DNA of 64,000 nucleotides, taken from IMG/VR virus record IMGVR_UViG_3300036715_003906, positions 62,001-126,000 of that record; one strand, 5' to 3'. The notes below the pieces were generated by a model that had not been told where the DNA came from, made no database searches, and saw nothing but the letters and a program-made list of their open reading frames with translations. Origin of the DNA: a virus. Each line of letters opens with the position of its first letter. The stretch's first letter is position 1. Of the stretch, positions 1 to 64,000 are shown in pieces. The position numbers were made by a program, and so were the translations under genes.

Positions 1-288
1 TTGGACGCTCTCCGCCACGAGGGGCGCCGTCGCCGTGGTCGACCCGAGCAGGGTCCCCGGCGCCGGGGGCGGCACGACGCCGTACACGGCCTCGTTCGAC
101 AGGGCAGGGCCCGTCAGGAAGCGCTCCGCATTCGGGTCCCCACGGCCCACCACACCCTCGGGGCTGAGGGCGGAGTCGCCCACCGTGAGCGCCTTGCCTC
201 CGGCAGAGGTGTCCGCACGGCGGAGAGCCTCCAGCTCCAGGCGGGTCAGGTTGGAGAGCGTGCTCGTCGGGCTATAGGTTCCGGCCAT
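1..288 (-). CDS. Virion-type protein of unknown function, C-terminus cut by window edge
   Basis: An open frame of 96 codons starts at the ATG at 288-286 and runs off the left edge without a stop, so only the N-terminus is visible. It begins MAGTYSPTSTLSNLTRLELE and is rich in Ser, Thr, Ala, Gly and Pro, as many phage appendage proteins are. A purine stretch (AGAGGATTC) just upstream can serve as ribosome binding site. It follows the 714-residue gene after a 33-base gap that holds a recurring AT-rich junction motif, so it is probably the next gene of the same late operon. I recognise no domain, and the assignment as a virion protein rests on neighbourhood only. Confidence 0.6.
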   Translation of the reverse strand, partial: MAGTYSPTSTLSNLTRLELEALRRADTSAGGKALTVGDSALSPEGVVGRGDPNAERFLTGPALSNEAVYGVVPPPAPGTLLGSTTATAPLVAESVQ

Positions 289-310
289 GAATCCTCTGCT
301 GTGTCTGCGG

Positions 311-325
311 GGATAAAAGACTCAG
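311..325 (-). promoter_or_regulatory. Recurring junction motif, copy 1 (AGTCTTTTATCC type)
   Basis: Read on the coding strand this is CTGAGTCTTTTATCC. It begins at the stop codon of the 714-residue gene and lies about 25 bases before the next ATG. Related sequences occur at five other gene junctions in the window. Function is inferred: a -10-like promoter element or an mRNA processing site. Confidence 0.3.
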
Positions 326-2466
326 GGGGTGAGCCACTCGAACTCATTGACCCCAAGGGTCGTCCCGGGTCCTTTGATGAGCGTGAGGCGCAGGAAGAGG
401 GGGAACACCAACCCGTAGTTGCCCGTCGGCGACGTCGTGTTGTAGCTCACAACGACGTCCGAGCCCGAGGTTGAAAGACCGGTCTGGCACCCGTGACCGT
501 CCACCGTGGTGAGGTCAGGGTCGCCTTGGATGCGCCCGAGGTCAAGCCACCCCGTGACCCCGGGGACCTTGATCTCCAGGATCGCGCCCCCCGGATGATC
601 CGCCACGGGGTCGCCTGTGAAGACGCCGAGCGAGGCAAAAGCCGATGCCGCGAGCCCGTTTACCCGGATCCGGCCCGTGTTCCGGGAGATGCCCGTGTCG
701 AAGGCTCGGACGTACCGCCGCAGATGGTTCGCGGCATCCGCCGCCAGAACCGCCGCGTAGTTGGGCTGCCCCGTGGGACGGTAGACCGCAGCGGAGTAAT
801 CCGTCGTCGGATAGACCACCTGGTTGCCGATGATTTGCAGGTCGTCACCCCCCGCCGTCAGCACCGCCGCGGAGTTGAAGTGGTCACCCCCCGCGGGGAT
901 AACACCCACCGTGGCCACGCTGGCCGGGTAGGTCGAGACGTAGCGATACCGCTCGTCGACCATCGGCTCCAGGGTCGTGGTCGAGGCCGTGCTCCCCCCC
1001 GACTGGGGAAAGGAGTTGAAGAGCCAGGCGTGGTTGGTGTCCTCGTAGGAGGTCGCGACGTTCTGGTACGGCTTGCTCAGCTCCACGGTAAAGACCCCTA
1101 CGCCCTGCCCGCTCCGGGTGAAAGGCGTCGGGGAAGGAATCGTGACCGATCCGCTCGCAAACTGGCCCTGGTCTCCGGGCAGGGGCGCCGAGGATAGCGA
1201 GTAGAGGCTGCCCCCCGTCGGCTTGAGCTGCGTGTACGGGACGTCGAGGGCCGTCCCACCGAAGGTCGCAAAGTCGAACCGGATCGGCGGGTAATCCGTC
1301 GTGAAGCCCGTGGGGATGTCGGGGGGGCTGGCTGTCGTGCCCAGGTAAAAACTCCCATTAAAGAGGTTGTTCACCCGGAGGTCCACCGTCCACGACAAGC
1401 CCGCGCCCGAGTAGTGCTGGACCCCCGACGTCGCGATGAGGGTCGGGGACCCGTTGACCGTGACGTTGAAGAGCGCCCCAGACGGCGCCGTGCTCGACTG
1501 GGGGTCGACGAAGATGTTGTGCCGGTTGACCGTCTCGATGTCCCCCACGTCAAAGCTCCCCGCGATCGGAACCGCCGAGTACACGTTGGCCGCCACCATG
1601 TTCCCCGAGGTCAGGTTGACCGGCTGGATGGCGCTCAGGCTGACCGCGAAGGTCTCCCGCCAGTGGACGAGGAGGTACGAGCCGTTGTCCCCGTTCGACA
1701 GGGGGCGGCTCATGGCGAACGACGCGAGCTGGTAGCGGAAGAAGTCGATCCCGTAGTCGGCGTAGATCCCCGCGTAGGCCGAGTAATCCTTGAGGTTCGG
1801 GAGCCGGTGGGTGAGCGCGAAGATGTCGAGCCCGCCCCCTCCCGTGTGGTCGGCCTGGGCCCCCGTGCGGCTCGATTCCAGGAAGTTTGCGCTGGGCAAG
1901 CCCGCCGGGGGCGCCGCGGAGCCCAGCCACACGGCCCCGACGAGCGTCGTGTGGCTGCTGTCGAAGTAGTCGCTCGTCGTGGTCGTCCGGTAGAGGGCGA
2001 GGACGCCGCGGTCCGCCGGGAAGAAGACCCCGAGGCCAAAGAGCACGTTCGTGCCCGCCTGGTAAATGGTGTGCGTCGGGACCACGGCCCCGCTCCGGGC
2101 AAAGCCGCCCTTGACCGCCGAGGGCCACGTCGGGACCCCGGAGTTCGGGCCCCCCAGGTTGCGCCCGAGCGTGTTGGGCCGGGCGGGGAGCAGGTCCTTC
2201 ATCATGGCGATGAAGTCCTCGACGTTCTCCCCGTCGATCAGCCCCCCGACGCTGCTCAGGATGGCCTCTCCCGTGGGCGTGTAGACGGGGTTGATCCCGA
2301 TCGCCGAGGCCATGTGGGCGTCGACCGGGTCCGTGATGTGGGCTTCGAGCCCCGCGCCCCCGCCTCCCCCGGGCAGAAACAGGAGGGCACTGGCGGAGAC
2401 CGTCCCGGCCGGGACCTTGCCCGGGCCGGGGTTGACCGTCGTGTTCGGATCTTTCGTGCTCGGCAT
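322..2466 (-). CDS. Large virion appendage / tail fibre-like protein (714 aa)
   Basis: A 714-residue protein with the beta-rich composition (Gly, Ser, Thr, Val, Asn; few charges, few Cys) typical of baseplate appendages and fibres. A glycine run (about residues 33-38) follows a short N-terminal segment. Residues about 75-110 look helical, and the rest reads as beta-sandwich material. I recognise no enzyme motif. The start ATG at 2466 sits 3 bases after the stop of the 863-residue gene, so the two are almost certainly co-translated. The high third-position GC in this frame supports it over the Arg/Pro-rich reading frames on the other strand. Role inferred from position at the distal, fibre end of the tail cluster. 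Confidence 0.65.
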   Translation of the reverse strand: MPSTKDPNTTVNPGPGKVPAGTVSASALLFLPGGGGGAGLEAHITDPVDAHMASAIGINPVYTPTGEAILSSVGGLIDGENVEDFIAMMKDLLPARPNTLGRNLGGPNSGVPTWPSAVKGGFARSGAVVPTHTIYQAGTNVLFGLGVFFPADRGVLALYRTTTTSDYFDSSHTTLVGAVWLGSAAPPAGLPSANFLESSRTGAQADHTGGGGLDIFALTHRLPNLKDYSAYAGIYADYGIDFFRYQLASFAMSRPLSNGDNGSYLLVHWRETFAVSLSAIQPVNLTSGNMVAANVYSAVPIAGSFDVGDIETVNRHNIFVDPQSSTAPSGALFNVTVNGSPTLIATSGVQHYSGAGLSWTVDLRVNNLFNGSFYLGTTASPPDIPTGFTTDYPPIRFDFATFGGTALDVPYTQLKPTGGSLYSLSSAPLPGDQGQFASGSVTIPSPTPFTRSGQGVGVFTVELSKPYQNVATSYEDTNHAWLFNSFPQSGGSTASTTTLEPMVDERYRYVSTYPASVATVGVIPAGGDHFNSAAVLTAGGDDLQIIGNQVVYPTTDYSAAVYRPTGQPNYAAVLAADAANHLRRYVRAFDTGISRNTGRIRVNGLAASAFASLGVFTGDPVADHPGGAILEIKVPGVTGWLDLGRIQGDPDLTTVDGHGCQTGLSTSGSDVVVSYNTTSPTGNYGLVFPLFLRLTLIKGPGTTLGVNEFEWLTP

Positions 2467-2469
2467 GGC

Positions 2470-5061
2470 TCACGCCTTCTGCTGGATCGGGTTGCCCTTG
2501 AGGCGGAAGAATGCCGCCGTCGTGGTGTTCGAGGCCGCCGAGGGGTTGAAGGCGACGTCGTTGTTTGCGTCGAAGAACGCCTCCCGGATGATCACGCCGA
2601 GCACCAGTTGCCCCGGCTTCCCGAGGCCCGAGGCCGCCGGCAGCTCGGCCACGAAGGCCAGAGCGTTCCGATGCCGCTTCGGGTCGGAGAACGGCTGCGC
2701 GTAGGCGTTGGGGATGTACTGCCCCCCGGGCACCGTGGGAAAGAAGGTCCGCCCCTCGATGTCCGCGTCCCCGTTCCCGCGCGTGAAGGTCACGCTCTCG
2801 GGGTTGGGCACGTAGCCGATGAAGGCCGGCAGGCGCATGTAGCCGGTCGTCGCCGAGAAGTCGGTGACCGCCACCCCCGCCCCCGCGCGTAGCTCATGGT
2901 CCCCCGAGAAGGTGCCCCCCGAGGCCGGGTAGATACCCCCGAGCTGCGTCGAGGCGACCGCGTAGGGGTAGGCATCGTCCGGGCTCCCAGGGCCCGCCGT
3001 GAGGGCGTGGATCGTCGGGTCCACCAGCCGGGGCGTCACCGTGAAGCTCGTGCCCACCAGGGACCCCGGCGCCGACTGCGCAGCCCGGGCCTCGTAGTAG
3101 ATGGTCATCTGCTCGCCGTACTGCGGCAAGGGCCGGATGGCCTGGTAGGTGACGACCAGCGTGTCGCCCGGGGCCGTGTTGTCCGCCCCGTTCGTGTAGG
3201 TGCCGACCCGGCCCGAGGGCGAGAGGGTCACGCCCCCCACGATGGGCGTGGCGTTCTTCGTCACGCTCACAATCTGCCGGGCCCGCTCGGGGAGCGTGAA
3301 GGACCCCGAGGCCCCCGCGCTGTCCGCCCGCATCGTGATCGACTGGGTCGTTGTCAGGTACTGGAGCATCACCTCCCGGTGCGGGGCATTGATCTGGTTG
3401 CCACCGTAGAAGGCGCTGAAGTTCACCGGCGCCGAGGACAGAAGCTGCCCGGGGTTGTTGACCGTGAAGCTGCCCGAGCCAAAGTCCGCCGTCGGCGTCT
3501 TCGTGAGCCCCTGCCCCGGGGGGTAGGCTACGAGCAGGGTGACGTAGAGCGTCTCGTCCACGAGCCCCGCCGGCACCGTGCCCACCGTCAGGTTGATCGA
3601 GGTCACCGGCATCGCCCCGAGCCCCGTGATCGTCGTCAGGCTCGCGCTGGCGTCGTAGGTCTGCTGGCCCGCGCCCCCGATCCACCGGACCCCGACCACG
3701 TCCGTCCACACGACCGCCGCCGCGTTGTACGCGGCCCAGTTGAAGGGCGAGTAGGGGAAGATGGTGAGCGATGAGGGGTCGATCGTCACGACGTCGCCCA
3801 CGGTCCAGGTGCCCCCGGGGGGCGCGCAGGCCACCACGATGGTCTCGAGGACCACCCGGTCGGAGAAGGCCCGCCGGGCCGCGTCGAACTGCCCGATGAA
3901 CGTGGCCCCGGGCGTGTCCCCGGTCACCGTGCCATCGCCCCCGTTGGCGTTGCTGATCCCGATCTCGTCAGCCCAGAGCACCGTCGCCCCCACGACGCCC
4001 CCTCCGATCGGCGTCAGGGTCAGCTCCTGCTCCAGCAGGTTGTCGAAGATCCAGCCCAGGTTCTTCGCGAGAAGCTCGGCCATGGCCCAGCCGCCCGGGC
4101 GCACGGAGAGGCGCGCATCGACGATGTCCCGCCGGGCGATGATGTCGTTGTACAGGCCGTCGGGGCGGTCGCTCGGCCCGGGGGAGGCCACCCCGCCGTT
4201 GTGGTTCGTGTTCCGGTCGAAGGCCGTGGTGTTGCGCCGGATCACCCCGGTGAGGGGGATCGCGTACATATAGCCGTCCACGGTCCCCAGGGCGTTCGCC
4301 GGGTTGCCGTCACCCGCCCGCCAGAGGCCCGAGTCCCCGTTGCTCGCCTGGTTGGTGTAGGGGAAGGACGTGGTGCTCCCGTCAGGCGTCGCGGCGTTCG
4401 GGGGGACCGAGCGAGCGAGGACCGAGGAGTCGTCGAGGCCGTAGGGATAGGTCGCAAGGTCCACCCCCTGCACGGCCCGGAGGCGGTACTGGATCTGAAC
4501 ACGCTTGGTCGACTCGACCCCGAGCGTGCCGTCGAGGATGTCATCGACGAAGTTCAAGGTGAGGTCCTGGCTGCTGTCGACCTTGACGTTGCCGTTCCAC
4601 CAGATGCGCCCCGAGGGGCTCTTGCCCGTCGCCGAGGGGCTCGGGCTGACGAGCTGGCGCCAGACCTCCAGAAAGACGAAGTCCGTGCGCTTGGCCGCCG
4701 TCCCCGTGGGGCCCGCTCCGAGGGCAAGGAGGTTCGCGCCGTCGGTCGACCCCGTCCACGAGACCGGGATGATCCAGCCGTTGACGTGGGCCACAAGCCC
4801 CGCCTGGATCTTGATCTGGTTGACCACCGTGCTCGCGCTCCAGAAGGGCGAGGTGACGCTGCTGGTCACCGCCCGGTCGTCGAGCCACCCCGAGGGGAGC
4901 CCGAGCCGGAGGGTGGCCCGCTCGGTTGCCTGGGCAATGTCCCCTTCAAGGTTCAGCTCCTTGTCGAGGACCGCTTTCCCCTTCTGAAAGATCGTGAGGT
5001 CCCAGGCGCGGCCCGCCGTATCGAGCACCCCGGAGACCACCGGACCGTAGTTGTTTGCCAT
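2470..5061 (-). CDS. Large virion structural protein, baseplate/fibre region (863 aa)
   Basis: The N-terminus (WDLTIFQKGKAVLDKELN) followed by a hydrophobic-aromatic FVFLEVWRQLV segment near residue 125 resembles structural proteins I associate with large contractile-tailed phages, where a short 'kept in one subunit' head precedes long beta-rich domains. No catalytic motif is visible. About residues 330-350 form a helical stretch, and the remainder looks like a chain of Ig-like or beta-sandwich domains rich in Thr, Val, Gly and Asn. The gene lies between an HNH endonuclease gene upstream (3-base gap) and the 714-residue gene downstream (3-base gap). The endonuclease appears to have been inserted between two structural genes without damaging either. 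Specific function unknown. Confidence 0.65.
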   Translation of the reverse strand: MANNYGPVVSGVLDTAGRAWDLTIFQKGKAVLDKELNLEGDIAQATERATLRLGLPSGWLDDRAVTSSVTSPFWSASTVVNQIKIQAGLVAHVNGWIIPVSWTGSTDGANLLALGAGPTGTAAKRTDFVFLEVWRQLVSPSPSATGKSPSGRIWWNGNVKVDSSQDLTLNFVDDILDGTLGVESTKRVQIQYRLRAVQGVDLATYPYGLDDSSVLARSVPPNAATPDGSTTSFPYTNQASNGDSGLWRAGDGNPANALGTVDGYMYAIPLTGVIRRNTTAFDRNTNHNGGVASPGPSDRPDGLYNDIIARRDIVDARLSVRPGGWAMAELLAKNLGWIFDNLLEQELTLTPIGGGVVGATVLWADEIGISNANGGDGTVTGDTPGATFIGQFDAARRAFSDRVVLETIVVACAPPGGTWTVGDVVTIDPSSLTIFPYSPFNWAAYNAAAVVWTDVVGVRWIGGAGQQTYDASASLTTITGLGAMPVTSINLTVGTVPAGLVDETLYVTLLVAYPPGQGLTKTPTADFGSGSFTVNNPGQLLSSAPVNFSAFYGGNQINAPHREVMLQYLTTTQSITMRADSAGASGSFTLPERARQIVSVTKNATPIVGGVTLSPSGRVGTYTNGADNTAPGDTLVVTYQAIRPLPQYGEQMTIYYEARAAQSAPGSLVGTSFTVTPRLVDPTIHALTAGPGSPDDAYPYAVASTQLGGIYPASGGTFSGDHELRAGAGVAVTDFSATTGYMRLPAFIGYVPNPESVTFTRGNGDADIEGRTFFPTVPGGQYIPNAYAQPFSDPKRHRNALAFVAELPAASGLGKPGQLVLGVIIREAFFDANNDVAFNPSAASNTTTAAFFRLKGNPIQQKA

Positions 5062-5064
5062 GCG

Positions 5065-5868
5065 TCAGACTCCGGGTTCCATAACAGGGATCACAGCCTT
5101 GCGGGACATCGTTCGGACCCGGTGGCAGTTGGCGCACACCAGCTCACACTTGGCGATCTCTGCAAGGACTTTCTCACGGGACCAGGACCACATTGCGCTG
5201 ATGCCGGAGACCTTGTCGTCCTGGAGGTGATCGAAGTCCATCGCCGGATGATGCAGCGTCTTGCCGCAGTCCTTGCAGGGGGTCGCCTTGAGGGCAGAGA
5301 GCCACTCCCTGAACGCGCGCACCTTGGGAATCCTGGAAGCCCCCTTCCGGGCCTGTGTCCGTACCCGATGGCAGGCGCAGCAGACCAGCTCGCACTTCTC
5401 AAGCTCCGCCAAGACCGCCTCACGTCGATGGTTGGCCATCTTGCCGAGTGCCCACCGCTTCGTCCCGCGGACGTGGTCGAACTCCATGCAGAAAGGGGGG
5501 TACACCCCCACGCAGTCGAGGCAGGGCTTGCCCGCCTTGAGGCCATCGAGGAAAGCACGATGCTCCTGCCCCCGGCGCTGGTAATCCGACAGCAGATCGT
5601 CGCGGTGAGCCTCACGCCACTTGTCGGACGCGACCTTGTATTGGCCCTTTTTCTCGGCCCACCTCGCCCGGTTCGCGGCGTTCCGATCCGCTCGGTTTGC
5701 GGCATGGTGTGCCCGTCGAGCCATGTTCACCTCGGGGGTGAGATTCCGCGCGTTCATGTACGTCCTGTTGCACAGAAGGCACCACGAGCCGCAGCCATCG
5801 GCTCGCCGATTGTCCTTGACGAACTCGGACAAGGGCTTGTCCAGACGGCATTTCGAGCAGGTTTTCAT
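5065..5868 (-). CDS. HNH endonuclease with two tandem HNH-type zinc modules (probable free-standing homing endonuclease)
   Basis: The 267-residue protein has an N-terminal zinc-ribbon-like element (C4, C7, C30, C33). It is followed by a basic Ala/Arg/Asn linker (about 45-105) and two successive HNH-like modules. Module 1 has C116-x2-C119, D131-H132, C163 and C166-H167. Module 2 has C198-x2-C201, D213-H214, C245 and C248-H249. Both end in the same CELVC..CHRVRT signature. HNH enzymes nick or cut DNA using a bound metal ion, and in phages such small genes sit between structural genes as selfish homing elements. The 3-base gap downstream and 17-base gap upstream fit a clean insertion between two virion genes. 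Tandem duplication of the nuclease core is unusual, and one module may now only bind DNA. Confidence 0.88.
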   Translation of the reverse strand: MKTCSKCRLDKPLSEFVKDNRRADGCGSWCLLCNRTYMNARNLTPEVNMARRAHHAANRADRNAANRARWAEKKGQYKVASDKWREAHRDDLLSDYQRRGQEHRAFLDGLKAGKPCLDCVGVYPPFCMEFDHVRGTKRWALGKMANHRREAVLAELEKCELVCCACHRVRTQARKGASRIPKVRAFREWLSALKATPCKDCGKTLHHPAMDFDHLQDDKVSGISAMWSWSREKVLAEIAKCELVCANCHRVRTMSRKAVIPVMEPGV

Positions 5869-5885
5869 GGCCCCACCCTACAGGA

Positions 5886-7736
5886 TCAAAAGGAAAGTCT
5901 CCACACGATCGTGAAGGTACTCGTCGCCGGCTTGTTGATCACCGCGAAGGTGAGGTAGTTGATCAGCGTGTCCCGCGTCGTCAGGTCCACGGCCGCGTTG
6001 TACGCGCCGTTGGGGGGCGAGACCGGGTTCTTGATCGAGAGATTCGAGTTGACGTTCCCCCCGAGGAGGCCCATCTCGACGAGCGGCCCGACCGCCTCGG
6101 ACTCCGTGAACGTGCAGACGAAGTCAACGACATTGGTGGGGATCGACGTCGGCAGGCCGCTCGCGTCCACGAAGTTCGTCGAGGCCAGCGTCTTGCGGCT
6201 GATCTCCGAGTAAAGGGCCCGCTGCGTGACCGTCGGCGCCGGGGGGCTCATCGGGTTCCACCCGACGTCGCCGCTGCCCACCGCGAGGGCAAAGACCCCG
6301 TGCGGGGGCTCGGACGGGTCCTTCATCAGCCGGGCGATGAGGATGCTGGCGTCCTTGACGACCAGGTTCCGCTTCTCCCAGATCTCTTGCAGCTCCCCCG
6401 TCTCGCCGTCCCGCATGTACAGGAACACGTCTCCCCGGATGTACCCACACCCTCCGGGGTCGCCGCTGTACTCGTCCCGCGCCCGGCTGGCCAGGTAGAA
6501 GTCGAGGCCGTGTTCGTGCGGGGCAGGGAGGCTCTCTCGGACGTGCATCTGATCTTTTCTCCTCGCCCCCCGCCGCGATAAGAGGGCTAAGGCAACCAGC
6601 GTGATCGTCGTCGTCGGCCCCGGGGGGATCGGGGCTCCGTTATCCGCGCAGATAAACAGGGCCCCGCCGCTGCCGTCCAGCGTCCAGTAGGGGTTATTGA
6701 GGTAGGCAAGGTAGCTCACGTCGAAGGGCTCCGTGAGCGTGGCCACGCAACGCCCGTCGGCCGCCTGGGGGGCGGCGTCAAGGACCTTCTGGTGCAAGTC
6801 GACCCGGGCCTCGCTGAGCACCCCCGCCCCGCCCCAGAGGACCGCGTCCCCCAGGCCCGTGACCGCGCCACCACCCCACAAGAACAGGGCCGAGGGGTCA
6901 ACGGGGGCCGGAAGAGGGTACTCGTCGTAGGCTTTCGTGCAGGCCGTGACCGAGTCGACCTGGATGACCGAGGCGGCCAGGGGCGAGAGAAGGGCCGGGC
7001 TGAAGAAGAGGAGCCCCGCGTGCTGGCCGAGGAGTCCGCCGGTCAGCTCCCCCGAGAAGCTCCCCAGGGCCACCTGGGCCCGGAGCGGCGCCATGGCCCA
7101 CTGGAAGGAGAGCGACCGGGGAGACACCTCCCGGCCATCGGGGGTGAGGAGGCCCGAGCTGAGCCGGGCCACGTAGACCCGCGTGGGCACGAGGTCCTCC
7201 CCGAGCTGCACGACCATCGACACGGGGTTGCCCGCCTGCTCGGCCACGACCCCGGAGATCAGGAGATCCTCCCCGTCCACCGTGGTGATGCGGTAGGAGG
7301 CCGGGTCGAGGAGGTCGCCGCTCCTCCGCAGAGGCTCGCTGAAGAGTAGCCGGACCCGGCGCGGACCTGTCGGCACCACCCGGGCCCCCGCGGGATTGAT
7401 CAGGCCCGTGAAGGTCGCCGTGCGCCCGTAGGGAGCCAGGGTGCGGCCGAGGATGTCCTTGGCCGCCGTCACCGTCACCACGTAGGTCTGAGCCGCCTGG
7501 GGCGATGTCGTGAGCAGGACCGACGAGGTCCCCCGCGTCGCCGCCGTGACCGTGAGCCCGGGGATGGAATAGTTCCCCGGGTCCGTGGTCGCGGCAAAGC
7601 CCGCGTCGAGCAGGGCGCTGAACGCCACCTCGACCAACGTACCCGTCTGCGCCTCCGCCCCCGTGACCACGAAGGGACCCGGGAGACTGCCGTAGGGAGT
7701 GGTGCCGTACCCTTCGATGCCGAAATGCCCTGTCAT
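5886..7736 (-). CDS. Virion/fibre protein (616 aa), possibly two genes joined in frame
   Basis: Residues 1 to about 395 are Ig-like, beta-rich segments similar in style to the adjacent 1925-residue fibre protein. From M397 on, the sequence (MHVRESLPAPHEHG...) looks like an independent small structural protein of about 220 residues. The join reads LALLSRRGARRKDQ, and its DNA is the recurring gene-junction motif plus a good ribosome binding site (GAGGAG, 12 bases before an internal ATG at 6548-6546). An out-of-frame TAG lies directly before that motif. Either the ORF is a real fusion with an internal start, or a one-base error or mutation has removed the stop of an upstream gene. The upstream start ATG at 7736 lies 6 bases after the stop of the 1925-residue gene. 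Confidence 0.6.
   Translation of the reverse strand: MTGHFGIEGYGTTPYGSLPGPFVVTGAEAQTGTLVEVAFSALLDAGFAATTDPGNYSIPGLTVTAATRGTSSVLLTTSPQAAQTYVVTVTAAKDILGRTLAPYGRTATFTGLINPAGARVVPTGPRRVRLLFSEPLRRSGDLLDPASYRITTVDGEDLLISGVVAEQAGNPVSMVVQLGEDLVPTRVYVARLSSGLLTPDGREVSPRSLSFQWAMAPLRAQVALGSFSGELTGGLLGQHAGLLFFSPALLSPLAASVIQVDSVTACTKAYDEYPLPAPVDPSALFLWGGGAVTGLGDAVLWGGAGVLSEARVDLHQKVLDAAPQAADGRCVATLTEPFDVSYLAYLNNPYWTLDGSGGALFICADNGAPIPPGPTTTITLVALALLSRRGARRKDQMHVRESLPAPHEHGLDFYLASRARDEYSGDPGGCGYIRGDVFLYMRDGETGELQEIWEKRNLVVKDASILIARLMKDPSEPPHGVFALAVGSGDVGWNPMSPPAPTVTQRALYSEISRKTLASTNFVDASGLPTSIPTNVVDFVCTFTESEAVGPLVEMGLLGGNVNSNLSIKNPVSPPNGAYNAAVDLTTRDTLINYLTFAVINKPATSTFTIVWRLSF
6576..6590 (-). promoter_or_regulatory. 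Recurring junction motif, copy 2, inside the 616-aa ORF
   Basis: Coding-strand TTAGCCCTCTTATCG, followed by a GC-rich stretch and GAGGAG before an internal ATG at 6548. It resembles copies at true gene ends, which argues that a gene boundary exists here. Confidence 0.3.
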
Positions 7737-7742
7737 GGTCCC

Positions 7743-10700
7743 TCAGCTATCGACGAAGATCGAGAGGAGTCCCTGGCCGGGGTCCCGGACCAGGCGGTAG
7801 GTGTGGAAGCCCCCGTCGTACCAGTCAAAGGGGATACCTCCGAGCACCTGGGCATTGTGCAGGTCGACCAGGAGGACGTACCGCTCGCCGAGGGGCGACG
7901 TGAGGAAGGCGAGGGCCGCCGTGACGTTCGGAGCGGCCGACATGCCCAGGCGGATCTGCGAGTCCCCGAGGCCGAAGGTGCCGTCTTGCACGATCTTGAG
8001 CCGGAAGGAGACCTCCGTGATGAGGCCGGGGGAGTCGGGGAGAGGGGTGGCGTTGCGGTAGACCGTCCGTGTGGCACCCGTCGTCCCGTAGGTGAGGATG
8101 CCGCCGAAGACCGACGCGGTCACCTGGCTGTCGTCGTCGCTCACCTTCTGCCAGGGCGTGGGGGCCGAGGGGTCGCTCTCGGGCAGGGTCCCGCCGTCGT
8201 AGCTCAGGCAGACCTCCTTCTGGTACTGCACCCCCTCCAACGTGGGGCCGGGGCAATCGCAGAAGGGCTGGAGAAGGCTCGCCTCGCCCGTCTGGGTCTC
8301 GATGACGTCGAGGGCCGTGTAGAGGACGTCGTCCGGGTAGACGATCTCCACCTTGGTGGCCCCGTCGTTGAGCGCAAAGTCCCCGTCCGTGTTGAGGACG
8401 TCCTCGGGCCGGTTCAGGGCCGAGAGGAAGACCGTCTGGGGCATGAGCTTCCGCACCTCCAGCGTCTGGGTCGAGGGGACCAGGGGCGTCCCTTCGTTCA
8501 GCAGGGTAAAGGCGACCAGGTTCGGGTCCGTGAGGAAGTCGGGGTACTGCTTGGGGGGGATGCCGTCGCTCCCGGCCCAGAAATCCGTGTGCGTGTGGGG
8601 GAGCTGCGTGAGGACGTGCTCGGGGCTGGCCATCACGTTCCGCTGGTTGAGCACCATCCCCTGGGGCACGATCCGAAGCTCGGTCGGGCTGCGTGTCATG
8701 CCGTAGCGGACGAAGGCCCAGGACGTCTGCGTGAGCGCCGCAGGATCGAAGGCCCCGAAGGACACGGAAGCCATGCCCTCCGCCGCCACGTTCGGCACCC
8801 CCGCGCTGGACGGGGGGAAGTTCAGCTCGTTCAGGTCCACCCGCAGGAGAGGCGCGGGGTCGCTGTCGAGGATCACCGTGACCTCGCCCGTGGGGCTGCG
8901 GACCAGGCGATACCGGTGCGGCGTCGTCCAGTCGGTCTCCCGCGGGAGGCGGTAGCCGACCACGGAGGGCTGCGACGGGAAGATCGTGGCCACCACGATC
9001 GTCGTCGCCGTGACCGCCGTGACCTCGTAGACGCCCGCGTTCGGGCCCACGTCCACGACCAGAAGGTCCCCCGCCGCCGCGCCCTGGGCCACGAAGTTCT
9101 GGCCCGGGTCGGAGAGGACGTTGCCGCCCACCGCCCCCTCCCCCGAGGCGCGCAAGGGCAGGTGGAAGTCCCGCAAGGTGCCCGTCGTGCCGCCGTTCCA
9201 GAGGCCCGCGTAGCGTCTCTCGCTCGGCCAGACCTTCCAGGTGTTCACGTAGGACCAGTCGACGACGGACTGAGCGAGCTGGCTCGCCGCCGTGGCGCTC
9301 CCGAAGGACACCATCCCGACCACCGAAGCGGGGGGGACGACGAAACTCGCGTAGGAGACCGTGCCGAGAAAGACGCTGTCGACGAAGAGGCTGACCAGGC
9401 CGCCGCCCGTGCTCTTCACGATGCGGTAGGTGTGGTAGGCCCCGTCGCGCCACTCGAAGGGCACCTGCCCCCCGGCAATCGGCACCCCGCCGCTGTGAAA
9501 GGTGACGTACCTCACCCCCGCCACTTCCTGGAGCATGATCCCGAGGAAGCGAGTCGAGTCGTACACGTCGAGGGTGACGCCGGCAAAGCCGCCAGGGTCC
9601 GGCGACGAGGACACCACCCGGACCCGGGTCTCGGCCACGTAGTCCCCCGGGCCCACCACCCGGGCGTCATCCCCGGGCAGGGCCACATCATCGACGAGGT
9701 ACACGCGGCCGTCCGTCGTGCTGGCATCGGAGATCCGCAAGGTCCGGCCCACCATCGCCGCCGGGGCCGTGCCGAGGGCGCTCCAGGGGGTGGGCGTCCA
9801 GTCGGTCGGCAGGCTCCGCCCCCCGTAGCCGAGAATGGGCGCGGCCCGGTCGGCAAAGAGGCTGAGCTGCATGAGCCGGGTCCCATCGTCCACGGCCGCC
9901 ATCACCGCGTTGGGCACCGGGCCCTGCGTGTGGGATCGGAGCTGGACCGCGACGTCGAGGACGACGTCCGAGGCCATGGTGAGCAGGGGTTCCAGGCGCA
10001 GGTAGCCCCGGAAGTCCCCGTCAATGAGGCCCGCCGCCGTCGAGGAGCTGGCCGTCGTGGCGCTCGTCGAGTCGAGCAGCATCGCCCCCGAGGGGAGGAA
10101 GGTCTCCGTCCCATGGTAGCCGACCGGCGTCCAGAGGGGAGAGGCCGCCTCGGGGGGCACGTTGCCCTCGTAGGTGACGAACACCGACGGCGCCGTCTGG
10201 AGGGGGTTCGAGGGGAGCACCGTGTAGCGGACGAAGTCCCAGATCGACCGGCTCATCGCCTCGCGGCTGAGAGACCCGAAGAAGACCCCCTGGATCTGGT
10301 CGAAAGGGTCGTTCAGCTCCGCGAGGAAGGGCAGGTCCGAGGGGATCACCCGCAGGGTCTCGACCACGCTCCCGTCCACGTAGATCCGCAGCACACCGTC
10401 CGTCCCTTGCAGGACCCGGTAGCTCCGAAGCGTCGACCAGTCGAAGACCGCCGGGGCCAGGGTGGGGAGGTTGTCGCCGTCGAGACCCCCGGTCCACGAG
10501 CTGACCTGACCCGGGTCGGCCCCGCCGCCCGCCCGCAGGACACCCACCTTGAGGATGCCTCCGTCGTTCAGGAAGCCCACGATGAGGGCCCGCTCCGGCC
10601 CCGCAAACCCCGCCGCGACGCCGGACCACACGCCCTCGGTCGCGGTCACCAGGGGCACCTCGACCTGCCAGGTCATGGCGAGGACATGGGGGAAGGTCGT

Positions 10701-13520
10701 GTCGACCGGCCGGACCCAGAAGATCGGGTTGCCTGCCGGGAAGGGGCCCGTGGTGGTGTCCTCGACCACGAGCCGGTCGCCCGACAGCGTGGCCGTCCCC
10801 AGCCCCTTGCGAGTCCAGGGGGCCAGGCTGTTGCCCTCGGGGAGCGCCACGGGCTCATAGCTCACGAAACTCTCGTCGAGCTGCCGGCCGAGAGGGGGGT
10901 AGGCCACCTTGTGGAGAGGCGTGTTGAGCAGCAGGCGCCCCGGGTCATTCAGGGCCGCCGTGTAGGCCCGCTCGTAGGCCCGGTACTTGAGATCTCGCTG
11001 GAGCGGCTGGTCGAGCTGCGCGAGGGGCACCACCTGGTCATCGAGGAAAGCCCAGTCCGCGGCTGGCGAGGACAGAGGGGCCGGAGACACCGTGACCGAG
11101 GTCGCCGACACGATGGCCGTGACCCGGTACGGGAGACCCGCATTCAGGCCCCCGAGGGAGAGGGTGAGCCCCACGAAGGACGGGAGCACCTTGGCCCCCG
11201 GCAAGGTCACCGTGGCACCGGACACCGTGGCTCCGCTCCCCTCCTGCACCACCTCGGCCGGGCTAAAGTCGCTCGGGGTGAGGAGGACGTTGCGGTAGGC
11301 GTAGACGTGGCCGCTGCCCCCCGGGAAGAGCTGGGCCTTGTTATTGAGCCGGAACTCGCGGGAGTTGAGCCGCTGCACGCTGACCTGGGGGTCGCTGATC
11401 CAGGAGTAGTCGACCTTGACCACGTCCGCCGGGCCAGGGGCCGCCGTGAGAACCACTTGCCCGAGGAGCCCGATCACGGACTCCACCGTGACCGGCGTGC
11501 CGTTGACCCTGACCTGGACGTGGCTCGGGTCGTCGGCGATCTCCCCGTCCCTCGGGTCGTAGACGGTCCACGTTGCCCCCGGGGCCCCCACGTCGGGGAG
11601 GCGCAGGTTCGCCGCCACCTTGCACCGGGTCCCGCTCTGGACCGACGTGATCCGGTAGTCCCCGTCGTTGCGGGCCGTCCCGGAGAGGGACAGGTAGCGC
11701 CCGACCACGGAGGGGGTGAGGCCAGCGCCTCCGAGGTCGAGGGTCACTGCGTCGACCAGGGTCGTCCCCGTGCCCGTCTGGAGGGTCAGGGGCGGCCGGG
11801 CGATGGGTCCGTGGTCCGTGAAGACACTGCGGACCGCCAGGGGCACCACGGCGTTGAAGGCGGCCTGGTGAGCCGCTGGGTCGATCGGGTTCCCGGCCGA
11901 GTCCTTGGGCGTCCCCGTGGCGTTGACGGTGAGGGTGTAGGAGCCAACCCCGAGGCCCGCGACGTCGAGGAGAACGTCCACATCGGACACCGTCCGAACC
12001 CCGAGGACCTCGACGGTCGTGGGGCCCGTCACCCGGTACTCGGCCGGGTCCGTGAGGGCCTTGTCACCTCGCATGGACCCCGAGAACGTGACCAGGAGGC
12101 TGCCCTCGGGGAGCTGCACGACGCCCGTGACCGTGGGCAGGGGCGCGACCGAAACGAACGTTGCCTGCCCCTCGTAGGGCAGCCCATCCGTCCTCCGCAG
12201 CCCCCGAACAACCAGCCGGTAGGTCTTGCCGCGCGTTGACAGATTCGTTGTCAGCAGAATCGACGTGACCGCGGTCGTGAGCCTCCAGGGCAGGGTGCCG
12301 TTGCCGGGGGTCAGCGGGAAGAGCGGCGTGTCCACCCGCACCGTGTCGGGAGCAAGGAGCGCCTCAACCCGCAGAGGGGGGTAGCCGTCGAGGTGAACGT
12401 AGCCCCCGATGCGGGAAGGCCCGAGACTCTGTCCGGGGAGCTGGAGGGCAAAGGAGCTGACCGAAGGGGGGGCGGAGACAAGGAGGGCGCCCGACCCCGA
12501 TGCAACGTCCGTGAAGGACGGGGAAGCATCGAGGACCACGAGCGGCACGCCCCCGTCTTCGGCGATCAGGGTAAAGAGCGAGGCATCGGGCGTGCGATCG
12601 ACCCGGAGCGGGTCGGGGAAGGTCACCTGGATCTGCTCCCCCCCGATCGGCACGAGGACGAGAGAGGCGAGCTGGACGCTATCCGTGACGAGGACCGTGT
12701 CGTGCAGCAGGACGCTGCTCCCGGTGACCACGGACACGGCGTCCGCGAGGGTGATCGTGTCCGCCAGGGCATCGACAGCCGTCTCGACGATCGAGACGCC
12801 GTCCGACACGGTCACGGTGTCGACAAGGAGCACATGAGCGTCGAAGCCGGTGCTGGCTTGGTCGGAGACCGTGACCGCGTCCGCGAGGGACACGTCGAAG
12901 CTCACCTGTGTGGCCGCCTGATCCGCAACGGTGACCGTGTCCGCCACCCCCAACGAGCCCGAGGCCACAAGGTCCACAGCATCCGAAGCCGTGACCGTGT
13001 CTGCCAGCCCGGCGCCCTGCCCTGCAAGAGCCGACACGGCGTCGGACACGGCCACCGTGTCCGCCAGGCCCGCCGTGGTGGCCACGACAGGCGAGAGCGC
13101 ATCGGAGACCGTGACCGTCTCCGTCAACGTCACCGCCTGACCCTGGGACAAGGTCTGGGCGTCCGTGACCGTGACCATTTCAATCAGGGGGAGCTGGTTG
13201 CCGTTGGTCGCGGTCCCTGCATCCGACACCGTGACCGTGTCGGACACGGCCAGGGAAGTGCCCCAGGCAAGGGCGACGGCGTCCGAAACCGTGACCGTAT
13301 CGGCCAAGGACGCGGTGAAGGCGTTGGTCGCAACGGCGCCTCCCGGAAGGGTCCGGCTGTGGCTCGTCTTGGTCTTCCCCTGCTGCGTGCTCGGGGAGTT
13401 CGTCGTGGTGGCGGAGCGAAGGTAGGACTCGGCCCCAACCTTGATCCCGATGGGCGAGAGGCGGCTGACCTTGGGAGAGCCCGCGCCCCGGCGCTCGCTT
13501 TTACCCTGTGCGACGCTCAC
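7743..13520 (-). CDS. Giant modular tail fibre/adhesin-like protein (1925 aa) with short repeats and lectin-like modules
   Basis: I place the start at the GTG at 13520-13518. It overlaps the stop of the 61-residue gene (GTGA), and from there the protein matches that small gene's N-terminus (SV.QG.S.RRGA). The longer upstream frame is His/Arg-rich and lies over another gene. Residues about 65-290 hold some 11 imperfect repeats of a 20-21-residue unit with core DTVTVSDA. Then follow Ig-like domains and at least four concanavalin/LamG-like segments with the pattern H-x-Y-R-(L/I)-V-x(4-7)-(F/Y)-V-D, at about residues 1035, 1365, 1540 and 1910. The protein ends abruptly in the middle of the last such segment (IFVDS then stop). 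Likely a host-surface binding fibre; this role is inferred from architecture and position. Confidence 0.72.
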   Translation of the reverse strand: MSVAQGKSERRGAGSPKVSRLSPIGIKVGAESYLRSATTTNSPSTQQGKTKTSHSRTLPGGAVATNAFTASLADTVTVSDAVALAWGTSLAVSDTVTVSDAGTATNGNQLPLIEMVTVTDAQTLSQGQAVTLTETVTVSDALSPVVATTAGLADTVAVSDAVSALAGQGAGLADTVTASDAVDLVASGSLGVADTVTVADQAATQVSFDVSLADAVTVSDQASTGFDAHVLLVDTVTVSDGVSIVETAVDALADTITLADAVSVVTGSSVLLHDTVLVTDSVQLASLVLVPIGGEQIQVTFPDPLRVDRTPDASLFTLIAEDGGVPLVVLDASPSFTDVASGSGALLVSAPPSVSSFALQLPGQSLGPSRIGGYVHLDGYPPLRVEALLAPDTVRVDTPLFPLTPGNGTLPWRLTTAVTSILLTTNLSTRGKTYRLVVRGLRRTDGLPYEGQATFVSVAPLPTVTGVVQLPEGSLLVTFSGSMRGDKALTDPAEYRVTGPTTVEVLGVRTVSDVDVLLDVAGLGVGSYTLTVNATGTPKDSAGNPIDPAAHQAAFNAVVPLAVRSVFTDHGPIARPPLTLQTGTGTTLVDAVTLDLGGAGLTPSVVGRYLSLSGTARNDGDYRITSVQSGTRCKVAANLRLPDVGAPGATWTVYDPRDGEIADDPSHVQVRVNGTPVTVESVIGLLGQVVLTAAPGPADVVKVDYSWISDPQVSVQRLNSREFRLNNKAQLFPGGSGHVYAYRNVLLTPSDFSPAEVVQEGSGATVSGATVTLPGAKVLPSFVGLTLSLGGLNAGLPYRVTAIVSATSVTVSPAPLSSPAADWAFLDDQVVPLAQLDQPLQRDLKYRAYERAYTAALNDPGRLLLNTPLHKVAYPPLGRQLDESFVSYEPVALPEGNSLAPWTRKGLGTATLSGDRLVVEDTTTGPFPAGNPIFWVRPVDTTFPHVLAMTWQVEVPLVTATEGVWSGVAAGFAGPERALIVGFLNDGGILKVGVLRAGGGADPGQVSSWTGGLDGDNLPTLAPAVFDWSTLRSYRVLQGTDGVLRIYVDGSVVETLRVIPSDLPFLAELNDPFDQIQGVFFGSLSREAMSRSIWDFVRYTVLPSNPLQTAPSVFVTYEGNVPPEAASPLWTPVGYHGTETFLPSGAMLLDSTSATTASSSTAAGLIDGDFRGYLRLEPLLTMASDVVLDVAVQLRSHTQGPVPNAVMAAVDDGTRLMQLSLFADRAAPILGYGGRSLPTDWTPTPWSALGTAPAAMVGRTLRISDASTTDGRVYLVDDVALPGDDARVVGPGDYVAETRVRVVSSSPDPGGFAGVTLDVYDSTRFLGIMLQEVAGVRYVTFHSGGVPIAGGQVPFEWRDGAYHTYRIVKSTGGGLVSLFVDSVFLGTVSYASFVVPPASVVGMVSFGSATAASQLAQSVVDWSYVNTWKVWPSERRYAGLWNGGTTGTLRDFHLPLRASGEGAVGGNVLSDPGQNFVAQGAAAGDLLVVDVGPNAGVYEVTAVTATTIVVATIFPSQPSVVGYRLPRETDWTTPHRYRLVRSPTGEVTVILDSDPAPLLRVDLNELNFPPSSAGVPNVAAEGMASVSFGAFDPAALTQTSWAFVRYGMTRSPTELRIVPQGMVLNQRNVMASPEHVLTQLPHTHTDFWAGSDGIPPKQYPDFLTDPNLVAFTLLNEGTPLVPSTQTLEVRKLMPQTVFLSALNRPEDVLNTDGDFALNDGATKVEIVYPDDVLYTALDVIETQTGEASLLQPFCDCPGPTLEGVQYQKEVCLSYDGGTLPESDPSAPTPWQKVSDDDSQVTASVFGGILTYGTTGATRTVYRNATPLPDSPGLITEVSFRLKIVQDGTFGLGDSQIRLGMSAAPNVTAALAFLTSPLGERYVLLVDLHNAQVLGGIPFDWYDGGFHTYRLVRDPGQGLLSIFVDS
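13377..13475. repeat. 99-bp direct repeat, copy A (start of the 1925-aa gene)
   Basis: This stretch is nearly identical to 13559-13657, and both copies encode PKVSR.SP.GIKVGAE and the following NSPSTQQG segment. The two copies lie 182 bases apart, register to register, in consecutive overlapping genes. Confidence 0.85.
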
Positions 13521-13702
13521 GGGCCGGACCGGAGGAGGGTGTAAGCCGCGTAGGTGCTCCCCTGCTGCGTGCTCGGGGAGTTCGTCGTGGTGGCGGAGCG
13601 AAGGTAAGACTCGGCCCCAACCTTGATCCCCTGGGGGGAAACGCGGCTGACCTTGGGGATGCTCGCCCCCCTTCGCTGGCTCGGACCTTGGTCGACGCTC
13701 AC
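13517..13702 (-). CDS. Stand-alone duplicate of the fibre N-terminus (61 aa)
   Basis: A 61-residue protein from the GTG at 13702-13700, with TGAGG upstream as ribosome binding site. It ends in a TGA that overlaps the GTG of the 1925-residue gene. Its first 48 residues are almost the same as the N-terminus of that giant protein, including RSATTTNSPSTQQG; only the last dozen residues (STYAAYTLLRSGP) differ. It may be a free attachment domain competing for the same virion site, the remnant of a deleted fibre gene, or a short pilin-like accessory protein. The sequence does not tell which. It is real by codon quality, coupling and paralogy. Confidence 0.75.
   Translation of the reverse strand: MSVDQGPSQRRGASIPKVSRVSPQGIKVGAESYLRSATTTNSPSTQQGSTYAAYTLLRSGP
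13559..13657. repeat. 99-bp direct repeat, copy B (inside the 61-aa gene)
   Basis: Second copy of the repeat at 13377-13475, with a handful of substitutions. Recombination between the copies would delete the 61-residue gene and leave one intact giant fibre gene. Confidence 0.85.
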
Positions 13703-13714
13703 GGTGCCTCACGA

Positions 13715-15361
13715 TCAGGAAGAGGCCGGGGTGCTGACACCGTCGTAGGGGCCGATGATGAGCCCCGGGTAAGACGACGTCGGGGTGAAGACCTGCATGA
13801 ACGTCAGGCTGTCCCAGGAGTCGTAAGCCGCCCCCGTGGGCACAGCATAGAGCCACCGGAACGTCCCCTTGCGGTGCTTCTGCGAGGCGTTGACCGAGAT
13901 GGCCCAGATGGGCTCCCGGACCGTGATGGACGCGGGGTGGCACGCCACCCGCTCGACCGTGCCCGTGTTCTGGATGATGCACAGACCGCCGGCTTGGGGG
14001 GCGTAGAGGGCCGAGAAGAAGTAAAAGGGGTTCCACGAGTCGCTCGTCGAAAACCCTCGACGGCGCCACCCGAGATGGTTGGCCGCCCAGGTAGCGGAAG
14101 CGTAACTGTAGCCGTCGGAGCTGGAGACCGTGGTCTGTGCGGCCTGGGAAGAGGTGCTGACCGCACCCTGGTACCAGAGGAAGGGGTCAAGGTCTCCGTC
14201 TTCCGTGTCATCCATCCGGTGGAGTGCAAACCCCGTCGAGGCCGTGGTGTTGAGACCAGGCATCCCGGACAGGAACCAGAAGGTGCCGTCCGCAGATACG
14301 CCCGTCCGGTTGATGCAGTCCACCGCGACAGACTGGGTCTTCGCCGTCCCGATGTTGCTGTCCTGGCTGCCCCCCCAGACCCTATGGTTCGTGGACCCGA
14401 GGGTGCCTACAACAGCCATGGCGTAATAGGGCGTGAAGAGTGTGGTCGGGTCGTTGGCCGTTCCACCCCCACCGGGAGGCACCGTGGCCGTGCATCCCGC
14501 CGTCCCGGTGAGCTGGGAGAAGCGCTGGGCGTTCTCCGTGCCCGAGCTGTCGGTGCAGCGGACGTAATAAAGGGTGCCTGAGTTCGTGTCGGTGTTCTTC
14601 CAGAAGACCACCTCGGACACGTAGGTGACGACGGGGGCGCTCGGGGTGACCGTGGCCCCCGAGGTCGCGCCCGTGATCTGATGCGTCGAGTCAAAGGTCC
14701 CGACCCGGGGGAGAACGGTCAGGTAGCTCGTCGAGACGGTGTCGAAGATGTAGCCGATGATCTCGCCCTCGGCGCTGCTCGTCGCCTGCGTGATCTTTTC
14801 GCCCCGGAGGAAGGTCCCGACCGAGGCCGCGTTGATCGGCACCTTGAGCACGTCCGGGCCGCGAGCTGCCCACCATGCGGAGACCGTCTCCAGCGGGTTG
14901 CCGGACGTGGCATAGACGTCCAGCTCGGGGTCGATCTCCGACCATGTGATGGACCCGTTGTGGGCGTCCGTCGCGACCGCCGCCGTGTTGCGGATCGTCA
15001 CGGACGTGGCCGAGAGGAAGGAAACGATCTGCCAGGTGCCGTTGTTGGCCGCCGAGGCCGCGCCCGTGATCTTGAGGTAGCGGCCGACCGAAGACGTGGT
15101 CATGCCGGTGACGCCCGTAACGGTCTGGTCCGCCCCCGCGACCGTGGTCAGACTGGCCGCCGCCGCCGTCTGCGCTCCCACCTGAACGCCCGGCCCCCAA
15201 TTGTCGTTGAAAGGGTTGCCCGTGGTGTCCTTGGTCGTGCCGTTCGAGGAGGCGATGTAGCGCCAGCCGGCCTTCTTCATTTCACGGGTAAGCCACCATA
15301 CCCCGAAAAAGAGGTTGTTGGCCGAGGGCATCAGCTTGTTGGTCGCAAAGGCGTTCGGCAT
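13715..15361 (-). CDS. Tail fibre/virion appendage protein (548 aa)
   Basis: Begins MPNAFATNKLMPSANNLFFG with good coding statistics. Around residues 85-105 it carries a small beta module (SVGRYLKITGAASAANNG). The same pattern (a G-D/R-Y-L-x-(V/I)-x-G core, then a Y-x-(V/I) strand) recurs in the 1925- and 2034-residue proteins. The second half is rich in aromatic and Gly/Ser residues and includes DDTEDGDLDPF, a possible acidic ion-binding patch. No catalytic motif is seen. It precedes the 61-residue gene by 12 bases in the same operon. A fibre or receptor-binding role is inferred from location and composition. Confidence 0.65.
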   Translation of the reverse strand: MPNAFATNKLMPSANNLFFGVWWLTREMKKAGWRYIASSNGTTKDTTGNPFNDNWGPGVQVGAQTAAAASLTTVAGADQTVTGVTGMTTSSVGRYLKITGAASAANNGTWQIVSFLSATSVTIRNTAAVATDAHNGSITWSEIDPELDVYATSGNPLETVSAWWAARGPDVLKVPINAASVGTFLRGEKITQATSSAEGEIIGYIFDTVSTSYLTVLPRVGTFDSTHQITGATSGATVTPSAPVVTYVSEVVFWKNTDTNSGTLYYVRCTDSSGTENAQRFSQLTGTAGCTATVPPGGGGTANDPTTLFTPYYAMAVVGTLGSTNHRVWGGSQDSNIGTAKTQSVAVDCINRTGVSADGTFWFLSGMPGLNTTASTGFALHRMDDTEDGDLDPFLWYQGAVSTSSQAAQTTVSSSDGYSYASATWAANHLGWRRRGFSTSDSWNPFYFFSALYAPQAGGLCIIQNTGTVERVACHPASITVREPIWAISVNASQKHRKGTFRWLYAVPTGAAYDSWDSLTFMQVFTPTSSYPGLIIGPYDGVSTPASS

Positions 15362-15392
15362 GGGATCTCAGGCTCCTCGCGGAACAAAGCGA

Positions 15393-15407
15393 CGCCTGCT
15401 TGAGGCG
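15393..15407 (-). terminator. Weak intergenic hairpin
   Basis: In the 65-base gap between the 167- and 548-residue genes the transcript can form a CGCCT/AGGCG stem with a 5-base loop, followed by TCGCTTTGTT. It is short and the U-rich tail is poor, so a role in termination is doubtful. Confidence 0.25.
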
Positions 15408-15426
15408 ACGGTAGACAAAGGTTGTG

Positions 15427-15930
15427 CTACCCGAGGGTGAGGGTGAACGTGACCGCCAGCGTGTCGTTCGTGTTCAGCGTGCGGGCCGAAGCGAAGACGA
15501 CCTCGTGGTTCATGACGCCGCCCGAGGACAGGTTGAAGAGAGCCCCCTTCGACACGAGCTGCGAGGGGCCGCCCGAGTAGGTGAAGGTCCGGGCGACCGC
15601 CGTCTGGTTGCCCGACCCCGTGGCGAGGATGACCGTGCCCTGTGCCCGGGTGAGGCCGTTGCCGGACAGCTCGGACGCCAGCGTGGTGTCCGTGGCCGAC
15701 GCAGCCGTCGCATCGGCGGTCAGGCCGATGTAATTGAAGCCGTTGGCCGGGGGCGTGGTGCTGTAGGCCGCGGTGTGAAGCTGCACCCGGCCGGTGTTGG
15801 TCAGCAGGTTGTGAACCGTCTCGTCGCTGAGGGTCTCGTAGTGCCAGAGGCCGGTCTCGGGGTCGCGACGCACCGGCCGCTTGTGGACGACCTGGACGAG
15901 AGCAAAAGCGGGGATGGGGGTGTCGTGCAT
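15427..15930 (-). CDS. Small virion appendage protein (167 aa)
   Basis: A compact protein starting MHDTPIPAFALVQVVHKRPV. A helical segment follows (ETVHNLLTNTGRVQLH), and then a beta-rich body with the sequence YIGLTADATAAS. This 'short helix, then GLTxD, then beta strands' layout resembles small proteins found beside fibre genes in many tailed phages. The C-terminal half of the 616-residue ORF has a comparable layout (IWEKRNLVVKDASILIARL...FALAVGSGDV), so the two may be distant paralogues. A 43-base gap to the gpI-like gene contains GGAG upstream of the ATG. Function not known. Confidence 0.65.
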   Translation of the reverse strand: MHDTPIPAFALVQVVHKRPVRRDPETGLWHYETLSDETVHNLLTNTGRVQLHTAAYSTTPPANGFNYIGLTADATAASATDTTLASELSGNGLTRAQGTVILATGSGNQTAVARTFTYSGGPSQLVSKGALFNLSSGGVMNHEVVFASARTLNTNDTLAVTFTLTLG

Positions 15931-15973
15931 GGCGATCTCCTACTCCGGGTCGCCCGATAGAAAGAACCACGGC

Positions 15974-16783
15974 CTAGAAGTCGGCGGAGTGGTCCTCGTC
16001 CTGCACGGCCTGGTTCTGCTTCTTGCCGAGACGGTCCCGATCCCGGACGCCCCCGCAGTACCGGCGGAAGTCCTCGTAGTAGTAGGCCGACAGCCGCCAG
16101 CGCATCGCGTCGAGGATCTTCCCGAAACTCTCGTTCGGCAGGTAGGTGTCCGTGAAGATGTACCGGAGCCGGTAGAGCGTATGCGCCGGCCGGGCAATGT
16201 CCAGGATCTGTCGCACCGCCGCGTCCGCCTCAAAGACATTCGGAGGGAAGACGCCCCCCGTCACGATGTCCCCCGTGAAGCCGAACTGGTCGGAGATGTC
16301 GAGGCCGCTCGCCCCCTTGCGCACGAGCAGGAAGTTCTCCTTCACCTCGACCACCCCCGACAGGAAGATCTTGATCACGTCCCCCATCGACGTGGGGATC
16401 GACCCCTTGAAGAAGATGCGGATCAGGTTCACGACGAGGCTGCGGAACTCCGCGTCGTCGAAGGTGACCCCCGGGATGCGGCCGTTCAGGAGGACGAAGT
16501 AGCCCGCGATGCTGTAGAGGAACTCGGGCCGCGTCGTGTCGAAGCTCCGGTCACGGTCCACGTCCTCCAGCGCCAGCTCCAGCCGGGCCAGCTCCACCGC
16601 CACCGCCTTCAGCTCCGTCGTGTACGTCGGCCCCTGGACCGTCGAGACGTAGGTCGAGGGGAGCAGGTTGAGGAGCTGCGTGAAGATGGGCTGCGCCCGC
16701 TGGAGCAGGCGCAGGTTGTATTCGCGGCCGGACTGAACCGTCGTGTAGTTCTGCCGGTTCGGGTCAACGGTGAAGCGCGCCAT
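15974..16783 (-). CDS. gpI-like tail/baseplate protein (269 aa)
   Basis: Directly downstream of the gpJ-like wedge gene (with one small gene between), which is the normal place of P2 gpI / Mu gp48-like proteins that join the wedge to the fibres. The N-terminus has a helix with QPIFTQLLNLLPSTY, typical of that class where a 'LLP' motif starts the fold. Near residue 200 the segment ARPAHTLYRLRYIF matches the conserved 'KPAHT' region. The C-terminal tail is polar and acidic and may bind the next component. The start ATG at 16783 lies inside the end of the 73-residue gene (20-base overlap). Family assignment is by motif and synteny. Confidence 0.72.
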   Translation of the reverse strand: MARFTVDPNRQNYTTVQSGREYNLRLLQRAQPIFTQLLNLLPSTYVSTVQGPTYTTELKAVAVELARLELALEDVDRDRSFDTTRPEFLYSIAGYFVLLNGRIPGVTFDDAEFRSLVVNLIRIFFKGSIPTSMGDVIKIFLSGVVEVKENFLLVRKGASGLDISDQFGFTGDIVTGGVFPPNVFEADAAVRQILDIARPAHTLYRLRYIFTDTYLPNESFGKILDAMRWRLSAYYYEDFRRYCGGVRDRDRLGKKQNQAVQDEDHSADF

Positions 16784-16985
16784 AGCCCCTTGCCCGGAGG
16801 ATGGCCTGGTACTCCTCCGTGTCAGTGAAGACCTTGCGGCCTCCGAGGAGGAGGTAGTACCGGTCCCCCTCGTAGCCGCTGCCCCCGCACCGGATGGGGG
16901 AAACCATCGAGGCCGCGAGCTTCCTCCGGCTCTCAGGGTCCTGGAGCAAGAGGCGGAGGGCGTCGTTCCTTTCGTCGTTCGTCAT
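16764..16985 (-). CDS. Small protein between gpJ-like and gpI-like genes (73 aa)
   Basis: A 73-residue protein, MTNDERNDALRLLLQDPESR at its start, with a helical first half and the segment SPIRCGGSGYEGDRYY. Its ATG overlaps the stop of the large wedge gene (ATGA), and its own end overlaps the gpI-like gene by 20 bases. It must therefore be translated as part of the same unit. I do not recognise the family. Position suggests a small baseplate component or a chaperone for wedge assembly. Confidence 0.6.
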   Translation of the reverse strand: MTNDERNDALRLLLQDPESRRKLAASMVSPIRCGGSGYEGDRYYLLLGGRKVFTDTEEYQAILRARGYGALHR

Positions 16986-19900
16986 GGGCCTAAGCTAGCA
17001 GAGCGGTACGTGATGACGAGACTCCCCAGCTCGACGTACTCGACGTCGGCCGCCGCGATGTCCCGGGGGCCCTTGTCCCCGCGGACCACGTAGCTGACCG
17101 TGTAGACGTGGAGCCCGGGCTCGTCAGGGGGGATGGACGTGGCCACGAGGGAGACCACGACGTGGTTGGCCGTCCGCCGGAGCCGCTCGGCCTGCCGGTC
17201 GGCCGCCGTGGCGAAGCCCAGGGCCGTCAGCGTGGCGTCATCGGAGTACCCGACGATCACGGCCCCACCCGAGCCGATGATGAAGGCTTGCCGCGGAGCC
17301 TGCGCGACCGCCGCCAGGGTGGGGGAGAGGGTGAGGGCCACGTCGTCCTGGAAGACGCCCTTGTGCTCCGTGTCGAGCCCACCCCCGTCCGTCGTGGGGC
17401 TCGTCAGGGGGTTCGACAGGAGAAAGGCGCGCTGACCCCCGATGTCGAGCGAGGAGACGTGGACGCTGGTGGACAGGACCATCTCCCGGATGCGCCGGCC
17501 CCCGTCGGCGTAAGCCATCCGGGCCAGGGGGACGATCTCGTAGTCGACGCCCGACGTCGAGTCGACGGCATTGATCACGTCCGACTGTGCGATCCCCTGG
17601 CCGATGAGCTTCTCGTTCAGCTCGATGCTCACATTCGAGCGCACCAGGGGGTCCGTCCGGTCCTTGGTGGCACCCGAGAGAAGCTGGATCGTGGTCTCGA
17701 TGTCGATGGGGTTGTTGATCGCCTGCTTCACGAGGACGTCGGCCGTCACATGCCGCTGCTTCTCGATGACCTGCTGGACCTCTTGCAAGAGGTCGTTGAT
17801 CACGTAGGTCAGCGTGAAATTCTCATCCTTCGTGTAGTCGACCGACACCGCCTGCCCCGAGGCGATGGCCGAGGGCGCTGTCCGCACGATCTTGATCGGA
17901 GTCGTCGGCGTCCCGGCCACGATGTCGAAGTCGGGGGAGGCATCCTCGGGGCCGTTGAACTCGATGCTCCGGTCGGCGTTGAAGACCCGGATCGTCTTGC
18001 TGTTGATCCCGACGCTGTCGAGGGGTTCCTGGATGAAGCCGATGAGGACGTGGGCCTCGTGGTTCACCTGGATCTGGTTGCCCGACGGGTTACCGCCCGA
18101 CTGGACGATCGAGACGTAGTACCGGGCGATGGTGCTCTCGCCGGTGATGAGCGGGTCATCCGTCTTGTACAGCTTGTAGTTGCCCCCGGCCGCGAGGGGC
18201 CCGGAGACCTCCCCGACCACGCTCACGACCCGGCGGACAGGCTGGAGCGTGGGGTAGAACTTGTCGACCGACCGGAAGCGGTAGTCGGCGAGGACCACGT
18301 CATCGAGGGCCGTCACGGGTTGGGGGATGCTCGCGTCCAGCCGGAAGGTCTGGTAGTCGAGGATCTGGACGTTCGTCAGGTCGTAGTCGAGCCCCTTGCT
18401 GGCGTTGCGAACCCCGAGCCCCTGACCGGGGTTGTTGAGGATCTCCAGCAGCGGCGTCTCCGCGGTCACCCGGGAGTCGAGGACGCGGAAGGTGAGCGTC
18501 CCGAGGTCCACCACCTGGCACGGGATGTCCCGGGCGATCTCGAAGGCGAAGGCGAAGACCTCGGTCACCTGGCGCTCCCGGAGCCCCTGGACGAAGATGT
18601 CGACCTTGCCCCCGATGTGCTTGCCCCGGACATCGTCGTAGTCCCGCATCATGAGCGGGTCCCCGCTCTTGACGATCTTGGCCTTGAGGATGCCCGCCTG
18701 CGCCGCCACCGTCGAGGCGTAGCCGCCCTCGGTTCCGGTATCGACCGACGTGAAGGCGAGGATGCTGCGGGCCGCCAGCTCCGCGTTGGTCTCGATGTTC
18801 GTACCGAAGATCGTGGCCTCCGTGTTCGTCACGAACACGCCCGAGACCCCGCTGATCCCGTGGATGGAGTCGGCCGGCCGGTTGCCCGTCTCCCCGATGG
18901 TCTCGCAGACCACGTCGGCGATGATCTCGTACCGCTTCGTGTCGTAGTTGTAGAACGCCTCGGCCTGCGCGGCCGGGAGCACGTAGGAGCCCCCGATCCG
19001 AAAGCGGACCGACCCTTGGCCATTCGCCGGGTCCGCGTCCGCCGTGACGAAGGACCCGGCCGGAACGACGATGTCCTTCGTCGGCTTCGTGGGCGTGTAG
19101 ACGACCACCTGCCCGACCGCCGCCCGCCCGGGGAGCCGGGGGTGCTGGACGTTGCCCGCCAGCTTGTCGAACTGCTGGTCGATGAGGCTCTGTGTCGCCT
19201 GGTCGCTCGTGTACCCGAGGGCCGCCCGGAGCGCCGTCTTGTAGGCGCTCGACACGACCGGGTCACTCACCCCGTCCCCGTTGGCGTCGTCCACCGCCAG
19301 AAGCGTCAGGAAGGACTGGCTCCGGTGGACGAAGTCCATGAGGAACCACAGCCGCTCCGCCTCGCTCGCGAAGGGGTCGAGGGTGTCCCGGGTCGTCGAG
19401 CCGGGGATGAGGGCCACCGTCTGGTTGACCCGCTGCACCGCCGTGATGTAGTCGATCACGATTTGCAGGAAGGTCCGGCCCGGGAGGTCCCGGATGGTCG
19501 TGTCAAGCACCAGGGGCTGCCCCACGACCTCCTGCGAATAGGGGGTCTCGACCTCCTGCCCGAGCGTGGGGTCGTAGTAGACGCCCGTGACCACGTAGTA
19601 GAGCGGGGACGAGTCATCCACGGTCCCGAACTGGTCCTCATTGATGATGTTCGGCCCGCCCCCGCGGATGTGCCGGAAAGGGACGAACTCGCGGATCTGG
19701 TAGTTGTCGATCGAGGCCGAGAAGCGCACCCGCTCGAAGAACTGGCTGACGTCCACCACGGTATCGAGGCGGCGTGTCAGCTCCGTCCCGAACTCGTCCT
19801 CCTCCGTCACCACGAGGCGCAGGTTCTTGTTCTTGCCGTCCCCCCAGGACACCTCCTCGGGGATCTGCCCGATCACGTCCTCCTCGAAGACCGTGCTCGA

Positions 19901-20443
19901 CGTCGTCACCAGCGCCGCGTTGATCTTGTAGTAGCCCGTCTGCCCCGCGGGCGTGGACGAGGCGTAGAGGTTGAAGCCCCGGAACACCGCCACCTGCATC
20001 GGGGTGCCGAGGACGTCCCGGAGCACCTGGGGCTTGGCCGTGAGGAGGTCGACCGCCCCGCGCCGCCGCCGGAGGCGGATGCCCGAGGGGATCTCCACCC
20101 CGAGCCCGCCATCGAGCGACCGGACCCGCGTGAGGGTCGCCGTGGCCGGCGCCGACACCGCCCCGAGGATGTCGATCACCCGCACCCGGATCGTGTTGAT
20201 CCCGTCCGTGAGGGGCAAGCCCCCGGGGTAGGCCACGGGGCTCGGGAGCGTGAACGATTGCAGGTTGAGGACCCCCAGCGTGGGGTCCGTCACGTAGGCC
20301 CCGTCGTTGATCGAGACCTGGACCGCGGCCGTGTTCACCGCCACGACCCCGGTGAGGACCACGGCCGGTTGGTTGGTCGTGAAGACCAGTTCGGCCACCT
20401 GGCCCGAGCCATCGCGTGCATCGAAAAGGGGTGTAGTCGCCAC
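16982..20443 (-). CDS. Baseplate J-like wedge protein (gpJ / T4 gp6 family), 1153 aa
   Basis: The signature of the baseplate J family is at about residues 545-600. It includes NAELAARSILAF, then TGTEGGYASTVAAQAGILKA and a charged GDPLMMRD loop. Another family feature is the 'VQGLRERQVTEVF' strand-helix near 640. Most J-like proteins are 300-500 residues, so this one carries a long N-terminal extension (Ig-like first 110 residues, then about 400 residues of mixed fold) and extra C-terminal domains. In contractile tails this protein forms the wedge ring around the hub. It lies immediately downstream of the gp25-like gene (1-base gap), the same order as in P2-like phages (W, J, I). Confidence 0.88.
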   Translation of the reverse strand: MATTPLFDARDGSGQVAELVFTTNQPAVVLTGVVAVNTAAVQVSINDGAYVTDPTLGVLNLQSFTLPSPVAYPGGLPLTDGINTIRVRVIDILGAVSAPATATLTRVRSLDGGLGVEIPSGIRLRRRRGAVDLLTAKPQVLRDVLGTPMQVAVFRGFNLYASSTPAGQTGYYKINAALVTTSSTVFEEDVIGQIPEEVSWGDGKNKNLRLVVTEEDEFGTELTRRLDTVVDVSQFFERVRFSASIDNYQIREFVPFRHIRGGGPNIINEDQFGTVDDSSPLYYVVTGVYYDPTLGQEVETPYSQEVVGQPLVLDTTIRDLPGRTFLQIVIDYITAVQRVNQTVALIPGSTTRDTLDPFASEAERLWFLMDFVHRSQSFLTLLAVDDANGDGVSDPVVSSAYKTALRAALGYTSDQATQSLIDQQFDKLAGNVQHPRLPGRAAVGQVVVYTPTKPTKDIVVPAGSFVTADADPANGQGSVRFRIGGSYVLPAAQAEAFYNYDTKRYEIIADVVCETIGETGNRPADSIHGISGVSGVFVTNTEATIFGTNIETNAELAARSILAFTSVDTGTEGGYASTVAAQAGILKAKIVKSGDPLMMRDYDDVRGKHIGGKVDIFVQGLRERQVTEVFAFAFEIARDIPCQVVDLGTLTFRVLDSRVTAETPLLEILNNPGQGLGVRNASKGLDYDLTNVQILDYQTFRLDASIPQPVTALDDVVLADYRFRSVDKFYPTLQPVRRVVSVVGEVSGPLAAGGNYKLYKTDDPLITGESTIARYYVSIVQSGGNPSGNQIQVNHEAHVLIGFIQEPLDSVGINSKTIRVFNADRSIEFNGPEDASPDFDIVAGTPTTPIKIVRTAPSAIASGQAVSVDYTKDENFTLTYVINDLLQEVQQVIEKQRHVTADVLVKQAINNPIDIETTIQLLSGATKDRTDPLVRSNVSIELNEKLIGQGIAQSDVINAVDSTSGVDYEIVPLARMAYADGGRRIREMVLSTSVHVSSLDIGGQRAFLLSNPLTSPTTDGGGLDTEHKGVFQDDVALTLSPTLAAVAQAPRQAFIIGSGGAVIVGYSDDATLTALGFATAADRQAERLRRTANHVVVSLVATSIPPDEPGLHVYTVSYVVRGDKGPRDIAAADVEYVELGSLVITYRSASLGP

Positions 20444-20444
20444 G

Positions 20445-21581
20445 TTATCCCACCTGCGTGTACTGGCTGAGGCTCTGCCGGATGATGCCCTGGTTCTGGG
20501 TCGAGCCGAGGAGGTTCATCGGCTCGGGGACCCGGATACCCCGCTCCAGCACGATGGGGTCAAAGGAACGATTCTGGAGGGTGATCGAGACCGTGAGGAT
20601 GGTGGGGTCCTGCTGGCTTGGGACCAGGTCCACGTCCAGAAGCCGGAAGGGGTACTCCCGATCGCTGACGGGTTGCCCCACCACCTGCTCCTGACGCTGC
20701 TTGATCGACTGCCACTTGCGGAAAGCGTCCGCGACGTCCGTGGCGATGAGGTTCTGCAAAAAGCCCCCGGCCGCCTGCTTCTTCCCGATCGATTCGAGGA
20801 GGCTCGTCCCGTACCCCGTGTGGAAAGGGTTGCTCCCCTTGAGGGTGTAGATGATCTTCTGCACCTCCTGGATCAAGAGGGCCTCGTCCACGACGGAGAT
20901 CACCTCGCCGGTCGCCCCGTAGCGCCAGTCGTACTCGACGCCCACGCCCCCGCACCGCCGGCACTCCTGCTGGACCGTCGTGTACGTCACCTCGACGTAG
21001 TCCCCCGCCGAGGGCAGGGGGTCGTCGAACACGATGAGGCGGGTCGGCCGGTCGCTCAGGGTGGCCTGGTCCCGCACGAGCGTCCACGGGGGCACCCGAT
21101 CCACCCCCCGCACCTCCCGGTCCACCGGAAGGCCCAGGCTCAGCCCGAGTGGGGAGGGGCTGAGCAGGCGCAGGGACGAGCCCCGGCCCCCCGTGTCCGT
21201 CCGCATCCCGATCCGCCGGTCCTGGACGAAGAACTGGGCCCCCCGCGCCTGCCGGCTGAGGACCGCCGCCAGATGGTCCGCCCCGAGGCGCTCCCCGGGG
21301 GTGACCGACAGGGTCTGCACCTCACCCTGATTTACCCTGAGGCGCAGGGTCTGGCTCCCCGCCGCCACCGTGTAGTTGCCGGGCTTCCGCGCCACCACGG
21401 AGGCAGGCAGCAGGACCCCAGGGCTCGGGCAGTCGATCGCCCCGTCCATCCTCACCACGAGGCCCACCGACGACGCGATGGGCCGCAGGGGCCGGATGGT
21501 GCGCCGGTCGTTCCCGAGGAGCAGGGCTTCCTCGACCACGGTGTGCGGGCAGATCTGGTCGATCTTGCGGTCGTAGCTCAC
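20445..21581 (-). CDS. gp25-like baseplate wedge protein with N-terminal extension (378 aa)
   Basis: Start chosen at the GTG at 21581-21579 (GTG-AGC-TAC, protein (M)SYDRKIDQICPHTVVEE). It overlaps the preceding stop as GTGA and has GGGAGGGAGG upstream. The longer frame upstream is a shadow. Residues about 265-360 match the gp25/W family: NPFHTGYGTSLLE, a helix, then strands ending ITLQNRSFDP. In contractile tails gp25 binds the wedge and seeds sheath polymerisation. The first 230 residues are an extra domain. A single C-x2-C-G-G-x-G motif (CRRCGGVG, about residue 225) just before the gp25 part resembles one half of a DnaJ-type zinc site. Confidence 0.83.
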   Translation of the reverse strand: MSYDRKIDQICPHTVVEEALLLGNDRRTIRPLRPIASSVGLVVRMDGAIDCPSPGVLLPASVVARKPGNYTVAAGSQTLRLRVNQGEVQTLSVTPGERLGADHLAAVLSRQARGAQFFVQDRRIGMRTDTGGRGSSLRLLSPSPLGLSLGLPVDREVRGVDRVPPWTLVRDQATLSDRPTRLIVFDDPLPSAGDYVEVTYTTVQQECRRCGGVGVEYDWRYGATGEVISVVDEALLIQEVQKIIYTLKGSNPFHTGYGTSLLESIGKKQAAGGFLQNLIATDVADAFRKWQSIKQRQEQVVGQPVSDREYPFRLLDVDLVPSQQDPTILTVSITLQNRSFDPIVLERGIRVPEPMNLLGSTQNQGIIRQSLSQYTQVG

Positions 21582-22324
21582 GAGCCTCCCTCCCCGGGTT
21601 TGACGACGCCGCGGTCGCCAGAGTCCTTGCCGTAGACCGTCGCCGGGGACCGGTTCGGCCCCACGGAGTAGGGGGACAGCGGCGCCCCCGTCAGCTTGCC
21701 AAAGGGGTCCGTCCCCTTGTCGTCGTAGGCCGGTCGGTAGGTCGGGTCGTCCACGAGAGCCGAGAGCTGCGCGAGGATGTTCTCCAGCGAGTTCTCCAGG
21801 TCCACGCCCGCCGCCTTGAGGGCCAGGGTGACCTGCTCCTGCTGGAGCTGCTCCCCGTAGTCGATGAGCCGGCGGATCTTCCGCTCCAGGTACTCCCGGC
21901 GCGCGTAAAGGACGTCGTCCATCCAGGCCCGCAGGGGGACCATCAGCTCCGCCGTCCCACGGTCCCCGAGCCCGGGCGTCCCCATGATCTCCCCGTTCGA
22001 CAGGAGCTGGGCCGGCGTGGTCTCGTCCGCCCGGAGCAGGAAGACCGCCTGGCTCGCCGATCGGATGTTCAGGTCGTAGAAGGCGTCGCCCCCGAGGATC
22101 TCGTAGGCCGCCAGGAGCCGCCCGAGCTGCGAGTCCGAAGGCTGCGGGGAGTAAGCGAGGGGCCGGCCAGCCGCGTCGTAGGAGAACACGAGCACCCCCA
22201 GCCGGTCCTGCTCGGCCGCCAGGTGGTTGATCCGGGGCCCGATGTCCGTCACCTGCGCCCGCGACCAGGCCACCAGCCGATCGAGCTGGCTCCGGTTGAA
22301 CGTGCCCAGAAAATCGAAGCTCAT
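21578..22324 (-). CDS. Baseplate-region structural protein with helical middle (248 aa)
   Basis: Begins MSFDFLGTFNRSQLDRLVAW. Residues about 20-60 are helical. The region around 150-190 (RKIRRLIDYGEQLQQ and on) has a heptad-like pattern suggesting a coiled coil. The C-terminal tail is Gly/Pro-rich. It ends with a TGA overlapping the GTG of the gp25-like gene, so both are likely made in matched amounts. I do not recognise the family. A baseplate wedge partner of the gp25-like protein is the simplest reading from coupling. Confidence 0.6.
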   Translation of the reverse strand: MSFDFLGTFNRSQLDRLVAWSRAQVTDIGPRINHLAAEQDRLGVLVFSYDAAGRPLAYSPQPSDSQLGRLLAAYEILGGDAFYDLNIRSASQAVFLLRADETTPAQLLSNGEIMGTPGLGDRGTAELMVPLRAWMDDVLYARREYLERKIRRLIDYGEQLQQEQVTLALKAAGVDLENSLENILAQLSALVDDPTYRPAYDDKGTDPFGKLTGAPLSPYSVGPNRSPATVYGKDSGDRGVVKPGEGGS

Positions 22325-22343
22325 CTCGGATCACCTGAGCGGC

Positions 22344-22364
22344 AAAATCGCCCTGCCCAGGGCG
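22344..22364 (-). terminator. Candidate rho-independent terminator or attenuator
   Basis: In the 54-base gap after the 766-residue gene the transcript reads CGCCCT-GGGC-AGGGCG followed by ATTTT. That is a perfect 6-bp GC stem with a 4-base loop and a short U tract, the best terminator-like structure in the window. Because more baseplate genes follow on the same strand, partial termination is more likely than a full stop. Confidence 0.5.
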
Positions 22365-22367
22365 GGG

Positions 22368-22382
22368 GTATCGAAGGACTAG
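22368..22382 (-). promoter_or_regulatory. Recurring junction motif, copy 3
   Basis: Coding-strand CTAGTCCTTCGATAC, where the TAG is the true stop of the 766-residue gene. It differs from the other copies in the middle (TTCGATAC for TCTTATCC). It stands directly before the terminator-like hairpin. Confidence 0.3.
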
Positions 22383-24679
22383 AAGATCAGCCCGAAGGCC
22401 GCCTCGAAGGCCGCGACGTCCACCGCCAGGTACGCAAAGGCCACCCCGGCCGTGTACCCCCCGGGCCCCGAGGGGGGAGGGTTCTGGGCATTGTCGATGG
22501 CCTCGGTCCACTGGCCCACGTCCCCGCCCATCGTCCCCGAGTTGAGGAAGTAGAAGCCCGCGTTCAGGCTCTCGATGTAGTTGAGGATCTCGATGAGGAA
22601 CTGGAGGAAGCGCTCCAGGGTGTCGATCTTGCGCAGGATGAGGTCGATGAACGCCTTGACCTCGTCCGTCAGGCCCTTGAACGCATCGAGCAGCGCCTGG
22701 ATCTTGGCCAGCAGGTCGTACAGAAACTGGCCCGACCAGGGGATCATGTCCCTCAAGATCGCAATCTGCTGCCAGTTGGGGGGAATCCCCTGGCCGTTGA
22801 CGTTCAGGATGAAGTTGACGGCCGCGAGGATGTTTCGCCTCACCGCCGCGTCGTTGAAGGCCGACCCGAAGGTCTTGCGCGTGGCATCCGTGACCGTGCC
22901 CGCTCGAAAAGCCGTCGTCTCGAACACGACCGACGCCGCCGACCCCACCACCCCCTGCTCGACCGTGACATCCGACAGGGCCCTGACCATCTTCTCCAGG
23001 GTGTTCGCCCCGGCCAGGGTGGAACCCGCGAGGCTCGCCGCAGGCACCGGGGTCACGGGCAAGGGCCCCTGCATGAGCTGCCGGAAGTCCTCGGGCAGAT
23101 GCCCGTCCAGCTCCAGAAAGAGGGAGCCGAACTTGTTGGTCAGGCGCGCGGCGTGGAACCGCACCGACTTCTGCTGGAAGGGCAGCAGCGGCGCCTCGCC
23201 CGTCGCCGGGTTGATCGGCACGGAGACGATGACGTTCAGAAAGGAGTCGGGGAGGAACTTCTGGCTCACCGGCCCCGCCAGGTCCGCCAGGGTCCCCCGC
23301 CCGATGTCCGCCACCGGGTCGAGCGGCGGGAGGGGTGCCCCGTCCGGGCCGTAGAGGGGCTTCGTGAGCGGGTTGCCGTCCGGGCCAAGGACCGGGTTGC
23401 CCTGGCCGTCGAGAACCGGGTCGGGCTGCGGCAAGCCGAGATGGAAGTTCAGGGAGAGGGCGACGAGAAAAACCCGGCGGATGATGTCGAAGGTGTCGAA
23501 GTTCGCGGGCAAGGTGGGCACCCGGCCCTGCACGATCCCCGAGGTCCGACCCATCACGACCACGTTCGAGGGGTCCTTGGCCCTCCAGATGAAGCGGTAC
23601 TCCCCACCGTCGTTCATGTTCTGAACGATCTGGCTGGGCTGGTAGGTGAGGAGCCCCGACTCGGGACCCTCGAAGGGCAGGACGCCGCTGAAGGCACGGA
23701 CCCGGTAGTAGTAGGTCTTGTCCTTCTCGACCGAGACGTCGAGGAAACGGAACGTGCCGAGCTGCCCGGTAAAGAAGGTCGCCGGGTTCGAGGCCGCCGA
23801 CACGATGGCCCACGCCTGGAACTTGAAGAAGGGCGCCCCGTCCTCATCCCGGACCCGGACCTTGCGCGACACCTGCTTTCCGGTCCGAAAGTCGACCGAG
23901 CGGGTGTTCACGATCTTGGTCACGTAGCCGGCCGCCGCCGGGTTACCGAGGTCGGTGTCCGTGACCTCGTTCGTGAGCGGCACCTCCGACCTCTCGATGA
24001 ACCACTTGGGCGGGAAGAACTCCTGGCTCACCTGGGCCACGAGGCCCGTGAAGGCGCTGTCAGAGGCCGGGACCTGGCTCGGCAACGCCCACTCCAGCGC
24101 CAGGGCTGTGGGGGGCGTGCTGAACACGCTGGCCACCGACAGGAGAGGGTCCCCCTTGCTGCCCACCGGCACGACACGCACGTTCGCCGGAGCCCCGAAC
24201 TGCGGCTTCAAGAAGTCCTGCCCGAAGAACTTGAGCAGGGTCTTGACGAGGGCCAGGAGCGCCAGGGGCCCCTGGGCGTCCGCCACGATGAGCAGGTAAC
24301 CCCCCTTGAGGGCGCCCCCGAGGGGCTGCGGACGGTTCAGGTCCTGGGCATCGTAGAGCGACTGCTTGAACCGGCGTGCGAACCCCTGGTAGCCCCCCAC
24401 CACCTTGCCGAAGTTGGGGTCCGACACCGGGTCCGGGATGTCGTAGTAGGCGTAGACCCCCGTCCGCTTGAGGGCCGTGATCAGGGTCACGATGAGCCCG
24501 AGGAGCGCCTCGACCAGCGCGCGGACCGGGTTGCCGAAGTCGATGAGGACGGCCTTGATCGTTTCGAGGACCGCCTTGACGATCTCCAGGTAAATCAGGA
24601 GGGTTTCGAGGACATTCCTCGCCGACTCGAGGTAATCTTTGCCCGGAATCGTGATCGCGAGCGGCTCCCACTGTGCCAT
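22379..24679 (-). CDS. Baseplate-region structural protein with FN3-like segment (766 aa)
   Basis: The first 75 residues are strongly helical and amphipathic (repeats of VLET/KAVL type), and the last 150 residues again form long helices (LLAKIQALLDAFKGL, LERFLQFLIEIL). Around residues 315-350 the pattern KTYYYRVRAFSG...GPESGLL is that of a fibronectin-III-like strand pair. No enzymatic motif is seen. The ATG overlaps the TGA of the preceding 55-residue gene (ATGA). The helix-beta-helix plan suits a rod-like connector on the baseplate periphery. This role is inferred. Confidence 0.62.
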   Translation of the reverse strand: MAQWEPLAITIPGKDYLESARNVLETLLIYLEIVKAVLETIKAVLIDFGNPVRALVEALLGLIVTLITALKRTGVYAYYDIPDPVSDPNFGKVVGGYQGFARRFKQSLYDAQDLNRPQPLGGALKGGYLLIVADAQGPLALLALVKTLLKFFGQDFLKPQFGAPANVRVVPVGSKGDPLLSVASVFSTPPTALALEWALPSQVPASDSAFTGLVAQVSQEFFPPKWFIERSEVPLTNEVTDTDLGNPAAAGYVTKIVNTRSVDFRTGKQVSRKVRVRDEDGAPFFKFQAWAIVSAASNPATFFTGQLGTFRFLDVSVEKDKTYYYRVRAFSGVLPFEGPESGLLTYQPSQIVQNMNDGGEYRFIWRAKDPSNVVVMGRTSGIVQGRVPTLPANFDTFDIIRRVFLVALSLNFHLGLPQPDPVLDGQGNPVLGPDGNPLTKPLYGPDGAPLPPLDPVADIGRGTLADLAGPVSQKFLPDSFLNVIVSVPINPATGEAPLLPFQQKSVRFHAARLTNKFGSLFLELDGHLPEDFRQLMQGPLPVTPVPAASLAGSTLAGANTLEKMVRALSDVTVEQGVVGSAASVVFETTAFRAGTVTDATRKTFGSAFNDAAVRRNILAAVNFILNVNGQGIPPNWQQIAILRDMIPWSGQFLYDLLAKIQALLDAFKGLTDEVKAFIDLILRKIDTLERFLQFLIEILNYIESLNAGFYFLNSGTMGGDVGQWTEAIDNAQNPPPSGPGGYTAGVAFAYLAVDVAAFEAAFGLIF

Positions 24680-24846
24680 CAGCCACCCCGCTGGAGCTTT
24701 TCCAGCTTCCGCCGCAAGACCGCCAGCTCCGTCTCCGTCACCTTCTCCGTGAGCTGGATGATCTCCTTGAGCCGCCGGTTGATCCCCATCTCCGTCCGGT
24801 ACTCCCAGCCCGGGGTGGGCTCAGGGTCCTTGGTCTCCTCGCTCAT
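24679..24846 (-). CDS. Small helical protein (55 aa)
   Basis: Starts at the ATG at 24846, which overlaps the stop of the 2034-residue gene (ATGA), and stops inside the start of the 766-residue gene (ATGA). It reads MSEETKDPEPTPGWEYRTEM and then a helix with heptad spacing (LKEIIQLTEKVTETELAVLRRK). The coupling on both sides makes it a real gene although it is short. Probably a small coiled-coil linker or assembly factor for the flanking structural proteins. Family not recognised. Confidence 0.6.
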   Translation of the reverse strand: MSEETKDPEPTPGWEYRTEMGINRRLKEIIQLTEKVTETELAVLRRKLEKLQRGG

Positions 24847-27800
24847 GGCGCTCCTTTCACGGACGCGAGCTGCACAAGCTGGGCGACGAGCTTGGCCTCC
24901 GCATCCACCCTGCGAGCCTGGGCCCGACCGATCTTGTACAGCGTACCATCCTCCCCATCCACCCGGGCCCGAATCCACGAAAAGCGCTTGGCGTAGAGCT
25001 TGTCCTGGCTGACCAGCGCGAGCCCCAGGATCGCCCCCGGGCCCGCCACCGGGTCCGCGAGGAGCGCCTGCCGTGCCGTGACCTCGGCCTGGCGGGCGGA
25101 CACCTGAGCCGCCATGAGCCCGGTGGCGAAGATGGCCGCGTCAGGGGGCGTGACGGACACCGGCACCGTGGCCATCTGCCCGATCCAGGCCGACACCAGG
25201 GCTGCCTCATCGGTCGCCTGACCCTCCGCCGCCACCAGGGCCGCCAAGGTCGCCGCCGAGACGCCGAAGGCCGTCTCCACCCGGTAAGCCACCGCGCCCG
25301 CCGAGGGGAACGGGGTCGCCAGAGTGAGGACCGTCGAGGTGACCGTGGCCACCTTGTAGACGCCCCGGCTCGGGCCCGCCGCGACCTCGACGTAGGCCGC
25401 CGTCGTCACGCCCGCAGCCACGAAGTCCTGTCCGCCGTCCGTGAGCGTCAAGCCGTACGCCGCCCCGTTCCCCGAGGCGAGGAGGGTGCAGACGCCATCC
25501 TGCCCGTCGAGCGTGTCCCCGTGGAGGAACCGGTCGATCGCGAGGGCCTGGCTGTCGACCACGGCCGACAGGTGATGGTCGTTGGTCGTGAGCACGCGGA
25601 CCTGCTGAGCCGCCTCCGCCGTGGGGAGCAAGGACCAGGTGCCGGTCATCTTCTGCACCCGGTACGTGCCCCCGGCGAGGCTCCCCATCGGGGCGTCGAG
25701 GAGGAGCTGCGTCGAGGACAGCCGCGAGACCACCTGGCGCCTCTTCCCCGCGTTGAGCCCCGACGTCATGACCACCGTCATCCCCGCCGTGATCAAGCCC
25801 GAGAGGCCCGCATCCGAGAGGACCGTGAGCGAGGGGAAGGAGGCCGTACCCACCGCCACATCACCCCCCGTGGTCACGACCGCCTGCCCCGTGGTCGACG
25901 GGAAGGGGAAGGCCGTGTCGACGGACCCCAGGTTGGGGCCCACCACGGCGTTCAGCCGCCGCCAGCCGGCCCCCGCGTTGGGGCCCGTGACGAAGCGCAC
26001 CAGGTCATAGACCTCGGGCAAGGAGGGCCAGAAGGGGGCCGCCGTCAGGTTCTTGCCCGTGGCGTCCACCGTCAGGGACGAGACCACGACCGGCGTTGCC
26101 GCCCCCCCGAGCGCCGCAAGGAGGGCCGCCTCCGCCGCGAGGGCCTGGGCCTCCTGCTCGACTACTGGGCCCACCAGGGGCAAGCCCGTGTCCCCCGTGT
26201 CCGTCGTGGTCCCGCCATCGAGGGCCGGGAAGCGGAAGGGGGTGGTGCGCGTCGAGGTGATGCCCGCCCCGTCCATCTGGAGCTGCTCCCCGCTCGCCGG
26301 AGCCTGGATGTTGAGCGCCGCCGGGATGAGGGGCACCGACCCGTCAAAGGGGAAGTAGGGGGCGACGTAGGTGAGGTGGCCCGCGTCTCCGTCGAGGCCC
26401 ACATCCGTCCCGAGGCGGTAACTCTTGGCGTAGCTCGTGTCCGCCGAGGAGCCGGTCGTGCAAAGCACCACGGTCGAGCCCTCGGGGACCGGGACGGGGA
26501 GCGCACTCACTCCGATCCGCTCCGGGGACCCGAGAACCGACGCCACCGTGAGCGGCGTCCCGTCCCCGATGATCGCGGTCCCGTCGGGGGCCACCACGAT
26601 GACGGTCATGCCCGCCGCGAAGGCCGGCCGAAGGGGCACGGCTTGCCCCTGGGCGTTGTCGAGGAGAAGGACCGTGCTCCCGGCCGGCGTCGTGGCGCTC
26701 ACCCGGGCCCGAGGCCAGCGCCGGTAGACCACCGGCGGGGGGCCGCTGATGCCCTCCTCTGCGAAGTCGAGGATCGGGTCCCCCGTACTCGCCCCCGTGT
26801 CGCTCCCCGCCGTGGTCCGCCCGAACAGCGTGGCCCGGCGAGTCGGATAGAGCCGCGAGAGCGTGGACGGCTGCCAGAGGGGCACATTCGTCCCGAGGAA
26901 GGTCACCACGGGGGGCGCGGGTGGGTTCCACACCACGGTCGTCGGGTAGGGCGAGATCTGGACCAGGTCGTCGATGTCGTTGGTGATGTCGGCGTTGGTG
27001 AGCCGGACCGGGTTGCCCACCTGCCCATCGAAGCGGAAACGCCCGTCGGTCGCCCCCACCACGCGGCCGTCGAGGCTCTGCCAGGCGTCTTCGAGGTGAT
27101 CGATGGCGTCGTGGAAGAAGGACAGGAGCGCCCGGGCGACGTAGTCGACGTTCGCGATGTGCCCCTCGTCGTAGAACAGGGACGGGCTCCCCTGCTGGTA
27201 GAGCCGGGGGCTCGCTGCATGGCTCGTCACCGGCCCCGCCGTCGGCGCCTGGGCGAGCGCCGCCGCCTGGATCTCGTCCGTGACCTCCCCCCGGAAATTC
27301 GTCAGGGTCTCGACCCGGAAGAAGAAGGTGTCGGGGCTCGCCACCGTGGTGTCCGCCCGGAGCTTCTGCCCGAGGAGTCCGTTGTCCGCCGAGGGGGCGA
27401 TGGTTGCCGTGTAGCTCGCCTTGACCCGCACCCCCGCCGCAAGGAGCCGGTAGCCCACGTAGAAGAGCCCGATCATCTCCCCGGGGCCGAGCGCGTCCGC
27501 CTTGAGCGTCCCCGCTTCCGACAGGTCCGTCGTCAGGACGACCCCGGGCTGCCCCTCCGTCCGCCGGAAGGCCACGTAGCCCTCGGACACGACCGGTTGC
27601 CGCCGCGTCTGGAAGCTCGTCTGTCCCTCCTCGGCGATGGGCCGGCGCGAGACCCGGAGGAAGGTCTGCCCGGGCCGCGCCTCCCGGACCAGGGGCTGCG
27701 CCAGGGTCACCTGGGTCACCCCCGTGCCCGCGTCGTAGCTCGACCCCGTCACCGCGTAGAAGTCCTGCGGAACCCCGGCCACCGCGGCGAGGTAGACGAC

Positions 27801-30800
27801 GCTCCCCGTCGGGTAGGCCCCCGTCCGGTCCCCGTTCAACCGGAAGCTCCGCGCCCCCCGAGGGATGGGGGACCACGCCGATGGCTCGGGGACGAAGTAG
27901 CTCTCCGCCAGCCCCGTGGTCACGACGCGAAGGATGCCCGTGGTCACGTCGAGCGCCGGCAAGGAAGCGTCCTCGGCGAAGACCTCCCCGCCCGCCAGGG
28001 TGACCGTGGTCACGTCGAGCGCCCCGTCGTAAGTCGACCCCGCGAGGAGGTAGACGGCTTCCTTCTCCACCCGGAGCAGGTAGCCCGCCGGGAAGAGGCT
28101 CGTCTGATCCCCCGCCACGGCAAAGCCACTCGCGCCGTCCGTGAGGGTCACCGCGGCCGTGAAGAGCGGGGGTTGGAGAACCGTGAAGGACCGTTCCCCT
28201 CCAAACGCCTCGTGGACGTAGTAATCGACGTAGAGGCGCTCGTCGGTCTGAACCGCAGATCCGCTCGGGAGGGCATCCGTCTGGAAGCCCTGCGCCGGCA
28301 GGAAGGTGATCGTGGACTGCGCGAGGTCGACCGCCACCTGGTCCGCCGTCTGGGGCCGGCCCCCGCGATAGACGGCCGGGGCCGGGGAAGCCGCCACCGT
28401 TCGCCCCGTGGGGTTGAAGCTCACCTGATTGGTCACCGCGGGCCTTGGGGTCGGCGTCCGCTCCTTGGCCACGAGGAAGCCTGCCCGCTCCGTGATGGGC
28501 GCCGAGGGCAAGCCCGTCGGGCCCACCGTGCGGTAGGTGATCTGGACCTCCTCCCCTGCGAGGAGCCGGTCGTTCAGCTCGACGAAGCCGAGCGCCGCCG
28601 TGACCTGGAAGTCCCGAAACCGCGTGAGGGTACGCACCCGGGCCACGGCCTGCCCGTAGTCGGCCGCGCTGAAGTTCAGGTTGCCGGTCTCCAGGGAGAC
28701 CTCGACGTGACCCGCCGGGAGCACGGAGAAGTCAAGGTCAGTCGCCACGGCCACGGGCGTGATGACCCCCTGCCCGAGCTGCACGGCCTGCCCCGGGAAG
28801 AGCCCGAGGCGCCGGACCACGTCGCCGCTGGCCGCTCCGAAGCTCGTCCAGGCCCGATCCACCGTGAGCCTTGCCCCATCCACCTGAACGACGACCCGCG
28901 AGGTCCCCACCCCGGGCCCGCTCGTGAGCCGCAGGGTGTCCCCGGGGAGAACCCCGTCCGCTCCGAAGTCTCCTGCCACCACCGCCGTCAGGGCGTCGGG
29001 GAAGGAGAGCGCGCCATAGCTGTGAACCGCCTCCTCGGCCGCCGCGAACCCGATCGGGGTGGTCCGTTGGAGGACCAGGGCGGGGTCAAGGAGGATAGCC
29101 GGAGACCAGGCGCGATCCGCGACGACCTCGACACCCCGGCGGAGGTCGTAGGCCCCCTGGCCCGCAAAGGAGGGCACGTCGAGGGTGAGCGCCGTGTTGC
29201 CGACCACCTGAGCGACCCTGTAGACGCCCCCTGGGCCCGAGGTCACCACGACGTAGTCCCCGACCTGAGCCGTCGTGAGGAAGCTGGCCAGGCTGTCCGT
29301 CAAGGTGGTCCCGGCCAAGGTAGCCGTCCCGGTGCCCACCACCGCCCCCGCGGCCGTCGTGAAGGAAAGAAGCCCCGAGGTGGGGTCGAGGAGCGCCCCT
29401 TGGCCGAGGGTGATTGCCGTGTACGCCCCCGTGCCGGGGCCCGTCTCCTCGGCCAAGGCGATGTTCGAGGAGAGGACCAGGGGGTCCGGCAAGGCCAGGG
29501 CCCCCTGGGGCTGGGAGGCCGAGACGAGCACGTCCTCCTTGCGCTGGGAGAAGACCATCTGCCGGGCCGCAAAGTCGAGGGTGTACCCGAGCCCTGCGGG
29601 CGGGCTGGGCAGGTCCTGCCGGGGCAAGGTGCCCACGAAGCGTCCCGTGCCTTGCTCCACGCGCACCACGAGGGGTTGATCATCCCGGGGCAGGGCCGGC
29701 AAGTAAACCTGGGGCGAAGCCACCATGGGGTCCGCCCACGTCGCCCCCGTCACGGGGTAGAGGGCCGCGAGGTCCTTGGCCGTCGGGTCACCCCCGTCCT
29801 GGTTCACGGGGTTGCGGAAGAGCCGCAGGACGACCCCGCGCTCGATGGGCAAGTCCCCGCTGACGAAGGTGACGCCCTGAGCCCCGAGGCGGGCCGTGTC
29901 GACGTCCGAGAAGTGGACGTGCCCGTCCGGCTTGACCTGCACCTCCCCCGAGACCCCGGCGTCGAAGGACGCCCCCGCCCCGAGACGGCGCACCACCGGG
30001 AAGCGGTAACCCGAGGCCAGGCGGAAGAGGAGGTCACCGCCCTCGGCGGGCAAAGAGGGCACCACCAGGGGGGAGGCCACCGTCCCGAGCGACTGGGAGG
30101 GCAAGGGAAGGTTCGTGGCAAAGAGGGTGCCGTCGTGGAAGACCAGGACGCCCGGCCGTGCCCCGAGGTCCGCCGACCCGAAGCGCAGCCGCCCGGTCGT
30201 CCGGGACCACTGGACCGTCCCCGAGGGGATGGCCGAGGGGGCATCGAAGCCCCCGTCGCTGGCCTTCTCGACCGCCTGCATCCACCCGCCGTACCCGAGC
30301 CGGACGAGGGGCGTCTGACCCGAGGCAGGGAGGGGGCAGAGGAGCAGCGCGTCCTCGATGACCCCGATCTGTCCGGTGCTCTCCTGGTAGGTGGCGAAGC
30401 CTTGCCGCTGGAAGCGCACCACCTGCCCGGCGTAGGTGACCATGTCCGCGGGGTTCCAGTGCAGCTCCCCGGTCCCGGTGAGGAGCTGCACGGTGCCGGC
30501 CGGGGGGCTCGCGAAGGCCGAGACCAGGGCCACGGTGAGCGTCGTACCCGACCCCGGACCGACGGAGAGACGGAAGGGGGCCGCGCTGAGCACCCCCTGG
30601 GGCGCCGTGACCTTGAGCCGGCTCGTGTTGAGCGAGGGGCCCACCACGCCGGGGACCTCGGGTGGGAGCCCCGGCAAGGGGGCAAAGCGCTGGTCTTGCC
30701 CGAGGTAGTCGAAGCGGGCGACGACCTCGTTCTTGGTCCAGCCGAGCCTCGCGGGGCCGTCGAGGTTGCCCTCCGCCATGACGAGGACCAGGTACTCCGT

Positions 30801-30947
30801 CCGCGGCGCGGGCTCCGACCCCACAGGGTAGGCCGCATGGAACGCCGTGCCATCCGCGATCCCGTCGTTCGGTGTCAGCGTCGTCGCGGCGTTGCTCCCC
30901 CCCACCCGGGGGGGTTCGAGGACGTACCCCTTGAGGCTCAGGCTCAT
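24843..30947 (-). CDS. Giant virion protein with repeated small beta modules (2034 aa)
   Basis: At 2034 residues this is the longest protein in the window. It is almost entirely beta-type, rich in Gly, Thr, Val, Ala and Pro. A small module with core G-D-x-(V/L)-x-(V/L)-T-S-G-P-x-x-G-x-Y-x-V recurs at least four times (about residues 565, 670, 1730 and 1855). Near residue 1255 the segment DYVARALLSFFHDAIDHLED is helical and sits between beta regions. The N-terminus starts MSLSLKGYVLEPPRVGG. It lies between the 64-residue gene (1-base gap) and the 55-residue gene (overlap). Probably a long peripheral baseplate protein or fibre anchor. No family could be assigned by eye. Confidence 0.65.
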   Translation of the reverse strand: MSLSLKGYVLEPPRVGGSNAATTLTPNDGIADGTAFHAAYPVGSEPAPRTEYLVLVMAEGNLDGPARLGWTKNEVVARFDYLGQDQRFAPLPGLPPEVPGVVGPSLNTSRLKVTAPQGVLSAAPFRLSVGPGSGTTLTVALVSAFASPPAGTVQLLTGTGELHWNPADMVTYAGQVVRFQRQGFATYQESTGQIGVIEDALLLCPLPASGQTPLVRLGYGGWMQAVEKASDGGFDAPSAIPSGTVQWSRTTGRLRFGSADLGARPGVLVFHDGTLFATNLPLPSQSLGTVASPLVVPSLPAEGGDLLFRLASGYRFPVVRRLGAGASFDAGVSGEVQVKPDGHVHFSDVDTARLGAQGVTFVSGDLPIERGVVLRLFRNPVNQDGGDPTAKDLAALYPVTGATWADPMVASPQVYLPALPRDDQPLVVRVEQGTGRFVGTLPRQDLPSPPAGLGYTLDFAARQMVFSQRKEDVLVSASQPQGALALPDPLVLSSNIALAEETGPGTGAYTAITLGQGALLDPTSGLLSFTTAAGAVVGTGTATLAGTTLTDSLASFLTTAQVGDYVVVTSGPGGVYRVAQVVGNTALTLDVPSFAGQGAYDLRRGVEVVADRAWSPAILLDPALVLQRTTPIGFAAAEEAVHSYGALSFPDALTAVVAGDFGADGVLPGDTLRLTSGPGVGTSRVVVQVDGARLTVDRAWTSFGAASGDVVRRLGLFPGQAVQLGQGVITPVAVATDLDFSVLPAGHVEVSLETGNLNFSAADYGQAVARVRTLTRFRDFQVTAALGFVELNDRLLAGEEVQITYRTVGPTGLPSAPITERAGFLVAKERTPTPRPAVTNQVSFNPTGRTVAASPAPAVYRGGRPQTADQVAVDLAQSTITFLPAQGFQTDALPSGSAVQTDERLYVDYYVHEAFGGERSFTVLQPPLFTAAVTLTDGASGFAVAGDQTSLFPAGYLLRVEKEAVYLLAGSTYDGALDVTTVTLAGGEVFAEDASLPALDVTTGILRVVTTGLAESYFVPEPSAWSPIPRGARSFRLNGDRTGAYPTGSVVYLAAVAGVPQDFYAVTGSSYDAGTGVTQVTLAQPLVREARPGQTFLRVSRRPIAEEGQTSFQTRRQPVVSEGYVAFRRTEGQPGVVLTTDLSEAGTLKADALGPGEMIGLFYVGYRLLAAGVRVKASYTATIAPSADNGLLGQKLRADTTVASPDTFFFRVETLTNFRGEVTDEIQAAALAQAPTAGPVTSHAASPRLYQQGSPSLFYDEGHIANVDYVARALLSFFHDAIDHLEDAWQSLDGRVVGATDGRFRFDGQVGNPVRLTNADITNDIDDLVQISPYPTTVVWNPPAPPVVTFLGTNVPLWQPSTLSRLYPTRRATLFGRTTAGSDTGASTGDPILDFAEEGISGPPPVVYRRWPRARVSATTPAGSTVLLLDNAQGQAVPLRPAFAAGMTVIVVAPDGTAIIGDGTPLTVASVLGSPERIGVSALPVPVPEGSTVVLCTTGSSADTSYAKSYRLGTDVGLDGDAGHLTYVAPYFPFDGSVPLIPAALNIQAPASGEQLQMDGAGITSTRTTPFRFPALDGGTTTDTGDTGLPLVGPVVEQEAQALAAEAALLAALGGAATPVVVSSLTVDATGKNLTAAPFWPSLPEVYDLVRFVTGPNAGAGWRRLNAVVGPNLGSVDTAFPFPSTTGQAVVTTGGDVAVGTASFPSLTVLSDAGLSGLITAGMTVVMTSGLNAGKRRQVVSRLSSTQLLLDAPMGSLAGGTYRVQKMTGTWSLLPTAEAAQQVRVLTTNDHHLSAVVDSQALAIDRFLHGDTLDGQDGVCTLLASGNGAAYGLTLTDGGQDFVAAGVTTAAYVEVAAGPSRGVYKVATVTSTVLTLATPFPSAGAVAYRVETAFGVSAATLAALVAAEGQATDEAALVSAWIGQMATVPVSVTPPDAAIFATGLMAAQVSARQAEVTARQALLADPVAGPGAILGLALVSQDKLYAKRFSWIRARVDGEDGTLYKIGRAQARRVDAEAKLVAQLVQLASVKGAP

Positions 30948-30948
30948 G

Positions 30949-31143
30949 TCAGCGGCCCATCACCACGAGCCAGAGGAGCCAGCGGTAGGTCCGCTCCCCG
31001 GGGGTCATGTGGAAGCGGTGGCCAAGAAGGGTGATCCAGACGTCGCGGGTGATGGCCCCGGTGACAAGCTCGTTCCCGACGCGCTCGACAGGGCGGCTCT
31101 CGGCAAACTCGAACCAGGACGTGGGGGTGAACGTGAGGGGCAT
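30949..31143 (-). CDS. Small protein downstream of the spike genes (64 aa)
   Basis: A 64-residue protein from the ATG at 31143, with GGAG 10 bases upstream. It starts MPLTFTPTSWFEFAESRPVE and ends with a hydrophobic aromatic stretch (YRWLLWLVVMG) that could be a short membrane-inserting or buried helix. It lies between the hydrophobic 188-residue protein and the 2034-residue protein. Not recognised. The position suggests a baseplate component or assembly helper. Confidence 0.55.
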   Translation of the reverse strand: MPLTFTPTSWFEFAESRPVERVGNELVTGAITRDVWITLLGHRFHMTPGERTYRWLLWLVVMGR

Positions 31144-31156
31144 GGGGATGGGTCTC

Positions 31157-31723
31157 CTAGAAAATCTGACCCGTCACGGTGGCCGCGCCTGGGCCGGGAC
31201 CGCTCGGGCCTACCACGATCACCGGCATAGAGAAACTTGCGAAGAAGATGTCGAGCCCCTGGCCGATCGCCCGGGCTTCCTTGACCGCCCCGGGGCCCAC
31301 CAGCCCCGCGGACGCGAAGCCCTGGATCATGAAAGGAACCGCGGTCCCGCGGAAGGTGGCGACCCCGGCCCCGCTCCCCACCCCCGGAACGGCGGCCGTG
31401 ATGATGCCGGGGAGGAGGGCCGCGGCGATCCCCTGGCTGAGCCCCACGGCAAAGACGGGGGTGAAGATGCCCAGCATCCCCGCGCTCGTGAAGGCCCCGA
31501 GGAGCGCCGGGAGGAGCAGGGGCGACGGGACGAGAAGCGGCATGGCCACGACCCCCGTCCCCACGACCCCGACGGCGGAAATGGGTACGCGCACGGCCTT
31601 CGACCAGGCCGTGAGGCCCAGGGCGACGCCGAGGGCGAGCTTGGGGGTGCCGATCCCGAGGCACCCGACCCCCAGCAGGGCGGGGTAGATCGAAGCCACC
31701 ATGGCGGGGGGAGCGAGAGGCAT
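31157..31723 (-). CDS. Hydrophobic Gly/Ala-rich protein after the spike gene (188 aa)
   Basis: The whole 188-residue chain is hydrophobic, with many Gly, Ala, Val, Leu and Pro and hardly any charge (for example VPSPLLLPALLGAF). Its ATG overlaps the spike gene's stop (ATGA), so the two are translationally coupled. In contractile injection systems the gene right after the spike often encodes a spike-tip or hub accessory protein (for example PAAR), but I see no PAAR metal-binding pattern here. It could be a membrane-active tip protein, a tube-lumen lining protein or a tightly packed beta-solenoid. Which one is unknown. Confidence 0.55.
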   Translation of the reverse strand: MPLAPPAMVASIYPALLGVGCLGIGTPKLALGVALGLTAWSKAVRVPISAVGVVGTGVVAMPLLVPSPLLLPALLGAFTSAGMLGIFTPVFAVGLSQGIAAALLPGIITAAVPGVGSGAGVATFRGTAVPFMIQGFASAGLVGPGAVKEARAIGQGLDIFFASFSMPVIVVGPSGPGPGAATVTGQIF

Positions 31724-33903
31724 CAGAAAGACCGCGCGAGGGCCGAGCCGAGGTAAGGGATACCGAGGATGTAGTCGAGGGAGGGGGCCCCCGGGGGGAG
31801 CGTGGGGGCCCCTCGCACAATCCCGAGGACGGCGGCGGGGCCCCCGAGCAGGATCTGGGGGGCGATGAGGCTGACGGCGGCGGCGGCGGTGAGGGTCATG
31901 GCCAGCCCCGCCGTCAGGGTCATGGCCAGCCCCGCCGTGAGGGCGACGGCGCCCCCTGCGGCCGAGATGGCGACGGCGCCGCTCGCCGTGGTCAGGGTGA
32001 GCGCCCCGGCCCCGACGGTGACGGCAAAGGCGCCCCCGGGGTTGTTGAAGGCGGTGGCCCCGGCCGCCACGGTGGTCGTCATGGCCCCGGCGAGGATGCT
32101 CCGCACCTCACTGCCCGCCAGGATGGTCGAGACCCGGCCGCCTGCGGCGATGGTCTCCTGGACGAGCAAGCCGTAGCGGTACTGGCTCTGGCCCGCGACC
32201 ACCCACGAGACATCCTTGGCCGTCGAGGCAAAGCCGCTCGTGGCGTTCAGGTTGACCCGCTCCCCCCCGAGGTCGAGGAGGTTGCTGGCCCGGATGGACC
32301 TCGTGCCCTCGACCGTCTCGACCGAGTCCCCCGAGACGGCCTCCGCCTTGTCCCCCTGGATCTCGATGTCGAGGGCGCGGTCCGTGTCCCCCGGCACCCC
32401 GCGGTACGAGTGGCGGACCCCCGAGTGGTAGGTGATGTCGAGGGCGTTGCCCGTGTCGGAGTTGTGGCCAATGTCGGCCTTGATCCCGCCGGCCAGGGTG
32501 GCCTGGATGCTCGTGTTCGTGGGGCTCATGGCCCCGATGAACATCTTGATCGCGCCGAGGATGTTGGCCTCGAGGCTCACCCCCCGGGCGTCGGGGTAGC
32601 GCTCGACGGTGGGCTTGGGCACCTGGATGAGCACCTTGCCTTGCTTCTGCACCGACATGGCGAAGGTGTCCGCCAGCCCGGCGCCCTTGGGGGCAAAGAC
32701 ACGGAAGAGGTAGGCTCCCGCCGAGGTCGTGGCCTCCGCGTCGCTGCCCCCGGCCCGGTCGATCTCCTCCAGGGAGAAGAGCCCGGGCTTCGTCGTGCCG
32801 ATGTCGGTCCAGATCTGCGGGCGGAGGACCTTGCCGTACTGCCGCTGCCCGAGCGAGGACCAGGGGTCGTTGCCGACGAGCGTGCCGTAGACCTGCTCGA
32901 TGTAGACCCGGGCCGACTGCACCGGGAAGCCGTCGATCTCCGTGATGCTGTCCTGGCTGAGATCCGACTGGTGCCGCATCTCCATGCGGTCTTCGGTGAA
33001 GGCGTCCCCCGGCCCGGCCTCGCCCCCTTCGAGGGGCGTGCCGTAGACCGTGGACGGGTAAAAGGCCCGGCGCCCGTTGGCGTAGACCACGGGTGGCGAC
33101 GCGCCGTCCAGGTTCTGGAAGAGGGGGTTGAGCGTCCCGTCCGCCTGGGCAAACTTCGTGGGGGCCCCCGGGAGTCCGGGCCCGAGCCCCGCCAGCTCAT
33201 CCCGGCCAAAATACCGATCGGCCTCCCCTTTCAGCTTGCCCGAGGAGTCGAGGACGTCGGGGGGCAGGAAGGCGTCGAAGCGGCGGATGGGCCCCGCCAG
33301 GCGCTTGACACCGCTCGCCGACTCGACCTTGTGAACCGAGTGGATGACGGCGGTCCGCTCGGCGTCCCGTAGCTCGACGGCGTCGCCGGCCCGGTTGACC
33401 ATCCGGGCGTCCTTCGACAGCACCAGCTCGGACCCCGCGGCCGACATGCCCCCCACGTCCCCCGACCGGAGCCGTAGGCGCTTGTAACGGGTCGTGCGCC
33501 CGATGATCTTCGCGTAGAGGGAGGCATCCTCGGGGGCGATGTTCGCCGGGTCATCGGGGGCGTAGGGGTCAAAGCGTCCCCCGCTCTTCGTCCCCACCGG
33601 CAGGTAGCCGAGGATGACCACCTCCTCGATCTGCTTGTGCTTCTTGCGGAAACCGACGACGGCCAGGGAATCGACCTCGGGGATGCCACCCCAGAAGCTA
33701 CGCGGCCCCGCCATCGCCTGCGTCAAGTCGATCTCGAACCGCTCCCCGCCCCCGGTGACGATCTTGAGGTCGGCCTTCATGGTCACGTCGTCCACGCGCG
33801 TGATCACGGCGAGCTTGAGGTAGAGGCCCCGGATAGCGTCAGCGAACTCCTTGCCGGGGACGTAGCCGGGGACGTGGGTCGGGTGAGTCTTGAGGGGCGG
33901 CAT
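31723..33903 (-). CDS. Central baseplate spike protein, OB-fold plus beta-helix (gpV/gp5-like), 726 aa
   Basis: The N-terminal 110 residues fit the gpV/gp5 OB-fold: strands around VTMKADLKIVTG, a PEVDSLAVVGFRKK segment and VVILGYLPVG. Residues from about 445 to 690 become a short-period repeat pattern with alternating small and hydrophobic residues (GGAVALTAGLAMTLTA). This is the hallmark of the triple-stranded beta-helix of membrane-puncturing spikes. One 8-residue repeat is exactly duplicated (GLAMTLTA twice). The middle part (about 115-440) is an extra domain. The gene follows the hub gene by 3 bases, as gp5 follows gp27-type proteins functionally. I see no lysozyme catalytic motif in it. 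Confidence 0.8.
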   Translation of the reverse strand: MPPLKTHPTHVPGYVPGKEFADAIRGLYLKLAVITRVDDVTMKADLKIVTGGGERFEIDLTQAMAGPRSFWGGIPEVDSLAVVGFRKKHKQIEEVVILGYLPVGTKSGGRFDPYAPDDPANIAPEDASLYAKIIGRTTRYKRLRLRSGDVGGMSAAGSELVLSKDARMVNRAGDAVELRDAERTAVIHSVHKVESASGVKRLAGPIRRFDAFLPPDVLDSSGKLKGEADRYFGRDELAGLGPGLPGAPTKFAQADGTLNPLFQNLDGASPPVVYANGRRAFYPSTVYGTPLEGGEAGPGDAFTEDRMEMRHQSDLSQDSITEIDGFPVQSARVYIEQVYGTLVGNDPWSSLGQRQYGKVLRPQIWTDIGTTKPGLFSLEEIDRAGGSDAEATTSAGAYLFRVFAPKGAGLADTFAMSVQKQGKVLIQVPKPTVERYPDARGVSLEANILGAIKMFIGAMSPTNTSIQATLAGGIKADIGHNSDTGNALDITYHSGVRHSYRGVPGDTDRALDIEIQGDKAEAVSGDSVETVEGTRSIRASNLLDLGGERVNLNATSGFASTAKDVSWVVAGQSQYRYGLLVQETIAAGGRVSTILAGSEVRSILAGAMTTTVAAGATAFNNPGGAFAVTVGAGALTLTTASGAVAISAAGGAVALTAGLAMTLTAGLAMTLTAAAAVSLIAPQILLGGPAAVLGIVRGAPTLPPGAPSLDYILGIPYLGSALARSF
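31893..31940. repeat. 24-bp tandem duplication inside the spike beta-helix
   Basis: Two adjacent 24-base units that differ only at the end of each unit encode GLAMTLTA twice. The unit is eight codons, so the frame is kept and one beta-helix step is added. Confidence 0.8.
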
Positions 33904-33906
33904 GGG

Positions 33907-36900
33907 TCAGTGGGGGAGCGCGGAGAGCTTCTGCTGGTCGTGGCGGATCTGCTGCCGGAGCGGGGCGGTGTCGGCGTCGCTGGCCCCGCTCTGGACCATG
34001 GCCTTGAGCTGCCCCTGGGCCTGGTTGATCTGGCCCTGAAGCTGCGCTCGCTCCCCCGAGGCCCGGAGCTTCTGCCCGAAGGACGACCAGGTAGAGGTGA
34101 GGTCGTCCCGCGCCGAGGACCCCTGGAGGGCAATGGCCGCGGGGTCCCCGACCGCCGCCCGGTTCATCGGGGAGAAGGGGGGCGAGAGGGGCGAAGGAAC
34201 CGGGGCCCCGCCCGCATCCGTCGGGGGGGCGTCCGTGGACTCGGACGTGCTCCCCCGCAGGGCCTGTTCGAGCCGCTGGTGGGGCCCGTCGAGGGTCTCG
34301 TACAGGTTGAAGAGGTAGCGGTTGACGATGTCCGCGGCCTGGGTCGGGCTGAGGAGCGCCGGGGCCGGGCCCGTGGGCACCACCGGGCCGCCATCGGTGA
34401 CCCCGAAGAGGCTGGCCGTGTCGGGCACGGCCCCTTTCAGGATCTTGACCTGGTAACCGTTCGTGAGGAAGGCCAGGTCGCTCCGGCCGAGAAGGCAGGC
34501 GCAGTCCTCATCAGGGTACTGCCCCTGCTTGATAAAGGTCATCTCGGCGAGGGTGAGGGCCCGGCTGAGCTGCGTCGCCTCGACCGAGTTCGAGAAGCCC
34601 TTTTGCTGCGGGCTACCGAGGGGGGCGGCATCGACGAAGTTTGACCCCGCCGCCACGAACTCCGCCTTGCCCGTCTTCGGGTTGTAGACGCCCGCGGTCT
34701 CAAGATCGTCCAGCTCCAGACGTGCCACGGCTTCCGCGGGGTTCGTCGAGGTCGACGTGACCGAGGTGAGCCCCGCCGACTGGGCCGTGAGGGTCGCGAA
34801 AAGGTCCCCGGAGAGGGCGAGCTGGATGTCGACGGAGGCGGCGTCGTTGCGGCCGACGAAGGTGGGCACCAGGCGGCCGTCCCGCATGGCCACGCCCCGG
34901 CCATAGCGGAAGTGGCCGATGACCTCGAAGCCCCGCTCATCGCTGATGGGCCGGATGAGGGCCGTATGGCCCTCGACCACGGCGACCGCCTGGCCGCTCT
35001 CGGTCACGCTGCTCAGGTTCTTCGTGGGGAGCAGGACCATCTCCGAGATGCTCTTCTTGAGGTCGTGGGCGTAGACGTAGACCCCGGCGGAGTTGAGCCC
35101 GTACTGGTAGCGGTTGTTGAGGTGCTTCGTCCGCAGGTCGTCCTCGGCCGTCGAGGTGTGCTGGGCCGTCAGGTACTTGCCCACCTCGGCGAGCCCCGCC
35201 TTCATCTGCTGGGCACGCTTGGGGTCCGTGTAGGCGTTGAGCTGCTTGCCCTTGGTCCCCGCGTTCTTGGCCAGGTCGTCAGGCTGCGGCTGGAAGGGCC
35301 TCGTGTAGACGAGGGTGGCGTTGGGGAAGCCCACGGCCCGCCCCGTCTTCGGATGCCGCAGGACGAGGGCCTCGTAGGGGTTATCCCCTTGCACGCTGGC
35401 GAGGGCCTCGGGGGTGGGGGGAAGCGTCGCCGCCGACCCCAGGGTGAGCTGGTAGACGCCCCCCTTGCTGAGCTGCCGGCTGCTGTACTTGTAGGTGTCG
35501 TCCTTGCCCGGCGTCGCCCCGTCGACCTTCTTCAAGTCGAGCTTGCCCACGCCCCGGGGAGCAAAGAACTTCTGGCGCTTGGCCGTGAGGGTCAAGGTGG
35601 TCTCGCACCGGCCACCCATGGTGATGTTGTGGCTGATCCCGTGGACGTACCAGACCTGGTCCTTCGGAGCGAGGTAGACCGGGAACCCCAGGCGCAGCTC
35701 GGGCCGGAGCGGGATGTTGACCGAACCACGGTGACGCTTCGAGTTGATCCGGTCGAGGATGTCGAGGCCGTGGTAAAACATGAGCAGGGGGTCGCTCATG
35801 AACTCGGAGTTGTAGGGGTGGGGCCGCCAGCCGTACTTGCGGAGGAGGTGGTAGTCCGTGACGCTCGTGAAGGGCGTGATCTCCTCGGGGAAGCCGTACT
35901 CGACGTTCCCCCCGTAGGACCCCTGCATCTGGATTTGCGTCACCACCTCGGACTCGGAATCACTGAGATTCCACGAGATAATGTCGATATCCTGAATCCA
36001 CGAGAGGGGCTTGTTCCCGAGGACGTCCAGGTTGAAGAAGGGCGGCTTGAACACGATGTCGCCGGTGACGTCCATGTACAGCTCGAAGCCGATGGCCTCC
36101 TTGGCGGCATTCGCCAGCTCCATCTTCGTCTGGTAGCTCGACTGCCAGAAGTTGACCTGCCCGGCGTCGTTGAACTGCGTGCGGAAGGCGACCACGGAGG
36201 GGTCCGTGGGGTCGAAGACCATCTGCCCGCCCGCGGCCCCGCCGTTGGCGTTGCGCACGGCCGTCGAGGCGAAGGGCTGCCGGGCCGCCCCCTTGCCCGA
36301 ACGCTGGGCCTCGGAGAGCGTATCGCCCCGGACCGCGACCCCGTTCACCCCGTAGAGGAGCAGGTTCGACCGGACGCGGGAAAAACGCTGCTCCCAGTAG
36401 GACATGATGTCCCGGAGGGCCGAGGAGAACGCCTGCTTCTGCCCCCCGTTCTCCTTGGTGAGCGAGATGAGGGACCCCGACCCGATGACGACGTCCCCGA
36501 ACGCCTGCTGGGCGACGGTCCAGATCACGTCATAAGGATTCATCCCATAGAAAACATTGCCGAAAATGCTGGTCCCCGCCTGGCCCTTCGGGGCCGTGAA
36601 GGCGGGATTGATGTTCATCCGGCAGAGGTCCCACCACTTGAGGATATCGGCGCACGAGATGGACACCGTGTGCTCGCCCCCGGAGTAGCTGTCGCCCACC
36701 TCCGTGATGATCCCCCAGAAGATCGGGTAATACTGGGGCACGCCCTCGACGAGATAGAAGCCCTTGGCGTAGATCTCGATCTCCATCATCTCCGTGATGA
36801 CGGGCTGCCCCTCGAAGAAGAAGTCGTCGATCGCGTGCCGGGGGATGCTCAGGTTGACCGAGGCCGATCCGGGGACGCTCTCGACCGACAGATCCACGCT

Positions 36901-37059
36901 GATCTGCGTGATGAACTTGTTGAAATCGAAGCGTCGCCGGCAGCTCGGGCAGCCGATGAGATCCGTCTCGCCATTGATGTACACGATGGCATCGGGCGCG
37001 TGGATCACGGTGGGCCGGACGCCCGCCTGGTACGTGCCGCTGAACGGGGAGCGAGCCAT
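33907..37059 (-). CDS. Baseplate hub protein (gp27/gpD-like), 1050 aa
   Basis: The N-terminal 430 residues have the pattern of hub proteins: an early domain with 'ISVDLSVESVPGSASVNLSI', a second beta domain (MMEIEIYAKGFYL...YYPIFWGIITEV), and the segment HTVSISCADILKWWDL. These correspond to the two tube-like domains of gp27/gpD that thread onto the tail tube. The C-terminal 600 residues are additional and end in an Ala/Gln-rich coiled-coil-like helix (QGQINQAQGQLKAM). A C-x2-C pair near residue 37 (CPSCRRRF) may bind a metal or form a disulfide. The order hub, spike, hydrophobic protein downstream is classical. The gene starts 3 bases after the 657-residue gene. Confidence 0.8.
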   Translation of the reverse strand: MARSPFSGTYQAGVRPTVIHAPDAIVYINGETDLIGCPSCRRRFDFNKFITQISVDLSVESVPGSASVNLSIPRHAIDDFFFEGQPVITEMMEIEIYAKGFYLVEGVPQYYPIFWGIITEVGDSYSGGEHTVSISCADILKWWDLCRMNINPAFTAPKGQAGTSIFGNVFYGMNPYDVIWTVAQQAFGDVVIGSGSLISLTKENGGQKQAFSSALRDIMSYWEQRFSRVRSNLLLYGVNGVAVRGDTLSEAQRSGKGAARQPFASTAVRNANGGAAGGQMVFDPTDPSVVAFRTQFNDAGQVNFWQSSYQTKMELANAAKEAIGFELYMDVTGDIVFKPPFFNLDVLGNKPLSWIQDIDIISWNLSDSESEVVTQIQMQGSYGGNVEYGFPEEITPFTSVTDYHLLRKYGWRPHPYNSEFMSDPLLMFYHGLDILDRINSKRHRGSVNIPLRPELRLGFPVYLAPKDQVWYVHGISHNITMGGRCETTLTLTAKRQKFFAPRGVGKLDLKKVDGATPGKDDTYKYSSRQLSKGGVYQLTLGSAATLPPTPEALASVQGDNPYEALVLRHPKTGRAVGFPNATLVYTRPFQPQPDDLAKNAGTKGKQLNAYTDPKRAQQMKAGLAEVGKYLTAQHTSTAEDDLRTKHLNNRYQYGLNSAGVYVYAHDLKKSISEMVLLPTKNLSSVTESGQAVAVVEGHTALIRPISDERGFEVIGHFRYGRGVAMRDGRLVPTFVGRNDAASVDIQLALSGDLFATLTAQSAGLTSVTSTSTNPAEAVARLELDDLETAGVYNPKTGKAEFVAAGSNFVDAAPLGSPQQKGFSNSVEATQLSRALTLAEMTFIKQGQYPDEDCACLLGRSDLAFLTNGYQVKILKGAVPDTASLFGVTDGGPVVPTGPAPALLSPTQAADIVNRYLFNLYETLDGPHQRLEQALRGSTSESTDAPPTDAGGAPVPSPLSPPFSPMNRAAVGDPAAIALQGSSARDDLTSTWSSFGQKLRASGERAQLQGQINQAQGQLKAMVQSGASDADTAPLRQQIRHDQQKLSALPH

Positions 37060-37062
37060 GGT

Positions 37063-39036
37063 CTACCTCTTTGGTTTCGCGAACGTGCGGGACGCGCCCC
37101 CGGGGCCCGCGGTCCCGGACTTGGCGGCCTGCCCCGGAAAGAGCTTCGCGGCAAGCTCGGCGTTCGACAGGGGCGGGTCGGCGAAGATGTTGCCCGGGTC
37201 CTTCGGGGCCAGGCGCTGCTCCTGGGCCGCCCGCTCCCCGTCGGCGATGATCCGGGCCTCGTTCGCCGCGATGTCCGCATCCGACATGACCCGGCCGAAC
37301 ACCCCCGTCTCTCCGATGAGGGCGTCCCCGGTCACGGAGAGGGGCTTCGACCCCGCGGGCTTGCCGAAGGAGTCGGGGGCCCCGGCCGCCACCCTGGGGT
37401 CGACCACGGGGTCGAGGAGGAAGGTCGCCCGCACCGTGAAGGAGAAGTCGTAGTCGAGCGAGAAGGGCTTTTCGTCCGACTCGCTGACGTTGAAGGAGTC
37501 GAAGCTCCCGATGTAGATCGTGTTGTCGTAGTAGATGTACACGGACCCGACGAGGGCGAGGTTGTTGGGGCGGCTCGTCGTCGGGTCCGTGAGGTCGTCG
37601 ATCCAGATGCCCCCATTGTTCTTGTAGATCAGGTACAGGCTCAGGAAGTTGCCGTACCCGGCCGAGAAGTTGCGGGCCATCCGGGTGAGCCCCGGCCCCG
37701 TCCCGGGGGAACCGAGGGGCGTCCCCGCGGCGTCCATGGCGTAGAAGCCCGCCACCCGGCCCGAGGCGCTGATCTTGTCCTGCCCCTCCCCCCAGTGCTC
37801 GACGATGGGCCCGTTCCGCCCCCAGTTGCCGTCCGAGACGATCTTCTCCGTGGCGACCTTGAAGGAAGTCGGGTTGACGAGCATCCGCAGGGGCGGCGTC
37901 CGGGCCATCTGGTCGACGGCCTGCTGGAGAGCCCGGATCTGCGCCTGCTGCTGGGCCGCGAGCTGCTGGCCGAGCTGGGTCTGGTTGAGGTCCCGGTTCT
38001 CCTTGGTCGCGGCGGCCTTCTGGGCCTCCTGGGCGTTGTCCGCCCCCGTGGCCTGCCAGGAGGCGGATTGCCCAAGGTTGGGGTTCTGGTCGAGGGCGGC
38101 CTTGCCGTTGGCGATCCCGGCGGCGAGGGACCCGGGAAGCGAGGGTAGAATCGAGGCCAGATCCTCGGTCGTGATGTACCCCTTCCCGTCCCGGTCGAGC
38201 CCCTTGTTCTCCCGGTAGGAGACCTGCTGCTGCTCGCACTTGTCGTAGCCCTTGTCGCACGCCGAACCGTCGTAGAGGGACCCGTTGGGGTTGTTGAAGC
38301 CTCCGAAGTTCTTGCGGTAGAGCTGTGCGGCCGAGGAGCCCTTCGACCCCTTGAAGTATTTTTCAACCCAGATGAGCTGCTCGCTGGCAGGGACGTTCTC
38401 GTAGGTGTCCCAGTACCCGGGGGGCATCCCGAACGCCGTACCGGTGGCCTGCGTCATCTGGTTGAGGCCCTTGGCCTGGGGCTTCCCCGTCTTGGAGTTC
38501 CGGTTCACCGACCCCGGGCTGAACTTGCTCTCGCTGTAGAGCACCCGCGCCAGGTCCTCCGGCGCAATGCTCAGCCGCTGGCACATGGCGACGTACTTGG
38601 CCCAGAAGTCGACGTCGTCCGAGGACACCATGGTGCCCAGGGACGAGGAAGTGGACCCCCCGGCGACGGGGGCCGCGGGGAGCGTCCCATCCGTGCCGAA
38701 GGTCTGCTGAAGAGCACTGGTGCCCCCGAGCGCCGAGACGCTGTCCCCCGTGTACCCCTGGAGAGCCGCGACCGACGAGGAGCGGTCGAGGAGACGCCCG
38801 GTGATGTTGGCCGAAGGGGGGATGAGCCCGATCACGAACAGGTGACAGTCCTGCCGGCGCCGGGGACGGACGGCCGTGAGCGGGATGAAGTCCGCGCCGA
38901 GGGGGTCCCCCTCCGTCTTGAGTACGTTGTGCCGCCCGAGCAGGTCGTAGATGCCCGGGGCGTAGAAGCCCGCGGTCTCCTCGATCTGCTCGTAGATCCG
39001 CGTCGGGGACGTGGCCGGGGTCTTCGTGTCCGCCAT
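37063..39036 (-). CDS. Baseplate protein with lytic transglycosylase domain and EF-hand-like loop (657 aa)
   Basis: Residues about 142-255 look like an SLT-type (goose-lysozyme-like) transglycosylase: a helix with catalytic candidate E169 in YSESKFSP, then AKGLNQMTQATGTAFGM, the usual 'G-L-x-Q-(M/I)' strand. Such enzymes cut peptidoglycan during DNA injection. Residues 281-292 (DRDGKGYITTED) match an EF-hand calcium loop at positions 1, 3, 6, 8 and 12. After a Gln/Ala-rich helical linker, a C-terminal domain from about 382 (LVNPTSF...EHWGEGQDKISASG...IYIGSFDSFNV) is shared with the next gene product. This places it in the baseplate, upstream of the hub, where tail lysins and LysM-type connectors are found. 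Confidence 0.8.
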   Translation of the reverse strand: MADTKTPATSPTRIYEQIEETAGFYAPGIYDLLGRHNVLKTEGDPLGADFIPLTAVRPRRRQDCHLFVIGLIPPSANITGRLLDRSSSVAALQGYTGDSVSALGGTSALQQTFGTDGTLPAAPVAGGSTSSSLGTMVSSDDVDFWAKYVAMCQRLSIAPEDLARVLYSESKFSPGSVNRNSKTGKPQAKGLNQMTQATGTAFGMPPGYWDTYENVPASEQLIWVEKYFKGSKGSSAAQLYRKNFGGFNNPNGSLYDGSACDKGYDKCEQQQVSYRENKGLDRDGKGYITTEDLASILPSLPGSLAAGIANGKAALDQNPNLGQSASWQATGADNAQEAQKAAATKENRDLNQTQLGQQLAAQQQAQIRALQQAVDQMARTPPLRMLVNPTSFKVATEKIVSDGNWGRNGPIVEHWGEGQDKISASGRVAGFYAMDAAGTPLGSPGTGPGLTRMARNFSAGYGNFLSLYLIYKNNGGIWIDDLTDPTTSRPNNLALVGSVYIYYDNTIYIGSFDSFNVSESDEKPFSLDYDFSFTVRATFLLDPVVDPRVAAGAPDSFGKPAGSKPLSVTGDALIGETGVFGRVMSDADIAANEARIIADGERAAQEQRLAPKDPGNIFADPPLSNAELAAKLFPGQAAKSGTAGPGGASRTFAKPKR

Positions 39037-39039
39037 GGC

Positions 39040-39750
39040 TCAGCGTCCCACGCCCACGGTCGAGGGAACCCGGACCTGCCGGTTCTGGGTCTGGAAGTTG
39101 GGGTTCACCTGCCCCGTGTCGAGCCCGCCGCCACGGGACACCGTCCCCACCTCCGTGGTCGTCCGGTTCACGCCAGGGATTTTCAGGATCGTCTCTTCCA
39201 CCTTGAAGCTCCAGTTGAGGCGAAACGCAAAGGGGCTCGCCTCCGTCTCCTCGACATCGAAGGAGCGGAAGGACCCGATGTACGTCCCGCGATCGTAGAG
39301 GATCATGACGTGCCCTTGCAGGACAATCGCGCCGGCTGGGTTGCGGACCGACCCGTTGTTCAGGAAGAGGTCGTAGAGGTCCCGGTAGCGGTCCCACGCG
39401 ATGCTCTGCTGCCGGAGCACGCTGGAGACCCCCGTCAGGAAGTTGACGAAGGCCCCCGTGCTCCCCTCGGCGCTGATCTCGGTCAGGTCATCCCCCCAGT
39501 GCTGCTCGACGAAGCCCCCGCGGGTCTGGAAGCGCTCGACCTTCTTTGTGTGGCTCTCGGAGAAGCTCGCCGGGTTGACGTGCAAGATCAGGGCATGGGG
39601 GAGGAGCGCCAGGGTCCGGTCAAAGGGGCTCGTGATCTGGAAGGCCATCGGGATGGCCCCCTTCCGCGTCTCCGCCGGATGGGAGTAGGGCGGCGTGCTG
39701 GAGGGCTGGAAGATCGGCGAGGAGTCCGCGTTGGCAGAGGGGATAGGCAT
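39040..39750 (-). CDS. Baseplate protein, paralogue of the 657-aa C-terminal domain (236 aa)
   Basis: Residues about 35-190 align with residues 382-560 of the neighbouring 657-residue protein. Shared landmarks are (L/H)VNP.SF, E-H-W-G-(D/E), (I/E)SA.G, a helix before LYL/LYD, and YIGSF.SF.V. The two genes are adjacent (3-base gap), suggesting duplication followed by gain of a transglycosylase in one copy. It is located right after the tape measure gene, the usual place for proteins that link tube end and hub (T4 gp53/LysM-type or gpU/X-like). Its exact counterpart is not recognisable by eye. Confidence 0.65.
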   Translation of the reverse strand: MPIPSANADSSPIFQPSSTPPYSHPAETRKGAIPMAFQITSPFDRTLALLPHALILHVNPASFSESHTKKVERFQTRGGFVEQHWGDDLTEISAEGSTGAFVNFLTGVSSVLRQQSIAWDRYRDLYDLFLNNGSVRNPAGAIVLQGHVMILYDRGTYIGSFRSFDVEETEASPFAFRLNWSFKVEETILKIPGVNRTTTEVGTVSRGGGLDTGQVNPNFQTQNRQVRVPSTVGVGR

Positions 39751-39753
39751 GGC

Positions 39754-42700
39754 TCACCGGAGACGGGCAAGGGCCGAGTTGCGGGCAAACACGTCGCTCG
39801 CCCGGGCGTCGATGATCTTCCCGAGGTCGCCCTTGAGAGACAGGATCACCTCGATGCGGCGGGAGTCCCCCCCACCACCCCCCGCGGGCACAATGCGCTC
39901 CCCGGGACCGACCGAGGCCAGGCCCTCCCCCGAGGGCAGGCGCCGCACCTGGGCCACGCCCCCGCTGACGCCGGTGACCACGCCACCCTCGGCGTTCTTC
40001 TGGTAGCTGGCAAGGGCCTGCTGGGGGCCGACCCCCTTGCCAAATTGCTCGGCCAGCATCGGGCCCAGCTCCGCGGGCTTGAGTCCCCCCATCATGGCCT
40101 TCTGGACGTCGCCCTGGGCCACGTCCTTGTAGAGATAGAACTCGTAGAGGGCCGTGCGGAGGGAGTCGAGCATCCCCTTGTCGAGCTGGTCCTGGATGCG
40201 GCTCTTCCACTGGGTCTTGTCGAAGACGATGCCCTTCTGGCGGAGGATCTTCTCGACCTCGCCCAAGGTTCCCACGACCTTCTCCTGCTGCTCGGTCTGC
40301 ACCTCGGCGTGGTCGGCCGTCGTCTGGGCCGCCTGGGCCGTCCGGGCCACCGGAGAGGAAGGCTGCGCCGCCGAAGGGGCCGCCAGGGCCGCGGGCGGTA
40401 GGCCGGTGGCCGCGGGAGACCCCCCCGGAGCCTGGGGACTCGCCACGCCCGCCACGCCCGCCCCGGACAGGGCAGCAAGGAGCTGCCGGGGGTCGAGCTG
40501 CCCGGCGGCCTGGGCGTAGATCTTCCCGATCTGCTCGTCGGTCAGGCCGGCCTTGTTGATATCCACCTCGTCCGCGTTGCCGTTCGCGGCCCCCTGGGCC
40601 CGGAGCTGCGTGTCGAGCGTGCTCACGGCATCGGGGTCCAGCCCCGCGGACTTGGCCGCGGCGAGGAGCCGGTTCACCTTGACCATGGGGTCGTCCGACC
40701 CGCCGGCCAACTGGTCGTCGATGGCCTTGCGACCCGCCCTCTGCTGGTCGATGAGGGCGTCCTTCTGCTTGCCGATCGCCTGGGCCCCCGCCACATCGCC
40801 CCCGGCGGCGGTCGCCTGCTCCTTGGCCGCGAGGTCGGCGATCTGCTTCGGGAGCGCTTCGAGGCTCCCGGTCAGCGTCTTGCCCGCACCGGTGCCGAGG
40901 AGGCGCTTGACGACGTCCTCCTTGCCGCCCTTGGCCCCCTCGACCGCGGAGATGATCTCCTGGTTCTTGGTCTTGTAGGCGGCCGAGAGAGACCGGCCCT
41001 TGCCCCCGTCCCCGACGCCCGGGAGCGACGAGAGGGCATCGAACATGCCGACGATAAGGTTGTAGAACGTGGTCTGGAACCAGCCGAAGAAGGCCGCGAT
41101 CTTGGCGTTGAAGCTCTCGGTCATGTCGAGCTGCTTCTGCGCGGCGTCGCGGGTGTCGGTGATCCCCTTGACCTGCTTCTGGGCGTCATCCCCCATGGAG
41201 GACAGGATGTCGTCGTAGTCGGCCGAGTCGATGTCCTCGGGCTTGAGCCCTGCCTTCTTGAGCGCCGCCTGCCCGGCGTCCGTGCCCTGGTTCTTCTTGA
41301 GCCAATCGCGCTGGTCGTCGATGGCCTCCTCGAACTGCGCCAGGCTCCGAAACATCTTCCGATCGATGCCCTGCTTGTCGGCCAGCATCTCCGACCCGAG
41401 GTCCCCGACCCGGTCGCGCAGCTTGCCCTTGCCCGTGATGTTGAGCGAGTCCTTGAGCACCTGGAGCGAGGCCCCGGCCCCGAGGTTCCCCATGGCCATG
41501 GAGGACCCGAAGACGCCCTTCTTGTTGGCCGTGGAATCCATCCGCATCTCGCTGATGGCTTCCCGGAGCGCCCCCTTCTGCTCGTCGGCGACGCCCTCCA
41601 GCAAGTCGTCGTAGCTCTTCTTCATCAGGTCGTCGCGGGTGAGACCCTTCTTGCCCCCGTTGCGTTCGATCTCGCTGGCCACCCCGGCCGACTTGCGGGC
41701 GAGTTCCTTCTCGACGACCTCCCCGCCCTTGCTGCCCCCGAGCATGTTGGTCTGGAGGAGCTGGACGCGGCCCATCCCCTTGAGGGCGTTCGTGGCCGTC
41801 TGCATGAACTTCGCGGCGTTCCGCGGGGACATGACCTTGCTGAGCAGGGTCATGATGTGGATCGTCTCGTCGAGGCGCGTGTTGTACAGGGCCAGATCCG
41901 AGGAGACCCCCTTGATCATGGTGAAGAAGCGCTGGGACGAGACGCCCGCCTCCGCCGCCCCCCGCTCCATGGCCTGGAAGGAGTCGACGACGTTCCCGGC
42001 GCTCATGCCGAGTTCCGTCATCATCTCGCCCTGGAAGCTGGCGATTTCTTGCAAGGGCACGTTCATCTGCCGGGCGTAGGCCACGGCCATGTGCGTGTTG
42101 CTGGCGAAGACCTTGGCGTAGGCTTCCCCGGCACCCTGGGCCCGCGAGAACTCGTTGGCGATGGTGTGGAGCGACAGCCCCTGCTGGCCGAGCGCGGCGC
42201 TCACCGTCGTGAAATCCTCCTTGCTGAGCCCCCGCATCACGTTGTCGAGCGTGAATGCCTCGTCCCGGAGCTTGGCCATGTCGGCCTCCATCTCCTGGCT
42301 CGCCATGACCACGTTGCCCATGTTCCGACCGAGGGCCCCCGTCGTCGAGGCCGACTCCATGACGGATTTGTTGAACTCCTTGATATGGGCGTCCGCGTCG
42401 AGGAACATCTGGACCAGGCCCACGATGGCGCCCCCCAGGACCCCCACGAGGGGCCCGATCTTGGCGAGGGACTGGAGGAGGGGCCCGATCCCCTTGGTCG
42501 CGGACCCGAGGGTGGACATCGCCCCCCCGAGCTTCCCGACTCCAGCGCCTGCGATCCCGCCCATGCCCTTGCCCTTGGCCTGGAGCTTCCCGCCCATCCG
42601 CTGGAGGCTCGACCCGGGCTTGTGGAGCACCTCGGTGAGCCCCTTGCCGGCCCCCTTGATCGCGATGTCGAGGCCCGTCCCGAGGAGCTTGGCGCCCGAC

Positions 42701-43314
42701 TTCATCGCCGTCTGCCAGTCCCGGTCGAGCATGGCCTTGAAGGGCTCGACCAGCTCCCCCCCCGCGTCGATGGCCGCCTTGACCAGCTCCTCCGTGTTGA
42801 GCCCGAACTTCTCCTGGGCCTTGGTCTTGGCGTCCATGAGCTTGTCCACGGAATCGAGCCGGTTTTTGCGGAGCTTGGTGATCGCCGCCCGCTGATCGTC
42901 GAGCCCCCGGAGCTTCTCCTTCTGCTGCTGGACCTTCTTCCGGTGAGCCTCCATGTCGGTGACGCTGCCCGAGCGCTCGACCAGGACGAGGTTGTGGAGG
43001 GCCCGCTCGGTCTTCTTGATCTTTTTCTGGATCGCGTCGTAGTCGTCCTTCGTCTGCCTCATCGTCTTCTGGTAGAGCTTGGCCGCGACCTTCTGCTGCT
43101 TGTCGAGGTCGGTGACCATCTGGCGACCCTTGGTCACCGACGCGAAGAACTTGCTGACGGCCTGAAACTGGCTCTTTTGGACCGCGTCAAAGGTCTTCTC
43201 CGTGCGCCTCGTGGACGACTGGACGACGGTCTCAAACTTCTTCGACGCCCGCTCGGCCGAGCGAGTGTCGAGGTCGAGCTGGAGCGCTACGAGCTGTTGC
43301 TTATTGGTGGGCAT
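39754..43314 (-). CDS. Tape measure protein (1186 aa)
   Basis: A long, mostly helical protein. Residues 1-150 are a charged coiled coil (many Lys, Gln, Glu, Arg). Residues about 240-300 are Gly/hydrophobic (GIAGAGVGKLGG, then LVGVLGGAIVGLVQMF), the typical membrane-active centre of tape measure proteins. Long Ala/Lys/Glu/Gln helices follow. The C-terminus is a small beta part ending in VILSLKGDLGKI. Order is decisive: tube, two chaperone-like genes, then this gene, then baseplate genes. At about 0.15 nm per residue, 1186 residues would set a tail of roughly 175-180 nm; this is an estimate from the general ruler rule. The ATG overlaps the stop of the preceding gene (ATGA). Confidence 0.88.
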   Translation of the reverse strand: MPTNKQQLVALQLDLDTRSAERASKKFETVVQSSTRRTEKTFDAVQKSQFQAVSKFFASVTKGRQMVTDLDKQQKVAAKLYQKTMRQTKDDYDAIQKKIKKTERALHNLVLVERSGSVTDMEAHRKKVQQQKEKLRGLDDQRAAITKLRKNRLDSVDKLMDAKTKAQEKFGLNTEELVKAAIDAGGELVEPFKAMLDRDWQTAMKSGAKLLGTGLDIAIKGAGKGLTEVLHKPGSSLQRMGGKLQAKGKGMGGIAGAGVGKLGGAMSTLGSATKGIGPLLQSLAKIGPLVGVLGGAIVGLVQMFLDADAHIKEFNKSVMESASTTGALGRNMGNVVMASQEMEADMAKLRDEAFTLDNVMRGLSKEDFTTVSAALGQQGLSLHTIANEFSRAQGAGEAYAKVFASNTHMAVAYARQMNVPLQEIASFQGEMMTELGMSAGNVVDSFQAMERGAAEAGVSSQRFFTMIKGVSSDLALYNTRLDETIHIMTLLSKVMSPRNAAKFMQTATNALKGMGRVQLLQTNMLGGSKGGEVVEKELARKSAGVASEIERNGGKKGLTRDDLMKKSYDDLLEGVADEQKGALREAISEMRMDSTANKKGVFGSSMAMGNLGAGASLQVLKDSLNITGKGKLRDRVGDLGSEMLADKQGIDRKMFRSLAQFEEAIDDQRDWLKKNQGTDAGQAALKKAGLKPEDIDSADYDDILSSMGDDAQKQVKGITDTRDAAQKQLDMTESFNAKIAAFFGWFQTTFYNLIVGMFDALSSLPGVGDGGKGRSLSAAYKTKNQEIISAVEGAKGGKEDVVKRLLGTGAGKTLTGSLEALPKQIADLAAKEQATAAGGDVAGAQAIGKQKDALIDQQRAGRKAIDDQLAGGSDDPMVKVNRLLAAAKSAGLDPDAVSTLDTQLRAQGAANGNADEVDINKAGLTDEQIGKIYAQAAGQLDPRQLLAALSGAGVAGVASPQAPGGSPAATGLPPAALAAPSAAQPSSPVARTAQAAQTTADHAEVQTEQQEKVVGTLGEVEKILRQKGIVFDKTQWKSRIQDQLDKGMLDSLRTALYEFYLYKDVAQGDVQKAMMGGLKPAELGPMLAEQFGKGVGPQQALASYQKNAEGGVVTGVSGGVAQVRRLPSGEGLASVGPGERIVPAGGGGGDSRRIEVILSLKGDLGKIIDARASDVFARNSALARLR

Positions 43315-44534
43315 CAGGGCCTCCGAAACGGCTTGCCTACCTCACGCGGGGGCATAGGTGGAGGCGCGTCCGGGACGAGCCCCCACTTCTCCTGGTGCGC
43401 AACCATGCGCTCGTCGGTGGCCTCGGGGTTCATCATCCGGTGAGCAGCCTGAGCCTGCTCCTGGCGGGTCTGCTGGACCCGCCGGGCCACTTCCTCCCCG
43501 GTGAGCCCCGCAAGCGACGTGGTCCCCTGGACACCGTGCCCCTGGAAGACATCGTCGTTGCGGCGAGCCAGGGCCTCCATGTGAGCCTGCCGGGCCCCCA
43601 TGGCCGCCCGCTGCCGTTCCATGTGAGCGTCGACCACCTGGTCGTGCCAGTCCTTCTCCCCGCGAAGGTCTCGGGCCATCTGGTCGGCGAGGTCCTCGAC
43701 CGTCCGGGCCACGATGACCTGCCGCCCGTCCCGCAGGGTGGTGTCCTCGATGGGCTTGCCCTCGAACACATGCCGGAGGAGGGCATCCTTCCGGGCCGTG
43801 CGGTCCTCGGCCTCCCGTCGATGCCGGTCATGGTCCTGGCTGTAGATCTTCTGCACCCCCTTGCCCGCCATGCACGAACCGATGAACTTAGCGTTCTCCC
43901 AGGCCCGCTCGTGCTCGACGTTCGTGTCCTCGATCTGGTTCAAGGCCCGCCAGGTGAGCTGAGCCCACCCGAGGCCGATCCGCTCCGTCCCGGGCACCCC
44001 CGTCACGCTGGGCTGGGCTGGGTCCATCCCCCGGATCTGGGACCAACGAAAGCGGCTGTAGCTCTCCAGGGCATAGGCTTCTGCCAGAGCCGTGAGGAGG
44101 CTCGCCTTGCGGTTCAGCTCCGACAGGTTCCGCACCACGGCCTGCTTGGCCTCCTTGGCCATCTCCCGGGACATCCGCCGGATCTCGGGCATCCACTTCT
44201 CCCGCTCGGGGAGGACGTTGACCCCCTCGATCATGAAGAGGGAGTAGCCGAGGAACACGTCCCAGAACCGGTCCGACGCCGGGCGCGACGTCCCCGCCAG
44301 GCTCGCCAGGCGGGCCATCTCGAACTCGTGCTGGTTCAGGCTCTTCCAGACCAGCAGGACCCCGTTGATCTCCGAAGGCAGAACCAGAAACCCCCTGAAG
44401 ATCAGGGGGATCACGTCCTGGTAGACCTCGGGCCTGACCTCGGGCGCTTTCGGGATGGGCAGGGAGATGTCATCCCCCGACCCACCCTCGGCCAGCCTCT
44501 CTTGCTCGGCCGCGTAGTCGTGCTCGGCCGGCAT
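43314..44534 (-). CDS. Putative tail assembly chaperone or tape-measure partner (406 aa)
   Basis: A helical, charged protein located directly before the tape measure gene and overlapping it (ATGA), the site of tail assembly chaperones. It starts MPAEHDYAAEQERLAEGGSG. Residues 45-110 include hydrophobic helices (VIPLIFRGFLVLPSEINGVLL). The last 170 residues are Arg/Gln/Ala/His-rich helix ending in a Pro-rich tail (PDAPPPMPPREVG). I see no slippery heptamer joining it to the upstream gene, and the two are separated by a normal stop and 6 bases. Classical ribosomal frameshifting of the G/GT kind therefore looks unlikely here. Function inferred from synteny. Confidence 0.58.
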   Translation of the reverse strand: MPAEHDYAAEQERLAEGGSGDDISLPIPKAPEVRPEVYQDVIPLIFRGFLVLPSEINGVLLVWKSLNQHEFEMARLASLAGTSRPASDRFWDVFLGYSLFMIEGVNVLPEREKWMPEIRRMSREMAKEAKQAVVRNLSELNRKASLLTALAEAYALESYSRFRWSQIRGMDPAQPSVTGVPGTERIGLGWAQLTWRALNQIEDTNVEHERAWENAKFIGSCMAGKGVQKIYSQDHDRHRREAEDRTARKDALLRHVFEGKPIEDTTLRDGRQVIVARTVEDLADQMARDLRGEKDWHDQVVDAHMERQRAAMGARQAHMEALARRNDDVFQGHGVQGTTSLAGLTGEEVARRVQQTRQEQAQAAHRMMNPEATDERMVAHQEKWGLVPDAPPPMPPREVGKPFRRP

Positions 44535-44540
44535 CTGGGC

Positions 44541-45641
44541 TCAGTGCCCCGGCGGCCGGAAGAAGGGATTGATCCCTGCGGCGGGCTGGGTCTCGATGAT
44601 CGACGCGGCGGCCTGCGCCGCCTTGGCCGGATCGACCGGAGCCCGGCCCCGTAGCTCGACGGGCTCTCCCCGGGGGACGCCGAGGGGCACCGGCGGAGCC
44701 CCCTGGCTCGCCACCGGGGCCACGGGCAAAAGCCCCAGCTCCCGCTCCGCCGCTTCGGCCTGTGCCGCCAGCTCCGCCGACCGCCGGGAGACCGAGGGCC
44801 CGGGGGACGCCTGGGGGGGCACAGGAGACGCCATCACGGGGGCCGGGGGCCCGAGGTCGGGGGACACGTCCACAACGCGGTTGAGGGGCTGCCGGGGCGG
44901 GGGAGAGGGCGGGACCTGCTGGACCTGGGCGAGCCCCCGGCGAAGCGTGCTCACGTCGACCGGGGCTTCCTCGGCAGGAGCTTCCGCCGTAACGCCCTGG
45001 GCCTCCTCGGCCTCCTTGGCGGCCTGCTCCCGGGCGACCGCGTCGAGCGTCTCCTGGGCGTTCTTGTTCTCGGCCGCCGTGGACTGCTCCATGAGGCCGT
45101 AGTCGTCGAGGACCCGGCGGCGGACGAGGGGGGGAAGCTCCCCGAGCACCTCCTTGGCCTCCCCGATGAGCCGGCGGCTCCGGTCCTCCTCGGACTCGTC
45201 GGGGACCAGGAAGGTGACGCCCTCGGCGGCCTTGGCTTCCGCCTTCTGGATGGCGTCCCCCACCTTGCGATAGGCCGTGTAGAGCGACTCCCGGCCCCAG
45301 GTGGTGAGGACGTTGTCCGCCACCCACCGGTGCCGTTCGACGCGGACCTTCTTGGTGCGCCCCTTCTCGTCCGTGGTCTCGTCCTCGACAAAGTCCACTT
45401 CGCGGAGATCGAGCCCCGCCACCTCGACGAGCCCCCGGGAGACGTGGGCCCGCTGGAGGGTGTGGAGGTACACGAGGTCGTCCATCCCCTCGCAGTCGGC
45501 CAGGATCGCCTCGTGCTCATCGGGCCGGAGACTCCGTACCACCATGGGCAGGCCCCCCATCTCGAAGGGTTCCTCGACGATGCCCACGCCCCGCGCTTGC
45601 GCGAGGGCCTCCCTGAGCTGCTTGGCCGCTACGATACGCAT
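44541..45641 (-). CDS. Putative tail assembly chaperone (366 aa)
   Basis: Follows the tube gene and precedes the 406-residue gene. The N-terminal 200 residues form a helical, acidic domain with an early PFEMGGLPMVVRSLRPDEHE segment, reminiscent of the tube-adjacent chaperones of large phages and of T4 gp-type assembly factors. From about residue 215 the chain becomes disordered and Pro/Ala/Val-rich (VPPQASPGPS) and ends NPFFRPPGH. Such a low-complexity tail could hold the hydrophobic tape measure protein before assembly. The start ATG is at 45641, downstream of a GC hairpin and an AGGACAAA leader. Family inferred from order, not from a firm motif. Confidence 0.58.
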   Translation of the reverse strand: MRIVAAKQLREALAQARGVGIVEEPFEMGGLPMVVRSLRPDEHEAILADCEGMDDLVYLHTLQRAHVSRGLVEVAGLDLREVDFVEDETTDEKGRTKKVRVERHRWVADNVLTTWGRESLYTAYRKVGDAIQKAEAKAAEGVTFLVPDESEEDRSRRLIGEAKEVLGELPPLVRRRVLDDYGLMEQSTAAENKNAQETLDAVAREQAAKEAEEAQGVTAEAPAEEAPVDVSTLRRGLAQVQQVPPSPPPRQPLNRVVDVSPDLGPPAPVMASPVPPQASPGPSVSRRSAELAAQAEAAERELGLLPVAPVASQGAPPVPLGVPRGEPVELRGRAPVDPAKAAQAAASIIETQPAAGINPFFRPPGH

Positions 45642-45661
45642 TTTGTCCTCATCTTGATTGG

Positions 45662-45681
45662 CCCCCGGCCGGAGCCGGGGG
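45662..45681 (-). promoter_or_regulatory. Strong GC hairpin between tube and chaperone genes
   Basis: The transcript can form CCCCCGGC-TCCG-GCCGGGGG, a perfect 8-bp stem with a 4-base loop, 7 bases after the stop of the tube gene. There is no U tract, so it is more likely an mRNA-protecting or pausing structure that keeps tube message abundant than a full terminator. Confidence 0.5.
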
Positions 45682-45688
45682 AGTCAGG

Positions 45689-46399
45689 TCAGCCGACCAG
45701 CGGCGAGAAGGCCCCGCCCGCGAAGCGGAGCGAGTAGCCCTTGCCGGCGGCGCCGTTGTCGGCGATCGGGGCGAGGCCCGTGTCGACGAACTCGCCGTAG
45801 TGATCCGTCCCGCTGATGACGTCCGTGACGTTGACCGAGCTGTTCTCGGAGACCATCGCGGCATCGGCGGTGAAGGACGCGGAGTAGCTGTTGAACCAGC
45901 ACCCCTCGAAGTACGTGAAGAGAGCCCGGATGTCGGTCGTGACGAAGCCCGCGCCGCTCGTCGGGAGCTGGCTCGCCGGGAGCGCGAAGCCCTGTTTGTC
46001 GTACTGGGGCGAGGACGCGATCTCGGAGAACACCAGCTCTTGCTTGATATCGAAGGGCCAGCGGTGGTGACGGAGCGACCGCACCAACCCGTCGATGCCA
46101 CCCTTGTAGCCGACCATCTGGAAGAGGTTGGCCGTGTAGAGCAGGGTCTTGTTGAGCGTGAGGGTCATCGACTCGGTGACGTTCGGCACCAGCTCGGCGA
46201 TGATGTCCCCGTACCCGACGCCGCGCACGGAGTCGATCGTCCGGCTCTCGTCGAAGCCGAACTCGCTGATCACCCCGAGCTGCTGGAACGCATTGGCGCC
46301 CGTGGCGTAGGAGTAGATCTTGTTCTTCTGGCTGACGGCCGCCCGCGTGTTGGGGGCCGTGCCCTGCCGATAGATGTAGTTGTCTTGGGTGACGGGCAT
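45689..46399 (-). CDS. Tail tube protein (236 aa)
   Basis: A 236-residue beta-rich protein starting MPVTQDNYIYRQGTAPNTRA. Size and position (before the chaperone and tape measure genes) fit the tube protein that polymerises into the inner channel of a contractile tail. The section FGFDESRTIDSVRGVGYGDIIAELVPNVTESMTLTLNKTLLYT resembles the tube fold, where an early strand pair and a VPxxTE-type turn are followed by a helix. No signal peptide or cysteine pair is present. The strong hairpin just downstream could stabilise its message, as expected for a high-copy protein. Sheath and tube genes are separated here by about 8.6 kb, more than usual. Confidence 0.75.
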   Translation of the reverse strand: MPVTQDNYIYRQGTAPNTRAAVSQKNKIYSYATGANAFQQLGVISEFGFDESRTIDSVRGVGYGDIIAELVPNVTESMTLTLNKTLLYTANLFQMVGYKGGIDGLVRSLRHHRWPFDIKQELVFSEIASSPQYDKQGFALPASQLPTSGAGFVTTDIRALFTYFEGCWFNSYSASFTADAAMVSENSSVNVTDVISGTDHYGEFVDTGLAPIADNGAAGKGYSLRFAGGAFSPLVG

Positions 46400-46439
46400 G
46401 GGGTTACCTCAAATGGGGGGGCCGAGACGCGAGGAAGCC

Positions 46440-47006
46440 TCACTTCCCGGGGGGGAAGAAGGCGTCGTGGATCTTGGTGGCGTCCGCCGCGAGGGTGTCC
46501 AGCTCCGGGCCAACCCAGGGCTGCGCCATGTCGACGTCGCAGGCCAGCTTGGCGACCTTGGCGGCGAGGACGTGCAGGTCCGCCCGGGCCTTGGGGGCGT
46601 TGAAGCCCCCCTTGCCGGACGCCTTGCGGGTCGCCTCGATCTCGTTCACACGAGCGAGAACCGTCTGGATCTTGCCCAGGGTCTCGTCGGCGATGGCGAC
46701 GTTCCGGTCGAGCATGTCCGCCGAGGGGCCGCACGCCTCCTTGCCGGGGGTGGGGTGCGTGACGCTCTTCGGGAGGGTGTAGCCGCCGTCCGGAACGGTG
46801 TCGACCTTCGGTTGACCGAGGCCCATGAAGGCGTCGTTCTTCGACGGGTCGCCGAAGTTCGGCAGGGTGAGGGTCGCGAGGACCTTGTGGAGAGCCTTGA
46901 AGGTGTCCGTCGTCGGCTTCTGCCCGGAGGTCATCCCTCGGGAGATCTGATCCAGGACAGCACTGGCCGCCGTGAGCTTGGAGGCGATGCGGGTCGCGGG
47001 GTTCAT
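46440..47006 (-). CDS. Unknown helical protein upstream of the tube gene (188 aa)
   Basis: I start it at the ATG at 47006-47004 (MNPATRIASKLTAASAVLDQ), preceded by GGGGATCGAACC and by the recurring junction motif. The open frame continues upstream without a stop to an ATG at 47273 (277 residues in all), but the joining residues (PLIPRGDRT) are simply the translated junction motif. The protein is helical, with Lys, Ala and Thr-rich stretches and a C-terminal amphipathic region (LHVLAAKVAKLACDVDMAQP). Two cysteines are present. It could be a tail completion or structural protein given its place next to the tube gene. The family is not recognised. Confidence 0.6.
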   Translation of the reverse strand: MNPATRIASKLTAASAVLDQISRGMTSGQKPTTDTFKALHKVLATLTLPNFGDPSKNDAFMGLGQPKVDTVPDGGYTLPKSVTHPTPGKEACGPSADMLDRNVAIADETLGKIQTVLARVNEIEATRKASGKGGFNAPKARADLHVLAAKVAKLACDVDMAQPWVGPELDTLAADATKIHDAFFPPGK

Positions 47007-47023
47007 GGTTCGATCCCCGCGGG

Positions 47024-47038
47024 GGATAAGAGGACTAG
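47024..47038 (-). promoter_or_regulatory. Recurring junction motif, copy 4, with palindrome
   Basis: Coding-strand CTAGTCCTCTTATCC, continuing into the inverted repeat ATCCCC-CGC-GGGGAT at 47013-47027. The right arm of that hairpin contains the GGGGA that would serve as ribosome binding site for the ATG at 47006, so folding could limit translation of the downstream gene. Confidence 0.35.
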
Positions 47039-47487
47039 CAGCCCACCGTTTGCGCACGGGGACCAGGAACGCAAGGAGCGCATCCAGGTCGAGCGCGACG
47101 GTCACCGTCCCGTGCTTGTTGAACTCGTCGAGCGCCCTCCGCTGCCGCCCCCGGCCCCCCACAAACGTCGAAACCACCCGAAGCACGGAGACCCTCCCGA
47201 GGGAGAGGCGCTCCCCTTCGGGCGTCTCGACGTAATCCACAAACCCATCGGTGCCGAGGGTGACGGTTCGCATCCCCCTCGGCGCCCCGACAGATGGATA
47301 ACCAAGGCAGCTCGTCGGTGTCGCGCGCCAGGGTCTCGAAGGTCTTGGCGGCGGGGGGAGGGGGGAGGGTGTCTCGGGCGGGCATCTCGACCTCCTCGCA
47401 GGAGAGGTGAGCGAAGCCGCGGATGGCGGCGGAGGAGAGGTGAGCGAAGCCGCGGATGGCGGCGGAGGAGAGGTCCGAGGGGGTCAT
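47035..47487 (-). pseudogene. Frame-disrupted small gene
   Basis: Coding quality is good in one frame from the ATG at 47487 (MTPSDLSSAAIRGFAHLSSA) to about 47270. It is then good in the +1 frame from 47273 (MRTVTLGTDGFVDYVETPEG) to about 47045. The original frame reaches TAG at 47035, exactly where the junction motif starts; the second frame instead runs on into the next gene. The switch lies in a GGGGG run (GAGGGGGATG). A single-base indel there and a compensating one near the end would restore one protein of about 150 residues. Alternatives are two short genes, or programmed slippage on the G run. No family recognised. Confidence 0.5.
47404..47469. repeat. 33-bp perfect tandem duplication
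   Basis: Two adjacent identical 33-base units (47404-47436 and 47437-47469) encode the 11-residue block SSAAIRGFAHL twice in frame near the start of the disrupted gene. Identity of the two copies points to a recent event. Confidence 0.9.
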
Positions 47488-47522
47488 GGAGCTACTACGC
47501 GGCGCCCCCCTCGGAATCAACA

Positions 47523-48359
47523 TCAAATCTGCACAAGCACAGGGAGCACGTCCGAAAGACCGAGGGACGTCCCACCCTCGGGGGACCTGACCCACTCCCC
47601 CGCACGTACCCATGGACGCCCCTCCCGCTCGGTCAGGAGGAAGGACCCCCGGTCCAGATCGAAGGGCACGTAAGGGCTCTTCCGGCCGAGCCACACCTCG
47701 CCCCCGGCCCCCTGCACAGCCCCCCGCAGATACCCCCGGCGGAAGGCTTCGATCCACCCGTAAAGGGGGGCGTGGGGCGTCTGAAACATCCCGAAGCCCT
47801 CCGTCCCGTGCTCGATGAGGGTGATGTCCCGGGGGAAGTGCCTCATGGACGGCAAGGTCCCCGCCGAGAGGTAACCCTCGATCCACTCGACGGCGGATCG
47901 GAGACGCCGGCCGCACTCCGATCGGCTCAGTCCCGAGGGAAAGCTGTCCTCCAGGTGCCGGAGGAACTGGCAGACCCGAGTGTCGAGATGCGCGAGAAAC
48001 GACGGGCCCAGCCGGTGGGCCGCGTCCACCTCGGCCACGAACCCAATCAGCCGGTCGCTGAGGCAGAGGTTCCGCCGGAGAAAGACGGACACGGCCACCA
48101 GCGTGTCGACATGGACCTCACGACAGACGAACTTCAGGGGCAGGGGGCGCCCCTGCAAGATGTCGAAGACCAGGCTGGTGAGGGCTCCCGGGTCCGCCAC
48201 CCCGAAACCCGGCCCGTGATGGTTGTAGGCGTAGAGCCCGGGGTCCCCCACCTGGGCCCGGGTCGACCCCGTCTCGAACGTCACCGCGTCGTCAAGGATC
48301 GGAGGGGCGGTCGTGTCCACCACCACATGGAGGTCAATCGGCGCGAGGCTCTCCTGCAT
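47523..48359 (-). CDS. Unknown protein with NHH-type motif (278 aa)
   Basis: Starts MQESLAPIDLHVVVDTTAPP. Candidate active-site features are an early hydrophobic strand with Asp (LHVVVD), then YAYNHHGPGF near residue 45, and an acidic HVD at about 83. GFVAEVDAAHRLG follows near residue 105. This arrangement of H-H and Asp residues recalls DHH-type phosphoesterases, but the canonical DHH is NHH here and I cannot confirm the fold. The C-terminal half is mixed (IEHGTEGFGMFQTPHAP...). The gene lies among unrelated genes between helicase and tube. It could be a nucleotide or phosphoester hydrolase; this is a weak suggestion. Confidence 0.5.
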   Translation of the reverse strand: MQESLAPIDLHVVVDTTAPPILDDAVTFETGSTRAQVGDPGLYAYNHHGPGFGVADPGALTSLVFDILQGRPLPLKFVCREVHVDTLVAVSVFLRRNLCLSDRLIGFVAEVDAAHRLGPSFLAHLDTRVCQFLRHLEDSFPSGLSRSECGRRLRSAVEWIEGYLSAGTLPSMRHFPRDITLIEHGTEGFGMFQTPHAPLYGWIEAFRRGYLRGAVQGAGGEVWLGRKSPYVPFDLDRGSFLLTEREGRPWVRAGEWVRSPEGGTSLGLSDVLPVLVQI

Positions 48360-48380
48360 CCCCCACCCCTACACCGCGGG

Positions 48381-48830
48381 CTAACACGGGCAGGGGTCGA
48401 CATCGCACGAGGGGGGGTCCACATGCGCCTGCTGAGGGATGTCCGGGTAGACGCGGATGACCCGGTCCCGGTAGCTCGGCGGGGGCACGGGGACCGCGCC
48501 CATGGGGTAGCTCTGACGCCCGTCCCTCTGGTCCACGTAGGAGGCGAGCGCCGTGTAGGCGTGAAGAGGAAGGGGGACCGTCTCGGCCTCCCAGGCGTCG
48601 ATCGTGGCCGTGTCGACGTTCAGGAACGTCGCGGCCTCGCTGACCAGCCAGGGGACCCCTTGGCGAAGGAACTGGAAGACCACCCCCCGCACCAGGCCCA
48701 TGTGGGCCAGGGTGGACGCGGCACGGAGCCAGGCTGCCCGGCGAGCCTCGAGGGTGAACTCGGGCCCCCAGTCCCGCTGCAAGGCCGGGAGACGGGCCAC
48801 GAAGGTGATACCCAGCCCGGGGACCTGCAT
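48381..48830 (-). CDS. Unknown protein with HTH-like segment and Cys-rich tail (149 aa)
   Basis: I choose the ATG at 48830 (MQVPGLGITFVARLPALQRD) because AGGGG stands 8 bases upstream. A GTG at 48902 would add a Cys/Pro-rich stretch (SPCPPDPCPPSPHEPF), and further upstream the frame is a shadow. Residues about 45-95 (VPWLVSEAATFLNVDTATID and on) could form a helix-turn-helix of the Cro/MerR kind. The chain ends PPSCDVDPCPC. The function is not known. A regulatory or DNA-binding role is possible from the HTH-like pattern alone. Confidence 0.5.
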   Translation of the reverse strand: MQVPGLGITFVARLPALQRDWGPEFTLEARRAAWLRAASTLAHMGLVRGVVFQFLRQGVPWLVSEAATFLNVDTATIDAWEAETVPLPLHAYTALASYVDQRDGRQSYPMGAVPVPPPSYRDRVIRVYPDIPQQAHVDPPSCDVDPCPC

Positions 48831-48909
48831 GGAGTAGTCCCCTGTCGTCCAGAAGGGCTCGTGGGGGCTGGGAGGGCAGGGGTCTGGGGGGCAGGGGGAC
48901 ACGGGGCTA

Positions 48910-49078
48910 TCACCCCCCGTCCATAAGAAGAGCCTCCCGGATGCCCCGGCTGGCGCCGCGTCGGGCCTTCTTGTGCCCGGACCGGTGCACCTTGGCGAGC
49001 ACCTCCCGGAACCATCGCTTGTGCCGCGGGTCAGAGCAGCCGGAAGAAGGAGACGGTCGCCCCGGAGGGCGAACGCAT
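48910..49078 (-). pseudogene. Small basic protein interrupted by a stop at a CTC-TGA-C site (possible +1 frameshift)
   Basis: An ATG at 49078, overlapping the upstream stop as TGATG, opens a frame MRSPSGATVSFFRLL that meets TGA at 49033-49031. In the +1 frame the sequence continues with strong coding character: DPRHKRWFREVLAKVHRSGH, then a basic helix ending EALLMDGG and TGA at 48912-48910. No start codon fits this second part alone, except an internal GTG. Joined, it would be a 55-56-residue very basic protein. The junction CTC TGA C resembles the CUU-UGA-C slippage site of the release-factor-2 gene. A one-base indel or sequencing error is the plain alternative. Confidence 0.5.
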
Positions 49079-49443
49079 CAGGCGCGGCCCTCCCAGTATC
49101 CCTCGCGGTCGTGGTAGTCCTCCATCTCGGCCTCGATGCGGTCCTGGAGGTTGTCCCGCCAGTTCTGCGTCCGCTTGACGATGGGGGCCTTGCCGGACTT
49201 GAGGGGCCGCTGGGACCGGATCGAGTAGAGCTGGATGCGGATTGCATCCTCCCCGATCCCCGCGCCCTGGCTCGCGCCATCCCGGATCGAGGTCCACACC
49301 CGGACCGCGACCAGCGAGGAAAGGAGGAGGTCGTAGTAGATCTCCCCCCGATGCGTCGAACGACGGGGCGTGAGGGCCCGGAAGGCGCGGGTCAGGAACT
49401 TGTCCATCTCCGCCTGGGTAACGTTCGTGAACTGGACAGCCAT
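49078..49443 (-). CDS. Conserved-type phage protein of unknown function (121 aa)
   Basis: A 121-residue protein starting MAVQFTNVTQAEMDKFLTRA. The middle segment VRVWTSIRDGASQGAGIGEDAIRIQL is of a kind I recall from small uncharacterised proteins of several phages, where an early 'E(M/L)x.FL' helix and a 'VGEDAIRV' strand are conserved. The C-terminus is charged and helical (NWRDNLQDRIEAEMEDYHDR). It begins 15 bases after the helicase stop and its own stop overlaps the next start (TGATG), so it is expressed with the helicase. It may assist DNA metabolism, but nothing in the sequence proves it. Confidence 0.55.
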   Translation of the reverse strand: MAVQFTNVTQAEMDKFLTRAFRALTPRRSTHRGEIYYDLLLSSLVAVRVWTSIRDGASQGAGIGEDAIRIQLYSIRSQRPLKSGKAPIVKRTQNWRDNLQDRIEAEMEDYHDREGYWEGRA

Positions 49444-49458
49444 CGCGTACCTCTTGGA

Positions 49459-52400
49459 TCAGTTACGGGTCCGGTCGTAGGTATACCCCGACAGCGGCGC
49501 GGGGCTCGGGGCGGCCGGGACGGAGACGGGCACGCGGGCCGGAGTGAAGCGCGCACTCCGTAGCCGGGCGGTCTTGTCCATGTAGTCGTCGAGGCCCGCC
49601 CCGACCTCGTCCCAGTCGAGGGGCTCCTCCAGGACCTCCTCGGCGTTCTCGACCACCTCGGCGTCCGTGGCGGGCACGGCGCCGGGGGTGAGGGTCTCCG
49701 GCTGCTGGACGTTCTGCCCGGGCTTGAGACCGGCCTCCGCGACGAAGGGCGACATGCCCCCGGGGCAGAGGATCGTAAGGGACTTCTGGGCCCGGGTGAG
49801 CGCCACGTACCCGAGCCGGCGCTCGGACTCCATGGCCGTCTGGGGGTCGACGAGCTGCTCCTCGCGGATCTCGTTCTCCTTGGGCTTGCGGGGCGCACGC
49901 TCCATCGGGAACTTGCCCTTGGGCATCATGAGGGTGACGTCGGGCCACTCGGCGCCCTTCGTCGAGTGCGCCGTCCCCAGGTAGACGCCCGGCGGGGGCT
50001 TGCGCTCGGAGAGCGGGACACCCTGGGCCACCTGCTGCTTCTCCCACTCGTCCGGATCGATCCGCAGCTCCTCCGACCGGCTGGCGAGCCCGTCGAACTT
50101 CGCCCGGAACTGGTGGGGGTCCTGGGGGTTGTAGTTCGGGTCGACCTCCTGGGGCTGCATCATCATCATGACGAACTCCAGAGACCCGAGGCTCGACTTC
50201 TCCTCCGTCAGCTCCGGGTCCTCCTCGGCCGCCTCCTGGCTCACCCGCGCTGACAGCCGGCGCACGGTGGCGTCATGGAAGGACTCGATGCGGGTCGCCC
50301 AGACGGTCTGGCCCGGGTCGGGCGGGATCACCTCGACGATGGGCAGGGCGAGGATGCTCTCGAACAAGTCCTTCGAGGAGAACTCCTTGTCCTGCATGTA
50401 GGAGCGGATATCCCCCAGGCCCTCGAGGAGCGGCTTGGCCTTCTGCGCATCCTTGGACGCCCGGTACACGGGGTCCCCCGTGATCCCCTGGATCATGGTC
50501 GAGAGGAACATCGGGTCCCGGACGCACGCCAGCAGGGGGTCGAAGGTGGCGAAGTCGAAGCGGTGACGGGCGCAGTAGTCCTGCATCGCCCGCTTCATGG
50601 CCTTCTCGGCCAGCTTGACGTTCTCCGCCCGGTCCGTCTGCGAGAACTTGGGCTTGATAATCCCGCCGTGGATGAGGGTCTGGCAGAAGGACTCCTGCAC
50701 CGCCCGGGGCGTCGAGCCCGTCGCCACGTTCATGAAGGACCGGAAGGTGTCCGTCTCCTGCGAGCCGAAGACCGAAGCGGCCTTCTTCTGGACGTACCGG
50801 GTCCCGGTGACCGCGCAGATGCGCTGGAACACCCCCAGCTCCGCGTTCGTCCGGGCGAGGACGGCGAAGTTGCTGAGGGGCTCCCCGGCCGCCGTGGCCA
50901 TCATGATCTTCTTGCCGAACTCCACCGCCGCGTCTGCGTCCGTATTCGGGACCAGGACGTTCAGGTTCGCCTCCCCCTTCACCCGGTGCGGGGCCGCCTT
51001 GGCCACCATGGGGATCTGGTTCGCGTTGTTGGCGATGAGCTTGTTTGCCGCGTCGACAAACTCCGGGGCGCAGCGGTAGTTCGTCGTGATCTGCCGGTCC
51101 TTGAACCCCATCTGATCGAGCGCGATGAAGTTGGCCGGGTCTGCACCACGGAACTGGTAGATCGACTGCTTGTCGTCGCCCACCATCCAGAAGGACTTGT
51201 CCTTGTCGTCCGTCTGGATGTGCTCCGTCATGAGCTGGAGGATCTCGAACTGAAGGGGGTTCAGGTCCTGGCACTCGTCGACCATGATGTGGTCGATGCC
51301 CGCCTGGACCTTCTTCCGGGCCTGGGGGTTCGCCTTGATAATGTCACGGAAGACCGCGAGCATGTCGTTGAAGTCCCCGACGCGCGGCTTGCCGCCCCGG
51401 TAGAAGTCCACGAACTTCGCGAACTTCGGCGTGCCCTTGGGGTTCGTCGAAGGGCCGCAGAGGTTCGGCCGCCACGACGTCCCGAGGCCGCCCTTGAGCC
51501 CCTCGTAGACCTCGTAGAAGCGGAGCGCCTGGTACGCCTCCATCGAGCCCTGCTTCTCGCACCAGTCCTTGACCTGGTCCATGGACATGCCCTGCCCCTG
51601 GAAGATGTTGAGGTAGGCCATCATCCGGGCCGACTTGGGGGGCATCTTCCACAGCTCGTCCGCCGGCACCTCGCGCTTCTCGCCCTCGGGGTCGCCCGGG
51701 GGGTCGCGATCGATGTACGGGAAGCACTCCTCCCAGATGTCCTTGGTCGCCTTGAAGAGGGCCGACGCCGACACCATCCCGCCCCGGCCGTTGACCCGGG
51801 CGAAGATGTTGACCTGGGCCGGTGTGCCGTAGGCATTGATGGCCGCCAGGAAGGTCGAGTGCATCGTCCCGACCGTGACCCCGTTCGCGTTCTTGTTCTT
51901 GGTCGTCGAGACCTTCCCCGACCCGACCTTGACCGCCATCTTCTGCGCCAGCTCTTCCGCCGCCTTCGTGTTGAAGGACATGGCGATCATCCGGTTCGGC
52001 GTGGCGCCGCTGTCGATCAGGTACTGGACCCGGGCGAGCAGGGTCGTGGACTTGCCCGACCCGGCGCCGGCCGACACCCGCACCTTGCCCCCCGTGAGGG
52101 CCGCCGACCGCTGCTCGGGATCGAGCTTGCGAAGGGCCGGGGGAACGTTGGCCTCGATGGCCGGATCCGTCGCCACGGCCACCGCCACGCTCGTGGCCAC
52201 CGCAATGGCCTCCGCACGGGTGATGGGTCCGTCAGGCGTCCCCGCCTTGTCCATGGCCCGCGTGGCCGCCTCGTGGGCCTCCGCCTCGACCTTGGCCAAG
52301 GTTGCCGACTGCTTGTCCCCCGCCTCCGCCCCCTCGTCACGGTCAGGCTTCGCCTCCCGCGTCACCTGCTGCGCAAACGACGCCTTGGTGGCATCCGCCA

Positions 52401-52995
52401 CCCCCTTGACCGCCTCCTGGATCGGATTGATCTGGACAGGTCCGGGGACCGCGACCTCGCTCGCCTTGTCGATCCACTTCTCGACGACCTTGTTCCGCAG
52501 CACGATGGCCGACAGACGCCCGAGGGCGGCATCCGGGTCATCCATCTTGGCCGCGTCCATGGCGTCGAGGGCCTCCTTGCGGGCCTTGTTGCTCGACCCA
52601 AAGACCGCCTTGGCCGTCGTCGACCCGCCCCGGGACAGGACCGACCGGAGCTTGAGCGCCCGGAGGGATGCCCCATCGGGGCTCGGGGGCGGCCGGAGAG
52701 CGGCCTCCAGGAGCTTGACGCTGGCCGGGGTCGTGAGACTCGACCGGATCGTCTGAGCGATGGCCTCCAGGCTCCCTCGCTCCACACGCCGGAGCAGGCT
52801 CAGGCCCTGCGACAGCGTGGGGTCCATGGGATCAACTACGCCTCGGGTCTCCTGCTGCCAGCGCATGAACGTGTCCACGCTCAGGAGAAGGACCAGGTAA
52901 TCGGCGACAGCCAACTCCCGGATGTCGGCGTCGTCCGTGTGGTCCGTCGCGACGGTGACGGGCAGGGGGCGTTCGTAGCGGAGTTCCATCGTCAT
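49459..52995 (-). CDS. UvrD/Rep-type superfamily 1 helicase (1178 aa)
   Basis: All core SF1A motifs are visible. Walker A is AGAGSGKSTTL (about residue 312), motif Ia SFNTKAAEEL, and Walker B/II MVDECQDLN (about 577; Cys replaces the usual Ala/Gln-type residue after Asp-Glu). Motif III is VGDDKQSIYQFRGAD, motif IV TTNYRC, motif V GTAHSTKGAEWPDV, and motif VI YVALTRAQKSL (about 1068). The enzyme would unwind or translocate on DNA using ATP. The first 280 residues, Ala/Asp/Lys-rich and helical, are an extension not found in standard UvrD (about 720 residues). The last 90 residues are Pro/Glu-rich. It is odd to find it between tail genes. It may serve recombination-dependent replication late in infection. 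Confidence 0.92.
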   Translation of the reverse strand: MTMELRYERPLPVTVATDHTDDADIRELAVADYLVLLLSVDTFMRWQQETRGVVDPMDPTLSQGLSLLRRVERGSLEAIAQTIRSSLTTPASVKLLEAALRPPPSPDGASLRALKLRSVLSRGGSTTAKAVFGSSNKARKEALDAMDAAKMDDPDAALGRLSAIVLRNKVVEKWIDKASEVAVPGPVQINPIQEAVKGVADATKASFAQQVTREAKPDRDEGAEAGDKQSATLAKVEAEAHEAATRAMDKAGTPDGPITRAEAIAVATSVAVAVATDPAIEANVPPALRKLDPEQRSAALTGGKVRVSAGAGSGKSTTLLARVQYLIDSGATPNRMIAMSFNTKAAEELAQKMAVKVGSGKVSTTKNKNANGVTVGTMHSTFLAAINAYGTPAQVNIFARVNGRGGMVSASALFKATKDIWEECFPYIDRDPPGDPEGEKREVPADELWKMPPKSARMMAYLNIFQGQGMSMDQVKDWCEKQGSMEAYQALRFYEVYEGLKGGLGTSWRPNLCGPSTNPKGTPKFAKFVDFYRGGKPRVGDFNDMLAVFRDIIKANPQARKKVQAGIDHIMVDECQDLNPLQFEILQLMTEHIQTDDKDKSFWMVGDDKQSIYQFRGADPANFIALDQMGFKDRQITTNYRCAPEFVDAANKLIANNANQIPMVAKAAPHRVKGEANLNVLVPNTDADAAVEFGKKIMMATAAGEPLSNFAVLARTNAELGVFQRICAVTGTRYVQKKAASVFGSQETDTFRSFMNVATGSTPRAVQESFCQTLIHGGIIKPKFSQTDRAENVKLAEKAMKRAMQDYCARHRFDFATFDPLLACVRDPMFLSTMIQGITGDPVYRASKDAQKAKPLLEGLGDIRSYMQDKEFSSKDLFESILALPIVEVIPPDPGQTVWATRIESFHDATVRRLSARVSQEAAEEDPELTEEKSSLGSLEFVMMMMQPQEVDPNYNPQDPHQFRAKFDGLASRSEELRIDPDEWEKQQVAQGVPLSERKPPPGVYLGTAHSTKGAEWPDVTLMMPKGKFPMERAPRKPKENEIREEQLVDPQTAMESERRLGYVALTRAQKSLTILCPGGMSPFVAEAGLKPGQNVQQPETLTPGAVPATDAEVVENAEEVLEEPLDWDEVGAGLDDYMDKTARLRSARFTPARVPVSVPAAPSPAPLSGYTYDRTRN

Positions 52996-53034
52996 CGTTG
53001 CGTGCTCCTACACCAGAGACTCACGATGACAGGG

Positions 53035-53049
53035 GGTATAAAAGCATCA
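53035..53049 (-). promoter_or_regulatory. Recurring junction motif, copy 5 (before the helicase gene)
   Basis: Coding-strand TGATGCTTTTATACC in the 62-base gap between transglycosylase and helicase genes. TTTATA would be a fair -10 element in this GC-rich DNA, and about 40 bases separate it from the helicase ATG. No convincing -35 is seen. Confidence 0.35.
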
Positions 53050-53057
53050 CCCGCGCG

Positions 53058-53729
53058 TCAAGGGGTTCCGGCGGTGGTTCCCTCCTTCGGGGCGGTCTCC
53101 GCGAACCGGTGAAAGACCCGGTTCGCGAGCTGGACCCGGACCCGGGACTTGTGGCTGGCGTCAGCGTACTTCCTCGCCTGCTTGTCGAGGCAGACCTTGT
53201 CCTCGTCGCACTTGGCGGGGTCCGGCTTGCATTCTCCGCTGGCGTACTGGTTCAGCCAATGGTCCCGGGGGAGCAAACGGCAGGAGGCAAAGGACCGCCG
53301 GACCATCTCCAGGACGACGGCCATGCACTTCTCCCGATCGGAGATCAGGTCCTTGCCGGTCCACGACTTCATGACGTCGTCGCCCACGGGCACGGTCCCC
53401 GACCCCAGGTTGATCTGGCCCATGCACCAGGACCGGCCGTGGTCCTCCTCCCCCCACGACGCCCGCTTCGCCCGGGACAGCCCGAGGTCCACGTCCTTGC
53501 GCCAGCCCGACTCGATGTAGGTAACGGAGAGAAGAACCGCCGCCGTGTAGGCCCGACCCGAAGGCCCGGGGATCAGGGGGGGATTGGCCGCGACCACCTT
53601 CTCGATGGCCGCCGCGATCTCCTGGTAGCGCGCGTCCCGCTGGGGTACCGTTTCGAGGGTGGAGCGGTGCCTGCTCACCGGCTGCAAGTAGAGCATCAGG
53701 GAGAGGGCCCAAAGCGTGAGGGTCTGCAT
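53058..53729 (-). CDS. Lytic transglycosylase with N-terminal membrane segment (223 aa), possible lysis or cell-wall enzyme
   Basis: The start is set at the ATG at 53729, because upstream the frame turns Ser/Arg-rich and overlaps the endonuclease gene. Residues 3-17 (TLTLWALSLMLYLQP) form a signal peptide or anchor. The catalytic domain starts around residue 55, with E73 in TYIESGW as catalytic glutamate and CMGQINLGSG as the following conserved strand, as in SLT/goose-type enzymes. Six or so Cys residues in the second half (about 135-180) suggest disulfides and an extracytoplasmic place. A role as endolysin delivered across the membrane fits best. A virion-associated exolysin is the alternative. 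It sits between a homing endonuclease gene and the helicase gene. Confidence 0.75.
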   Translation of the reverse strand: MQTLTLWALSLMLYLQPVSRHRSTLETVPQRDARYQEIAAAIEKVVAANPPLIPGPSGRAYTAAVLLSVTYIESGWRKDVDLGLSRAKRASWGEEDHGRSWCMGQINLGSGTVPVGDDVMKSWTGKDLISDREKCMAVVLEMVRRSFASCRLLPRDHWLNQYASGECKPDPAKCDEDKVCLDKQARKYADASHKSRVRVQLANRVFHRFAETAPKEGTTAGTP

Positions 53730-53778
53730 GAGGGCGCGTGACCTACCACAGCTCGCCTGATGGGCAAACGAAAAGGCC

Positions 53779-55026
53779 CTACCCCCCCACGCCTTCGTCG
53801 AGGAGACGCTGGCACAGGAAATCAGGGTCCGTATAGGGTTCATCCTCCCGGACGACCAGGTAATGGAACCGGCCGTCCTCCCGTACCTGTCGCTCCTTCT
53901 CCCGGTCCCGCACCTGGAGAGCATCGAAGAGACCCCGGTCCTTGATATACACGGAGGGGAACTCCCAGTGCTGGAACCCGTGGAACTCGGCGATGAGGCG
54001 ATGCGAGGGGAAGAAACCGTCGAACCGGTAGAAGGCGTTTTTTGCGGACATGAATGCCCGCGACCGCCACTCCATCTCGTAGGTCGCGCCCCCAAGAACC
54101 TTCGCGACAGCTTCCAGGAAAAGGGTCTGGCTAATGAACCGGTGAAAGGTCGGGAGGCCGTGGCGCTGGCATTCACGCTTGACCACGGCGAAGTCGTGCC
54201 CGAGACCCGCCATCGCCCGACCGATCGCGATCTTGCCGTTGCCAAGTGCGAAGGGCAACAGCGCATCCTTGTCCAGACGGATCGTGGCGCGCTCTGCCCT
54301 CTCCCGCACGTAGCGATGGCTGAGGCGGAGACCCAGGCGGCCCATGTACTTTGTCACGGTCTCCTCCGTGACGCTCAGCTCCTCAGCCATGGCCTTCCGG
54401 TCAACCGCCCCGGTCGCGTCCAGGTACGGCGTGAAGTCGACGTCGGAGAGGTCCAGCGCACGGCCTGACGGGACGCCCATCTTCAGGGCGGAGAGCTTCT
54501 CCGACGTGGAAAGGAGGCCCGGATGGTCCTGCTTTGTGAGCCCCCTCGACCACGACGCTCGCCCCCTCATGGCCTCCGCTGCGTGAGCTACCCGCTCGTC
54601 CGTCTCTTTGGTGAGCCCGCGGTTCCAGCCCGCCGCCGCGGACATCTTCGCCCGGGTCTCGGGGGACAAGGGGCGGCCCTTCAAGGGCGAAGGAGCCCGT
54701 GGACGGACTGCCCGCTGGACACGAGCCTCCTGCCTCTCCCGGTCCTTACACGCCGGGCACCGGGCCTGAAGGGACGCGGTCAGCCCCACCTCATGAACGG
54801 CACCACAAGGGCAGGTGGCGGCCTTCTTCTTACCCGCCCTCGGGCTCTCCGCGTGCTGCTTGACGAAAGCCGCCTTGCGGTTGGCCTCGCACGCCTCCGA
54901 CCGAATACGGGCCCCCGGGTACTGCCCCCGATACGACTCGGCCGAGACCCCGTGCGCCGCCTTGAGGTGGCGGGCCAGTGTCTCGGCCGAGTGCCCACAG
55001 ACCAAACAAGTCACCCTCGTTTCCAT
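53779..55026 (-). CDS. Homing endonuclease with zinc finger, NUMOD3-like linkers and Vsr/EDxHD-like nuclease domain (415 aa)
   Basis: Residues 5-40 (VTCLVCGHSAETLARHLKAAH) form a Cys2-His2 finger of the MucR/ROS kind. A second C-x-C...C-x2-C cluster lies at about 72-93. Two NUMOD3-like DNA-binding linkers follow (SPLKGRPLSPETRAKMS; AGWNRGLTK and ASWSRGLTK). A helix-turn-helix segment is at about 210-235 (MAEELSVTEETVTKYMGRLG). The C-terminal nuclease part (about 315-415) shows EMEWRSRAFM...FDGFFP...LIAEFHGFQHWEF and a final strand-helix FHYLVVRED. This is the layout of Vsr-like/EDxHD homing enzymes. It stands free between sheath and transglycosylase genes with no intron, and its start lies in an RNA hairpin. 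Confidence 0.85.
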   Translation of the reverse strand: METRVTCLVCGHSAETLARHLKAAHGVSAESYRGQYPGARIRSEACEANRKAAFVKQHAESPRAGKKKAATCPCGAVHEVGLTASLQARCPACKDRERQEARVQRAVRPRAPSPLKGRPLSPETRAKMSAAAGWNRGLTKETDERVAHAAEAMRGRASWSRGLTKQDHPGLLSTSEKLSALKMGVPSGRALDLSDVDFTPYLDATGAVDRKAMAEELSVTEETVTKYMGRLGLRLSHRYVRERAERATIRLDKDALLPFALGNGKIAIGRAMAGLGHDFAVVKRECQRHGLPTFHRFISQTLFLEAVAKVLGGATYEMEWRSRAFMSAKNAFYRFDGFFPSHRLIAEFHGFQHWEFPSVYIKDRGLFDALQVRDREKERQVREDGRFHYLVVREDEPYTDPDFLCQRLLDEGVGG

Positions 55027-55045
55027 CCCGCCAGAGTAGCGGGAT
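55025..55045 (-). promoter_or_regulatory. Hairpin covering the ribosome binding site and start codon of the homing endonuclease
   Basis: The transcript can pair ATCCCGC with GCGGGAT around a 7-base loop. The right arm contains the GGCGGG ribosome site and the first two bases of the ATG (55026-55024). Just upstream lies TAAATAATAT, the most AT-rich spot in this area and a possible -10 region. A transcript arriving from the sheath gene would fold this arm, whereas a transcript starting within it would not. Confidence 0.5.
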
Positions 55046-55050
55046 ATTAT

Positions 55051-58000
55051 TTAGAAACAAGGGGTTGATTTTGTCTTATGCTGTGCTAAGAGTCGGGCGC
55101 GCAGGTTGAAGGTCAGGATAAGGTACAGCAGGGGGAAGACCGGCTGGTAGTACGCCTCGAACCGCAGCACCGTGGGGTCATCGGGGTCGATGGCCGAGCT
55201 GACCCCGCTGAAGGCCGCGATGATCTCCGCCTGGATGAGCTGCCGGAGGAGGCCGGTCATCGAGACGTTGACCTCGTTCGTCCGGCTCGCCAGGAACTTG
55301 GTCCCGACGAAGGAGTCGAGGAGGAGCCGCGACTGCTGCTGCACGAAGTCCGCGATCTGCGTGACCGTGGGCGTCCGGGTCAGGATGTTGTCCATCCGGG
55401 TCGTGAGGCCGTGGCGGATACGGATGATCGGGTCGAGGTCCTCCAGCACCGTGACGCCCGCGACCGCCGTCTGGTTGGCCTCGACGGCGTCCAGGATGCG
55501 GGGGATGCGGGTGATGCCGAGGAGCTTCCGCCGATCGTAGGGTGTCGCCACGTCGACCGCGGGGCTCACGACCGCCCCCGAGAGGGCCGCCGCGAACACC
55601 GTGCCGTCCGTGAGCTGCTCGAAGTTCTGCCCCAGCTCATCCGTGAGGGTGATCACGGACGAATCGGGGTAGAGGGCGATGATCCGGTTGCTCGCCATGG
55701 CCCGCGCCACCGTCTGGGCGTTCTGGGGGCTCGTCCCGGAGGCGAAGCCAATGAAGCCGAGGCGCTCGCTCTGGTGGAGCGTGTCGCTCATCACCTCGAC
55801 GTGCCGGGTCAGGTACGAGTAGATCGCCGTGGTCGTCCCGAGGGGCACGAGGACGTCCGGCCGGATGTTCCCGGGCAGGGGGGTCCCCAGCTCATCGATC
55901 GCCGTGATGAAGTCCCGGTCCGACGCCTGGCTCGTGCCGGGAACCTTGAGCACCTGCTTGACCCCGACGAGCAGGGAGCCGTTGGTGATCGCCAGGTAGG
56001 CCGCGAGGCTCACCCGGTTCTCCGCCGACACCCGGCCGTAGTTGGCCTCGATGGTCTTGAGCTGCCGGAAGATCCGGGTGTCGAAGCCCTGCTTCATGTA
56101 GTTGTAGCTGACGTAGTACACGTCACCCACAGCCGGCTCGACACCCCCGGGGTTGAAGGTCTGGAGGGTCGAGGTGTCGTTCACCGCCACCCCCACCGTG
56201 TTGCTCACCGTCAGCTCCAGGCCGGGGACCGCGTAGCCGGGGCGGGCGGGGTCAACCTGGAAGGTGGGGCTCACCGTGAGGGTGAAGCTCCCGGCGTTGG
56301 CGTAGGACCCGACCTGCGAGGGCAGGACCGAGAAGCGGAGGCCCGTGGCGGGGTCCGTGTAGGTCTGCCCCGGGACGCCCGTCCCCGCGGAGCCCGCGGG
56401 GTGGGTCGAGGTGACCGTGTAGATCTGCTGGGCATCCTCGCCGACATCCCCGTCCGTCGCCGGGGTGACGCCCACGCCCGTCGAGATGTTGAAGGCGCTG
56501 TTCGAGGAGGTGGCAAACCCCACGCTGCTCGTCGACAGGCCCGTCGTCAGGGACTCGATCGTGAGGTAGGTCTGCCCGTTGATCGTGGCGGCGTAGGCGA
56601 CGCCCGCCGCGGTGAAGCCCGCCGTCGTCATGAGGACGTCGACCACCTCGCCCGGGGTGACCATCGTCTGACCCGCCGCGTCGCCCTGCGTGAAGCCGAG
56701 GACGTCGTTGGCGTTGCCGTCGAGGATGGTCAGGGACGAGCCGGGGTCGTTCGTCGGGCTCGTGAGCCGCAGGTGGTTCAGGTTACCGAGGGTCCCGACC
56801 GAGGCGACGCCCGAGAGCCCGGCGATGGCGTTGATCGCCACGGCGACCGCCGAGGTGGCGACCGCCGCTCCCGCGGGCAGCGTCATCTGGTAGTCGGTCC
56901 CGTTCATGCGGAACTTGAACGTGTCGTTCAGGCCCGCCGTGATGGCGAAGGTGCCCGCCAGGCTCCCGAGGAGGGTCGAGGGCTTGTTGACGGCCCCCGG
57001 CGTCCCCACGGCCGACTGGAAGGGCGCGAAGCCCAGCGTGGCCTCGGCCGTGCCCGGGTTGACCTTGGCCGTGGAGACGACGTCAAAACCGCCGGGGAGC
57101 GCGCCGGGCGTCGTCGTGCTGGTGACGATGAAGAAGAGGTCGCCCGTCGAGCCGCCGATCTGGACGAAGCTCGCCACCGAAGACCCGACCTCGACGTTGA
57201 TGTCCGAGACGATCTGGGTCGGCGTCCGGTTGCCCGCCGTCAGCGTCACGGGGATGACCGTGTCGTCCACGACCAGGTTGAGGACGTCGTTGACCGTGGC
57301 CGTGATCGTGATCTTGCCCGCGTCGGGCCCGGTCTGGATCGGGGTCACATGACCGCCGACCAGGACCGCGGGGGACGCCGTCGCGAGGTTGCTCGTGATC
57401 GTCGACCCGTTCAGCCGCGTGGCCCAGGTGGCCGAGTAGGGGGTGTAGAAGCTGTACGGCCCCGCGCCCTTGATCGTGTAGGCCGCGTTCTTGGCGACGG
57501 CCTGCCCGAAGGTGACCGTCACCGTCTCGCTCACCGGCGTCCCGGTGCCCGCGTGGAAAGCGTCGGGGATCTGCTCGACCCCCCGGGGCCACTGGACAAT
57601 CTGGGGCAGGGCCGACTTGGTCCCGAAGCGCACCTGGTAGAGCGGCGCATCGAGGGTCGTCGAGAAGACCTCGTACTGCCCGACGCCAACCGGACCCGCC
57701 ACCTTGTTGGTCAGCAGGTAGGTGTCATCGACGATCCGGTTGTAGTAGAAGGTCGCGAAGGCCGTCCAGTCCGGGGGGACCGCCGCCGCGAGGGTGAGGA
57801 GACGGCTCGCGCCGTCCACCTTGAGCACCTTGACGGGGGGACGGTTCAGGGCGTCCCGCAGGTTCCGACCCACCCGCACGACCACGAGGTCGGGGCGGTT
57901 CGTGATGACGTCCTGCTTGACGTTGGTGACCGAGGAGTAGAGGGACACCCCGAGCTGCGTGTCCCGGCCGTTCCCCGTGGTGGGGATCTCGGGCATCACG

Positions 58001-59334
58001 AACTGGGTCGCCGAGACCGTCGCCGGAATCGTCGTGCTGTCGATGAGGCGGCTGCACTGGGCGAGGTACATCTTCTCGTCCACGAGCTGGCCGGTCACCT
58101 GCGAGGAGCCGAAGGGCTCGGCCCCCGGGGTCGTCGTGGCCGGGGCCACGAGCCAGCTCGTCCCCCAGTGAATGACCGAGACGTCAGGCGAGGGGTTCAG
58201 GATGACGAAGTCCTGCCCCTGGATGTAGTCGGCCCGCGAGGGGGCGATGCCGCACCGGTCGACCGAGGTGACCAGGGTGTTCGGCAGGTAGTCGAAGGTG
58301 TCCTGCCAGGTGTTCGCCCAGTAGGTCACCGTGACCGTGCTGCCCATGGCCGGGGCGTAGGGGAGGGTGACCGCCCCGTTGGCCCCGTCCACCGCCGACG
58401 GGATGACCTGGGACCCGTTGACCTTGACGACCACCTTGCTCGTGTCGGTCGTCGTGAGGCCCGAGCCCGTGCCGTCCACGATGGGCCGGTTGAAGACCGT
58501 GAAGGTCGCGTTCCGGTTCGTGACCGTGAAGCTCGTGAAGCCGAGGGGGCCGTTGGCCGTCCCGTCCTGGACCTCCAGACTCTGGGTCGCCGTGAACATG
58601 ACGTGGTTCTCCCCATGCCCGTCCATGTACACGGACGTCGAGAAGTTGGGGAGCAGGAGGGCGTCGAACTGCGCCTTGACCCCCGAGGCCGTGAGGTTGC
58701 CCGCCGTCAGCGTCAAGGTCCGGGCCACCCCGTTGACCTTGAACTTGAAGATGTCGTTCGACCCGGCGACGATCACGAAGGGCTCGAAGCCCGGCGTCGT
58801 CAGGGTGGCGACCGCCCCCGTCACCTGCGAGGAGACGTCATCCGTGAAGCTCGTGTCGCCCCGGTGGAAGTAGTACGTCGCCCGCACCAGGTCCGTCGGC
58901 TGCGTCGGAATCTGGAGCGTGATGAGCCCCTTCTGCCCCGACACCCCGCCGAGAGCCACCGGCACCCCGTTGACCGTGACGCTCACCGACCGGATATCGT
59001 TCGTCACGCGGCCGAACCCCTGCCCATCGACGATGGGGTTGTTCTTCACGCGGAACGTCACGTAGGTCCCGTTCTGGGCCCCGAGGATCAGCTTGGCCGG
59101 GTTGGCGGCGTCCACCACCCACGAAACAGAAACGTCCTCGTTGACGATCTGCTGGTCGACCGTCGAGGACGAACCCCGGACGATCTCCACGTTGAACTGC
59201 GACAGCTCTTGCTGACCGACCCCGATCTCGACCGGGATACGAAGGCCCGCCACGAGGTTCGAGGCGTTGGCGTCCGTGAGGGTCCGGGAGTAAACGCCGG
59301 GGGGAACGTAGGTGACAAAGGGTCCGACGGACAT
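55051..59334 (-). CDS. Tail sheath protein, unusually long (1427 aa)
   Basis: The N-terminus (MSVGPFVTYVPPGVYSRTLT) is the classic sheath start, with 'PGVY' common in this family. The C-terminal 370 residues hold the conserved sheath core: a Rossmann-like region (RPDVLVPLGTTTAIYSYLTRH...RLGFIGFASGTSPQ...RIIALYPDSSVITL). Helices follow (VANQ..VAGVTVLEDLDPIIRIRHGLTTR, IADFVQQQSRLLLDSFVG). Sheath proteins are usually 400-700 residues, so here about 900 residues of Ig-like, Thr/Val/Gly-rich domains lie between. These probably project outward and decorate the tail. On contraction the sheath drives tube and spike through the host envelope. A 135-base leader with two hairpins precedes the gene. Confidence 0.88.
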   Translation of the reverse strand: MSVGPFVTYVPPGVYSRTLTDANASNLVAGLRIPVEIGVGQQELSQFNVEIVRGSSSTVDQQIVNEDVSVSWVVDAANPAKLILGAQNGTYVTFRVKNNPIVDGQGFGRVTNDIRSVSVTVNGVPVALGGVSGQKGLITLQIPTQPTDLVRATYYFHRGDTSFTDDVSSQVTGAVATLTTPGFEPFVIVAGSNDIFKFKVNGVARTLTLTAGNLTASGVKAQFDALLLPNFSTSVYMDGHGENHVMFTATQSLEVQDGTANGPLGFTSFTVTNRNATFTVFNRPIVDGTGSGLTTTDTSKVVVKVNGSQVIPSAVDGANGAVTLPYAPAMGSTVTVTYWANTWQDTFDYLPNTLVTSVDRCGIAPSRADYIQGQDFVILNPSPDVSVIHWGTSWLVAPATTTPGAEPFGSSQVTGQLVDEKMYLAQCSRLIDSTTIPATVSATQFVMPEIPTTGNGRDTQLGVSLYSSVTNVKQDVITNRPDLVVVRVGRNLRDALNRPPVKVLKVDGASRLLTLAAAVPPDWTAFATFYYNRIVDDTYLLTNKVAGPVGVGQYEVFSTTLDAPLYQVRFGTKSALPQIVQWPRGVEQIPDAFHAGTGTPVSETVTVTFGQAVAKNAAYTIKGAGPYSFYTPYSATWATRLNGSTITSNLATASPAVLVGGHVTPIQTGPDAGKITITATVNDVLNLVVDDTVIPVTLTAGNRTPTQIVSDINVEVGSSVASFVQIGGSTGDLFFIVTSTTTPGALPGGFDVVSTAKVNPGTAEATLGFAPFQSAVGTPGAVNKPSTLLGSLAGTFAITAGLNDTFKFRMNGTDYQMTLPAGAAVATSAVAVAINAIAGLSGVASVGTLGNLNHLRLTSPTNDPGSSLTILDGNANDVLGFTQGDAAGQTMVTPGEVVDVLMTTAGFTAAGVAYAATINGQTYLTIESLTTGLSTSSVGFATSSNSAFNISTGVGVTPATDGDVGEDAQQIYTVTSTHPAGSAGTGVPGQTYTDPATGLRFSVLPSQVGSYANAGSFTLTVSPTFQVDPARPGYAVPGLELTVSNTVGVAVNDTSTLQTFNPGGVEPAVGDVYYVSYNYMKQGFDTRIFRQLKTIEANYGRVSAENRVSLAAYLAITNGSLLVGVKQVLKVPGTSQASDRDFITAIDELGTPLPGNIRPDVLVPLGTTTAIYSYLTRHVEVMSDTLHQSERLGFIGFASGTSPQNAQTVARAMASNRIIALYPDSSVITLTDELGQNFEQLTDGTVFAAALSGAVVSPAVDVATPYDRRKLLGITRIPRILDAVEANQTAVAGVTVLEDLDPIIRIRHGLTTRMDNILTRTPTVTQIADFVQQQSRLLLDSFVGTKFLASRTNEVNVSMTGLLRQLIQAEIIAAFSGVSSAIDPDDPTVLRFEAYYQPVFPLLYLILTFNLRARLLAQHKTKSTPCF

Positions 59335-59470
59335 GGAGTCTCCTGGTGAGAGCCTTTAGGGATGCGGGTGTGAGTGCGGGGCTCCCCGAAGGGGTCGGAT
59401 CTTGGTCTGGATGTGGGGACGGAAGAGGGGACGGGTCCGCCGCTTCACCCTGCGGCGGACCATAGAAGCC
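59335..59470 (-). other. 136-base leader between zinc-ribbon and sheath genes
   Basis: This is the longest clearly non-coding gap among the well-ordered genes. It holds a perfect 10-bp hairpin (59434-59461), a small CCCC-TTC-GGGG hairpin (59384-59394) and an AGGAG ribosome site just before the sheath ATG. I see no convincing -35/-10 pair. A high-level late promoter or processing site for the sheath message would fit here. Confidence 0.45.
59434..59461 (-). terminator. Strong GC hairpin upstream of the sheath gene
   Basis: Perfect inverted repeat GGTCCGCCGC / GCGGCGGACC with an 8-base loop, close to the end of the zinc-ribbon gene. No U tract follows on the transcript. It may end or slow transcription from upstream, or form the stable 3' end of the upstream message. 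Confidence 0.45.
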
Positions 59471-59935
59471 TTACCGGGCCTTCTGCTTCGCCCGGGCCCT
59501 GGCTTCCTCCCGGTGCGTGAGAAGGCTCGCCACGGCCTTGTGGGCCGTCTCCCGACGAGCCACGGCCCCTGTCGGCGTGAGGGTCTCGTACTCCGTCCAC
59601 CCGGGGCCATCGACCCTCCGGAGCTTGGGCGTCCCGCCCCCCGCCCGGGCCGCCTCCTTCACCTTGGCGCGGTCCCCGTAGTAGACCCAGCGACGGTCTG
59701 CATCCCGGCCCACCGCGTGGTCCGCCGTGGGGTAGTCGTCCTTGTGGACCCCGCTGTTACCCTCCTTCGCCTTGGGCGTCTCGAAGGCGAAGGCAAAGCC
59801 CTGGTCCTTGAAGAGCCGGGGGGCCTGCTCATGGCAGAGGGAGCAGGCATGGGACAGGTTCGGGCCCATCTTGAGGATGAGGTCGAACGTGAGCCCGCAG
59901 TCGGGGTTCTGGCACTCGAAAACGTACTTGGGCAT
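59471..59935 (-). CDS. Zinc-ribbon protein (FmdB-like N-terminus), 154 aa
   Basis: Starts MPKYVFECQNPDCGLTFDLI, with Cys at 8, 13, 31 and 34. This is the FmdB/regulatory-protein type zinc ribbon ('M-P-x-Y-x-(F/Y)-x-C..C'). The rest is polar, with VYYGDRAKVKEAARAG and a basic Ala/Arg/Lys C-terminal helix that could bind nucleic acid or another protein. It follows the 386-residue gene by 14 bases and stands just before the sheath leader. Such small zinc ribbons in phages are thought to act as regulators or assembly factors, but none has a role I can state for this one. Confidence 0.65.
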   Translation of the reverse strand: MPKYVFECQNPDCGLTFDLILKMGPNLSHACSLCHEQAPRLFKDQGFAFAFETPKAKEGNSGVHKDDYPTADHAVGRDADRRWVYYGDRAKVKEAARAGGGTPKLRRVDGPGWTEYETLTPTGAVARRETAHKAVASLLTHREEARARAKQKAR

Positions 59936-59949
59936 GGGGTCTCCGATCT

Positions 59950-61110
59950 CTATTTGATGCGTTCGTAGCTGTGATTGCGGTTTGGCAAGACAGGGGCCGT
60001 CGCCGACGTGAGACCGAGGTGCAAGGCCCCCTCGACCCCCTGCGTACCGTCCTGGCGTTCCCCTGTCACCTTGCTGAACGTGAGGGGGAGCGGAATGTGG
60101 ACCTCCCAGTCCGCCCGGAACTGGATGCCCAGGCTGGCCGTGTAGAAGAAGAGGTCCCCCGTCTCGTCGTAGGACTCCTCCGCCGTCCCCCCGATGCTGA
60201 TGTCGAGTAGCTCGATGCCCTCGAACTCCAGGACCGGCTTCTTCTCGGCCGTGAGGGTCATGACCGCGAAGTCCGCGATCTCCTCCATCTGGATTGGATC
60301 CGTCGCGATCACGTCCACGTCGAAGGAAAGCTCGTACTTTCCCCCGTAGGCCATCGCTGCCTGGACCCTGTCCTGGTAGACGGACACGGCGACCTTGTCC
60401 CCCTTCCGGGCCCGCTTGCCGAAGGCCAGGACGACGCCGGGCAAGGTCAGGGCGTCGGACGTGTTCCAGTAGAACTCCTGGGGCCCGATGCTGTCCCCGG
60501 GGTAGCGGTAGTCGGCCGTGACCGTCGTCCCCCCAGGAAAGGCCGCCTGAAAGGTGATGGCCCCCTTGCCGTCCACCACGTAGTCCCGCCCCGGCTGCAT
60601 GAGCACCCGCTGGTTCAACCAGAGGCGTAGCGTCTTCGGGGCCGGCGCGTGACGGAGCTGGGCCGCCCGCTCCACCCCGGAGACGAAGCGCAAAACCGGC
60701 TCGTCCGTCACGGTGTAGAGGGGGTCGATGATATAGGTCCCCGGCGTCTGGGGCGTGTCAGGCGCCTCCAGGACCTCCAGGAAATAGACGCCCGGGGCCG
60801 TGGGCATGACGTCCCCCTTCTGCTGGACGACCGCCAGATCCTCCCGGACCCATTCGAGGGGGTACGACGGGGGGCCCACGTAGGACAGCATCGTCCGGGA
60901 GTGGATGGTCCCGACGAAGTTGTCCGCGGAGAGGACCACCTTGTTCGCGCTCGCCCCCTTGACCACAATGCCGAAGTGCGGCCTCTCCTCGAAGCTGTAC
61001 TTGTCCTGGATGAAGGGGACGATCTTCGCGTAAATCGGATGACGGCTGAAGCTGTCCTGAAGCTCGACGATCAGCCGCCGCTTCATCGACGAGAGCAGGT
61101 AGTAGTACAC
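59950..61110 (-). CDS. Virion-type structural protein near the sheath gene (386 aa)
   Basis: Begins with GTG at 61110-61108 ((M)YYYLLSSMKRRLIVELQDSF); an ATG nine codons in is an alternative start, but no ribosome site stands before it. The body alternates beta segments (HFGIVVKGASANKVVLSADN; GTYIIDPLYTVTDEPVLRF) and ends with a strand-rich domain containing FYTASLGIQFRADWEVHIPL. This has the look of a neck, tail-terminator or sheath-associated structural protein of large phages, but I recognise no named family. It sits between the actin-like ATPase gene and the zinc-ribbon gene, upstream of the sheath. Confidence 0.6.
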   Translation of the reverse strand: MYYYLLSSMKRRLIVELQDSFSRHPIYAKIVPFIQDKYSFEERPHFGIVVKGASANKVVLSADNFVGTIHSRTMLSYVGPPSYPLEWVREDLAVVQQKGDVMPTAPGVYFLEVLEAPDTPQTPGTYIIDPLYTVTDEPVLRFVSGVERAAQLRHAPAPKTLRLWLNQRVLMQPGRDYVVDGKGAITFQAAFPGGTTVTADYRYPGDSIGPQEFYWNTSDALTLPGVVLAFGKRARKGDKVAVSVYQDRVQAAMAYGGKYELSFDVDVIATDPIQMEEIADFAVMTLTAEKKPVLEFEGIELLDISIGGTAEESYDETGDLFFYTASLGIQFRADWEVHIPLPLTFSKVTGERQDGTQGVEGALHLGLTSATAPVLPNRNHSYERIK

Positions 61111-61118
61111 GCCCCCCC

Positions 61119-61144
61119 GGGCGGCACAGGTAGTTTAGCCGCCC
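61119..61144 (-). promoter_or_regulatory. Hairpin between actin-like and structural genes
   Basis: In the 44-base gap the transcript can pair GGGCGGC with GCCGCCC across a 12-base loop (TAAACTACCTGT). No U tract follows. The structure ends about 8 bases before the GTG start and could affect initiation of the 386-residue gene. Confidence 0.35.
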
Positions 61145-61154
61145 CCGGCCGCCC

Positions 61155-62162
61155 TCACTCCTCTTCGGAGGCGAGAACCAGGAGCCCCTCGGCGACCGCC
61201 GTCATCGGGTCCGAGGCGGGCACGATGTCGCTGACCTCGATGGGAAAGCCCTTCTTCTTGACCGCCTGGAACTCCTGCTTGAACACGTCGAGGAAGTTCT
61301 TGGCTCGCGTCGTGCCCCCCGAGACGACGAGCGGCACGGCCTCGGGCAAGTCGACCGCCGCCGTCCCCTTGCGCACGAAGTCCGCCGTCTGCTGGAGCGT
61401 GTAATGGACGAGCGACCGGATGTAGACGACCAGCGCCTCCTCCTCGCGCCCCTTGGGGTGGAGCAGGTCGACCCCCCGCTCCTTGATCGCGCAGACCTTG
61501 GCCGAGGTCGACCCGAGGGCCCGGGCCGTCTGGCTGTCGATCCAGTCCCCGCCCCGGGAGAGGCTGAACGCAAAGGCCGGCACCGTCTGGTAGGCCAGGG
61601 CGATGTTGGCCATCCCCGAGCCGTAGCTGATCGCCAGACCCGAGAAGGTCGAGCCCGCGCACTGGCTGTAGATGACCGCCTCCGCCTCGTTCTTCGGGTG
61701 CGCCGTGTACCCGAAGCCGCTCAGGATCTGGCGGAGGCTCTCCGTGTGGAAGATGACGTCCTGCCCCTCCTGATCCACCGGAGCCGCCGGGACGGAGTAG
61801 TAGCAGTGCTCCCCCTCGACCACGGGCTCCCCGATGACGTTGTGCAGGAGGTACGAGAGGATCTTCTGCGCGTCGAGTTCCCCCGCCGACACCACGCCCC
61901 GGGCGAGCGGCCTACGCAGGTCCCGCTTGAAGAGGTTGGCAAGCGTGAGGGCGCTGTCCCCGAGGACCAGGAGCTTGTCCCCCTCAACGATGTAGTCGAC
62001 CTTGCCCATCTTGAGCTGCTTCTTGGCCGACTCGTCGAGGTCGATGAAGCAGTCACGGATGCGCCGGATCGAGGTCTTGCCCCCCTCGGCCATCCGGGCC
62101 GAGACGAGGTTCATGGTTCCGATATCGAGGCCCACGCCGGGCCGGTTGAGGTCCTTGCTCAT
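61155..62162 (-). CDS. Actin/HSP70-superfamily ATPase, MreB/ParM/PilM-like (335 aa)
   Basis: The five landmarks of the actin fold can be traced. Phosphate-1 is GLDIGTMNL (residues 11-19, D13). An NEAEAVIYS segment (158-166) equals the 'EPxAAA' helix of HSP70. Phosphate-2 is AISYGSGMANIAL (177-189), where the usual acidic residue is Ser/Tyr. GGDWID (204-209) matches the 'GGxDFD' loop, and the adenosine motif is VVSGGTTRAKNF (279-290). It would bind and probably hydrolyse ATP, and might polymerise. Length (335) fits MreB or ParM class rather than HSP70. It follows the Dps-like gene by 9 bases. Phage actin-like proteins can move or centre DNA. A scaffold or assembly role in tails would be new. 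Confidence 0.82.
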   Translation of the reverse strand: MSKDLNRPGVGLDIGTMNLVSARMAEGGKTSIRRIRDCFIDLDESAKKQLKMGKVDYIVEGDKLLVLGDSALTLANLFKRDLRRPLARGVVSAGELDAQKILSYLLHNVIGEPVVEGEHCYYSVPAAPVDQEGQDVIFHTESLRQILSGFGYTAHPKNEAEAVIYSQCAGSTFSGLAISYGSGMANIALAYQTVPAFAFSLSRGGDWIDSQTARALGSTSAKVCAIKERGVDLLHPKGREEEALVVYIRSLVHYTLQQTADFVRKGTAAVDLPEAVPLVVSGGTTRAKNFLDVFKQEFQAVKKKGFPIEVSDIVPASDPMTAVAEGLLVLASEEE

Positions 62163-62171
62163 ACCGGCCCC

Positions 62172-62849
62172 CTACACCGATCCGGGCTCCATCCTTTGCC
62201 GGAGCAGGTACGCCAGCTCCTCGTGCTTGTCCGCGATGCCTTGCAGCAGGTTGTCCAGGCCGGGCGTGAGCAGCCCCTTTTGCCGGAGCTGCCCGTACAC
62301 GAGGTCGAGCAAGACAAGGAAGCGCAGGAGAGCCCGGAAGCTCACCGCCACCGGGTCCGGAGCCGCCTCTTGCTTGTGGGGGCCGAGGTAGGATTCGAGG
62401 AAGACCCCCCGGGCATGGTGCTGCGGGAGTACCCCCACCAGCGCCGCCGACCCGAGGCCCACCGTCCGCTCTGCCAGGGCATCGACGAGGGCGTAGGTGT
62501 CGTCGTAGAGGCGCTGGAATAGCTCATGGTCGGCATAGAAGGCCGGCCCCTTGCTCTGCCAGTGGCTCCCCAGGTGAACGTCCACCTCGGCCCGTAGGGC
62601 CGCGAGGACCACGGCCAGCTCCGCCATCGGCACCCCGCCGAAGTCGGCGAGCAAGTGCGTGAGGATGATCTCCGCCTCGACCCCGGGCTGGGCCGCCATC
62701 CGGTGGACAAAGGACCACAGCCGGTGGCGATGAGGCGCCGTGGAGGCGCTCTTCGTCCGGGCGATGCGGGGTGCGGGCTTCCCGGGGAGGTAAGGAGGAC
62801 CGTCACGCAGTGCGTCGTACCCCAACTGATCCGTCCAGAGGTCAGGCAC
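62172..62849 (-). CDS. Dps/ferritin-like protein with full ferroxidase ligand set (225 aa)
   Basis: Residues about 85-220 have the Dps plan. HWQSKGPAFYADHELFQRLYDD is followed by ALVDALAERTVGLGS and then a late helix DNLLQGIADKHEELAYLLRQ. The ligands H96, H108, D123 and E127 have the spacing (0, +12, +27, +31) of the intersubunit ferroxidase site of E. coli Dps (H51, H63, D78, E82). Dps dodecamers oxidise Fe(II) and protect DNA. Here a 75-residue N-terminal part (basic, Pro-rich, then a helix) precedes the core, so the protein is longer than usual (about 160). It is 3 bases from the gene upstream and 9 bases before the actin-like gene. The fold assignment is strong; the role in a phage is open. 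Confidence 0.8.
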   Translation of the reverse strand: MPDLWTDQLGYDALRDGPPYLPGKPAPRIARTKSASTAPHRHRLWSFVHRMAAQPGVEAEIILTHLLADFGGVPMAELAVVLAALRAEVDVHLGSHWQSKGPAFYADHELFQRLYDDTYALVDALAERTVGLGSAALVGVLPQHHARGVFLESYLGPHKQEAAPDPVAVSFRALLRFLVLLDLVYGQLRQKGLLTPGLDNLLQGIADKHEELAYLLRQRMEPGSV

Positions 62850-62852
62850 GAG

Positions 62853-63386
62853 TCACCCCCCCGTGCGAGCGGAGAGCTGGTCGGCGACGGCCCGGGCCTC
62901 GTCCGCGAGGGCCTCGATGGACCGGATGACCGGCCGGGCGTAGTCCACCGCCCCGATCCCGTGCGACTGGGCCAGGGCCTCCGCCGACGCTCGCCGCACC
63001 CGCTCGACGTCCGCCACACGAGCCGTGATGACCCCGAGGGCCGGGTGGTTCGGGGTGCGGAGGAAGTCGCCCGCCACCGCCTCTGGATCGAGACCCAGAT
63101 CGGCGGCCTTCTTCGCCTTGCCCTTGCCCTTGTCGGCCTTCTCGGCCTTGGCGTCCTCCTTCAGCTCCTTGCCCACGTCCCCCATGCTGACCTTCTCGGG
63201 CTTGGCCGAGAAGGTCTTGCCCGTGTACGGGGAGCGGACGCTCACCATCTTCTTCGGGAGGTAGAAGTCCTGCTTCGTTTCCGGGCAGGTATAGAGCCAG
63301 AGGGACGTGGCCGCGGTCTTGTCGTCGGCGGTCTTCTCGACAAGGAACTGGGCGAGATCAGCGAGGTGGGCTTGGCGGGGGTGCAT
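62853..63386 (-). CDS. Unknown protein with charged Lys/Ala linker (177 aa)
   Basis: Starts MHPRQAHLADLAQFLVEKTA. The first 80 residues include a compact segment (SLWLYTCPETKQDFYLPKKM) with a single Cys and many aromatics. Residues about 85-125 are a Lys/Ala/Asp low-complexity linker (KAEKADKGKGKAKKAADLGL), and the C-terminus is an amphipathic helix (RVRRASAEALAQSH...IEALADEARAVADQL). It could be a two-domain scaffold or linker. I recognise no family. It is the first of the closely packed set 63386-61155 and so should be co-expressed with the Dps-like and actin-like genes. Confidence 0.58.
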   Translation of the reverse strand: MHPRQAHLADLAQFLVEKTADDKTAATSLWLYTCPETKQDFYLPKKMVSVRSPYTGKTFSAKPEKVSMGDVGKELKEDAKAEKADKGKGKAKKAADLGLDPEAVAGDFLRTPNHPALGVITARVADVERVRRASAEALAQSHGIGAVDYARPVIRSIEALADEARAVADQLSARTGG

Positions 63387-63408
63387 GTCGTCTCCTCCAC
63401 ACCGGTGG

Positions 63409-63422
63409 GGAAAAGGACTTTA
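63409..63422 (-). promoter_or_regulatory. Recurring junction motif, copy 6
   Basis: Coding-strand TAAAGTCCTTTTCC at the TAA stop of the coiled-coil gene, followed by CCAC-CGGT-GTGG and GGAGGAG before the next ATG. It shares AGTCCT.TT..CC with copies 3 and 4. Confidence 0.3.
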
Positions 63423-64000
63423 CCGCCCCTGCTTGATTCGCCGCAGGGCCTCCCGGGCACTCTCCGTCCCCCCCTGCTGGGTCGACTCCGTGACCGTCAC
63501 CCGCCCGCCCTCGGGCTTCTCGAACGTGGGGAGAAAGATCGGGACGTCCGACGAGGACGACGAGCCACCCTGAACGTGGACGTGGGACGGGGCCGCCGGA
63601 ACGCCCACCGTGACGACCGCCGGCCGGGACTGGAGTTCCGTGAGGAGCGTGAGCATCTGGTCAAAGCGGGGGTCGGGGGCGGGGCCCTTGGACGCGACCA
63701 GGCCCTGGAGAATACGGATCTCCGCGTCCCGCTCACCCACCTGGGCCTGGGTCCGTGCCAGGTGCTCCCTCAGTCCCTCGACCTGGGCCTGGAGGTCAGC
63801 CTTCTCCCGCTCCAGCACCGCGAGCCGGTCCTGCACGTCCGTGTCCACGGGGGGCCCGCCCCCCTCCAGGGGCAGTCCCCGCCTCACCCGCGCAAGGAGA
63901 CTCTGGTTGACCGCCCGCCACAGGTCGCGGGAGGAGAGAGCCTTGTCCGTCGCTATCGCCACCACCTCACCCTCCGTGATGATCAGCGAAAGATCCGCGA
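63420..64000 (-). CDS. Coiled-coil protein, N-terminus cut by window edge
   Basis: The frame remains open to the right edge (upstream codons read ADLSLIITEGEVVAIATDK), so the GTG at 63965 is probably internal and the true start lies outside the window. Visible residues include a long coiled coil (DRLAVLEREKADLQAQVEGL and on to about 63700). A Ser-rich stretch (GGSSSSSD) follows, and the end is helical (ESAREALRRIKQGR). No known domain is seen. Possibly a scaffold or tail-neck linker. It leads the operon containing the Dps-like and actin-like genes. Confidence 0.65.
   Translation of the reverse strand, partial: ADLSLIITEGEVVAIATDKALSSRDLWRAVNQSLLARVRRGLPLEGGGPPVDTDVQDRLAVLEREKADLQAQVEGLREHLARTQAQVGERDAEIRILQGLVASKGPAPDPRFDQMLTLLTELQSRPAVVTVGVPAAPSHVHVQGGSSSSSDVPIFLPTFEKPEGGRVTVTESTQQGGTESAREALRRIKQGR

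Follow-up and report, generated by a model that had tools for sequence, protein, structure and literature searches.

The 251,474-bp virus record analysed here encodes, within a block of tail and structural genes, an actin of the known volactin family. The gene setting is unexpected, and the viral members make up a large branch that is new for this family. The stretch under analysis, hereafter the window, comprises 64,000 nucleotides (positions 62,001 to 126,000 of the record), and the gene for the 335-aa protein lies close to its end. To our knowledge, only a few actins have been described from phages to date, and these are linked to DNA. No phage paper describing volactin was found in the open-access literature, an unseen description being possible, and a jumbo-phage review and a huge-phage survey mention no cytoskeletal filament other than the tubulin PhuZ. 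The actin family found here differs from those of the known phage actins; it occurs in at least two clades of huge phages and is, in one of them, a fixed member of a block of structural genes. If it forms filaments, it would represent a further type of phage cytoskeleton beside PhuZ and the ParM-like actins. The presence of volactin in a tail block suggests, although it is no proof, that these viruses organise their assembly with a filament that they encode themselves. The branch also provides a large natural set of actins without the phosphate-2 Asp, in which the role of this residue in filament dynamics is directly testable.

Family and fold of the 335-aa protein

The only strong Pfam family for the reading frame was Volactin (PF25216), with an E-value of 2.7e-66 and a score of 224.7 bits (cut-off 35), the match covering profile positions 3-321 of 321. 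The AlphaFold model built from a 91-sequence alignment reached a pLDDT of 95.5 and a pTM of 0.92 and exhibits the two-lobed actin fold; it was used in place of a single-sequence prediction, which was discarded (pLDDT 33). Foldseek comparison of the model with the PDB retrieved MreB, BeeR, MamK and actin (E 1e-15 to 1e-13, probability 1.00, TM about 0.6-0.7), the first three being the nearest solved structures, and the profile of 14 relatives had its best PDB sequence match in MamK (E 3.8e-14). The hmmscan against all Pfam-A yielded neither a ParM/StbA family nor MreB_Mbl at E<=1, so membership in either group was rejected; a separate StbA/ParM search of the genome ran without a positive control. 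The frame had no match in NCBIfam and PHROGs. No counterpart of the phage volactin was present among the BFVD viral models, where the closest folds were Hsp70 homologues of closteroviruses and giant viruses.

There is hardly any doubt that the protein is a real actin homologue, a volactin with the actin fold. The earlier note on this DNA had proposed an actin-fold ATPase, and the family match, the two lobes of the model and the structural neighbours bear it out, the ATPase activity itself being predicted from sequence and model; the best matches are to the actin fold and not to an unrelated one. All five motifs read in the earlier note, i.e., DIGT, NEAEA, SYGSG, GGDWID and the adenosine motif, are present (Table 1).

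Table 1. Features of the actin gene, its nucleotide pocket and the surrounding gene block, in window coordinates unless stated otherwise
Feature	Position	Strand	Evidence or remark
Volactin-family actin homologue, 335 aa	61155..62162	-	PF25216, AlphaFold, Foldseek
Phosphate-1 motif DIGT, residues 13-16	62115..62126	-	D13, G15 and T16 in every aligned relative covering the column
NEAEA helix start, residues 158-162; E159 at catalytic Glu position (MamK E143)	61677..61691	-	MamK profile alignment; E159 in 162/162 viral sequences
Phosphate-2 motif SYGSG, residues 179-183; S179 replaces the usual Asp (MamK D161)	61614..61628	-	MamK alignment
GGDWID motif, residues 204-209	61536..61553	-	Conserved column block
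Adenosine motif SGGTT, residues 281-285	61308..61322	-	G282 and G283 invariant
Giant tail-sheath-like protein, 1427 aa	55051..59334	-	40% identity to L114 protein
Zinc-ribbon protein, 154 aa, conserved in block	59471..59935	-	Zn_ribbon_8, E 1.7e-5; 69 loci
g386, structural protein encoded directly downstream of actin	59950..61110	-	Weak matches in PHROGs (virion structural, tail)
Dps/ferritin-like protein, 225 aa	62172..62849	-	Ferritin best E 1.4e-10 in family; close relative above Pfam cut-off
177-aa protein g177, in some relatives only	62853..63386	-	14/84 viral loci (iterated search)
g181, linker-like partner candidate, continues past window end	63420..64000	-	Upstream of actin in 61/61 loci
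438-aa frame with weak Intein_splicing match	L153:5846-7162 = record 129846-131162, just outside window

Tail gene block and a possible role in virion assembly

Iterated HMM searches with the neighbours of the actin gene over 84 viral loci gave a one-strand order of a 450-aa virion protein, g181, in some relatives g177 and a Dps-like gene, the actin, g386, a zinc-ribbon protein and a giant sheath-like protein. In the window, the actin frame starts 9 bp past the stop codon of the gene before it, and the next gene follows after 44 bp. Among loci with enough flank, g386 lies within 3.5 kb downstream of the actin in 65 of 75 and the sheath-like protein follows in 48 of 60. An independent scan seeded from g386, which favours phages near the window, found the actin directly upstream in all 77 loci with enough sequence, on the same strand and usually no more than about 60 bp away. 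Among the 84 loci, g386 copies of 36-40% identity keep the same order. Some loci within the window's clade carry an actin gene and no detectable g386 nearby. The location in a tail cluster, which the earlier note had pointed out, thus holds clade-wide, the actin sitting among structural and sheath-like genes. Median identities to the window are 57% for the actin and 58% for the sheath-like protein, so the actin diverges as the sheath-like protein does.

A PHROG virion structural family was matched in 21 of 38 members of the 450-aa protein family, and the profiles of this protein and of g386 matched no solved structure. The giant protein carries YVPPGVY near its N-terminal end. Among its relatives, scores with Phage_sheath_1C (PF17482; cut-off 26.9) reach 31 bits, others staying just under the cut-off. 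The 1427-aa copy in the window had no match to this family and is 40% identical over both halves to a relative from the matching family; the C-terminal sheath profile had no match in the PDB. The protein is unusually large, reaching 2454 aa in relatives, with middle domains apparently repeated. Upstream of the tail block, the 438-aa frame has a weak match to Intein_splicing (PF14890, E 1.6e-5) below the cut-off.

A phage Dps/ferritin-like gene adjoins the actin gene in the window. It was detected in 29 of the 84 viral loci of the first scan, mostly in the window's subclade, and conservation of the actin and tail genes does not depend on its presence, which weakens the suggestion that the actin organises Dps; we rejected this role.

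The candidate for a linker is g181, which lies within 3 kb upstream of the actin in every locus with enough sequence and evolves fast (median 30% identity to the window). Its N-terminal domain is retained, as is a C-terminal P-x-F-[IL]-P followed by a basic end, and the part between them is variable and either coiled-coil or disordered (alignment A8). The actin gene of a second phage clade is immediately preceded, in 77 of 81 loci, by one whose product similarly combines a short domain with a charged linker and a conserved W-x-I-P-D-F...K-x-FGK end. Small proteins that are dissimilar in sequence but similarly laid out, encoded directly upstream of volactins in two clades, are what would be expected of tethers; both could act as such, a proposal that draws on few conserved residues. 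The short motif shared by the upstream partners, P-x-F-[IL]-P in clade A and W-x-I-P-D-F in clade B, is a lead only.

We hypothesize that the volactin-family actin, whose gene is fixed in single copy in the tail block across a large huge-phage clade, would be expressed late, bind ATP and assemble into a filament, which g181 as a linker and/or g386 would tether to its cargo and which could then hold or position tails or virions during assembly. Such a role in tail or virion organisation, already raised in the earlier note as placing virions or guiding tail assembly, is the leading hypothesis. We give an ATP-dependent volactin filament that organises tail or virion assembly via g181 and/or g386 not quite an even chance; co-location with tail genes is no proof of contact with tails. 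The more specific version, in which linker-tethered filaments lacking the phosphate-2 Asp gather or position tails as a dedicated, PhuZ-like actin cytoskeleton for tail and virion morphogenesis, is a possibility we hold more tentatively.

The chief rival explanation is a virion component, or an assembly ATPase or chaperone. In this view, the protein would bind ATP as a monomer or short oligomer, connect or fold parts of the tail and possibly remain in the particle, much as is known for closterovirus Hsp70h, which has the same superfamily fold. The position of the actin within the tail block beside structural genes, its single copy per genome, its divergence similar to that of the sheath-like protein, and the Hsp70 homologues as closest viral folds are all in line with this explanation. 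However, the sequence belongs to a filament-forming family, the top PDB hit of its profile is an actin that forms filaments, and no tail genes surround the cellular relatives; we consider a virion part unlikely, yet deserving serious attention.

An actin for segregation or positioning of DNA like ParM or AlpC, which would place phage genomes and lie in the tail block incidentally, has precedents in the prophage actin AlpC (PMC4446434) and in the haloarchaeal actin salactin involved in DNA partitioning (PMC10746226). This role is less likely because no iteron-type repeat array, as a possible partition site, was found near the actin gene and no ParR-like adaptor was recognised by Pfam among the neighbours, the fixed partners being structural genes; with no StbA/ParM profile match in addition, we regard it as distinctly unlikely.

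Nucleotide pocket and the phosphate-2 motif

In the profile alignment, S179 falls on MamK D161 and E159 on MamK E143, thus the phosphate-2 Asp is truly replaced by Ser, while the NEA helix retains its catalytic Glu. The absence of the acidic residue found in canonical hydrolysing actins, noticed earlier from the SYGSG motif, is therefore genuine. The residues D13, E159, S179, N186, G282 and G283 are fixed in 162 viral sequences, with a single gap at D13, which argues that selection maintains the nucleotide site. Serine occupies the phosphate-2 position in 58 of 58 viral and 36 of 37 cellular sequences (alignment A2), and an alignment of both phage clades that was not dereplicated shows it in each of the 162 viral sequences. 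M184, with a single Leu among the 162, and N186 are as fixed as S179; other actins commonly have Thr and Asp at these positions. The phage actin fits the family pattern S-x-G-[ASG]-G-M-x-N, and the plasmid proteins from Haloarcula and Natrinema, which are haloarchaeal relatives of the Haloferax volcanii volactin, read ISFGAGMTN. The missing acid is, as far as these alignments go, a trait of the volactin family and not peculiar to the window's phage.

The volactin of H. volcanii forms dynamic filaments that polymerise and depolymerise in vivo (PMC10869688). Since the motif is a family trait and these related filaments are dynamic, the motif alone does not demonstrate a loss of hydrolysis, and the earlier proposal that it points to altered hydrolysis in this protein is not supported in that form. 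The sequence comparison suggests an unusual catalytic site across the volactin family rather than a phage-specific loss. On the other hand, the D301A substitution abolishes hydrolysis in AlpC and makes its filaments static (PMC4446434), and D161A abolishes the filament dynamics of MamK (PMC5059902); the dynamics of a phage filament are therefore not assured. Both mutants, together with the change of D to S in every viral sequence, would fit a non-hydrolysing, ATP-bound switch or stable strut owing to the loss of the phosphate-2 Asp. This explanation is very unlikely in our view, as cellular volactins share the change, filaments of the family are dynamic in vivo, and both the catalytic E159 and the phosphate-1 D13 are retained.

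Distribution and comparison with known systems

The profile scan of IMG/VR gave at least 584 confirmed viral contig stretches with volactin relatives, a number in which some cellular contigs wrongly filed as viral, and several assemblies of the same virus, may be included; the best 80 of these stretches are phage-like by their neighbouring genes. A single-sequence viral scan with the actin frame found nothing, and INPHARED (50,697 records) contained only two matches, in uncultured huge phages of 485 and 595 kb; no isolated phage with the gene turned up. Each of 21 large phage records (182-595 kb) carries exactly one volactin. No tubulin was found in these records with a profile that detected tubulin in 13 of 14 control genomes and that could miss a divergent PhuZ.

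Among cellular genomes, volactin exceeded the cut-off in 111 of 294 sampled Planctomycetota and was present in 21 of 293 sampled Thermoplasmatota and on four haloarchaeal plasmids. Planctomycetota (G002, G295-G587) have up to four copies, many of them in open frames of 600-1,000+ aa, which suggest fusions, and their volactins appear to be unstudied. A 2.6-kb contig (L033) in a Thermoplasmatota MAG (G014) encodes a phage-clade volactin 48% identical to that of the window and probably comes from a phage, having been binned with the MAG.

In the trees, the window's phage clade is monophyletic (SH-aLRT 99-100), being sister to most planctomycete proteins in one tree, and LR756511-type phages form a second, distant phage clade. 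Volactins therefore entered phages at least twice, or once very long ago with later replacement. In the second huge-phage clade (L002:14756-16011 and L232-L311), volactin lies in a different conserved context with PKD-domain proteins and primase, a downstream DLGAAAY-type protein and an MptE-like protein, and a link to tails would thus be specific to the window's clade. That a late-made volactin alters cell shape or division by co-assembling with a host volactin or blocking it draws on the occurrence of volactins in Planctomycetota, Thermoplasmatota and haloarchaea and on the planctomycete sister group, but it is most improbable, as strict coupling to tail genes is unexpected for a host-takeover gene, and co-assembly is uncertain because identity to most cellular members is 33-43%.

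Compared with known viral systems, closterovirus Hsp70h shares the actin/Hsp70 superfamily fold and is among the closest viral folds in BFVD, but it is an Hsp70-family protein of plant RNA viruses and not an actin. AlpC of prophage CGP3 and the ParM-type phage actins are likewise encoded by phages (PMC4446434); AlpC, however, has the phosphate-2 Asp D301 and pairs with the DNA adaptor AlpA, whereas the phage volactin has no StbA/ParM match. The tubulin PhuZ of nucleus-forming jumbo phages would be the functional parallel, as a phage-made filament moving viral cargo, although its fold is unrelated to that of volactin and tubulin was detected in none of the 21 volactin phages. MamK, BeeR and MreB have the same fold and are the nearest solved structures by both profile and Foldseek, but they keep the phosphate-2 Asp, are 14-20% identical to the phage actin and have different genomic roles. 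The closest known system is volactin itself: the haloarchaeal plasmid proteins of Haloarcula and Natrinema are 37% identical to the phage actin and have the same phosphate-2 Ser, and VolA of H. volcanii (HVO_2015) shares PF25216 with the phage protein over its full length. VolA is a chromosomal cell-shape gene, whereas the phage volactin lies in a tail block and forms a monophyletic clade of its own.
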